From contig CADDZC010000036.1 of NCBI GenBank assembly GCA_902812365.1, positions 1 through 39,069 on the forward strand: DNA of 39,069 nt, read 5' to 3'. This DNA comes from Acidobacteriota bacterium. GTDB lineage: Bacteria > Acidobacteriota > Terriglobia > UBA7540. Numbering within the stretch: position 1 is the first letter of the stretch; each line of letters starts with the position of its first letter. Positions 1 through 39,069 of the stretch are shown here, one piece after another. Made by a program: the position numbers and the translations under genes. The notes beneath the pieces are model-generated. The model saw only the letters and a list, made by a program, of their open reading frames with translations. It made no database searches and was not told the origin of the DNA.

Positions 1-61
1 CCACCCCCGCCACCCTCGCCGGCGGCCCGGGCGGGGCCGCCGGCGAGGGTGGCGGGGGTGG
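1..61. repeat. Long GC-rich inverted repeat (hairpin) at the window edge
   Basis: Bases 1-28 are the exact reverse complement of bases 34-61, leaving a 5-base loop, so the stretch can form a perfect 28-bp stem made almost only of G and C. The right arm runs into three near-identical 9-base units (42-50, 51-59, 60-68; core GGCGNGGGT). There is no T-run, so it is not a classical intrinsic terminator. It starts exactly at base 1, so the left arm may continue upstream, or the repeat may be an assembly end artefact. Confidence 0.85.
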
Positions 62-267
62 CGGGGGAGAGGTGGTCTGAGGGATACCGAAGCACGGCAG
101 CCGGAAGGCAAAAGCCAGGGTCACGGCCGCGAGCGCCGCGCGTCCGCGGTCAGGGAAAAGTTTCACTCCCTCAGTGTACCGCAGAAAGCCCGATCTCACG
201 CCAGCGCGGGGGCCGGTTGCTTTTCCCCAACTTCGGACTATGATGCTGGCGGAAAGGATGGGATGCG

Positions 268-3072
268 ATGAAACCTTCTCGACGCCAATTTCTCGAATCC
301 ACCCTGGGGGCGGCGCTGATCGCACCGCTCGGGAGAGCGGAGCGGGGGCTCCTTCGCGCCGCCGAGCCACCCGCCCCGCAGGCTCCGGCGGGCCCGCGAT
401 TTCCCATGCCTCACTTCATCCGTTACGATTCGCAATGCTTCACCATCAATGACCGCGATACGTTCATTTTCGGCGCTTCCTTTCACTATCCGCGCTGCCC
501 GCGCCCGCTGTGGCGCGACCGGCTCCGCAAGCTCCGCCTGGCCGGCTTCAATACCATCGAAACCTACGTCTTTTGGAACCGTCACGAGCCGGAGGAAGGC
601 CGGGTGGATCTAACCGAATTTGAAGACTTTGTAAAGCTCGTCCAGGAGATGGGATTCTGGATGATCGCCCGCCCGGGACCTTACGTTTGCGCGGAGTGGG
701 ATGCCGGCGGCTTTCCGCACTGGGTTGTGGCGCGGCGCTTCCCGCTGCGATCCAATCACCCCGAGAGCATCCGAACCTCCCAGCACTGGTACGGCCAGGT
801 GTTGCCGGTGATCGCGCGCCATCTGGTGACGCACAGCGGTCCGATCATCTTGGTGCAAATCGAAAACGAGTACGATTACTGGAAGCTGCCTGACGACCAG
901 AAGCGCGCCTACATCACGGCGCTCGCCGAGACGGCCTGGAACGCCGGCATCGACGTGCCGCTGATCACCTGCTGGACGAAGCAGGTGCGCGAGCGCTCCG
1001 ATCCGGTGATGGCCCGCATCGCCGACTTCTGCAATTTCTATCCGCGCTGGAACATTTTGCCGGAGGTGGTTCCCGCGCTTGACCAACTGCGCCGGGAAGA
1101 ACCGGCCTCGCCCGAAGGCGTGGTCGAGCTGCAGGGCGGTTGGTTCAGCGAATTCGGCGGCCGGCTGTCAGTGGACCAGGAGGGCGTGAGCGCCGCGCAG
1201 CTCAACCTGCTCTCCAAGACCGTGATCGAGCACGGGGTGACCTACTTCAACTATTACATGGGGTTCGGCGGCACCAACTTCGACTGGGCGGCGAAGAAGC
1301 TCACCACAACCTACGATTATGCTGCCCCGCTGCGCGAGCCCGGCGGCGTCTGGGAGAAGTACTATGCGGCGCGGGGCGTGGGAGCCTCGCTCAAGCTCTT
1401 CGGCGACCTTCTGCTGCGCGCCCAGGCCGTCCCCGGCGGAGCCCGCTCCACCAACGGCGCGGTCACGGTCACCGAGCGCGTGAACGGCCGGAGCGGCGTG
1501 CTCTGGGTGCGGGAAAACGCCAACGCCGAACAGCGCGCCCGGTTGAGCTTCGTCGATCCGGCGAGCCCCACTCATCGCCTCATCACGACGCCCCGCGAGG
1601 GAGAATGGACGATCGGCCCGCGGGAGATGAAGATGCTCCCCGTCCAGATTGCCGCCGGCGACCTCCAGATTCGCTATACGACCGCCGAGATCCTGACCCA
1701 CGGCACCGTGGACCGTCCCTACCTGATCTTTTACGACGAGCCGGGCCGGCTGGTGGAGATCGCGCTGGCCACCGAGAACGAGCCGCACGTCGAAGGCGAC
1801 ACGGTGTATCAATATTGGGATCCCGAGTACGAGTCGGCGGTGCTGGGTCTGCGGGTGGAGAGTCGGGAGAAGGTCTTATTGTTCAACGACCGGTGGCAGA
1901 TCGTTCTTCTGCCGCGCGAGCGCGCCCTGCGGACGTGGACGGCCGGGTTCCCGTCGAGCGTTGTGCCGGCCGAGATCAACGAAGCCGCTTCCCAACTCAT
2001 CGTGCCCTTCATCAGCGACGCCGTCCTGGTGGGCGGCGCCGGCGCAGGCAAGAGCACGGTCTGGGTCGAGCTTGACTTCCAGCCGGGCGACCACGACCTC
2101 GTCACCTTCCTGCCGCCCCGGCCCGCCAAGCTCCGCGTCAACGGCGCGGAAACCGAGTTCCACTACGACCGGCCGGCGGAAACTTTGCGCGCGCGCTTGA
2201 CAATTCCGACTCTGCCCGCTTCGCCGATCGCCCTGGGGCAGGTCCGGACCTGGGTCGAGAAGTTCGATCCGCGTTCGGAGGGTTGGTCGCCGGCGGCGCT
2301 CCGGGCGCTCGAAGACCTGGGGGCGGTTCCCTACGGCTACGTCAAGTACTACGCGGAATTCCCGTACGCCGGCGAGCCGACGATGTTCATAACCGCCTTT
2401 ACCGACGATGGGAAGAAAGTCTTTATCAACGGCCGGCTCGCCGCCGAAGCCTCAGTCGGGAAGAAGCAGGTGGAGGTGCCGCTCGCCCGCTACGCCCAGA
2501 CCGGGCAGAATACGCTGGAGATCGCCTACGAGGCCTTCGGCAGCGCCAATTTTGGCCCCGAGATCGGCGACCTGAAGGGAATCGAGGCGGTCAGCTACGG
2601 CGCCGAGCCGGGCTCGGCCAAGCCCGTCACCGCGTGGCACATCCAGCGCTTCCCGGCGGCCATGCGCGGGCGAAACGTCGACCCCGACTTCTCGCCCGGC
2701 GGATGGAGCTCCGCTTCGTTGGGCGAAGGTGGCCCCGCCGGCCCCGCCGGCCCCGCCTTCACCTGGTGCCGGGCGGAATTTACGCTCGAAAAGCCGGGCG
2801 AGAATTGGATCATTCCCTGGAAGCTGACTTTCGAGGCCGATCGCGACGCGCTGCTCTATCTCAACGGGAAATTCGTGGGCCGCTACGTCGTGATCGGGCC
2901 GCAGAAGGACTTTTATCTGCCCGAGCCGTACCTCACCTTCGGAGGCGCGGGCAAGAACATCCTGACGGTCGTGCTCGCCTATACCGACAACGCCAGCGCC
3001 ATCCGCGCCCTCCGCATCGCGCCCTACGACGAGTTCGCGGCGCACCGGACGAGGCTGGAGTTTGAATGGTAG
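268..3072 (+). CDS. Tat-exported GH35-type beta-galactosidase
   Basis: A 934-residue glycoside hydrolase that should remove terminal beta-galactosyl residues from oligo- or polysaccharides outside the cytoplasm. The N-terminus carries a twin-arginine signal (SRRQFL, residues 4-9) followed by a hydrophobic stretch. The TIM barrel follows, with typical GH35 motifs: ETYVFWNRHEP near residue 97, RPGPYVCAEWDAGG near 135, and SGPIILVQIENEYDYW. In the last, Glu201 is the expected acid/base. Glu287 in the VELQGGWF segment is the expected nucleophile. About 500 further residues form beta-rich accessory modules, ending in a jelly-roll-like region (LLYLNGKFVGRY near 865). ATG 268 is preceded by a weak purine-rich site. 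Family assignment is strong. The exact substrate is unknown, and no linked glycan-uptake system is present. Confidence 0.88.
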   Translation: MKPSRRQFLESTLGAALIAPLGRAERGLLRAAEPPAPQAPAGPRFPMPHFIRYDSQCFTINDRDTFIFGASFHYPRCPRPLWRDRLRKLRLAGFNTIETYVFWNRHEPEEGRVDLTEFEDFVKLVQEMGFWMIARPGPYVCAEWDAGGFPHWVVARRFPLRSNHPESIRTSQHWYGQVLPVIARHLVTHSGPIILVQIENEYDYWKLPDDQKRAYITALAETAWNAGIDVPLITCWTKQVRERSDPVMARIADFCNFYPRWNILPEVVPALDQLRREEPASPEGVVELQGGWFSEFGGRLSVDQEGVSAAQLNLLSKTVIEHGVTYFNYYMGFGGTNFDWAAKKLTTTYDYAAPLREPGGVWEKYYAARGVGASLKLFGDLLLRAQAVPGGARSTNGAVTVTERVNGRSGVLWVRENANAEQRARLSFVDPASPTHRLITTPREGEWTIGPREMKMLPVQIAAGDLQIRYTTAEILTHGTVDRPYLIFYDEPGRLVEIALATENEPHVEGDTVYQYWDPEYESAVLGLRVESREKVLLFNDRWQIVLLPRERALRTWTAGFPSSVVPAEINEAASQLIVPFISDAVLVGGAGAGKSTVWVELDFQPGDHDLVTFLPPRPAKLRVNGAETEFHYDRPAETLRARLTIPTLPASPIALGQVRTWVEKFDPRSEGWSPAALRALEDLGAVPYGYVKYYAEFPYAGEPTMFITAFTDDGKKVFINGRLAAEASVGKKQVEVPLARYAQTGQNTLEIAYEAFGSANFGPEIGDLKGIEAVSYGAEPGSAKPVTAWHIQRFPAAMRGRNVDPDFSPGGWSSASLGEGGPAGPAGPAFTWCRAEFTLEKPGENWIIPWKLTFEADRDALLYLNGKFVGRYVVIGPQKDFYLPEPYLTFGGAGKNILTVVLAYTDNASAIRALRIAPYDEFAAHRTRLEFEW
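2731..2757 (+). repeat. Three tandem 9-bp units inside the GH35 gene
   Basis: The unit GGCCCCGCC is repeated three times in frame and encodes Gly-Pro-Ala three times. It lies in a linker before the last beta-sandwich module. Copy number could vary by slippage without breaking the frame. Confidence 0.9.
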
Positions 3073-3110
3073 AGCCGGGCTTGCCGGCGCCTCGGGCGGC
3101 GAAGTGGGCG

Positions 3111-3119
3111 TGTTATACT
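3111..3119 (+). promoter_or_regulatory. Extended -10 promoter element before the bacilliredoxin gene
   Basis: TGTTATACT has the TGn-TATAAT form of an extended -10 box, with one mismatch in the hexamer. No convincing -35 lies at the usual distance. Transcription would start near 3126 and give a leader of about 77 bases before ATG 3203. Confidence 0.4.
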
Positions 3120-3202
3120 CGCGGAGGAGAGGCTCGGGCGGCGTGCCCCGCCAGGCGGTGGTCCGCCGCCGGCCGACGAACGCGGGAGAGGAGGAGAACG
3201 CT

Positions 3203-3667
3203 ATGTCTCAGGGATTGTACCCGGAAGAGATGGTGCGACCGATGCGAGAGGAACTGACCCGCCTGGGCTTTCGCGAACTGCGAACACCGGAAGAGGTGGA
3301 GGCGGTCCTGGGGGCGGGCAAGGGGACGGCGCTGGTGGTCGTCAACTCGATCTGCGGTTGCGCGGCGGGCCGAGCCAGGCCGGCGGTCGCCATCGCTCTG
3401 GAGCACGGGGCCAAGCCCGACATTCTGGCCACGGTCTTCGCCGGACAGGATCGCGAGGCTACCGAGCGCGCCCGCCAGTACTTCACCGGCTACGGGCCCT
3501 CGTCGCCGTCGATTGCCCTGCTCGCCGGCGGCAAGCTGGTCTTCATGCTGGAACGCCAAGACATTGAAGGGCGCGATCCCTACGAAATCGCCGAGGAGTT
3601 GACCGGCGCGTTCGATCGCTTCTGCGCGCCGGTCCGCCCGGCCAGCGCTGCATCGACCACCGCCTGA
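3203..3667 (+). CDS. Bacilliredoxin, BrxA/BrxB (YphP/YqiW) family
   Basis: A 154-residue cytoplasmic thioredoxin-fold protein. The family removes bacillithiol, or a comparable low-molecular-weight thiol, from oxidised protein cysteines. The diagnostic motif is NSICGCAAG, with the CGC pair at Cys51 and Cys53, as in the BrxA/B family, where the first cysteine attacks the mixed disulfide. Length and overall pattern (YPEEMVRPMREELTRLGF at the N-terminus, DREATERARQYF, PSSPSIALL) fit the full-length family. ATG 3203 is chosen because GAGGAG at 3191-3196 is well placed; a longer open frame upstream has no such site. It is probably transcribed alone. Whether this organism makes bacillithiol cannot be told from the window. 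Confidence 0.9.
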   Translation: MSQGLYPEEMVRPMREELTRLGFRELRTPEEVEAVLGAGKGTALVVVNSICGCAAGRARPAVAIALEHGAKPDILATVFAGQDREATERARQYFTGYGPSSPSIALLAGGKLVFMLERQDIEGRDPYEIAEELTGAFDRFCAPVRPASAASTTA

Positions 3668-3695
3668 AACCCGCTTGCGACCTGCCTTTCTACCC

Positions 3696-3720
3696 CGCCC
3701 CGGATCCGATCCCCGGGGCG
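3696..3720. terminator. GC-rich hairpin between convergent genes
   Basis: CGCCCCGG at 3696-3703 pairs with CCGGGGCG at 3713-3720 across a 9-base loop. A smaller stem (GAGCC 3724-3728, GGCTC 3736-3740) follows. It lies between the convergent ends of the bacilliredoxin and aldehyde dehydrogenase genes, where a two-way terminator is expected. Neither strand has a T-run, so this is only a candidate. Confidence 0.3.
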
Positions 3721-3769
3721 CGCGAGCCTCCGGTCGGCTCCCGGGCGGGATGCGGCAGCGGTTTTGGGG

Positions 3770-5512
3770 TTACCTCTGAGGCGCGGCCGTGGTGTCGAAC
3801 ACGAACACCTCGTGCGCGCCGCCCAAGTCGCGCGCCGAGGGCGTAATAATGGTGCGGGAAGTCACATAAATCTTCGCCCCCCTCCGCAGGGCCACGCGAA
3901 CATCCTCCTCGCAGACAAAATCGACGGCTTTTGGACTCGAAGGGCTCGATTTGTCGCGGTGAAGGGCGGGCTCCGAGCCCGTTTGCGGGCGGTCACTGCA
4001 GCCCGCGGCGGAATCGGCTGCGGCCGCTGTCGTTGCCGGCCTCGACGCCGCTCGCCGGGCCAGAAATTGCTCGACGATGCGGGCGACTTCGGCCCGGTCG
4101 ACTGCGGGCCCCGGCCGCGGGGGCGGCGACACCGCGCCCGCCGGTACCCCACCGGCCGACGGGTGCACCGGACGCCGTTCGTAAGCCAGGCGCTTGATGT
4201 TGATCAGGTGCATCGGAGAAAGGTTATCAGAGGTAATGTTGTTGCCCGGCGTTCCACACCCGAGCGACATCGACGGGAATAACTTCGTCGAATAGCCGAT
4301 CGAGCCATGTGGCGCCGGCGTATTCACCACCAAGCGAAAGGCGGGAAGCCCGAGAGCCAGCTCGCGGATGACGGCGTCGTCGGTGGCGTGGATGGCCATG
4401 GTGTGGCCCAGGCCGCCAAATTCGAGAAGCCGCCGGCAAAAGTCCATCCCCTCCCGCCAATCCTTGACGACGTGAAAGGACAGCACCGGCGAAAGCTTCT
4501 CGGCCGACAGCGGATGCTCGCGGCCAACCCCCTCGAGCGGCGCCACCAGCGCGCGGGCCGTCGCGGGAATGGCAAAACCGGCCTCGCGCGCGATCCGCGC
4601 TGCCGACTGGCCCACCATCTTGGCGTTGACCCGGAAGTTCGGCAAAATCAAAACGCGCGCCACGGCCGCCGCTTGCTCGGGGGTGAGAAAAACTCCCCCC
4701 TGCCGTTCCAGTTCGGCCCGCGCTTGGTCGGCGACGGCGGCGTCGATCACGATGTGTTGTTCCGAAGAGCAGATCGTGCCGTGATCAAAACACTTGCCCG
4801 TCAGAATGTCGGCGACCGCCTTGGGAATGTTTGCCGAGCTATGCACGTAAGCCGGAACATTGCCCGGTCCGACGCCGAGCGCCGGTTTGCCGGAGCTGTA
4901 CGCCGACTTCACCAGGCCCGCGCCGCCCGTCGCCAAAATGATCGCGGTCAGGCGGTGCCGCATCAGCTCTTGGGTAGCCTCCATCGTCGGCAGACTCAGA
5001 CAGCTCAGGCAACCGTCCGGCGCGCCCGCCTTCACCGCCGCCTCGCTCATCACGCGAACCGTCTCTTGAATACAACGGGCGGCGCTCGGATGAGGGCTCA
5101 TCACGACGGCGTTGCGTCCTTTTAAAGCGATCAGAGCCTTAAAGATGGCCGTCGAGGTGGGATTCGTACAGGGGATAATGGCCGCGACCACCCCGGCCGG
5201 CACGGCCATCTCCACCACGCCGTTTTCAGCGTCTTCGCGGATGACGCCGACCGTCTTCAAATCCTTGATGGCAGCGTGGACGTCGCGGGAGCTGAAGAGG
5301 TTCTTCTCGATCTTGTCTTCCACCTTGCCATAAGTCGTCTCCTCGACGGCAAGCCGGGCGAGCCGTTCGGCCTCCGCTTGCGCCGCCTCCGCCATGGCCG
5401 CCACGACCAGGTCCGTCTGCTGCTGAGTAAAGCGGGCGAAAAGCTGCGCGGCCTCGGCAGCCCTCTCGACGAGACGACGCGCTTCCTGAATAGATTCCAG
5501 GTCTCGATCCAT
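3770..5512 (-). CDS. BMC-type CoA-acylating aldehyde dehydrogenase with extended C-terminus
   Basis: A 580-residue NAD-dependent enzyme of the EutE/PduP group, which converts an aldehyde plus CoA to acyl-CoA inside a bacterial microcompartment. The catalytic core covers about residues 1-465. The nucleophilic cysteine is Cys248 in FDHGTICSSEQ, and IIPCTNPTSTAIFKALIALKG is the usual cofactor-region block. Unlike PduP there is no N-terminal encapsulation peptide. Instead an Ala/Pro-rich linker follows the core and contains a short amphipathic helix (AEVARIVEQFLARR, about 474-487), a plausible internal encapsulation peptide. A last block (about 532-571) with AKIYVTSRTIITPSARDLG resembles short terminal motifs I recall from other microcompartment proteins; its function is unknown. 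The BMC-H gene lies 88 bp upstream and is probably cotranscribed. ATG 5512 has no good ribosome site, but a stop codon 63-66 bases upstream rules out a much longer start. Confidence 0.9.
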   Translation of the reverse strand: MDRDLESIQEARRLVERAAEAAQLFARFTQQQTDLVVAAMAEAAQAEAERLARLAVEETTYGKVEDKIEKNLFSSRDVHAAIKDLKTVGVIREDAENGVVEMAVPAGVVAAIIPCTNPTSTAIFKALIALKGRNAVVMSPHPSAARCIQETVRVMSEAAVKAGAPDGCLSCLSLPTMEATQELMRHRLTAIILATGGAGLVKSAYSSGKPALGVGPGNVPAYVHSSANIPKAVADILTGKCFDHGTICSSEQHIVIDAAVADQARAELERQGGVFLTPEQAAAVARVLILPNFRVNAKMVGQSAARIAREAGFAIPATARALVAPLEGVGREHPLSAEKLSPVLSFHVVKDWREGMDFCRRLLEFGGLGHTMAIHATDDAVIRELALGLPAFRLVVNTPAPHGSIGYSTKLFPSMSLGCGTPGNNITSDNLSPMHLINIKRLAYERRPVHPSAGGVPAGAVSPPPRPGPAVDRAEVARIVEQFLARRAASRPATTAAAADSAAGCSDRPQTGSEPALHRDKSSPSSPKAVDFVCEEDVRVALRRGAKIYVTSRTIITPSARDLGGAHEVFVFDTTAAPQR

Positions 5513-5600
5513 CTGACTGTGAGAAATGAGGCGAAGCCCCTGGGCCCGCGCGGGAGTGCCCTCGGCTGCCGCCCCTCACCTTTGGCGATGACGAGCGTTC

Positions 5601-5903
5601 TCAACCGGCGGACTTCTTGCCCGATAGACTTCCGCCCGGAAGGATTTTTTCCGCCTCGCTGTGAGGACGCGGGATGACGTGGACGCTGACCAGCTCGCCT
5701 ACCCGCCGGGCCGCTGCCGCGCCGGCATCTGTCGCCGCCTTCACCGCACCCACGTCACCGCGCACCATCACCGTCACGTAACCGGCCCCGATGTACTCCT
5801 TGCCGATCAGGGTCACGTTGGCAGCCTTCACCATGGCGTCGGCAGCCTCAATCGCGCCCACCAACCCTTTGGTTTCGATCATTCCGAGCGCCTCAAGCGT
5901 CAT
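5601..5903 (-). CDS. BMC-H hexameric microcompartment shell protein (PduA/EutM/CcmK-like)
   Basis: A 100-residue single BMC-domain protein. Six copies form a hexagonal tile of the protein shell around encapsulated enzymes. Family marks are [19 protein letters not shown] at the N-terminus, [10 protein letters not shown], and [13 protein letters not shown]. The central pore loop reads Tyr37-Ile-Gly-Ala-Gly41 where PduA has Lys-Ile-Gly-Ser-Gly, so the pore lacks the usual serine hydroxyl. ATG 5903 is chosen because AAGGAG lies seven bases upstream; a TTG six codons further up has no such support. It is first in a leftward pair with the aldehyde dehydrogenase. No BMC-P (pentamer) or BMC-T gene is in the window, so a closed shell would need proteins encoded elsewhere. 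Confidence 0.95.
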
Positions 5904-5936
5904 GCGTGGTCTCCTTGCCAAAAGGAATCGCGCTCA

Positions 5937-5966
5937 AAGCTAGCATGGTTTCGCCAGGAGACGCAA
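5937..5966 (-). promoter_or_regulatory. Candidate promoter of the BMC-H/aldehyde dehydrogenase pair
   Basis: On the minus strand TTGCGT (5966-5961) and TAGCTT (5942-5937) are separated by 18 bases. The start would fall near 5930, giving a leader of about 27 bases to ATG 5903. The -10 match is modest. Confidence 0.35.
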
Positions 5967-6014
5967 CGTCCGATTGATCCTTTCCAGCCCGCCGCCCCCC
6001 AGGGAAAAATGTGC

Positions 6015-6042
6015 TTGACAGGACAAGCTTGATTCCTATAGT
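6015..6042 (+). promoter_or_regulatory. Strong sigma-70 promoter of the Rrf2 regulator gene
   Basis: TTGACA at 6015-6020 and TATAGT at 6037-6042 are 16 bases apart, a near-consensus promoter. Transcription would start near 6049 and give a leader of about 29 bases. A second, extended -10 (TGGTATATT, 6065-6072, with T at 6064 starting CTGG) sits five bases before the ATG. Confidence 0.7.
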
Positions 6043-6063
6043 CTACTATATCGGTAGAGCTAC
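6037..6063. promoter_or_regulatory. Pair of palindromes, candidate Rrf2 operator
   Basis: TATAGT-CT-ACTATA (6037-6050) is a perfect palindrome that overlaps the -10 box of the Rrf2 gene. GTAG-AG-CTAC (6054-6063) is a second, shorter one. Their position between the divergent BMC pair and the regulator suggests the Rrf2 protein binds here and controls itself and perhaps the BMC genes. Binding is inferred, not shown. Confidence 0.45.
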
Positions 6064-6077
6064 TGGTATATTGCCGT

Positions 6078-6491
6078 ATGCGCATTTCGAAGAAAGGCCT
6101 TTATGCCCTCGAAGCCATGATGCGGTTGGCACGCCAGGGCTCCGAGCGCCCGGTCAAGATTCGTGACATCGCCCGCGCCGACCAGATTCCAGAAAAGTTT
6201 CTGGAGCTGATTTTGCTTGAGCTCAAGACAGCCCGATTGGTGGAAAGCATTCGCGGCGCGCGAGGAGGCTATCGGCTGCGGCGCCCTCCTTCTCAGATAT
6301 TCCTGGGCGAGATCATCCGCACGATCGACGGGCCGCTCGCTCCGCTGGCGGATGCCGAGACTCTCAGGAAGCTCGTCCGCCGCGACAAGCAGCACAGCCC
6401 TCTTTACCAAGTCTTGCTGGATGTCCGGAATGCTGCCGCCGGCATTCTCGATCATACCTCGCTCGCCGATCTTTGTTGTCCTCGTTCCTGA
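6078..6491 (+). CDS. Rrf2-family transcriptional regulator
   Basis: A 137-residue winged-helix DNA-binding protein. The N-terminus (MRISKKGLYALEAMMRLA), the helix-turn-helix region (IRDIARADQIPEKFLELILLEL) and the wing (SIRGARGGYRLRRPP) are typical of Rrf2. The three-cysteine [2Fe-2S] ligand set of IscR/NsrR, normally near residues 90-106, is absent; the only cysteines are a Cys-Cys pair near the C-terminus. It therefore probably does not bind an iron-sulfur cluster in the usual way and may sense another signal. The gene is divergent from the BMC pair, and the porin gene follows after 55 bp in the same direction. No Shine-Dalgarno is visible before ATG 6078. Confidence 0.9.
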   Translation: MRISKKGLYALEAMMRLARQGSERPVKIRDIARADQIPEKFLELILLELKTARLVESIRGARGGYRLRRPPSQIFLGEIIRTIDGPLAPLADAETLRKLVRRDKQHSPLYQVLLDVRNAAAGILDHTSLADLCCPRS

Positions 6492-6546
6492 GACCCAAAG
6501 GCGAACCGAAGGCCATCATGCTCAAAACATCATAGGAGGAACGATT

Positions 6547-7728
6547 ATGCTGAAAATGAAATACTTCCTGCGTGTCGCCGCCTCCGCGGCGACGGTGGCG
6601 ATGGTAGTGACTGCGCCGGCTGCCAAGGCCGCCGATTCCGAGGTGGATCGCCTGCTCGAGTTGCTGGTAAAGAAGCATCTGATCACGGCACAGGAGGCGG
6701 CTGATGTTCGCTCCCAAGCCGAGCGCGATGTCGCTCACGAGCCGCCAGCCTCGATGCCCCAGTCCCCGCCACCGCCGGCGCCAGACGCCGAAAGCCGCCC
6801 CGCCGCGCCGGCCCCTAAAGCGGACGGCGTCGAGGTACGGTCCCGGGCGCCAATTCGCCTCCAGGGTTACGTCCAATCGCGCTTCACCGAAGCGCCGGGA
6901 ACCAACGACCCCTTTGAAATCCGACGCGCTCGCCTCATCCTCACCGGAGACCTTTCGCCTGCCATCGACTATTATGTTCAATTAGAGGCGGCTCGTAGCC
7001 CCGCCTTGCTGGACGCCGATATCAGCATCACGCTGGCACGGGTGGCCAGGCTGACAGCCGGCCAGTTCAAGATTCCCTTCAGCCAGGAAAATCTGATTCC
7101 GGATAACTTGACCCTTCCCATCGAGCGCTCGCTCGTTGTGAACAACTTTGTCCCCGGCCGCGAGAATGGCAGTCAGGGCAGAGACATTGGCGCCCAACTG
7201 GCGGGCAAATTCGGAAGCCAGCGGGGTTCGCCGTTCGTCGAGTACGCCGCAGGCATCTTTGACGGTGGCGGCATCAGCCAGCCAGCTCTGAACCGCAGAA
7301 AGGCGGGCGCAGGACGGCTCGTGCTCCATCCGGTCACCGGTCTGGCGCTGGCCGGGGACTATTACCGGGGCGCGACCGGCATCCGGGAACTCCGCCGGGA
7401 ACGAGGAGATGCGGAGTTCGCCTACACCCGAGGACATCTTCTGCTGCAGGGCGAATATCTCTGGGGTTACGACGGCCCGACCCACCGCCGAGGCTGGTAC
7501 ACCATGGCGGTCTATCGCATTTCTCCCCGGTGGGAAGGGTTTTTTCGCTGGGACGCCTTCGATCCAAACCGCCACAAGCCCGGCGATACCACGGTCACGT
7601 ACCTGACCGGGGCGAACTGGTACTTATCCCGCTTCGTGAAGCTGCAGGCCAACTACGGCCTGCTCGACGATCCCGCACGCCGGCACCTGAAGAATCTATT
7701 CGTGTCCCAGGTGCAATTCGGGTTTTAG
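6547..7728 (+). CDS. OprO/OprP-like outer-membrane porin
   Basis: A 393-residue outer-membrane beta-barrel protein of the phosphate-selective porin O/P type. It has a signal peptide (hydrophobic run to about residue 28, ending AAKAA), a short helical segment with a Pro/Ala-rich linker (about 65-95), then a beta-barrel. The region PFEIRRARLILTGDLSP and YYVQLEAARSP, then AGQFKIPFSQENL, is characteristic. The chain ends VQFGF with the C-terminal aromatic residue used for barrel assembly. ATG 6547 follows AGGAGG at 6535-6540. It lies 55 bp after the Rrf2 gene and probably shares its transcript. The transported solute is unknown; O/P-family members are often annotated as phosphate channels without proof. 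Confidence 0.82.
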   Translation: MLKMKYFLRVAASAATVAMVVTAPAAKAADSEVDRLLELLVKKHLITAQEAADVRSQAERDVAHEPPASMPQSPPPPAPDAESRPAAPAPKADGVEVRSRAPIRLQGYVQSRFTEAPGTNDPFEIRRARLILTGDLSPAIDYYVQLEAARSPALLDADISITLARVARLTAGQFKIPFSQENLIPDNLTLPIERSLVVNNFVPGRENGSQGRDIGAQLAGKFGSQRGSPFVEYAAGIFDGGGISQPALNRRKAGAGRLVLHPVTGLALAGDYYRGATGIRELRRERGDAEFAYTRGHLLLQGEYLWGYDGPTHRRGWYTMAVYRISPRWEGFFRWDAFDPNRHKPGDTTVTYLTGANWYLSRFVKLQANYGLLDDPARRHLKNLFVSQVQFGF

Positions 7729-7740
7729 CCGGAGGGCCTG

Positions 7741-7757
7741 ACCTGCCGGCAGGTTTT
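7741..7757 (+). terminator. Weak hairpin after the porin gene
   Basis: ACCTG (7741-7745) pairs with CAGGT (7750-7754) around a CCGG loop and is followed by three T. The stem has only five pairs. It lies between the porin stop and the tmRNA promoter. Confidence 0.3.
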
Positions 7758-7798
7758 GAACCGGGCCACCCCAAGGGCCGCTAGCCTACAGCTACGGT

Positions 7799-7827
7799 TT
7801 GACATGGCGCATCGGCTGATGTAGACT
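7799..7827 (+). promoter_or_regulatory. tmRNA promoter
   Basis: TTGACA (7799-7804) and TAGACT (7822-7827) are separated by 17 bases. The expected start near 7834 lies just before the mature tmRNA 5' end at 7842, as for a short processed leader. Confidence 0.7.
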
Positions 7828-7841
7828 GATAAGTGTTGGTG

Positions 7842-8213
7842 GGGGGCGATCCGGTTTCGACGGAAGCCGTCGCGCTCGGAAGGCATGCCGGGGGCCACAC
7901 CACCCGTAATCGGCGTGGAACAACACAACTGCCAACAATGCGCAGTTTGCTCTCGCTGCCTAACCTAAGGTAGCGCGTCTCCGCCGTCCGGCCCGCCGGG
8001 CGGCGCGGGATGTCATGGTTGCGGGCTGGTTCGGAACTGGCCGCCTGACAGTTCCGGACGAGAGCCGCTTGCGGCGGCATTCAGGCTAGCTCTCGGTCCG
8101 TTATTGCCCGTTCCTGAGGACTGGGAGTGAAACTTTAAGCGAACGGGATAAGCATGTAGGCTTCCGAACGCAAAGCTTTTCGGACGGGGGTTCGACTCCC
8201 CCCGCCTCCACCA
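7842..8213 (+). ncRNA. ssrA: Transfer-messenger RNA (tmRNA)
   Basis: A 372-base one-piece tmRNA, which with SmpB frees stalled ribosomes and tags the unfinished protein for proteolysis. The 5' end GGGGGCG (7842-7848) pairs with CGCCTCC (8203-8209), followed by discriminator A and an encoded CCA. The T-arm GGACGGGGGTTCGACTCCCCCC and the 5' block GATCCGGTTTCGACGG are hallmark tmRNA sequences. The tag frame starts at GCC 7931 and ends at TAA 7961-7963, giving ANNAQFALAA, with the usual ALAA degradation end. It has its own promoter. No smpB or integrase gene adjoins it, and the 3' end is not duplicated nearby. Confidence 0.97.
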
Positions 8214-8296
8214 TGACGGGAGCGCCGTCGAACGCCGAAACCGGCCATCCTTCACTGTTGGTTGACCGGCGCATGGCGGCGAAGGGCATTCCGCAC

Positions 8297-8327
8297 TTGA
8301 CTTCGATCCCGATTATCCCCGTAGAAT
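8297..8327 (+). promoter_or_regulatory. Candidate promoter directly before the TPR gene
   Basis: TTGACT (8297-8302) and TAGAAT (8322-8327) are 19 bases apart. The -10 ends seven bases before ATG 8335, so transcription would start at or next to the start codon. No Shine-Dalgarno is present, which fits a leaderless mRNA. Confidence 0.4.
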
Positions 8328-8334
8328 TCAAGCG

Positions 8335-9756
8335 ATGCGATTGGCTGCGTCCCTGTTTGCCCTGGCACTCGCCAGCACCGTCCCCGCCGGGTCCCGTCAC
8401 GCCGAGCCGTTGCCCAAGCTGCCGTCGCTCCAGCTCGATCATATGTTTCCTATTGTTCGGCGTCAGATTCGGCAGGCTTACGCCCGCGCCCGGGCTCAAC
8501 CCGCCGATCCTGATGCCAGCGGCAGGCTGGCGATGATTCTGGACGCCTATCAGCAGTATGCCGCGGCGGCCGTGTGCTATCGAAGGGCCCATCTCCTCAA
8601 GCCGTCCTCGTTCCCGTGGCTTTACGATCTCGGTTACGTCGAAATGAAGCAAGGCCAGTTCCAGGAGGCTTCCGCCAGTTTTCGCGCCGCGCTGGAGTTG
8701 AAACCCGATTACCTTCCCGCGCGGATGAACCTGGCCGAGAGCCTGCTGGCGGCGGGCGATCTCGACAGGAGCGGCCAGCTGCTCAGGGAGCTCGCAAGCG
8801 AGCATCCGGAAGCCGCCCAGGCCGACTATGGCTTGGGCCGAGTTGCCGCCGCCCGGGGCGACGACCGGGCGGCCGTCGAGTGGCTCGAAAAAGCTTGCGA
8901 GTTGTTTCCTCGTTACGGCGCTGCCCATTACCTTCTGGCGATCGAATGGCGAAAACTGGGCGAGCCCGAGAAAGCCAAGCAGCACTTTGCGCTTTACCAG
9001 GCGAACGTCACGGCGGCGCCCCCGGTCGAGGACCCGCTCCGCGCGGCGGTGGAGGAACTCGATCAGGGGCCGCTGAAATGCGTCCAGCGCGGCATCGCGC
9101 TTGAGCAAGCGGGCGACCTCGATGGCGCCATTCGCGAGCATGAGAAGGCCGTCGCCATCGATCCCGGCAATGTTCAGGCTCACATCAATCTGATCCAGCT
9201 TTATGCCCGCACCGGCCAGTATGAACGAGCCGAGCAGGAATATCGCACGGCGGTGAACCTGGACCCGAACCGCGATGACGGCTATTACAACTACGGCGTG
9301 ATGATGTTTGAACTCGGCCACTACGGGGAAGCCGAGCAAGCTTTTCGGCGCGCCCTCGAGATCGACCCCTCTTACGCGGAGGCCCACAACAACCTCGGTG
9401 CCGTCCTCGAACGGCGGGGTCGGTTGGAGGAAGCGCTCGCGGAATTTCGCAAGGCCGTCGCGGAGCGGCCGGATTACCGCCTGGCGCGTTTTCATATCGG
9501 CAGAATTCTGGTGAACGAAGGCCAATACGAGGCGGCGATCCAGGAGTTTCAACGCATCCTCACCCCGGATGACGCCGAAACTCCGGCGTATGTTTACGCG
9601 CTGGGAGCCACGTACGCGCGAACCGGCGACCGCGAGAAAGCGCTCGCGTATTTGCGCCAGGCCCGCGACGAAGCCCGGGCGCGCGGCCAAACCCAGTTGT
9701 TGGCTGGCATCGACCGGGACGTAAAAGCTCTTGAGCAGGGTTCGAATCCACACTAG
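8335..9756 (+). CDS. Exported tetratricopeptide-repeat (TPR) protein
   Basis: A 473-residue protein with a short signal-like N-terminus ([19 protein letters not shown]) followed by TPR motifs almost to the end. Clear units include [60 protein letters not shown] and [20 protein letters not shown] gap of about 50 residues (around 220-250) separates the two repeat blocks. Such proteins are protein-protein scaffolds, probably periplasmic here. The CRTAC1-type gene follows after 52 bp on the same strand, and this pairing recurs in acidobacteria and related groups; its biological role is not established. The start at ATG 8335 lacks a ribosome site. Confidence 0.85.
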
Positions 9757-9808
9757 CTGATCCCCGGGGCCGAACGAGGCGGTCCGGCCCGGGCGCGCGA
9801 GGAACTGT

Positions 9809-11527
9809 GTGACCCGACGTGAGATACTTTTGGCCGGACTCGCGGCCTGGGGCTTGCCTTTCCCGCCGAGCACGGGTCGTTCCGCATCGGCAGGGGGCCC
9901 AGTGCTGTTCCGGGAGGCGGCCGCGGAAGTAGGACTCCACTTCCATCACTTCAACGGGGCAACCGGGGAACACTGGATGCCGGAAATCATGGGCGCGGGC
10001 GTGGCGCTGCTCGATTACGACAACGACGGTGACCTGGATGTATACCTGGTCCAGGGAACGGCGCTTGCGCCGGACGGGAAACTCTTATTCCCGCCGCCGC
10101 CCGGCTGGAAGCCCGGCAACCGATTGTTTCGCAACCTCCTGACCGAGACCGGCAGGCTGCATTTCGTGGATGTCACCGACCAGGCCGGCGTCGGACACGT
10201 GGGCTACGGGATGGGCGTCGCCGTCGGTGACTACGACAACGATGGCCATCTCGATCTTTATGTAACCAACTTTGGCCATAACGTGCTCTACCACAACAAT
10301 GGCGACGGGACGTTTACCGACGTGACCCGGCAGGCCGGCGTTGATGACGCTCGCTGGAGCACCAGCGCGGCGTGGCTCGATTACAACGGCGACGGACGGC
10401 TGGATCTGTTTGTCTGCAACTACGTCGACTTTACGGTGCGCGGGAACAAGCGATGCTTCGCGCCGACCGGCGATCCCGATTACTGCACGCCCGTCGCTTA
10501 CCGGCCCGTTCCCTCCCGCCTGTTCCGCAATCTCGGCGATGGAAGGTTTGAAGATGTCACCGAGTCCTCGGGCATTGCTTCCTCCTACGGCCCCGCCTTG
10601 GGCGTTATCTGCGCTGACTTCAACGGGGACGGCTGGGTTGATATTTATGTGGCGGATGACACGGCCGCCAACCGCCTGTGGATCAACCAGGGCAATGGGA
10701 CCTTTAAGGAGGCGGCGCTCGAGTCGGGCGTTGCCTTCAGCGCCGACGGCTTGCCGAAGGCCGGCATGGGCGTGACGGCCGATGATATCGACAACGACGG
10801 CCGCCTTTGCCTTTTGGTGACGAACCTCACCCGGGAAGGTGTGACCTTATTCCGCGAGGATAGCCCGGGCCTGTTTGACGACGTGACGGCTCAGTTTCGC
10901 CTCTCCGCCCCTACCTTTGGCTACACCGGATTCGGCACCCAGTTCTTCGACTACGATAACGACGGCCTGCTCGACCTTTTCATCGCCAATGGCGCCGTGA
11001 CGATCATTGACGCGCTGCGCGGAAGTCCGTATCCCTACGATCAGACCAGCCAATTGTTCCACAATGAGGGAGCGGGGCGAGGTTTCCGCGAGGTTTCCAA
11101 CGTCGCCGGCCCGGTGTTTCGGCTTTCCGAAGTGAGCCGCGGAGCAGCTTTCGGAGACTTGGATAACGACGGCGACGTCGATATCGTCGTCACCAATAAT
11201 AACGGCCCGGTGCGCTTGTTGTTGAACGAGATCGGCTCACAGCGCCACTGGCTCGAGGTGCGCCTGGAAGCGAAGACCGTCAACCGCTCCGGAATCGGAG
11301 CGCAGATCGGAGTTTTTCGCCCCGGGGAGAGGGCGATCTGGCGGCGCGTCCACACCGACGGCAGTTATCTCAGCTCCCACGATCTGCGGGTCCATTTCGG
11401 GCTCGGTGACCGCCCTCGGATTGAGGCGGTGGTCGTCCATTGGCCCGGCGGAGCCAGTGAAAAGTGGGACCGAGTCAAGGCCGATCAGATCATCACCCTT
11501 CGCCAGGGAACCGGCCGACCCCTCTGA
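9809..11527 (+). CDS. FG-GAP/VCBS-repeat protein with C-terminal ASPIC/UnbV domain (CRTAC1-like)
   Basis: A 572-residue exported protein. The N-terminus has an Arg-Arg pair and hydrophobic run (MTRREILLAGLAAWGLPFPP), possibly a Tat signal. The body consists of calcium-binding FG-GAP repeats that predict an integrin-like beta-propeller: DYDNDGDLDVYLV near 72, DYDNDGHLDLYVTNFG near 140, DYNGDGRLDLFVCNYVDF, DFNGDGWVDIYVADD, DYDNDGLLDLFIANGA and DLDNDGDVDIVVTNN. The C-terminal 90 residues form the ASPIC/UnbV domain (HWLEVRLEAKTVNRSGIGA). The family is common, but its function is undefined; adhesion or carbohydrate contact is usually guessed. GTG 9809 is the start, supported by GAGGA five bases upstream. 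It probably forms a transcript with the TPR gene. Confidence 0.88.
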   Translation: MTRREILLAGLAAWGLPFPPSTGRSASAGGPVLFREAAAEVGLHFHHFNGATGEHWMPEIMGAGVALLDYDNDGDLDVYLVQGTALAPDGKLLFPPPPGWKPGNRLFRNLLTETGRLHFVDVTDQAGVGHVGYGMGVAVGDYDNDGHLDLYVTNFGHNVLYHNNGDGTFTDVTRQAGVDDARWSTSAAWLDYNGDGRLDLFVCNYVDFTVRGNKRCFAPTGDPDYCTPVAYRPVPSRLFRNLGDGRFEDVTESSGIASSYGPALGVICADFNGDGWVDIYVADDTAANRLWINQGNGTFKEAALESGVAFSADGLPKAGMGVTADDIDNDGRLCLLVTNLTREGVTLFREDSPGLFDDVTAQFRLSAPTFGYTGFGTQFFDYDNDGLLDLFIANGAVTIIDALRGSPYPYDQTSQLFHNEGAGRGFREVSNVAGPVFRLSEVSRGAAFGDLDNDGDVDIVVTNNNGPVRLLLNEIGSQRHWLEVRLEAKTVNRSGIGAQIGVFRPGERAIWRRVHTDGSYLSSHDLRVHFGLGDRPRIEAVVVHWPGGASEKWDRVKADQIITLRQGTGRPL

Positions 11528-11661
11528 ACGCGGGCGGCGCACGCCAGCCCCCCGCTCCGGCCCTCTCGCATTCCGAATCAGGCCTTCGCCAGAACGCCAA
11601 GTTCCTGCCCAAGGCCGGCGGCCGCGTTGACCGGAGACGAACCAGGAAGGGGAAGAACTTT

Positions 11662-13254
11662 TTACGGCCGCCTCGTCCCGAACGGATATTGCAGCCCCGA
11701 TTGCACGGCCCGCAGCGCATCGGGAAACCCGGCCGCGGTCAGCGACGCCGCCTTATACTGCTCAAGCGCGAGCGTGCGCCTGTTGGTCAAGTCATAAATC
11801 CGCCCCAAATAGATGTGGGACCACGTCACGATCCGCAGGTCGCGCGCGACCTCGAGGGTCTGCTGGAAGTACTTGACCGCCAGGTCGGGCTTGCGGCTGT
11901 TAGCCGCGACCACTGCCAGCCCAAACCAGGCGCGCTCGCTCTTCGGATCATACTTCTCCACCACACGGTCAAATGCCGCCTTGGCCTCGCCGTAGTTCCC
12001 CTCGGCAATGAAATTGTCGCCTTGGTCGAGCAGGCGATCCTTCTCGCCGCGCGCCGGGGCGGCGGGAGGGGGCGTCGCCCCGACGGCGGGAGCAAATTTT
12101 ACGGCCGCCAGCCGTTGCTGTTCGCCCTCGACATCGAGGCCTAAAATCATCTGCTTGTAATAAACGCTCATCGCGGCGTCCTGTTTTTCATAATCCTTGA
12201 GGGCATCGTAGAAGTAGGGAACGAGTACCAAGCCTTCGGCAGTGAAGGCTCCGATCCTTTGCTCTGGCTTCGAAGGCTTATCCATGCGCAGCTCGACGGC
12301 ACGGATCAGGCACTCGGTAACCAGAAGGGGAAAGTCCTCTTTAAAATCCCCCTCCAGCGCCGGAGCCTGGCGCGCGATGGCGCTCAAAGCAGCCTTCTGA
12401 TGGATCTCCGCCGCGTATTTCACCGCGAGCGGATCCAGCAGAAAGTGCAAGTACTGGTGCCGGATTTCCAACACTTTCGGCTGGCGGGAAGGCGTAATCA
12501 CCAAGTAGTAGTTCGATCCATAGATGCGGGCTTGCGCCTGTTCTGGCGCCCCCAGAAGGCACAGGTAGATGCTGTACGTTCTCCCCAGATAAGCGCCCGC
12601 CGGAAATCGCAGATATGCGTCACTCAACTCGATGCTGCGGCGAACGGCGGGGCCGTAGCGCTCCACCTCGCCCTGATAGCGGGGCGTGACACGCGCCCAA
12701 AGTTCGCCGAGATCGGCTTGACGGTAAAACGTCTTCAGCAGCGGCACGAGTCCTTTGACGTCGCGGGCGTCCGGAGGCAAATCACTTTCGGCCACCGTGA
12801 ACTTGAACTCCGGCGGGGGGCCGAGCAACAGCGCTAGAGAGACGAACTGGCCCAGATCGGCACCCGGGTCATCCACCACGCGGTGCTCGGCGTAGAATCT
12901 TTGCAGTTGGGCGCGAACCGGAATATCCTGGCGAGCCAGATATTGCCTGACTTCGTCCCTTGTCCGGTCTCCCGTGTCACTGGTAGCGCCCGTGTCGTAC
13001 CCTGACGCATTCAGTGCCGCCAGGACGCAAAAGAGTTGTTCGTTCGAGTCCAGCCGGACGTTGCCCGCCTCCTGCGCGCGCCCCGTCGCCGGCCACACCA
13101 CGCTGAAGGCGATGAGGAGCACGGCGACCGGCAGCCGAAGGCCCCGCTCAGCGGCTCTGGCCTCTCGATGGAAACGGCGAGAACTGGAAATCTTGAGTTG
13201 GGGATGGCGGGCGGGAGAATAGCACCTCAGAGCGCGTGATCGTCCTCTCACCAT
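11662..13254 (-). CDS. Exported TPR-containing protein of unknown function
   Basis: A protein of about 530 residues. A hydrophobic signal segment (LPVAVLLIAFSVVWPATGRAQ) lies some 40-60 residues in, and the mature chain starts near QEAGNVRLDSNEQLF. The first 350 mature residues match no domain I recognise. The last 110 residues contain TPR-like pairs (LLDQGDNFIAEGNYGEAKAAFD; AWFGLAVVAANSRKPDLAVKYF; SHIYLGRIYDLTNRRTLALEQY). The start is uncertain: ATG 13254 is used, an in-frame TTG lies at 13293, and neither has a ribosome site. An N-terminus this long ahead of a signal segment suggests the true start may be further in. It lies downstream of the anti-sigma gene on the same strand, with a 171-bp gap. 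The convergent CRTAC1 gene ends 134 bp away. Confidence 0.72.
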   Translation of the reverse strand: MVRGRSRALRCYSPARHPQLKISSSRRFHREARAAERGLRLPVAVLLIAFSVVWPATGRAQEAGNVRLDSNEQLFCVLAALNASGYDTGATSDTGDRTRDEVRQYLARQDIPVRAQLQRFYAEHRVVDDPGADLGQFVSLALLLGPPPEFKFTVAESDLPPDARDVKGLVPLLKTFYRQADLGELWARVTPRYQGEVERYGPAVRRSIELSDAYLRFPAGAYLGRTYSIYLCLLGAPEQAQARIYGSNYYLVITPSRQPKVLEIRHQYLHFLLDPLAVKYAAEIHQKAALSAIARQAPALEGDFKEDFPLLVTECLIRAVELRMDKPSKPEQRIGAFTAEGLVLVPYFYDALKDYEKQDAAMSVYYKQMILGLDVEGEQQRLAAVKFAPAVGATPPPAAPARGEKDRLLDQGDNFIAEGNYGEAKAAFDRVVEKYDPKSERAWFGLAVVAANSRKPDLAVKYFQQTLEVARDLRIVTWSHIYLGRIYDLTNRRTLALEQYKAASLTAAGFPDALRAVQSGLQYPFGTRRP

Positions 13255-13425
13255 CGCAGATTCAATCTTCGCGCTTCGATCGTATTTCGGCAATCAGAAA
13301 TTGCGCCTGCCATTGTGGAAACCCACTTGCCACCTTTACGGTCAGGAACCAGCCGGATGGAAGCCTCTACGGCAACGCGGGGCACCAGCTCGGCTTGCGC
13401 TCCGCCTCTCTGTTCCCAAGCCCTT

Positions 13426-14070
13426 TCATCCGCGAACGGTGATGCGGTTGAGCGCCAGCACGACGCGCCCCGCCGTCGGTTCGCCGGACATCGTGGCAGG
13501 CCGGAACTGACTGAAGTACATCAGTCGGTCGAGCCGCTGCTGGAGTTCGGGGGAACGGGGACCGGAAAGAATTCGGTAGTCGAGCACACGACCTTCGGCA
13601 TCCACATGCGTAACCAGGACCACGGACTGGTCCCCAATATCGAGGTCAAGAGGCGCGAGGGTTTCAAGGCGCGGGGGAGTCACTAAGGGCACGTCGGGCG
13701 TGTGCGTCTTGGGCACGGCCTGGGATCCCATAATCAGGCCGATGGCCACCACGGCCATCAACACGCCCACGCTTCCCGGCAGAAGCACAGGTTGCACCCA
13801 GTTTTGAAAACGCACTAGCCACCGCCGGAAAACATTCCGGTGCACCTCGTGGGAGAGCCACACCCGCAACCTCAAGTCCAACTCGGGCGGCGCATGCCGG
13901 CGCGGCAACGAGCGCAGATCCGCACCGAGCCTCTGCCAGGCGTCCAGCTCGCGGCGGCAAGGCTGGCAATCCCGCAGGTGGTAACGGATCGAGCGCACCG
14001 CGTCCCGCGAGCAGACCCCGTCGACGTAATCAGAGAAGTGCCCGCGAATCTCCACGCACGATTCAAACAT
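13426..14070 (-). CDS. Zinc-finger anti-sigma factor with TonB-C-like periplasmic domain
   Basis: A 214-residue inner-membrane protein that should hold its partner sigma factor inactive. The N-terminal zf-HC2 domain has the ZAS-type His31-x3-Cys35-x2-Cys38 ligands (HLRDCQPC). One transmembrane helix spans about residues 95-115 (LLPGSVGVLMAVVAIGLIMG). The outer part (about 145-212) reads VVLVTHVDAEGRVLDYRILSG, then FRPATMSGEPTAGRVVL, which resembles the C-terminal domain of TonB. That domain is unusual on an anti-sigma factor. The ATG lies one base past the sigma stop codon (TGAGATG), so the two are translationally coupled. Confidence 0.85.
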   Translation of the reverse strand: MFESCVEIRGHFSDYVDGVCSRDAVRSIRYHLRDCQPCRRELDAWQRLGADLRSLPRRHAPPELDLRLRVWLSHEVHRNVFRRWLVRFQNWVQPVLLPGSVGVLMAVVAIGLIMGSQAVPKTHTPDVPLVTPPRLETLAPLDLDIGDQSVVLVTHVDAEGRVLDYRILSGPRSPELQQRLDRLMYFSQFRPATMSGEPTAGRVVLALNRITVRG

Positions 14071-14071
14071 C

Positions 14072-14707
14072 TCAATAACCCAAGCAAGCCGCCAGTTTTC
14101 GCCGCAGCAGCTCCCGGCCTCGCATCAGGCGCGACTTTACCGTGCCCTCCGCAATACCCAGCACTTGCGCGATCTCCTCGTAGGATAGCCCCTCCAGCTC
14201 CCGCAATACCACCACCGTGCGATACGGTTGGGGAAGGCCGGCGAGCGCCCGCCTGACGATCTTTTGCCGCTCGGCGTGCTCAACCACTTCGTACGGGGTT
14301 TCCGCTTCCCCCGCCCGGGTTTCACCCCACGCCGGCCCTGACTCCCCGGCGGCATCATCCAACGAGGCGGGCTCGTGAACGCGGCGGCGCCACCACCCGC
14401 GGCGGTGGTTCGAGGCTTCATGGACGGCGATGCGGTAAATCCAGGTTCTGAGGCTGCTTTCGCCGTGAAACTGCTTAATGCCTCGAAACACCTTGACGAA
14501 GACCTCCTGCACCACGTCAGCGGCGTCGGACCCGTCAGCGAGGATGTGAAAGACCAAGTTAAAAATCGGATTCGCATAAACGGCCAACAGGTACGCGAAC
14601 GCTTCCTCGGAGCCCGCCTGAAGCTCGCTCACCAGAGCCGCCTCTTCAACAGCGGCCGAACAGGTTCGATCCAGGGCGCCGCTGATCCACCGCGCAGCAT
14701 CGGTCAT
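14072..14707 (-). CDS. ECF-type RNA polymerase sigma factor (RpoE-like)
   Basis: A 211-residue group IV sigma factor. Region 2 covers about 30-105 (AFAYLLAVYANPIFNLVFHIL, then DVVQEVFVKVFRGI) and binds core polymerase and the -10 element. An acidic, variable linker follows. Region 4 (about 155-208) has the helix-turn-helix LSYEEIAQVLGIAEGTVKSRL for the -35 element. The start is placed at ATG 14707, because a TTGCGG-17-TATGTT promoter puts the transcription start at that codon; an in-frame ATG at 14782 would add 25 residues without resemblance to the family. The anti-sigma gene follows at once. Activation is expected when the anti-sigma factor is inactivated by an envelope signal. Confidence 0.92.
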   Translation of the reverse strand: MTDAARWISGALDRTCSAAVEEAALVSELQAGSEEAFAYLLAVYANPIFNLVFHILADGSDAADVVQEVFVKVFRGIKQFHGESSLRTWIYRIAVHEASNHRRGWWRRRVHEPASLDDAAGESGPAWGETRAGEAETPYEVVEHAERQKIVRRALAGLPQPYRTVVVLRELEGLSYEEIAQVLGIAEGTVKSRLMRGRELLRRKLAACLGY

Positions 14708-14713
14708 AATCGC

Positions 14714-14742
14714 AACATAGCAGGTCTCAGCACCGACCGCAA
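14714..14742 (-). promoter_or_regulatory. Sigma-70 promoter of the ECF sigma gene (possibly leaderless)
   Basis: On the minus strand TTGCGG (14742-14737) and TATGTT (14719-14714) are exactly 17 bases apart. The -10 ends six bases before ATG 14707, so the first transcribed base should be at the start codon. Confidence 0.5.
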
Positions 14743-14864
14743 GGCCGCCGCCGGAATCCGGATCCTTATCCACCCCGTCCATTTAGACACCGCTAGCCGC
14801 AGCTTTGTTCCGGGCTCACCGCCGCCCGGTACCGCTCCCCCCACCATCGCCGCCGCGCCGCCGG

Positions 14865-15743
14865 CTACGGGAAAGGATGGCGGAAGGCCGCGCGCATCAG
14901 CTTGTTCTGGCGTAGTTTTTGTTTGAGTACCTGGAAGGCTTCCTGGGGTGTGTCTACCATCTGAAATAGCTTCAAATCCTCCGCCGCAATCGTCCCCGCT
15001 TTGACCAGCCAATCAAAGTTCACCACTTGTTTCCAGAACTCCGAGCCATAAATCAAAATGGAAGCCGAATGGCCCATCTTGCCGGTCTGCAGCAGCGTGA
15101 GGAACTCCCACAATTCATCCATGGTCCCGAACCCGCCCGGAAAGACAATGAGGGCCCGAGCCGGCTGCGCGAACCACAGCTTGCGCATGAAAAAGTATTT
15201 GAACAGGAAGTTCAATTCTGGCGTGACGTAGGGGTTCGATTTCTGTTCGAGAGGCAACTTGATGTTCAGCCCGATCGAAAGGCCGCCGGCTTCGCGAGCC
15301 CCGCGATTAGCCGCCTCCATGATGCCCGGACCTCCGCCGGAGCACACGACCAAGTAGTGCTTGCCTTGGCGGAGCGACAGCGACCATTTCGTGATCAGCC
15401 GGGCCAATTCGCGCGCCTCCTCGTAGTAGCGCGACATCTCCACCGCCATCCAGGCTTTTTCCAGCTCCCCGGAAACCGATCGCGCCGACTGGCCGTGACC
15501 GCGTCGCTCCAGCTCCCGCCAGCGTTGCTCGGCGATGCTGCGCGGCAGAACCCGCGCCGAGCCGAAAAATACGACCGTGTTCTGCACTCCCGCTTTCTTA
15601 AGCCGAACCTGTGGATCCAGATACTCGGCCGCGATGCGGAGAGTCCGCGCCTGCGGGCTCGCCATGAACTCGGGATTCAAGTAGGCGAGTTGCGGCTCAT
15701 GCGGCTCGGACCGCGTTTTTGCCGATGTCTTGTTTCTGGTCAT
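14865..15743 (-). CDS. LOG-family protein (cytokinin-riboside phosphoribohydrolase-like)
   Basis: A 292-residue Rossmann-fold protein once labelled lysine decarboxylase-like. LOG enzymes release a base from nucleoside 5'-monophosphates. The two defining motifs are present: GGGPGIMEAANRGA at 136-149 and PGGFGTMDE at 202-210, which contain the catalytic Arg/Glu and the phosphate-binding loop. The chain is longer than the short plant-type LOG (about 200 residues), with about 50 extra N-terminal residues and an inserted segment around 75-100; both fit the long bacterial subgroup. ATG 15743 has no clear ribosome site. The gene stands alone between convergent-free minus-strand neighbours, so context gives no further hint of its substrate. 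Confidence 0.88.
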   Translation of the reverse strand: MTRNKTSAKTRSEPHEPQLAYLNPEFMASPQARTLRIAAEYLDPQVRLKKAGVQNTVVFFGSARVLPRSIAEQRWRELERRGHGQSARSVSGELEKAWMAVEMSRYYEEARELARLITKWSLSLRQGKHYLVVCSGGGPGIMEAANRGAREAGGLSIGLNIKLPLEQKSNPYVTPELNFLFKYFFMRKLWFAQPARALIVFPGGFGTMDELWEFLTLLQTGKMGHSASILIYGSEFWKQVVNFDWLVKAGTIAAEDLKLFQMVDTPQEAFQVLKQKLRQNKLMRAAFRHPFP

Positions 15744-15847
15744 CAGCCGTTAGTTGCGCCCGCCCGGCACCGGCCGGCTCGCCCCCGTGAGTGACAGCAC
15801 GAGGGCCCCGGGGCCGCCCGCCAGAACCCGGCTCGGCGACCATAAAA

Positions 15848-16861
15848 TTACCCCGTGCTCTTTTCCCAAGACTGGCGAATCAACTTTTTCATGACCAGCG
15901 ATTGCGCCCAGCGGTCGGAAAGTTCGTTGCCGTTCAGGTCCAGAATGGAATAGGGCGGCGGGCCGAGCTCGGTGGCGAAGGGGAACCAGTCGCCCAGCCG
16001 CGCGCGCCGGCGCCAGCGGCGCAACACTTCCGCCCAGAGTTCCACCCAGTTCTGCGCCAGCCGGCCACTGCCGTCGCCGACATCGAGCTGCACCTGCTCG
16101 CCGTTGGTGATCCGAGTCTGCATGGTGTCGATCCGGTCCAGCAACGGGCTCCAGCGCTCGATCATGACCGCGGCCGGCGCGCCTCCCAGCTCTTCGCCAA
16201 CGCCGTAATGGGAAAGGTCGCCGGTCAGCCGCAGTTGGGGAATCCGCTCGGCAAGCCGCATGGCGCGGTAAGGATTCTCCGTCACCGTCCCCCGGTGCGT
16301 CTCCAGCGTCATCGGCACGCCCAAATCGTAAGCCATCTTGTAACCGTCACTGACTAGCTCCACGGCTTCCTCATCGCTCATCCACGGGTTTCCCGGATGG
16401 ACGAAAATGTACTCGGCTTTCAGGCGCCGAGCCTGGGTCAAGCACTTCCGAAAATCCTCCCGGCTGTTAGGATGAAAACCCGTGGCCAGATAGAGGCCGG
16501 TTTCGTCAATGAGGCGCCGCACGTGATCCTCATCGCGCGGCTCCACCCACATTTCGATGCCGTCGAATCCCGCCTCTTTGACCTTGTGGAATTTCTCCTC
16601 CATCGACCATTCCGGGCCGCCGCGCGGCAGTCCCGTGAGAGCCCACCATGAATGGGCCGTTCGCAGCCGGGGAGCGTCCTGGGTCCCGCTTCGAATCCGA
16701 AGCTCCGTTGCCGCCCGCGAACCGCCGGCCGCGACACTCGGGGTCGCGCTGGCCGCCGCCACGGCGACGGCGGCGCGGCGCAGAAACTCGCGTCTGGAAG
16801 GCGTCTCCGCCTCTGTTTTTGCGCGGGATACGTTGCCAAGCTTGGTCGGATTGGTCAACAT
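15848..16861 (-). CDS. Tat-exported TIM-barrel protein, sugar phosphate isomerase/epimerase family
   Basis: A 337-residue protein of the xylose isomerase-like TIM-barrel (AP_endonuc_2) superfamily. A Tat signal (SRREFLRRAAVAVAAASA, residues 22-39) precedes the mature chain. The barrel motifs EKFHKVKEAGFDGIEMWVEP (about 89-108), AEYIFVHPG (149-157), VPMTLETHRG (182-191) and LTGDLSHYG (212-220) supply Glu187, Asp215 and His218 as likely metal ligands. Export suggests a periplasmic role on free sugars or related metabolites rather than sugar phosphates. ATG 16861 is chosen because GGGAG lies six bases upstream and the Tat signal follows; a longer open frame upstream does not fit. The Mo-hydroxylase operon diverges from it across a 272-bp gap. 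Confidence 0.82.
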   Translation of the reverse strand: MLTNPTKLGNVSRAKTEAETPSRREFLRRAAVAVAAASATPSVAAGGSRAATELRIRSGTQDAPRLRTAHSWWALTGLPRGGPEWSMEEKFHKVKEAGFDGIEMWVEPRDEDHVRRLIDETGLYLATGFHPNSREDFRKCLTQARRLKAEYIFVHPGNPWMSDEEAVELVSDGYKMAYDLGVPMTLETHRGTVTENPYRAMRLAERIPQLRLTGDLSHYGVGEELGGAPAAVMIERWSPLLDRIDTMQTRITNGEQVQLDVGDGSGRLAQNWVELWAEVLRRWRRRARLGDWFPFATELGPPPYSILDLNGNELSDRWAQSLVMKKLIRQSWEKSTG

Positions 16862-17010
16862 CGGCGGCTCCCGGTAAGGAATCGTAGTCAAAACGGCCAA
16901 TATGACACTCCTCGCGACAATACGCAAGCCTGGTTCTGAGGTCAAGACTCCGTCGGCCATCTCGCCAGCGACTGGCGCATGACAAAATTTTCTCCGCGCT
17001 CCCGGACAAG

Positions 17011-17019
17011 TGGTATAAT
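17011..17019 (+). promoter_or_regulatory. Extended -10 promoter of the Mo-hydroxylase operon
   Basis: TGGTATAAT combines a TGn extension with a perfect TATAAT hexamer. No -35 match is seen at 16-18 bases. The start would be near 17026, leaving a leader of about 108 bases before ATG 17134. Confidence 0.6.
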
Positions 17020-17133
17020 CCGCCGTTCGCTAGCCGCGACCCGGAACTGTGTTCCGTTGTCACCTCGCGGGAACCCGCAAATCGAGACCGGTGCCGCGCG
17101 TCAGGGATGTGAGGCCGGAACAAGGAGCACACC

Positions 17134-17775
17134 ATGAGAGGGAAGAAGCCAAAGGACGCCGCTCAGAAGGGCGGGAACGGCGCTGTGACCCGCCGCGACT
17201 TTCTGCGGGGTGCCAGCCTCGCCGTCTCTACCGGCCTGCTGGCCGCCGACGGCGCGGCGGTGGCCTCGCCGCCGGAATCTTCGGCGGCGGCCGTGGTGGG
17301 GCCGGGCAAGGTTCCGGTCACGCTTCGGGTCAATGGCCAGGTTCACCGGCTCGAGCTCGAACCGCGGGTCACCTTGCTCGACGCGCTGCGCAATGATCTG
17401 GATACGACCGGTTCCAAGCGCGTCTGCGATCGCGGCACCTGCGGCGCCTGCACGATGATCGTGGACGGCAAGGCCGTCTACAGTTGCAGCTTGCTGGCCA
17501 TCGAGGCCGAGGGGCGCAACATTACGACCATCGAAGGCTTAATGAAGGACGGCCGCTTGAGCCCGGTCATGCAAGCCTTCATCGACAATGACGCCCAGCA
17601 GTGCGGCTTCTGCACGCCGGGGTTTGTGATGGCCGCCACGGCCTTGCTCGCCGAGCGCCGCCATCTCACTCCGGAGGAGGTGAATCGCGGTCTCGGCGGC
17701 AATATCTGCCGCTGCGGTACCTATCACGGTTTGCGTCTGGCGGCGCTCGAAGCCGCGAAGAGGATGAAAGCCTAA
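17134..17775 (+). CDS. Tat-exported [2Fe-2S] subunit of a molybdenum hydroxylase
   Basis: A 213-residue small subunit of the xanthine dehydrogenase family, passing electrons from the Mo site to FAD. The N-terminus bears a Tat signal (VTRRDFLRGASLAVSTGL, residues 18-35). The plant-ferredoxin-like cluster uses Cys98, Cys103, Cys106 and Cys118 (CDRGTCGAC and a later Cys). The helical-domain cluster uses Cys157, Cys160, Cys192 and Cys194 (CGFC, CRC). All eight ligands are present. A Tat signal on only this subunit is the arrangement of periplasmic aldehyde oxidoreductases such as E. coli PaoABC, where the folded complex is carried across together. AAGGAG precedes ATG 17134. It is the first gene of a five-gene run. 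Confidence 0.93.
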   Translation: MRGKKPKDAAQKGGNGAVTRRDFLRGASLAVSTGLLAADGAAVASPPESSAAAVVGPGKVPVTLRVNGQVHRLELEPRVTLLDALRNDLDTTGSKRVCDRGTCGACTMIVDGKAVYSCSLLAIEAEGRNITTIEGLMKDGRLSPVMQAFIDNDAQQCGFCTPGFVMAATALLAERRHLTPEEVNRGLGGNICRCGTYHGLRLAALEAAKRMKA

Positions 17776-17875
17776 GGCGGGAGAGAGAAAGCTGGAGGGG
17801 GCGGCTCTGGCTGCGAGCGGGGACGCAGAACCTTAGCCCTCCGGCGGCAGGCGACGCGATCGAGGAGGAAATTTC

Positions 17876-20023
17876 ATGGCAACCTGCAAATACGATTGGC
17901 CGGAGGCTGCGGAACGGCATCTCATCGGCAAGCCGATCAGCCGCATCGACGGACCCGCCAAATCGAGCGGGCGCGCCAAATATACTTACGACATCAATCG
18001 TCCCGGAATGCTGTTCGGCAAAGTCTTGCGGTGCCCTCACGCGCACGCCAAGGTCACCTCGATTGACATTTCCGAGGCCAAGAACCTGCCCGGCGTCAAA
18101 GCGGTGCGCGTGATCCAGGGAGAGGGCAAGGAAATCCTGTGGGGGGGCGACGAAATCGCCTGTGTGGCGGCGGTCAGCGAAGAGGTGGCCGAAGACGCTA
18201 TCCGCAGGATCAAGGTGCAGTACGAGGAACTGCCCTTTCTCGTCAACGAAGAAGACCTGGAGCGCGCCCAATCCCAGGGCCACACCCGCGCGCCTTCGGT
18301 GCAAACCAAAGGGGATCCGGATAAAGCCTTCGCCGACCCGGACGTGGTGATCTCCGAGGGTTATTACGGCGCCCCGGTCATCACCCATTGCTGCCTGGAA
18401 ACCCATGGCCAGGTGACCGAGTATGACGGTTCCGACCACCTGCGGGTGTGGATTTCCACCCAGGGGGTCTCCACCATCCCGCAGCAGTTCGCCGAGGTGC
18501 TGGGGCTGCCGGCGACCCATGTCGAGGCGATCTGTGATTACATCGGAGGCGGCTTCGGCAGCAAGTTCCAGATTGACCGCTGGGGCGTCGAGTGCGCCCG
18601 CCTGTCGAAGGACGCGGGGGGCAAGGCGGTGAAGCTGATGCTCGAGCGGGACGCGGAGTTGAAAGTGGCGGGCACGCGCCCCTCGGCGTTTGCCAAGGTC
18701 AAGGTGGCGGCCAAGAAAGACGGCACGCTGGTGGCGTGGCAATCAGAGGCCTGGGGGACGGGCGGCGTCGCCGGCGCGGGAGTTCCTCCGCTGCCTTACG
18801 TGCTCGAGGGCATCCCCAATCAGAGCAAGAAATACACGGCCGTCAGCACCAACACGGGCGGAGCCCGCGCCTGGCGCGCGCCGAATCATCCTCAGGCGGC
18901 GGTGCTCACCCTGTGCGCGCTGGATGACCTGGCCGCCAAGCTCGAGATGGACCCGATCGAGTTTCTCACCAAGAACACCGGGCTGGCTCCCGAGCACCTC
19001 GGCGAGACTTATAACGACGAGCTGGCTAAAGTGGCGGAGCTTTCCGAGTGGAAGAAGTACTGGCATCCGCGCGGTCGGGGCGGTTCGGGGCGCATCCGGC
19101 GCGGACTGGGCGTCTCGATCCACACCTGGGGCGGTCGCGGGCATAACAGCAATTGCGACGTCCTGATTCAGCCGGACGGCTCGGTGGAAGTGAGGCTGGG
19201 CAGCCAGGACCTCGGCACCGGCACTCGCACGGTAATTGCGATCGTGGCCGCGGAGACTTTGGGACTGCCGGTCGAGGCCATCAAAGTGACGCTGGGCGAC
19301 AGCCGCTATCCGTACTCGGGCGCCTCGGGGGGCAGCACCACGGTCGGCGGGGTGTCGGCCTCCACTCGGCGCGGCAGCGTGGACGCGCGCGATCAGCTCT
19401 TCGCGGCCGTAGCCCCGGCGCTCGGCGTTCCACCCGACCAACTGGAGGCGGCCGCCGGCCACATTCGCGTAAAGGGCAACCCGGCCAAAAGCCTGAGCTG
19501 GAAACAAGCCTGCGCCCGGCTGGGCACCAAGACGATTCAGGCCACCGGCAAGAATCCCGGCCCGTGCGAACTCGGATCGAGCGGCGTTGGGGGCGCGCAG
19601 GTGGCCGATGTTTCGGTGGACACGGAGACGGGCCGCATCAAGGTCAACCGGATGATCGCGGCGCAGGACTGCGGTTTGATCATCGACATGAAGACGGCGG
19701 AGAGCCAGGTTTACGGGGCGATGATCATGGGCATCAGTTACGCCCTGTTCGAAGAACGGGTGATGGATGACCAGACGGGCATCATGCTGAATCCCAACAT
19801 GGAATTTTACAAGCTGGCCACCATCGGCGACATCCCCGAGTTCATCGTTCACATGATGACCGGACCCCAATACGACCGCCGCGGCGTGATCGGCCTGGGC
19901 GAGCCGCCGGTGATTTCGCCCGGGGCCGCCATCTCGAACGCCGTCGCCAACGCCATCGGTGTTCGTGTGCCGACGCTGCCGCTGACGCCCGACAAAGTGC
20001 TGGCGGCGCTGGAAAAGGCCTGA
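17876..20023 (+). CDS. Molybdopterin-binding catalytic subunit of a xanthine dehydrogenase-family enzyme
   Basis: A 715-residue large subunit that hydroxylates an aldehyde or N-heterocycle at a Mo-cofactor with water as oxygen source. The N-terminal block GKPISRIDGPAKSSGRAKYTYD and the later GGGFGSK and QDLGTGT segments are cofactor-binding regions. Glu676 in GEPPV matches the general-base glutamate of the family. The AYRCSFR loop of CO dehydrogenase is absent and ARAWRAPNHP lies in the equivalent place, so this is not a CoxL-type CO dehydrogenase. No signal peptide is visible, consistent with joint export with the Tat-tagged small subunit. GAGGAGG sits before ATG 17876. The substrate is not predictable from sequence; aldehyde oxidation is the best guess. 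Confidence 0.92.
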   Translation: MATCKYDWPEAAERHLIGKPISRIDGPAKSSGRAKYTYDINRPGMLFGKVLRCPHAHAKVTSIDISEAKNLPGVKAVRVIQGEGKEILWGGDEIACVAAVSEEVAEDAIRRIKVQYEELPFLVNEEDLERAQSQGHTRAPSVQTKGDPDKAFADPDVVISEGYYGAPVITHCCLETHGQVTEYDGSDHLRVWISTQGVSTIPQQFAEVLGLPATHVEAICDYIGGGFGSKFQIDRWGVECARLSKDAGGKAVKLMLERDAELKVAGTRPSAFAKVKVAAKKDGTLVAWQSEAWGTGGVAGAGVPPLPYVLEGIPNQSKKYTAVSTNTGGARAWRAPNHPQAAVLTLCALDDLAAKLEMDPIEFLTKNTGLAPEHLGETYNDELAKVAELSEWKKYWHPRGRGGSGRIRRGLGVSIHTWGGRGHNSNCDVLIQPDGSVEVRLGSQDLGTGTRTVIAIVAAETLGLPVEAIKVTLGDSRYPYSGASGGSTTVGGVSASTRRGSVDARDQLFAAVAPALGVPPDQLEAAAGHIRVKGNPAKSLSWKQACARLGTKTIQATGKNPGPCELGSSGVGGAQVADVSVDTETGRIKVNRMIAAQDCGLIIDMKTAESQVYGAMIMGISYALFEERVMDDQTGIMLNPNMEFYKLATIGDIPEFIVHMMTGPQYDRRGVIGLGEPPVISPGAAISNAVANAIGVRVPTLPLTPDKVLAALEKA

Positions 20024-20072
20024 TGTGGATTCCCCGGCGCCGCCCCGGTGATGAGAACAGGAGGCGATCCTC

Positions 20073-21068
20073 ATGCAAGCATTTGAGTACGCGCGACCCA
20101 AAACCGCCCAGGAAGCGGTCGCGTTGCTGGCTTCGGAATGGGGTAAGAGCGAGCTGCTGGCCGGCGGCAGCGATCTGCTGTCGCGGATGAAAGATGACGT
20201 CTCCGCGCCCCAGCGAATTGTGAGCCTGAGCGGTGTCCATGAACTGCGCGGCATCGCCGCTTCGGCGCGCGGCCTGCGGCTCGGAGCCCTGGTCACGCTC
20301 GACGAGCTTGAAACGCATCCGGCGGTGCGGGAGCACTATGCGGGCATCGCGCAGGCGGTCGAGCAGGTTGGCGGCCCCCAGATTCGCAACGTCGGCACCG
20401 TGGGCGGGAATCTGTGCCAGCGTCCCCGCTGCTGGTATTACCGCAACGGCTTCGGCCTGCTCGCCACGTATAAGGGCCGGCCGCTGGTGCCCGACGGCGA
20501 CAATCGCTATCACGCCATCTTCGGCAACGAAGGCCCGGCGTATTTCGTCAGCCCGTCGAGCCTGGCGCCCATTTTGATCGCCCTGGGAGCCAGCTTGCGC
20601 CTGCTCGGTCCGGACGGCCCGCGCGACCTGCCCGTCGAGCAATTTTTCGTAACGCCCAAATCGGAAGCCGAACGCGAGCACGCCATCAAGCCGAACGAAG
20701 TCATCACGGAAGTCCTGGTGCCGCCGGCGAACGGCACCAAGAGCGGTTTTTACGAAATTCTGCAGAAGGAGTCTCTGGACTGGCCGCTGGCGATGGCGGC
20801 CGTGGCGCTGCAGATGGAGGGCCGCCGGGTGGAAAAGGCGCGGGTGGTGCTCGGCCAGGTGGCGCCGGTACCGTGGCCGTCGGCGGAGGCGGAAGAAGCC
20901 TTGAAAGGAAAGATGGTCAGCGAAGAGGTGGCCGAGGAGGCGGGGAGAGCGGCGGCCAGCAAGGCAACGCCCCTCAGCAAGAACAAATACAAGGTGCAGC
21001 TGGCTCGAGTGGCCGTCAAGCGCGCCGTGCTGCTCGCGGCCGGGCTAGTGAAGAAAGGGGAGGTGTGA
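20073..21068 (+). CDS. FAD-binding subunit of the molybdenum hydroxylase
   Basis: A 331-residue medium subunit. FAD-binding loops are AGGSDLL (30-36) and VGTVGGNLCQ (107-116), and the C-terminal CO-dehydrogenase flavoprotein domain covers about 220-325. In PaoB and HcrB this region carries an inserted [4Fe-4S] site with four cysteines. Here the NLCQRPRCWYYRNG segment keeps only Cys115 and Cys120, and the loop that follows (LLATYKGRPLVPDGDNRYHAIFG) has none. The enzyme therefore probably has no extra cluster. GGAGG precedes ATG 20073, 49 bp after the large-subunit stop. Confidence 0.92.
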   Translation: MQAFEYARPKTAQEAVALLASEWGKSELLAGGSDLLSRMKDDVSAPQRIVSLSGVHELRGIAASARGLRLGALVTLDELETHPAVREHYAGIAQAVEQVGGPQIRNVGTVGGNLCQRPRCWYYRNGFGLLATYKGRPLVPDGDNRYHAIFGNEGPAYFVSPSSLAPILIALGASLRLLGPDGPRDLPVEQFFVTPKSEAEREHAIKPNEVITEVLVPPANGTKSGFYEILQKESLDWPLAMAAVALQMEGRRVEKARVVLGQVAPVPWPSAEAEEALKGKMVSEEVAEEAGRAAASKATPLSKNKYKVQLARVAVKRAVLLAAGLVKKGEV

Positions 21069-21070
21069 CG

Positions 21071-21325
21071 ATGGCTGGCGAAACCATACTGCCGAGCGTC
21101 CTCCAGCCGGCGGCCGAGGCCGCGCCGGCGGCCACGCCCGAGGTGTGCAAGCACTTGCGCTCCAAAGAAATGTATATTCATGTCGACGAGCCGGATTGGA
21201 ACGTCTACCAGTCTCACAGCGGTATTTTCTGGTGCCTCCACACCCAAAAGGCCGTGGGACCGGACGGCCGCACCGCCGAGCCTCACACCTGCACCGCGGC
21301 GCGGCCCTGTTTCGAAGCTCTCTGA
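21071..21325 (+). CDS. Small four-cysteine protein of unknown function in the Mo-hydroxylase operon
   Basis: An 84-residue protein I do not recognise. The start ATG lies two bases after the FAD-subunit stop codon and is preceded by GGGGAGG, so it is surely translated with the operon. Four cysteines (Cys26, Cys55, Cys74, Cys80) are each followed or preceded by nearby histidines (CKH, CLH, HTC), a layout that could bind a metal or an iron-sulfur cluster. The N-terminal 24 residues are Ala/Pro-rich and look disordered. There is no signal peptide. It could be a maturation factor, an electron-transfer partner or a small extra subunit; the sequence alone does not decide. Confidence 0.82.
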   Translation: MAGETILPSVLQPAAEAAPAATPEVCKHLRSKEMYIHVDEPDWNVYQSHSGIFWCLHTQKAVGPDGRTAEPHTCTAARPCFEAL

Positions 21326-21339
21326 TCGCCCGCACCACG

Positions 21340-21936
21340 ATGGATTCACGGTTTCAATCACGTTTAGCCGCCAGCGGGCCGCCTCAAGCCCTCGCGTGGG
21401 GGATCCGCCGCCCGGCTGAGTCTTCTTCCGCACCCGTTCACGATAAGGCGGAGCCAAGCTTGACTGAATCCCCCGGCCAGTTGCTCCACATCTTCCTCAC
21501 CGCCGCGGCACGGGAACCGCTCGTTGCCGTCGCGGAGGCGCGGGCCGTAGCCGGCCAGGGCCTTGAAGGCGACCGCTACTTTTACGGCGCGGGGACGTGG
21601 TCAAAGCCGGGCATGCCGGATCGCGAGGTGACGCTGGTGGAATGGGAGGCGCTTGAAGCCCTGGCCCGCGAATACGGCGTCAGGCTGGCGCCGGCCGAGG
21701 CTCGCCGCAACCTGGTGACGCGCGGCGTGGCCCTCAACCATCTGGTCGGGCGGGAGTTTATGGCGGGCGAGGTCAGGCTCGGCGGCATCCGCCTCTGCGA
21801 GCCCTGCTCCCACTTGGAAGCGCTTTGCGGAAAACCAGTGAGCGCCGGCCTAGTGCATCGGGGTGGATTGCGCGCTCAGATTCTCACCGGCGGCACGGTC
21901 CGCGTGGGCGACCCGATTCGCGTCCCGGCCCCTTGA
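21340..21936 (+). CDS. MOSC-domain protein
   Basis: A protein of up to 198 residues with a MOSC (molybdenum cofactor sulfurase C-terminal) domain. Standalone MOSC proteins bind Mo-cofactor or act in sulfur transfer. The core block runs AVAGQGLEGDRYF, then REVTLVEWEALEAL, NLVTRGVALNHLVGREF and LCEPCSHLEALCG, where the conserved cysteine of the family lies. It is the last gene of the Mo-hydroxylase run, 14 bp after the small cysteine protein, so a role in preparing the sulfurated cofactor of that enzyme is likely. The start is unsure: ATG 21340 is used, but a TTG at 21460 with GGAG six bases upstream gives a 158-residue product that begins just before the domain. Confidence 0.85.
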   Translation: MDSRFQSRLAASGPPQALAWGIRRPAESSSAPVHDKAEPSLTESPGQLLHIFLTAAAREPLVAVAEARAVAGQGLEGDRYFYGAGTWSKPGMPDREVTLVEWEALEALAREYGVRLAPAEARRNLVTRGVALNHLVGREFMAGEVRLGGIRLCEPCSHLEALCGKPVSAGLVHRGGLRAQILTGGTVRVGDPIRVPAP

Positions 21937-21957
21937 GTCGCCACCACGGCCGCGCCC

Positions 21958-22401
21958 TCACTGGGATTCGGGGGGCGGAACGTTCCAGATCAGCCAGTAC
22001 AAGCCGAGCTGTTTCACCGCGTCGCGGAACTGCCCGGACTCGACGGGCTTGCGGAGATAACTGTTGCAGCCGTTGTCATACGCCCGGAACACTTCATCTT
22101 GTTCCTGGGAAGTCGTCAGGATAATCACCGGAAGCCGTTTGGTGCGCGGGTCGGCGCGCAGAGTCTTGAGGACTTCCAACCCATCGATTTTAGGCAGGTT
22201 CAGATCCAGGAGCACCAGCGTCGGCAGGATCGCCACGTCACGGGCCGCGTAGGCCCCGGTTCCAAAGAAGTAGTCCAAGGCTTCGGCCCCGTCGCGAATC
22301 ACGACAATCTGATTGGCAATATTGCCGGCCCGGAACGCGCGCAGGGTGAGATCGACGTCGTCCGGATTGTCTTCCACAAGTACAATGGTTCTCTCTCTCA
22401 T
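21958..22401 (-). CDS. Single-domain response regulator (Rcp1-like receiver)
   Basis: A 147-residue CheY-like receiver without an output domain. The acidic pocket is Glu10/Asp11, the phosphoacceptor is Asp66 (LVLLDLNLPKIDG), the switch residues are Thr96/Thr97 and the conserved lysine is Lys118 (YLRKPV). Its sequence style, with DNPDDVDLTLRAF and the FFGTG insertion, matches receivers paired with phytochrome-type kinases. ATG 22401 follows AGAGG, whereas ATG 22425 does not. The histidine kinase gene lies 203 bp upstream on the same strand, so the two are probably a phosphotransfer pair. With no DNA-binding part it must act by protein contact or pass the phosphate on. Confidence 0.92.
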   Translation of the reverse strand: MRERTIVLVEDNPDDVDLTLRAFRAGNIANQIVVIRDGAEALDYFFGTGAYAARDVAILPTLVLLDLNLPKIDGLEVLKTLRADPRTKRLPVIILTTSQEQDEVFRAYDNGCNSYLRKPVESGQFRDAVKQLGLYWLIWNVPPPESQ

Positions 22402-22604
22402 CGGCCGCCTCTTGACCGCATCCATCCGGTTCTAACGCTGCACCGGTCGCTCATGTCGGAACTTCGGAACCGCCAGCGGTGCGCCGCCCCGGTTCCCACG
22501 CCCGGCGCAATCAAAGGTTCACGGCAGCCGGGCGCGCCGGGCTGATGCCGGCTGCGTGTCCCGAGCCTTGCACCCACGGGCACGGGATACCGCCCGCTGG
22601 GAGA

Positions 22605-23735
22605 TCACCCGCCGGCAGGGCTGTTGCCCGCCGAGCACTCCTCTGGAGCCGGCGAGAGCCGGTCCGGGTCGGCCGCCGGCCCCAGAGTAAAGTAAAAGGT
22701 GGCACCCTGGCCCGCGCCGCTTTCCGCCCAGATGTCGCCGCCGTGCCGACGGACGATTCGCTGAACCGTCGCCAAGCCCACGCCCGCGCCGGGGAACTCC
22801 GAAACGCTGTGCAGGCGCTGGAAAGGCTTGAACAGCTTGCCGGCGTACTTCATCTCGAAACCCGCCCCGTTGTCCTTGACGAAATAGACGGTCTGGCCGT
22901 GCTGCTCGCCGCGACACCCCATCTCGATGCGCGCCTGCGGTTGCTTGGAACTGTACTTCCACGCGTTACCGAGGAGATTCTCCAAAGCGGCGTGCAGCAA
23001 CTGTAAATCGCCGGACGCGCTCAGCCCGTCGGCGATGATCACCTCGGCCCGCCGTTCCGGGTCGGCTCGCCGCAGATCGGCCACGACCTCCCAGCCGAGC
23101 GCCGTGAGGTCGACTTTCTGCCGCCGCAATTCCCCGCGCGACACGCGCGACAGAGCCAGCAGGTCATCGATCAATTGGCCCATCCGCGCCGTGGCTTTCC
23201 GGATTCGCTCCAGGTAATCGAGACCGTGCTGGTCGAGCCGGCCGCGGCAATCCTCGAAGAGGGCGGCGCTGAAACCCTCAATGCCCCGCAGCGGGGCGCG
23301 CAGGTCGTGGGCGACGGAAGAACAAAAGGCCTCCAGCTCGGCATTAGCGGCCTGGAGCTCGAGCGTCCGCTCCGCCACTCTTCGCTCCAGCTCAGCGTTG
23401 AGCCGGCTCACCGCCTCCTGGGCGCGCCGGCGCTCGACAATCTCGGTTTCCAGCTCCCGGTTGGCGGCTTCGGCCTGCCGCTTGCGATGAGAGGCCACCA
23501 TCGTCAAAATGACCGCCACGGCCAACAACACGGTCAGCATCAGAATCACCGCCACGCCCATCGTGCCCACCGTGAGGGTCAAATGCAGTGACCGGCCGAA
23601 GAGATTGAGATTCAGCAGGTAGGTTCGCGGCGGCGTGCCGCCGCCCCCACCGGCCTGATGAACTCCCACCAAGTAGCCCGAAGCGGCGGTGCAAAACAGG
23701 GCGCCGGCCACCAGCGCCCCGCGCGACCGGTCCAT
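22605..23735 (-). CDS. Membrane histidine kinase with short periplasmic loop
   Basis: A 376-residue sensor kinase. Two transmembrane helices (about 6-25 and 55-80) flank a loop of only about 30 residues with a run of glycines. A coiled-coil (about 85-135) leads into the HisKA domain with His143 in VAHDLRAPLRGIEGFS. The ATPase domain has the N box ENLLGNAWKYSS, the G1 box VKDNGAGFEM and the G2 box GAGVGLATVQRIV. The H-box type is that of phytochrome-like kinases, although no GAF or PHY domain is present. ATG 23735 follows GGAG; an ATG at 23798 is possible. The small loop suggests sensing in the membrane or via another protein. Its likely partner is the receiver gene downstream. Confidence 0.92.
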   Translation of the reverse strand: MDRSRGALVAGALFCTAASGYLVGVHQAGGGGGTPPRTYLLNLNLFGRSLHLTLTVGTMGVAVILMLTVLLAVAVILTMVASHRKRQAEAANRELETEIVERRRAQEAVSRLNAELERRVAERTLELQAANAELEAFCSSVAHDLRAPLRGIEGFSAALFEDCRGRLDQHGLDYLERIRKATARMGQLIDDLLALSRVSRGELRRQKVDLTALGWEVVADLRRADPERRAEVIIADGLSASGDLQLLHAALENLLGNAWKYSSKQPQARIEMGCRGEQHGQTVYFVKDNGAGFEMKYAGKLFKPFQRLHSVSEFPGAGVGLATVQRIVRRHGGDIWAESGAGQGATFYFTLGPAADPDRLSPAPEECSAGNSPAGG

Positions 23736-23909
23736 CAATGCTTCTCCACCGCGGGAGCGACCTTTTTCTGCGGGTTGCAGCATAGATACGGTAGTCATGG
23801 TAAGGCTCAGGCGCCTTCGGGCTGCCACCTCGGGCGGAGCTGACGGCTGTCATGATCGGCCGGTGGCGACGCCGGCCGGCCCGCCGCCGAGCGCGCTTGC
23901 TCGAAGCCG

Positions 23910-26900
23910 TTAAAACTCAATTTGCGCTCCCAGTTGGCCTTCCCGTCCCGGTAGATACTGCAACGGCTTGCCGAGCGGCGTGGGCATGGACCGGTATGGC
24001 TCGACGGCGGCCGGGTTGGCTCGATTGAGCAGATTGAAAAACTCGATCATCACTCGGGCGCGCGCCTTCTCGCCGAGCGCCAACTGCTTGGAAAAGCGCG
24101 CGTCCAGATTCACGTACGGAGGAGCCTGGAAATGGTTGCGGCCGGTGAAGAAATCGACGCCGTTGAAAATGCCGTCGCCGTCGACATCGACCGGCCGCGC
24201 GAGCACGTCGGAAAAGTGGAAACCGCTCTGGGCGCGAAAGATTCCGCTCATCTCCCACTGCCGCGGCAGGCGGACGATTCCGTCGAACAGCACGGTGTGG
24301 TTCAGGGCGAGATCGGAAGGGCCGCGATCCAGGTTGGCGCCGTTGTAAAACCGGCCGGCCTTGGGGACGGGATTGCCGTTGCTGGCGATGAAGGGGCCCT
24401 GAGCGTTCGTCCGCCCACTCACCGGATCGGTGACCGCGGGCGGAACGCCAACAAAGCTATCCGTCGGCCCCTGCACCCCAAGCAGTCCCGCCCCCAACCC
24501 GGTCTGGACTTCGCTCACCAGGCTCGAATGGAGGTCATTATCCGTGGCCTGGGTCCAGGCATAGGAGGCTTCCAGGGTGAAGCGCCCGCTCATAGGCTTG
24601 CGGATGCCGGCGATGATGCTGTCATACCGGCCCCGGTACCAAGGACCGTAGGACAGGATGGGCCGGGTGCCGGTTCCCGGCTCGAGCTCTCCGGTATGTC
24701 CCGGTAGGCGGGCCGCGAAGGCCAAGTTTGCCGTCCGAACCCCGAGAATGTTGCGGATGTCCCGGTGGTAGTAGTCGGCCTGGATGACCGCGTCGCGGGT
24801 AACTTGGTGCTGGGCGCCGAGATGGAAGCCGACCGTGTAAGGGGTCGAGAAGCTCCGATCCACCGTGACGGGGACGGAGAAGATCTGCGGAACCACGAAA
24901 TTCATGGTGAGATGGCCGAAACCGCCCCAAAAGAAGAACCCGGGGGCGCGTCCGACGGCGCGGCTGGCGGCATCCGCGAACTGCTGGGCGGTAAGGCCGG
25001 TCAGGGCCTGAACGTTGCTCACATTCACGACGCTGTCGGGCGGAACCGGCGCATGGCCCGGAGCCACGACGCCGTTCAAGTGGTCGACGCCGAACAGGTT
25101 CAGGCCGGGCGCGGGACAGGCGGCGCCGGTGGCCTGGATCTGAGCGTCGGTCAGAACGGAGGAGAGGCACAATCCCTCCAGCCGCGCGAGGCTCGTCGGA
25201 TCGCCATAGAACAGCCGGGGATAGGAGATCGTCTGATCCTTCAACAGATTGGCGCCGCCAAAAGCGGGCACGTCGCGGGCCAGGCCCAGACGGAAGTGAT
25301 CGTAGAAGACGCCCCAGCTCGCGTTCAAGACCGTTTGGGGAGTGGGCGACCAGGCCACGCCCAGCCGGGGAGAGACGTTGGCACGGCGAGGAAATCGCGA
25401 ATCGTAGTCCCAGCGCAGGCCCAAATTAGCGGTTAAGCGCTTTGCCAGCTTCCAGTCATCCTGAACAAAGAGCCCCGTGTAATGGTTGCGCAGGCGGATG
25501 CGGTTCTCCTGGGGAGTGCTTCCGCCCACTTTCGCCAGCGTGTACACTCCGGAATTGACGGGTCCGAATTGCGCAAAGTCCGACACGGTGGCAAACAGTT
25601 GATTGAAAAGGTTCGTCGCCTCCGTCCCGTCCACCCGATCACGCTCGAAATCGCCGCCCCAGGCGACCTCATGCCGGCCTGCCGCGTGGTTAAAATGAGC
25701 GCCAGCCGAGGCGTACTGTGGCGCTAAAAGCAAGGGCGTGAACCCGGCCCCGAACTCGATCTGGCCGAGATCGCCGAAGAGTCCGCCGGTGGCGGGGCTG
25801 CTGAACATGTTGAACAAGGTGGTCGCCGGACCGGCCTCCGGATGCGCCGGCCGCTCGCTCGAAGGCTCCCCGCGGTACTGCAGGTAGGCGTTCATGACCC
25901 AGGGGTTGGCCGGGCTGCCGAGGGTAGCCGTATCGTGGAGACCGGCCATCAGGTAGCGTGCGCTCGAGGCCGTCCGGGTCGAAGGCAGGTTGATGGCAGC
26001 CGACAGGGGCAGAAAATCGGTGACGTGGGCGTTGACTTCGTTCATCTGCTCGGTGAGGCGATGCCGCCCGAGTTGTTCGTCCAGCTTTAGAAAGCCTCGT
26101 GTCTCGAAGGTTCGGTTGCGCTGGTCATAGGCCCGTTCTCGCGCTGCAAGGAACTGCGGCAGGCGGGGAGGAACGATGAAATTCAACTCGCGGTCTTCGC
26201 GGATGCGCTCGAGCGACCCAAAGAACCCGAGCCGATCCGCGAGGAGCGGTCCGCCCAGATTGACGCTCGGATCCCAGCGCATCAAAAAAGGCGTTCTTTT
26301 GCCAGCTACATCCGATGAATCCAGCGCGTTGTTGCGATGGAAGACGGAGGCCAATCCGTGCCACCGGTCCGTCCCGCTTTTGGTCACCACGTTCACGACA
26401 CCGCCCGATCCGCGGCCAAATTCGGCTTTGTAACCGGCCGTCAACACCTGAAACTCGAGAATGGAATCCTGATCGAAAGGCGCGTCGGCTCCCCCATCAA
26501 CCTCGTTGCTGTTGGGCATGCCGTCGATCAGAAACGTGGCGTTACCTCCCCGTTCGCCGAGAATGGGGACGGCAGCGTCGGTGCCGGTATCTTTTTGCCG
26601 ATTCACCGCCACCCCGGGAACCAATTGCATCAGATCCAAATAGTTTCGGCCGTTGATCGGCGCGTGCTGGATCTCCTCGGGCAGAATGGTCCGGCCCGAG
26701 GACGAGCTGGCGGTTTCAATGAGCGGTGGACGCGCCGAGACGATGATGACCTCCGCAGGCCGGCCCACCGGCAGCGCCACGTCCAGAGTCAGTCGGCGAT
26801 TGACCGTCACCACCAGTCCGTCGTATCGCCGGGAGGCGAAGCCGGGCTTTTCCGCTAACAGGCTATAGGTGCCGGCGGGCAATCCCAGGACGCGGTAAGA

Positions 26901-27185
26901 TCCCAGAGCGTCGGTGGTCACGGTAAGGTTTTTCGCTAAAAGCGGCCCGCTCAGGGTAATCACCGCGCCCGGTAGGGCCCGACCCTGCGAATCGGTGACA
27001 GTGCCCTGGACGGTGGAGGTGGTCTGCGCTGGGAGAGGCTGGACGGTCATCAACCAGCCCCCGCCGAGCATGGAGGGAACCAGGAAAACGATGGCCGGAA
27101 GCCGAGATAATTGGGTTTGGCGGTTGCCGGGCTGTGGAGCGGGCCGGCTGGGCGGAGCCTGCAGAAGGCGCGGGTTTATAATCAT
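23910..27185 (-). CDS. Oar-like TonB-dependent receptor with N-terminal carboxypeptidase regulatory-like domain
   Basis: A 1091-residue outer-membrane receptor. A hydrophobic signal segment covers about 29-46 and is probably cleaved after AQ (53-54). A carboxypeptidase-D regulatory-like beta-sandwich lies at about 58-140 (VQGTVTDSQGRALPGAVITL). The plug follows (PEEIQHAPINGRNYLDLMQL near 173). The rest is a 22-strand-type beta-barrel ending QIEF with the terminal aromatic residue. This architecture is abundant in acidobacteria, where it is linked to large-molecule uptake or protein secretion; the ligand is unknown. No SusD-like or TonB gene is adjacent. The initiator at 27185 is tied to the promoter by its position: the -10 ends six bases before it. 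Confidence 0.92.
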   Translation of the reverse strand: MIINPRLLQAPPSRPAPQPGNRQTQLSRLPAIVFLVPSMLGGGWLMTVQPLPAQTTSTVQGTVTDSQGRALPGAVITLSGPLLAKNLTVTTDALGSYRVLGLPAGTYSLLAEKPGFASRRYDGLVVTVNRRLTLDVALPVGRPAEVIIVSARPPLIETASSSSGRTILPEEIQHAPINGRNYLDLMQLVPGVAVNRQKDTGTDAAVPILGERGGNATFLIDGMPNSNEVDGGADAPFDQDSILEFQVLTAGYKAEFGRGSGGVVNVVTKSGTDRWHGLASVFHRNNALDSSDVAGKRTPFLMRWDPSVNLGGPLLADRLGFFGSLERIREDRELNFIVPPRLPQFLAARERAYDQRNRTFETRGFLKLDEQLGRHRLTEQMNEVNAHVTDFLPLSAAINLPSTRTASSARYLMAGLHDTATLGSPANPWVMNAYLQYRGEPSSERPAHPEAGPATTLFNMFSSPATGGLFGDLGQIEFGAGFTPLLLAPQYASAGAHFNHAAGRHEVAWGGDFERDRVDGTEATNLFNQLFATVSDFAQFGPVNSGVYTLAKVGGSTPQENRIRLRNHYTGLFVQDDWKLAKRLTANLGLRWDYDSRFPRRANVSPRLGVAWSPTPQTVLNASWGVFYDHFRLGLARDVPAFGGANLLKDQTISYPRLFYGDPTSLARLEGLCLSSVLTDAQIQATGAACPAPGLNLFGVDHLNGVVAPGHAPVPPDSVVNVSNVQALTGLTAQQFADAASRAVGRAPGFFFWGGFGHLTMNFVVPQIFSVPVTVDRSFSTPYTVGFHLGAQHQVTRDAVIQADYYHRDIRNILGVRTANLAFAARLPGHTGELEPGTGTRPILSYGPWYRGRYDSIIAGIRKPMSGRFTLEASYAWTQATDNDLHSSLVSEVQTGLGAGLLGVQGPTDSFVGVPPAVTDPVSGRTNAQGPFIASNGNPVPKAGRFYNGANLDRGPSDLALNHTVLFDGIVRLPRQWEMSGIFRAQSGFHFSDVLARPVDVDGDGIFNGVDFFTGRNHFQAPPYVNLDARFSKQLALGEKARARVMIEFFNLLNRANPAAVEPYRSMPTPLGKPLQYLPGREGQLGAQIEF

Positions 27186-27191
27186 TAGTAA

Positions 27192-27220
27192 ATGTTAACA
27201 TAGTAGTAACTCAAAGTCAA
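27192..27220 (-). promoter_or_regulatory. Sigma-70 promoter of the TonB-dependent receptor, leaderless layout
   Basis: On the minus strand TTGACT (27220-27215) and TAACAT (27197-27192) are separated by 17 bases. Counting six to seven bases past the -10 puts the first transcribed base at the A of ATG 27185. No ribosome site could therefore be transcribed. Confidence 0.6.
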
Positions 27221-27370
27221 GAAAAAACGCATCCCCGTTCTATCATCCCGCCCTACAGTCACTTACGAGGCCTTACCGCGCCGTTCTGACCTCAGCCCCC
27301 GGCTCCCGCCGGGCATCGCTGCGGCCCCGGGGCGGCTGACACCCAGCCGTCCATCGGGCCGGCGCAGTCA

Positions 27371-27399
27371 TTGACCTCGCGTCGGCTCGTTAATACAAT
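27371..27399 (+). promoter_or_regulatory. Sigma-70 promoter of the 191-residue protein gene
   Basis: TTGACC (27371-27376) and TACAAT (27394-27399) are 17 bases apart. Transcription should start near 27406, giving a leader of about 37 bases that includes AAGGAG before ATG 27443. Confidence 0.65.
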
Positions 27400-27442
27400 C
27401 TTAAGTGCCACCCTTGAGCGCAGTTGCAAAGGAGTCGGCACC

Positions 27443-28018
27443 ATGTTTTCGGAACTGAGTCGTCACGGTTGGCGCTCCCTGCGGGAGCTATTTGAAGATC
27501 TGGTGTGGCGGCACTTTTTCGAGGACGTCCACCTCGAAGAGCCCAGCGTGGCGCGTTACGTGACCGACCTGCTGGTTGATTTCGCCCGCATTGACAGCGT
27601 CTACCGGCTCCGCAACGCCTTCGGAAGGAGGCTTGAGGACGTCGGTGAGATGTTGCTCGCCTCGAATCCCTTGCTGGAAGCCGCCTCGTTTGATCGAGAG
27701 CGAGCCGTACGGAAACAGGTGGGGGATTACACCCTGTTTATGACCGGCCTCTTCCCGGAGAGCGTGGCGAGGGCGCGCCGAAGGCAGCCCCCGCCGCTCG
27801 AAGCCTTTATCGATTTCGTCCGAGCCGGCAAGGAATCCTATGCAATCGTCTCCTCATTTGACCAGTTCGAGTACAGGAATGAAGCGCCCCTGTTCCGCCG
27901 GCTTTCGGACAATTTCGAGCTCTGCGTCCTCGGCCTGAATCTCGTCAAGAAAGACTTGGAGCGCCTCCAGCGCGAGCAGTACCAACGCCTTCAGCAAGCC
28001 CTGGACGAAGGAGCTTGA
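27443..28018 (+). CDS. Conserved-looking alpha-helical protein of unknown function
   Basis: A 191-residue soluble protein I cannot assign. It is rich in charged residues and predicted helix throughout (LRELFEDLVWRHFFED, VARYVTDLLVDFARIDSVYRLRN, ending in a Gln/Arg-rich helix KKDLERLQREQYQRLQQALDEGA). It has one cysteine, no signal peptide and no membrane segment. A well-formed promoter and AAGGAG eight bases before ATG 27443 indicate a real, well-expressed gene. It is transcribed away from the TonB-receptor gene and towards the GlsB-type gene, so it is probably a single-gene unit. Confidence 0.82.
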   Translation: MFSELSRHGWRSLRELFEDLVWRHFFEDVHLEEPSVARYVTDLLVDFARIDSVYRLRNAFGRRLEDVGEMLLASNPLLEAASFDRERAVRKQVGDYTLFMTGLFPESVARARRRQPPPLEAFIDFVRAGKESYAIVSSFDQFEYRNEAPLFRRLSDNFELCVLGLNLVKKDLERLQREQYQRLQQALDEGA

Positions 28019-28084
28019 TCCAGAGAGCGGCACCGGGTTGGCCGGCCCCGGCTCGGCCGCCTTTCCCCTCCCACCCGCTTCCCT

Positions 28085-28330
28085 TCACGCCTTTTTCAGT
28101 GCCCGCACCACGACGGTCAGGACGATCGCTCCCAGCACCGCCACGGCAATCGTGTAGATCAGCCCGCCGCGGCCCGCGAACCCCAAAGCGCGCATGATGA
28201 AGCCGCCCACGATGGCTCCGATTATGCCGATGACGATATCCGTCACCACGCCGTAACCGGAACCCTTCATGATCTTGCCGGTAATCCAGCCCGCGATCAG
28301 CCCCACAATGATCCACCAGAGAATGAACAT
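28085..28330 (-). CDS. GlsB/YeaQ/YmgE-family stress-response membrane protein
   Basis: An 81-residue inner-membrane protein of the transglycosylase-associated family, induced by general or acid stress in several bacteria; its molecular function is unclear. Three hydrophobic helices are evident (LWWIIVGLIAGWITGKIM; VVTDIVIGIIGAIVGGFIM; LIYTIAVAVLGAIVLTVVV), with the conserved glycines GxxAG and GxIGAxxGG of the family. Full length for the group. GAGGAGG lies a few bases before ATG 28330, and a good promoter lies about 95 bases upstream. Confidence 0.92.
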   Translation of the reverse strand: MFILWWIIVGLIAGWITGKIMKGSGYGVVTDIVIGIIGAIVGGFIMRALGFAGRGGLIYTIAVAVLGAIVLTVVVRALKKA

Positions 28331-28430
28331 ACGCTTCCTCCTCGTCGAATGGGCTTTGAAGTGGACTCAGTCGTACCGTCCCGGCTCGCGCCGCGCGTGG
28401 CCGCCCCCGCATCCGCCTGATACCGCCCCG

Positions 28431-28460
28431 ATGCTAGGCGGTCTCGCACCCGAAAGTCAA
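28431..28460 (-). promoter_or_regulatory. Sigma-70 promoter of the GlsB-type gene
   Basis: On the minus strand TTGACT (28460-28455) and TAGCAT (28436-28431) are 18 bases apart. Start near 28424; leader of about 94 bases. The 340-bp gap 28331-28670 holds this promoter, the palindrome at 28520 and the sigma-54-like element at 28631, and no gene. Confidence 0.5.
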
Positions 28461-28519
28461 TGAGTCCAGCACTCTGCGGGCCGGCGGACAGGGGGGTCAG
28501 GCGAGCGGAGGCCCTCGAC

Positions 28520-28535
28520 TGTCCGATTTCGGACA
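28520..28535. promoter_or_regulatory. Perfect palindrome, candidate enhancer (activator) site
   Basis: TGTCCGA-TT-TCGGACA is a perfect dyad with 7-base arms. It lies about 122 bases before the predicted sigma-54 start, the usual distance for an NtrC-type activator site. A half-site CGGACA occurs at 28485-28490. Confidence 0.55.
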
Positions 28536-28630
28536 CTTTGATCCCAAACGTGAACAGACTCCGGCTTCCTTCCCATCGAGGCGTCGGTGTAATGCTTTCC
28601 CTTTCTTTGCGTTACGTCTAATCTGCCAAG

Positions 28631-28645
28631 TGGCAGCGGGCGTGC
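28631..28645 (+). promoter_or_regulatory. Candidate sigma-54 (-24/-12) promoter of the transporter cluster
   Basis: TGGCAGCGGGCGTGC keeps the GG at -24 and GC at -12 with the required spacing. TGGCA and TGC match the consensus; two bases of the core do not. The start would be near 28657, just before the ribosome site GGAGGAG of the adaptor gene at 28671. Confidence 0.45.
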
Positions 28646-28670
28646 CCATGCAAGGGCCTGGAGGAGAGCA

Positions 28671-29924
28671 ATGGACATCCAGCGCCGGGGAGTGGGGCGG
28701 AAAAAGAAGATTCGCCTCGCCATCATCATCGCCGCCTGTCTCATCGCTATCCCCATCATCACCCTGGCTTTAAGCCGCCTGAAACCCGCGGCCCCCGGCG
28801 TCGATGCCGGGACGGTCTGGCGTGACACCGTGAAGCGCGGGGCGATGGACCTCCAGGTTCGCGGACTCGGAACGCTGGTTCCTGAGGAGATCGTCTGGAT
28901 TCCGGCCACCACGGATGGGCAAGTGGTGCGGCGGCTAGTGCTCCCTGGCACCAAGGTCAAGAAGGATACGGTGATCATGGTGCTGAGCAATCCCGAAGTG
29001 GAGCAGGCGGCCGTCGACGCCGAAGAGCAGGTGAAGCAGGCCGAGGCTCAGTACAACAGCCTCAAGGCGCAGCTCGATAGCCAAATGCTCGATCAGCGTG
29101 CCACCGCCGCGACCGTGCGGTCGGACTACCTGCAGGACAAGCTCCAGGCTGAGAAGGACCAGGAGCTCGCCAAGCTCGGCCTGGGCTCGGAGATTACCGC
29201 GCAGCTGGCAGCGGCCAAGGCGGACGCTTCGGCAGCGCGCAACCAGATTGAGGTTGACCGTGTGGCGGTGCTCGCGAACTCGGTGGCCGCGCAGCTAGCC
29301 GCCTCGCGGGCCAACATCGATCAAAAGCGCGCCCTCTGCGAACTGAAGAAACGCCAGCTCGATCAGCTGCAGGTACGGGCTGGCATCGACGGCGTGCTGC
29401 AGGAGCTTTCCGTGGAGGTGGGGCAGCGCGTGACGGCCGGCACCACGCTCGCGAAGGTTGCCGATCCCACCAAGCTCAAAGCGGAACTCAAGATCGCCGA
29501 AACTCAAGCCAAGGACATCCAGTTAGGCCAGTCCGCCGAGATCGACACCCACAATGGGGTGATTCCGGGCCAGGTGATCCGTATTGACCCTTCCGTCACG
29601 AACGGCACGCGGACCGTGGACGTGAAGCTGCTCGGTGCTCTTCCTCCGGGCGCCGTTCCCGACCTCAGTGTGGACGGCACGATTGAAATTGAGCACCTCG
29701 CCAACGTGCTCTACGTGGGTCGTCCGGCCTTCGGCCAGCCGGACAGCACCATTAGCCTGTTTAAAGTGGTGAACCAGGGAAAGGAAGCGGTGAAGGTGCA
29801 GGTGAAGATCGGCCGCACTTCCGTCAATACCGTCGAGGTCCTGCAGGGACTGAAGGAAGGCGACGAAGTGATTCTCTCGGACATGTCGCGCTGGGACGCC
29901 TTCGACCGCATCAGGCTGCAGTGA
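28671..29924 (+). CDS. HlyD/MacA-like membrane-fusion (adaptor) protein
   Basis: A 417-residue periplasmic adaptor anchored by one N-terminal transmembrane helix (about 14-34), which would link inner-membrane permeases to an outer-membrane channel. After the anchor come the lipoyl-like half (IPATTDGQVVRRLVLPGTKVKKDT), a long coiled-coil hairpin (about 110-240), the second lipoyl half (QVRAGIDGVLQELSVEVGQRVTAG), a beta-barrel domain and a membrane-proximal domain (ending VLQGLKEGDEVILSD). GGAGGAG precedes the ATG. It heads the cluster with ADOP permeases and a MacB-type ATPase. No TolC-like gene is in the window. A 272-bp gap with no clear feature separates it from the first permease. Confidence 0.9.
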   Translation: MDIQRRGVGRKKKIRLAIIIAACLIAIPIITLALSRLKPAAPGVDAGTVWRDTVKRGAMDLQVRGLGTLVPEEIVWIPATTDGQVVRRLVLPGTKVKKDTVIMVLSNPEVEQAAVDAEEQVKQAEAQYNSLKAQLDSQMLDQRATAATVRSDYLQDKLQAEKDQELAKLGLGSEITAQLAAAKADASAARNQIEVDRVAVLANSVAAQLAASRANIDQKRALCELKKRQLDQLQVRAGIDGVLQELSVEVGQRVTAGTTLAKVADPTKLKAELKIAETQAKDIQLGQSAEIDTHNGVIPGQVIRIDPSVTNGTRTVDVKLLGALPPGAVPDLSVDGTIEIEHLANVLYVGRPAFGQPDSTISLFKVVNQGKEAVKVQVKIGRTSVNTVEVLQGLKEGDEVILSDMSRWDAFDRIRLQ

Positions 29925-30196
29925 AGGTGGATGAGCGAGGTCTGCGCGATCGGTCGCCTGTTGGCTGAGGGTGCCACCCCTGCGATCGCGATCGGCGTGC
30001 TTCCGCCGCATCGGCCGTCGGCAGCCGCTGGAAGCCATACGACGCCGCGAGTAAGCGCGGCGACCCGCCGGGCGCAGGCTCTTAGGCGTCCCTGATGGCG
30101 GCGTTTCGGATGAGGCGTTTGCCGAAGCCTCGCCCGCGCTCGGGCAGGCGAGCGGGCCGGCTGGCAATCGCCCATCACTGATTCGGGAGAGGGTTC

Positions 30197-32644
30197 ATGG
30201 TTGCCCTGATCGCTGATTTTCGCTACAGCCTCCGCCAGCTCCGGCGGAATCCGGGCTTCGCGGCGGTCGCGGTGATCACCCTGGCGCTGGGTATCGGCGT
30301 GAACACGGCCGTCTTCTCCGTCGTGAATGGCGTGCTCCTGAATCCCTTGCCCTATAGGGAGGCGGACCGGCTTGTTGTTCTCTACTCGCGGACAGCCGGC
30401 TTCCAGAACGCGTCCATCTCTTACCCCAACTTTCTCGATTGGGTGCGGGCCAACCGCTCGTTTTCGGCTCTGGCGGCCTATCGCGCGGATGACTTCAACT
30501 TGACGGGGATGGGTGAGCCCGAGCGTGTGCCCGCCGAGATGGTTTCTGCCAGCTTCTTTCCGGTACTGGGGGTGAATCCGATCATCGGGCGCGTGTTCCG
30601 CCCTGAGGAAGACCAGCTTGGCGGGACTCCGGTGGCGCTGATCAGCGCCGGCCTCTGGCAGCGCAAGTTTGGATCTTCGCCTGGCGTGATAGGGAAGGTG
30701 ATTACCTTAAACGGCAAAGACTACACCATTGTGGGCGTCATTCCGCCCAGTTTCTACTACGAGGGAAACAACTTCCATCGCAGTGATGTCTACGTCCCGA
30801 TTGGCCAGTGGAATGACCCGACCTTCCGTGACCGCAGGGTGGGCATGGGCATGAACGCCGTGGGCCGGCTGAAGCCCGGGGTCACCCTCAAGCAAGCTAG
30901 GGCTGATATGGAGGCGGTTGCCAAGCACTTGGCGGAGGAATATCCCGAGGCCGATAAAGGTTCCGGCGTCACGCTCGTTCCGCTGAAACAGAATGTGGTG
31001 GGTGAAATCCGGCCGTTTTTGCTGGTGCTTTCGGCCGCGGTGGGTTTCGTCCTCCTCATCGCTTGCGTGAACGTCGCCAACCTCATGCTGGCGCGGTCCA
31101 CCGGCCGCTCGCGGGAATTCGCTATTCGCGTCGCCTTAGGCGCAAGCCAGGCGCGCGTCCTTCGCCAGCTCTTGACGGAAAGTGTCGTCCTTGCCTTGGC
31201 GGGTGGGAGTCTGGGTTTGCCAGCCGCTTCGTGGGGCTTGCAGGGGGCCCTTAAAGTCCTGCCGAAGGCGCTGCCGCGGGCACAGGAAGTGCGCCTCGAC
31301 TGGCACGTGCTGCTGTTTACGCTGGTGGCTTCGATGTTGGCGGGGGTTTTGTTCGGCGTGGCGCCTGCGCTCAAGACGTCTCGACCCGCCCTGCAGGAGA
31401 CGCTCAAAGAGGGTGGGCGCGGGTCCAGCGGGACCCGCCATCGCACTCAGGGCCTCTTCGTGGTAGTGGAGATGGCCCTGGCGCTGGTTCTGCTGGCCGG
31501 TGCCGGCCTCATGCTTCGCAGCTTGGCCAAGCTTATGAGGGTTGACCCGGGCTTCGACCCGCATAACGTCCTCACTTTTTACTCCTCTTATCCGCCCCAA
31601 AAATCTCCCTCCGCCATTCGAGCAATCTGGCGGGACGCCCATGACCAGCTGGCCGCCATCCCGGGTGTGGAGGCGACTTCCCTATCCATCGCTTCCCGCC
31701 CCATGAACAGTGACGCCGAGCTGCCGTTCTGGCTGGAAGGCCAGCCAAAACCGCCGACGCAGGCAGACATGGAGTTCACGCTCTTCTATCTCGTGCAACC
31801 GGATTACTTGAAGGTTATGAGGATGCCGCTTGAGCGGGGCCGTTTCCTCACCCCCGGGGACAACGAGCATTCGCCGCTGGTGGTGGTCATTGACGATCGC
31901 TTGGCACGGCGCTACTTCCCTGGTCAGGATCCGGTCGGCAAGCGCGTGCATTTCGGTATTTTGGAAAGTACCGCAGAAATTGTGGGGGTCGTCGGCCACG
32001 TCAAACAATGGGGTCTTGACGAGGGGGCAGCCACCGCTCCCGTGGAAGCGCAATGTTATTTTTCGGTTTCGCAGCTTCCGGACAAGTTTCTGCCGCTTTT
32101 CGACGGAACCCTCGGCTTCGTCGTCCGAACCGCCGGCTCACCGGTCGCGCAGGTGGGGACAATTCGCCGCGTCCTAACCCAGGTCCACAGCCAGCAGGTA
32201 CTGTTCGGCGTCGCCACCATGGAGGAGGTTATTTCGCGGTCCGTTGCCGCTCAGCGCTTCTCGATGATCCTGCTGGCTATCTTCGCCGCTCTGGCTCTGG
32301 TGATGGCCTCCATCGGAATCTACGGCGTCGTTTCCTACCTCGTCGGCCAGCAAACCCATGAAATCGGCATCCGCATGGCTCTCGGGGCGGAGCGCCGCGA
32401 TGTGCTGCGCTGGGTGATGGGGAACGGCGCGAAGCTGGTCGTTGGGGGCGTGACCATCGGTTTGGCAGCCTCTCTGCTGCTCACCCGGCTGATGACCAAG
32501 CTGCTGTTTGGCCTTAGCCCCCATGATCCCCTTACCTTGGCGGGCATTGCCGGCCTGCTAAGCGTGGTGGCCCTGGCGGCGTGCTATCTCCCGGCACGGC
32601 GGGCAGCCAGCGTCGATCCGATGGAGGCGCTAAGGTACGAATAG
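30197..32644 (+). CDS. ADOP-type FtsX/MacB-like ABC permease 1
   Basis: An 815-residue inner-membrane protein of the acidobacterial duplicated orphan permease type. The N-terminus (LRQLRRNPGFAAVAVITLAL) leads into transmembrane helix 1 (about 20-45), then a first MacB periplasmic core domain and a first FtsX domain (LLIACVNVANLMLARSTGRS near 290). A second periplasmic region and second FtsX domain follow (IGIYGVVSYLVGQQTHEIGI near 715), and the C-terminus is MEALRYE. The duplicated layout on one chain means a single protein can supply both permease halves. The relatives in MacB systems export antibiotics, lipoproteins or peptides; the substrate here is unknown. The ATPase encoded 0.7 kb downstream is the obvious energy source. 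Confidence 0.92.
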   Translation: MVALIADFRYSLRQLRRNPGFAAVAVITLALGIGVNTAVFSVVNGVLLNPLPYREADRLVVLYSRTAGFQNASISYPNFLDWVRANRSFSALAAYRADDFNLTGMGEPERVPAEMVSASFFPVLGVNPIIGRVFRPEEDQLGGTPVALISAGLWQRKFGSSPGVIGKVITLNGKDYTIVGVIPPSFYYEGNNFHRSDVYVPIGQWNDPTFRDRRVGMGMNAVGRLKPGVTLKQARADMEAVAKHLAEEYPEADKGSGVTLVPLKQNVVGEIRPFLLVLSAAVGFVLLIACVNVANLMLARSTGRSREFAIRVALGASQARVLRQLLTESVVLALAGGSLGLPAASWGLQGALKVLPKALPRAQEVRLDWHVLLFTLVASMLAGVLFGVAPALKTSRPALQETLKEGGRGSSGTRHRTQGLFVVVEMALALVLLAGAGLMLRSLAKLMRVDPGFDPHNVLTFYSSYPPQKSPSAIRAIWRDAHDQLAAIPGVEATSLSIASRPMNSDAELPFWLEGQPKPPTQADMEFTLFYLVQPDYLKVMRMPLERGRFLTPGDNEHSPLVVVIDDRLARRYFPGQDPVGKRVHFGILESTAEIVGVVGHVKQWGLDEGAATAPVEAQCYFSVSQLPDKFLPLFDGTLGFVVRTAGSPVAQVGTIRRVLTQVHSQQVLFGVATMEEVISRSVAAQRFSMILLAIFAALALVMASIGIYGVVSYLVGQQTHEIGIRMALGAERRDVLRWVMGNGAKLVVGGVTIGLAASLLLTRLMTKLLFGLSPHDPLTLAGIAGLLSVVALAACYLPARRAASVDPMEALRYE

Positions 32645-32771
32645 CGAGGGAATGCTGAATGGTGCGGAATCCGCAGGCGGAGCCAAGGAGGGAGACGACC
32701 TGAAGGCCTGGCGCCTCGCTCCTTGAAGTCACCAGGCGCCATTCGTTATCGACGGCCAACAAGAGGATGTT

Positions 32772-33302
32772 ATGGGCACGTTGCTAACTGACCTCCGTTA
32801 CGGCCTGCGCATGCTGGCGAAGAGCCCCGGCTTCGCGGCCGTGGCGATTCTTTCGCTGGCGCTCGGCACCGGGGTTACGACGGCCATTTTCACCGTGGTC
32901 AACGCGGATTCCGTTGAGTTCCAGATTGGCCAAGAGCCGCAGCCGGTGGCTTGCCCGCCGATTCAACCAGATTACTCGCCCTCCGCTCCGCTTTACGTGC
33001 GTACCTCGGGCGATCCGAAAGCCGTTCTGGCTGCGGTGCGGGCCCGGGGGCAATCGCCCGACCGGAACCTGGCGCTCACCAACGTCGTTACTATAAGGGA
33101 GGTCCCGAACCAGGGCTTGTGGGCGCCACGCACGGTTGCGGCGTGGCTCGGGGTTTTTGGCGGGCTGGCTTTGGTCCTGGCGCCAGTGGGAATTTATGGC
33201 GTTCTTTCCCATGCCGTCAATCCACAGACCCGCGAGATCGGGATTCGCACGGCGGTCGGTGCCGCGCCGGGCCAGCACCGAAGACGGGGAACAGACGAGT
33301 AA
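32772..33302 (+). pseudogene. Internally deleted ADOP permease relic
   Basis: An open frame of 176 residues that joins two distant parts of an ADOP permease. Residues 1-44 match the start of the neighbouring permeases ([20 protein letters not shown]). From about residue 72 the text matches the region near residue 645-745 of permease 1 ([19 protein letters not shown]; then [20 protein letters not shown]). Some 550 residues in between are missing. The last helices are also lost, and the end ([14 protein letters not shown]) is unrelated. The reading frame stays open, so a short membrane protein could still be made, but transport function is very unlikely. It lies between permease 1 and the ATPase, and its stop codon is 13 bp before the ATPase ATG. 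Confidence 0.82.
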
Positions 33303-33315
33303 ACAAGGAGCCGCG

Positions 33316-34044
<729 letters not shown>

Positions 34045-34131
34045 CCCCGCGCCGAGGCTCGCTCGGAACTGGTAAGGAGCCAGAATCCTCCCGCGCCCCG
34101 GCCACGGATCGGATTCACGGGAGTAGCCCCG

Positions 34132-36633
34132 ATGACCGCTATCATTCAAGATTGGCGCTTCGCCTGGCGCATGCTAGCCAAAACCCCTGCCGTGACGGGC
34201 GTGACGATTCTCACGCTGGCGCTGGCTATTGGGGCCACCACGGCGATCTTCAGTGTGGTCTATGGGGTACTGCTGCACCGCCTTCCGTACCCCGAAGCGG
34301 ACCAGCTGGTAAGCCTCAAGGAAGTGGCCACGGACGGCCACCTGATGAATTTCGCCGATCCCAACTTCGATGACTTGCGCGCCGCCAGTCACAGCTTTGC
34401 CGGCATGGCCAAGGCCGCCACTGACGAGGCAACGGTTTCCGTCGGCACGGCCGCGGCGCGAGTGGAAGTGGCCAGCGTTTCCCGCGACTTCTTTCGCGTC
34501 ATGGGCGTCGTACCCATGCTCGGGCGCAGCTTCTCCGAGGAGGAGTTGCGCGCCGGGGGCAGGCCGGCGGCCATCGTCAGCTATGGCTACTGGCGGCAGT
34601 ACCTGGGCAGCGCCACCGATCTTTCACCGCTCAAGCTCCGCATGGAAAATCTCACCTTATCCGTGGTCGGCGTCATGCCCCCGGGATTCAGCTTTCCGGC
34701 TCACACCGGCCTTTGGATTCCGGCCGAGCTTTGGGGCGAAACGCCCAGCCGGACGGCGCACAATTGGCCCCTGGTGGTGGCCCGGCTGCGCGACGGTGCG
34801 AGCGTGGCGCAGGCGCGCAGCGAACTTTCCGCCCTCGCGCGTCGGCTCCACGAGCAGTACGAGCCCGCCATCAACATGACGGACGCCAGCGTGACTCCGC
34901 TGCGCGACGCTCTGACGGCCAGCGTCCGCCCGGCGCTGCTGATCCTGCTGGCCGCGGTCGGCTTTCTGCTTCTGGTGGGATGCGCCAACGTCGCTAATCT
35001 GCTGCTGGTGCGGGCGGCGGAGAGGCAGCGGGAACTGGCCATCCGCGCGGCGCTCGGGGCGGGGCGCAGCCGCCTGGTGCGCCAGTTCCTGGCCGAATCG
35101 CTGTTGCTCTCCTTGGGCGGAGGGGCGCTGGGAGTTCTCCTGGCTTGGTGGGGTGTCGACGGCCTGCTGGCGGTCGCTCCACCGACCCTGCCGCGGCTCG
35201 AGGACGTCTCGATTAACCTGCCCGTGCTCGGTTTCGCACTGGGCCTGTGCGTTTTGGTGTCTGTAAGTCTGGGCGTACTGACGGCGCTGCGGGCAACCGC
35301 CGTGGACCCGCAGGCGGCGCTCGCCGAGGGCAGCCGCGGAGCCACCAGCTCGATCGCCTCGCACCGCCTGGCCAGCGCCCTGGTGGGCGGGCAAGTGGCC
35401 TTCACCCTCGTGCTGCTCGCCGGCGCGGGATTGCTCGGCCGCAGCTTGCTGCGGGTGCTTTCCGTCGATCCCGGTTTCCGCACCGCCCGCATCGTGACGA
35501 TGGAATTGGAGGTGCCCGCCTCCCAGGCGTTTCCCGTTGCCGGTACACCGTCAATCCCTCCGGCCAACGAGAGCCGGCCGGGACGCTTTGTCCAGATGCT
35601 GTTCGACCGCCTGCGCGCCCTTCCGGGCGTTGAGGAAGTCGGCGGAATCTCGCAGCTGCCCCTCGGAGAAGGCGGCGACTGCGCGGATGGCAAGTTCTTG
35701 TTGCTCGACCGCCCGCCACAGATCGACCTGACGAAGCCGGAAGGCTCACGGCAGCTCGAGCAACTGTGGGTCACCGCTCCCGGCGGTGTGGCCGACTATT
35801 GCGTGGCGAGCGAAGGCTACTTCAAGGCGCTCGGCATTCCGCTTATTCGCGGGCGGCTGTTTGACGAGCGCGATGGTCCCGGCTCGCCCCACGTTGCCGT
35901 GGTCAGCGAATCCATGGCCCGCGCCACCTGGCCCAGCCAGGATCCCCTGGGACGCACGATCGAATTTGGCAACATGGATGGCGACCTGCGCCTGCTGACC
36001 ATCGTCGGCGTGGTCGGCGACGTGCGCGATCGCAGCCTGGAAAGACCTCCGGAGCCGACGGTGTACGTTAACTACCGCCAACGCTTGCGCGGCGGGCGTG
36101 ATTTTACCCTGGTCGTGCGCGCGGCGGCACCGCCTCAAGCGCTGCTCGGGGAAATTCGTCGCGTGGTACATGACGTGGCTCCGGAGGTCGCGCCCCGATT
36201 CCAAACGTTCCAGGACGTATTCTCGGGTTCGCTGGCCGCTCGCCGCTTCAACCTGCAGCTCATCGGGGTGTTTGCGGCCACGGCGCTGCTGCTCGCTTCC
36301 GCTGGCATCTACGGCGTGACGACTTATTGGGTGACGCGGCGCACCCACGAAGTGGGAATCCGCATGGCGCTTGGAGCGACGGCCGGAGACGTGCTGCGGC
36401 TCGTGCTTGGGCAAGGTTTGCGGACGACGGGTGTGGGCGTGGTGGCAGGCGTGGGCGCAGCGGTGGGACTGGCGCGCACCATGCAGTCCATGCTCTTCGA
36501 GGTGAGCGCCGCCGATCCGGCCACCCTCGCCGGCGTCGTGCTGCTCTTGCTCCTGGTGGCACTGATCGCTTGCTATGTGCCGGCACGGCGGGCCACCCAG
36601 GTGAATCCGATGGTGGCGCTGAGGTACGAATAG
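34132..36633 (+). CDS. ADOP-type FtsX/MacB-like ABC permease 2
   Basis: An 833-residue duplicated permease with the same order of parts as permease 1: first helix about 20-45 (VTGVTILTLALAIGATTAIF), MacB core domain, first FtsX domain (VGCANVANLLLVRAAERQRELA), second periplasmic region and second FtsX domain (AGIYGVTTYWVTRRTHEVGI), ending MVALRYE. It has an insertion with two cysteines near residue 520-565 (EGGDCADGKF; ADYCVASEGYF), which may form a periplasmic disulfide and is absent from permease 1. The 87-bp gap to the ATPase gene and the shared strand suggest one operon. Confidence 0.92.
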   Translation: MTAIIQDWRFAWRMLAKTPAVTGVTILTLALAIGATTAIFSVVYGVLLHRLPYPEADQLVSLKEVATDGHLMNFADPNFDDLRAASHSFAGMAKAATDEATVSVGTAAARVEVASVSRDFFRVMGVVPMLGRSFSEEELRAGGRPAAIVSYGYWRQYLGSATDLSPLKLRMENLTLSVVGVMPPGFSFPAHTGLWIPAELWGETPSRTAHNWPLVVARLRDGASVAQARSELSALARRLHEQYEPAINMTDASVTPLRDALTASVRPALLILLAAVGFLLLVGCANVANLLLVRAAERQRELAIRAALGAGRSRLVRQFLAESLLLSLGGGALGVLLAWWGVDGLLAVAPPTLPRLEDVSINLPVLGFALGLCVLVSVSLGVLTALRATAVDPQAALAEGSRGATSSIASHRLASALVGGQVAFTLVLLAGAGLLGRSLLRVLSVDPGFRTARIVTMELEVPASQAFPVAGTPSIPPANESRPGRFVQMLFDRLRALPGVEEVGGISQLPLGEGGDCADGKFLLLDRPPQIDLTKPEGSRQLEQLWVTAPGGVADYCVASEGYFKALGIPLIRGRLFDERDGPGSPHVAVVSESMARATWPSQDPLGRTIEFGNMDGDLRLLTIVGVVGDVRDRSLERPPEPTVYVNYRQRLRGGRDFTLVVRAAAPPQALLGEIRRVVHDVAPEVAPRFQTFQDVFSGSLAARRFNLQLIGVFAATALLLASAGIYGVTTYWVTRRTHEVGIRMALGATAGDVLRLVLGQGLRTTGVGVVAGVGAAVGLARTMQSMLFEVSAADPATLAGVVLLLLLVALIACYVPARRATQVNPMVALRYE

Positions 36634-36688
36634 CGAATTGGGGAGTGAAGCGGTAGCTCGTCCCATTCTGGATGCTGAAGAGGCACTG

Positions 36689-39069
36689 ATGAGCAGATGG
36701 CTGGCCGACCTTGGCTACGGAGTGCGACGGTTACGAAAGACTCCTGATTTCGCTGCAGTTGCCATCCTGACACTGGCTTTGGGGATTGGGGCTAGCACCG
36801 TGATCTTCAGCCTTATCAACGGGCTGTTCCTGCATCCACCGGGCCTGGCGGACCCGGGTCACCTTTTGGTGATTCGGGTAAGATATGACAAGCTCAACCT
36901 GAAAAGCGTCACGATCTCCGCGCCTGACTTCAAAGACGTTCAGGAAAGCAAACAGGTCTTCTCGGCGGTGGCCGCGGAAGACGAGCAGGGGTTCAGCTAC
37001 CAGTCGCCCCAAGGTCCCGTGCGGGTAAGAGGGGCTCGGGTGACGTGGCAGTGGTTCGATGCGTTCGGTACCCGACCCGCTCTCGGCCGTGTCTTCCGGC
37101 CGGAAGAAGACCAGCCGCACGCCAATCACGTCGTCGTACTCGCTTACGACACTTGGAGGAGCCTCTTGGCCGGCGATCCCGCCGTGGTGGGGCAAAACCT
37201 GCGCCTGAGTGGCGAAGACTACCGCGTGGTGGGCGTGATGCCGCCGGAGTTCGACTGGCCACGCGGCACCCAGCTTTGGGTTCCGCTAGGCCTGGCGCCG
37301 CCGGAGTTCAATCCGAACAACTACAACTACTTTAATGAGTTTTTGTTTGTGGTGGCGCGCGCTCGTCCGGAGCTGTCAGCCTCGCAGGCACAGGCCTACG
37401 TCCGGACGCTCAGCCAAAAGGTGCTCCACCTCCCTGGGGCCGGTGACTATGCCCGGGATTCCGGCTGGGGAATGTTCGCTCTGCCCTTTACCGAATACGC
37501 TTCCGGCGATCTGCGGACGCCGATGCTGATGCTGATGGGCGCGGTGAGTTTTGTGCTGCTGATTGCCTGCTCGAACATCGGCGGATTGTTACTGGCACGC
37601 GCCTCCGCGCGCGGGAAGGAGTTTGCTATCCGCCTATCGCTCGGCGCTCAAAAGCACGACCTGTTGCGGCAGGCGCTGGCCGAAAGCTTCCTGCTGGCGG
37701 CGTGTGGTGCAGCGGCCGGCGTCGCTACCGCCTACCTGGGAGTAGGCTTGTTGACTCACCCGCAGCCGGGAACACTGTTCTCGCGCCTGCTGCTGCGCCT
37801 GGACGGCCACGTCCTGCTCTTCGCCTTGATACTTATGGCGCTGTGCGCGGCGTTTCTTGGCGTGATTCCCGTGGGCGAGGTCTTCCGCCATCAACAGTTC
37901 GCCCTCCTAAAGGAAGAATCGGGAACGGTGACGGCGGCGGGAAGCCGCCTGCGCCTTCGCTCCGGCTTGGTGGTGGGGCAGATAGCCCTGGCCTTTGTCC
38001 TGGTCGCCGGTGCGGGCCTGCTGATTAAGAGCCTGGCACGGCTGGGGCATGTTGATCCCGGGTTTGATCCGGCGGGCGTCGCAACGGCGACGGTGCAGCT
38101 TCCGGAAAGCCGCTATAACAGCGATCAGAAGCTGATGGCGTTCTACGACGCGGTGGGTGAAAAGCTGGCGGCGCTGCCAGGAGTCTCCGCGGCGGGTATG
38201 GGCGTGCCGCCCTTTAGCGGATTTGCCCCGTCTTCATCCTTCGCGATTGAAGGCCGGCCGTCCGGCCCCGGCGATCCCGGACCGCACAGTGGACTGAACT
38301 GGGTCACACCAGGGTACTTCAAAACTCTGCGCATTCCATTGAAGGCGGGGCGGTACTTCACCGAAGCAGACCGGTTGGGATCACAGCCGGTGGTGATTAT
38401 TGACGAAAATCTCGCCCACCAATACTGGCCGAACCAGAATCCGTTGGGCCAGCGTCTGCGGCGCGGCGGGAACTCGCCCTGGGCCACGATCGTGGGCGTT
38501 GTTGGGCACGTGATGCAGTCCGCCTTGGTGGGAGACTCGGGCAAAGGGGTCTGCTACTATCCCCTGCTGCAGGTGCCGTTGCCCGAGACCTTCCTCGTGG
38601 TGAGGACTCCGGCGCCCCACGCCCTGAACCGGGCGCTGCAAGCGGCCGTCGCCTCGGTCGACCCCGCTCAGCCCGTCGCCGATTTCCGAACCATGGAGCA
38701 GTATGTGGCAGACTCGCTGGCCCCGCAGCAGATAGCGGCCTCTCTACTTGCAATCTTCTCTGCTCTGGCCCTCTTCCTGTCGGCGCTCGGGCTTTACGGC
38801 GTGGTGAGCTATAACACGACCCAGCGCACGCACGAGATCGGCATCCGCATCGCCCTCGGAGCGCGGCGTGCCGATGTACTCAAGCTCGTGGTGGGACAGG
38901 GATTACGCCTAGCGCTCTTGGGCGTGCTGGCCGGCGGCCTCGCTGCCGTATGGCTTGGGCAGTGGCTTCGCAGTCAGCTCTTCGAAGTGAGCCCGTTGGA
39001 TGCTTCCACGTTCTTCATGGCCTGCTTCACGTTGCTGGGAGTGACGCTGGCTGCGAGCTTCCTTCCGGC
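36689..39069 (+). CDS. ADOP-type FtsX/MacB-like ABC permease 3 (cut by the window end)
   Basis: A third duplicated permease, open for 793 codons to the end of the window. It lacks only about 15-20 residues that the other two have after the last helix. The start is MSRWLADLGYGVRRLRKTPDF, with helix 1 about 20-45. The first FtsX domain reads LLIACSNIGGLLLARASARG and the second LGLYGVVSYNTTQRTHEIGI. ATG 36689 lies five bases after GAAGAGG, 55 bp past permease 2. The cluster may continue beyond the window. Confidence 0.9.
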   Translation, partial: MSRWLADLGYGVRRLRKTPDFAAVAILTLALGIGASTVIFSLINGLFLHPPGLADPGHLLVIRVRYDKLNLKSVTISAPDFKDVQESKQVFSAVAAEDEQGFSYQSPQGPVRVRGARVTWQWFDAFGTRPALGRVFRPEEDQPHANHVVVLAYDTWRSLLAGDPAVVGQNLRLSGEDYRVVGVMPPEFDWPRGTQLWVPLGLAPPEFNPNNYNYFNEFLFVVARARPELSASQAQAYVRTLSQKVLHLPGAGDYARDSGWGMFALPFTEYASGDLRTPMLMLMGAVSFVLLIACSNIGGLLLARASARGKEFAIRLSLGAQKHDLLRQALAESFLLAACGAAAGVATAYLGVGLLTHPQPGTLFSRLLLRLDGHVLLFALILMALCAAFLGVIPVGEVFRHQQFALLKEESGTVTAAGSRLRLRSGLVVGQIALAFVLVAGAGLLIKSLARLGHVDPGFDPAGVATATVQLPESRYNSDQKLMAFYDAVGEKLAALPGVSAAGMGVPPFSGFAPSSSFAIEGRPSGPGDPGPHSGLNWVTPGYFKTLRIPLKAGRYFTEADRLGSQPVVIIDENLAHQYWPNQNPLGQRLRRGGNSPWATIVGVVGHVMQSALVGDSGKGVCYYPLLQVPLPETFLVVRTPAPHALNRALQAAVASVDPAQPVADFRTMEQYVADSLAPQQIAASLLAIFSALALFLSALGLYGVVSYNTTQRTHEIGIRIALGARRADVLKLVVGQGLRLALLGVLAGGLAAVWLGQWLRSQLFEVSPLDASTFFMACFTLLGVTLAASFLP

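Follow-up and report, generated by a model that had tools for sequence, protein, structure and literature searches.

Genes and features of the locus

The window analyzed here is the whole 39,069-nucleotide stretch of contig CADDZC010000036.1 from assembly GCA_902812365.1, assigned to an Acidobacteriota bacterium; the genomes nearest to it are Acidobacteriota MAGs. On its forward strand lie genes for the iron-sulfur (FeS), molybdenum, and FAD subunits of an enzyme, followed by a gene for an 84-residue protein with four cysteines, referred to here as P84, and a gene for a MOSC-domain protein (Table 1). Pfam and PDB matches placed xanthine-oxidase-family domains in all three subunits. The FeS subunit matched the twin-arginine (Tat) signal model TAT_signal_seq (TIGR01409), and its match to the PaoA model NF008514 was below the cut-off. 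The best PDB match of the molybdenum subunit was PaoC (5g5h_C; E = 1.2e-73), while the FAD subunit matched 5y6q_B, 1rm6_B (E = 3e-35), and 5g5g_B. None of the subunits in the window reached an NCBIfam equivalog cut-off (PaoA, PaoC, XdhA, and similar), so these models assign no substrate to the enzyme. On these homologies, the operon encodes a PaoABC-like molybdenum hydroxylase of the xanthine oxidase family. A second molybdenum hydroxylase encoded in the source genome (contig C5) has no P84. Many Terriglobia relatives (L078, L081, L083, L084, L086, and L092) have an extra ~70 to 80 residues near the N-terminal third of the molybdenum subunit that the window protein lacks.

TABLE 1 Coordinates of the features at the P84 locus
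Feature	Position in window	Strand	Evidence
Two-[2Fe-2S] (FeS) subunit, PaoA-like, with N-terminal Tat motif TRRDFLRG	17134..17775	+	PF01799 (5e-26), PF00111
Molybdenum-cofactor subunit, PaoC-like	17876..20023	+	PF20256 (3e-56), PF02738 (9e-45)
FAD subunit, PaoB/HCR-beta-like	20073..21068	+	PF00941 (2.8e-41), PF03450
Shine-Dalgarno-like GGGGAGG before P84, within the 3' end of the FAD gene	21056..21062	+	Sequence
P84, 84-residue four-cysteine protein	21071..21325	+	Open reading frame, conservation, operon linkage; no Pfam or NCBIfam match
MOSC-domain protein, 14 bases 3' of P84	21340..21936	+	PF03473 (1.2e-10)

The open reading frame of the FAD subunit ends in TGA, and the ATG of P84 follows after two bases. 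The sequence 5' of P84, gaaaggggaggtgtgacg, contains the ribosome site GGGGAGG. Both the spacing and the strong ribosome site had been pointed out in an earlier note on this DNA and are plainly seen in the sequence. Across 85 loci, the P84 start was found between -4 and +15 nt from the FAD stop in 79, so translational coupling of the two genes is likely; the further claim that P84 is made in step with the enzyme is probably correct. Three loci from two lineages (L015, L029, and L117) had gaps of 640 to 930 nt between the FAD gene and P84. At L117, an unrelated gene for 287 amino acids (positions 3725 to 4588) lies in between; the gaps at L029 and L015 are similar, and no long gap of another kind was observed.

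Distribution of P84 and linkage to FeS-Mo-FAD operons

In searches with tblastn and a hidden Markov model (HMM), 60 of 101 relatives and 60 of 297 genomes from the phylum had a P84 homologue, with a few of the weakest matches being spurious. A close-relative scan of the genome_contigs collection with P84 alone gave no match; a tighter alignment then yielded 97 confirmed relatives from a scan of 84,980 species genomes. The 80 that were kept are labelled Acidobacteria almost throughout. No P84 homologue was found on plasmids. Six carriers were identified among 249 genomes from the phylum of a Gemmatimonadetes-labelled MAG (L120), and this second P84-bearing phylum is probably Gemmatimonadota. 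The P84 protein of L120 is identical to that of an Acidobacteria MAG (L121), and one of the two contigs may therefore be mis-binned; the other five carriers have divergent P84 genes in the same operon place and likewise linked to the operon.

P84 followed the FAD gene on the same strand at 58 of 59 whole-genome loci, with FeS and molybdenum genes ahead of it wherever the contig reached that far, and stood directly behind FeS-Mo-FAD genes in 78 of the 80 genome_contigs homologues. The three unlinked loci in these two sets are at or near contig ends. When the weakest matches were fetched on purpose, they proved to be either operon-linked or antisense noise; the latter include the matches in two genomes (G214 and G172) that lay away from such operons. 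An apparent FAD-P84 fusion in another genome (G118, open frame 1294) was resolved as a separate, ordinary gene after the FAD gene, the long frame being an effect of high GC content. The order of the operons is thus FeS-Mo-FAD-P84, with P84 last and usually overlapping or nearly touching the FAD stop. The earlier note had placed P84 within a molybdenum hydroxylase operon and named a scatter of homologues away from such enzymes as evidence to the contrary; we found the homologues beside xdh-type genes, behind the FAD gene of FeS-Mo-FAD operons, and the view that P84 is built into the enzyme operon is well supported genetically. Downstream, a DUF1326 gene lies ~300 bp 3' of P84 in ~50 of the 80 relatives (L060 to L139), followed in ~40 of the 80 by a second conserved unnamed gene; the window has neither.

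Linkage this strict, together with restriction to one enzyme lineage (see below), is as expected of a dedicated maturation factor as of a subunit. P84 might then be a cytoplasmic assembly or proofreading factor outside the final enzyme, loading clusters into the FeS or FAD subunit or keeping the Tat signal in check before cofactor insertion is complete. P84 has no signal peptide of its own, and there is a precedent in PaoD, which is encoded last in its operon and is not a subunit (PMC3958847). However, P84 is smaller than known dedicated chaperones, its invariant tryptophan, cysteine, and GPD positions suggest a single rigid folded core, and the occurrence of XdhC-type chaperones in the genome and, in some operons, beside P84 means that the cofactor-insertion role is already taken. 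We consider an assembly factor possible but unlikely.

Conservation and predicted structure of P84

Neither the window protein alone nor 35 members of the family matched Pfam or NCBIfam, and a literature search found no paper naming such an enzyme component. P84 is a real family with no Pfam or NCBIfam name. Among 145 recovered genes (117 distinct), nine residues were invariant: C26, W54, C55, G63, P64, D65, C74, R78, and C80. Two more were nearly so (K32 in 144 and R30 in 140). The cysteine frame of the window protein, C26-x28-C55-x18-C74-x5-C80, varies in the family as C-x(23-38)-C-x18-C-x(5-7)-C, with the middle spacing of 18 constant, and members are 63 to 103 residues long. Loss of conservation at the cysteines, which the earlier note had named as a finding that would count against it, was not seen, all four being kept in 145/145 genes. 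Its suggestion that the cysteines are paired with histidines was not borne out: H28 (14/145) and H72 (5/145), which adjoin cysteines, are not conserved, and only H57 is partly kept (114/145). A fifth cysteine, in an NCLGPDG motif, is common in the P84 of relatives without the FAD-subunit loop described below and is missing in the window. Many Terriglobia P84 proteins (L067 to L113) carry an extra C-terminal CHGTGKCG motif, which adds more cysteines as well as a histidine.

AlphaFold2 modeling of P84 with 49 natural sequences predicted a compact little-strand fold, with a mean pLDDT of 84 and values of >90 in most of the core. A Foldseek search of this model against the PDB returned no match; given how small and irregular the domain is, this is not proof that the fold is new. 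The fold look-up otherwise gave only a viral match (E = 5.5) that we regard as meaningless. The P84 profile found no relative among PDB sequences, its two matches to potassium channels (E ~1) being due to chance. In a model of FAD subunit and P84 as one read-through polypeptide (natural DNA of L115, with the stop read as glycine), the pTM was 0.80. By our own estimate, an undocked P84 would give roughly the same value of 0.80, so the model speaks neither for nor against docking of P84 on the FAD subunit alone.

Models of high-potential iron-sulfur protein (HiPIP), rubredoxin, 4Fe-4S ferredoxin, and zinc ribbon gave no match to P84 at E <= 1. P84 is like these proteins in size and number of cysteines but differs from them in cysteine spacing and has no match to their families or folds. 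The invariant frame contains no CxxC, and to our knowledge the spacing fits no textbook Fe-S or zinc motif. Binding of a metal or cluster by the four-cysteine (Cys4) site, as the earlier note had suggested, is plausible.

Export of the enzyme

Of 73 relatives, 67 have a twin-arginine motif ahead of the FeS domain, and three of the remaining six are cut by contig ends. P84 members lack both a hydrophobic segment (the highest Kyte-Doolittle mean over 15 residues was 1.2) and an export signal of their own. In PaoABC, signal-less PaoB and PaoC are carried out by PaoA as hitch-hikers (PMC4273604). By analogy, the simplest export route for P84 would be Tat hitch-hiking. The c-type cytochrome gene found upstream in 11 of the 80 relatives and the downstream DUF1326 genes (~50/80) agree with a periplasmic setting.

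The same cytochrome genes would suit periplasmic disposal of electrons, and together with the four invariant cysteines they might point to P84 as a separate small redox carrier, periplasmic or cytoplasmic, that takes the enzyme's electrons in a ferredoxin- or HiPIP-like role and is not a subunit. However, P84 matched no HiPIP, ferredoxin, or rubredoxin model, its cysteine spacing differs from theirs, and free export is hard to explain since P84 lacks an export signal of its own. Such a carrier appears improbable.

XdhC/PaoD-type chaperones and the MOSC protein

The earlier note had reported XdhC/PaoD-type chaperones to be absent from this run of genes and suggested that P84 and the MOSC protein might take their place. 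The window operon indeed has no XdhC gene, but elsewhere in the genome, on contig C90, an XdhC gene adjoins a MobA-like NTP transferase gene. XdhC also adjoins P84 itself at several loci (L053, L056, and L158 to L166), lying 3' of it in L053, L056, and five loci of the second phylum, and the direct neighborhood of the two genes in several operons implies that both are used together. The XdhC/PaoD domains PF02625 and PF13478 gave no match in P84 or in the 35 members. The MOSC gene was beside P84 in the window only and absent from every other P84 locus examined, so we rejected the MOSC protein as a conserved partner. Since XdhC is present in the genome and beside P84 elsewhere, and MOSC is confined to the window, the proposal that the two proteins replace XdhC/PaoD as factors for sulfuration and insertion of the molybdenum cofactor is no longer tenable in our view; the lack of XdhC in the window operon speaks for it, and we regard it as highly improbable.

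P84 and loss of the [4Fe-4S] loop in the FAD subunit

FAD-subunit homologues and their downstream DNA were drawn from 149 genomes of the phylum. P84 HMM scores just 3' of the FAD gene were bimodal (at least 39 or at most 5). When 85 FAD subunits (43 with and 42 without P84) were placed in a maximum-likelihood tree, P84 status changed three times, compared to 28.6 times with shuffled labels, and in one clade all 36 members had P84. Distances between P84 proteins correlated with those between FAD subunits (r = 0.78; permutations, <=0.13). P84 marks one lineage of FAD subunits.

A loop in the FAD subunit PaoB carries an extra [4Fe-4S] cluster. The same holds for the loop of HCR-beta, according to a reference listed in PMC2997495. 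The window FAD subunit has one of the four cluster-loop cysteines left, in PRCWYYR. FAD relatives without P84 have three to five loop cysteines, and none of these 42 has lost the loop. Of the 43 FAD subunits with P84, 20 have at least three loop cysteines and 23 have two or fewer. Those 23, every FAD subunit in the tree with so few loop cysteines, form a single clade (support, 100/100) nested in the P84-bearing group. Loop-loss subunits were observed in the window (positions 20073 to 21068), L039, L046, L052, L053, and L184 to L236, and some relatives (L007, L025 to L027, and L109) have no loop cysteine at all. The deep, early-branching operons with P84 retain all four loop cysteines, and because P84 also occurs with an intact loop, it predates the loss. 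The loop was thus lost once in the lineage, with P84 kept in every case.

The loop-loss clade is nested in the P84 lineage, and all of its members have P84, so P84 may have made the [4Fe-4S] loop dispensable. Loop loss is one event in the tree and does not count as independent evidence, so this link is suggested, not proven. One explanation, a variant of the fourth-subunit reading, would be that P84 is a structural peptide, stabilized by zinc or disulfides and with no redox role, that occupies the position of the lost loop. The occurrence of P84 with 23 of 23 loop-poor FAD subunits, and of loop loss in 0 of 42 subunits without P84, fits this explanation, but P84 is present with intact loops, and thus older than the loss, and the loss is a single branch. 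We consider a purely structural peptide rather unlikely. A direct replacement of the loop in trans is likewise weakened by the four cysteines retained in deep P84-bearing operons.

Comparison with known systems and a proposed role

One of the closest comparisons is E. coli PaoABC(D) (5g5g/5g5h; PMC3958847 and PMC4273604), with which the window operon shares homologous FeS, FAD, and molybdenum subunits and a Tat motif confined to the FeS subunit. Unlike the window lineage, with its FeS-Mo-FAD-P84 order, the E. coli operon has paoD as its last gene and nothing that corresponds to P84, and three of the four cluster-loop cysteines are missing from the window FAD subunit. 4-Hydroxybenzoyl-CoA reductase (1rm6) is related through its FAD subunit and shares the cluster loop with relatives lacking P84 and with early-branching relatives that have it; however, it has three subunits only, and the loop is lost in the window. 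The XdhC/PaoD/CoxI family (PF02625/PF13478) resembles P84 in being encoded alongside molybdenum hydroxylases but consists of proteins of ~300 residues with a Rossmann domain, to which the far shorter P84 has no match, and the two co-occur.

The exported molybdenum enzyme probably has a fourth part, P84, that has been overlooked. The reading that we favor, from sequence and gene context, is that a Tat-exported, PaoABC-like Mo-Fe-S-flavin hydroxylase has P84 as a dedicated fourth component, likeliest a small subunit bearing a Cys4 site (probability, roughly 0.55, a value that includes the purely structural variant). P84 would be synthesized beside the nascent FAD subunit and, in the cytoplasm, would fold onto the complex around a Cys4 site that might hold a metal ion or an Fe-S cluster or form two disulfides after export. 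Like PaoB and PaoC, it would then cross the membrane with the complex, using the FeS subunit's Tat signal. Its function could be to stabilize the flavin side or to serve as the exit for electrons to a periplasmic acceptor. A bolder version, in which P84 represents a new class of small electron-exit subunit in exported molybdenum hydroxylases, with an Fe-S cluster or metal and a novel cysteine frame, whose presence let one large clade drop the FAD [4Fe-4S] cluster, is tentative, and we think it doubtful.

Considering that P84 never leaves one enzyme lineage, it would be an overlooked component of exported molybdenum hydroxylases in bacteria that abound in soils and groundwater; having no Pfam or NCBIfam name, it is missed by annotation pipelines. 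The lineage offers three clades for comparison, namely P84 without the loop, both together, and the loop alone. A redox site in P84, if there is one, would be relevant to the fate of the electrons from these periplasmic enzymes and to the purpose of the extra [4Fe-4S] cluster in FAD subunits of the PaoB/HCR type.
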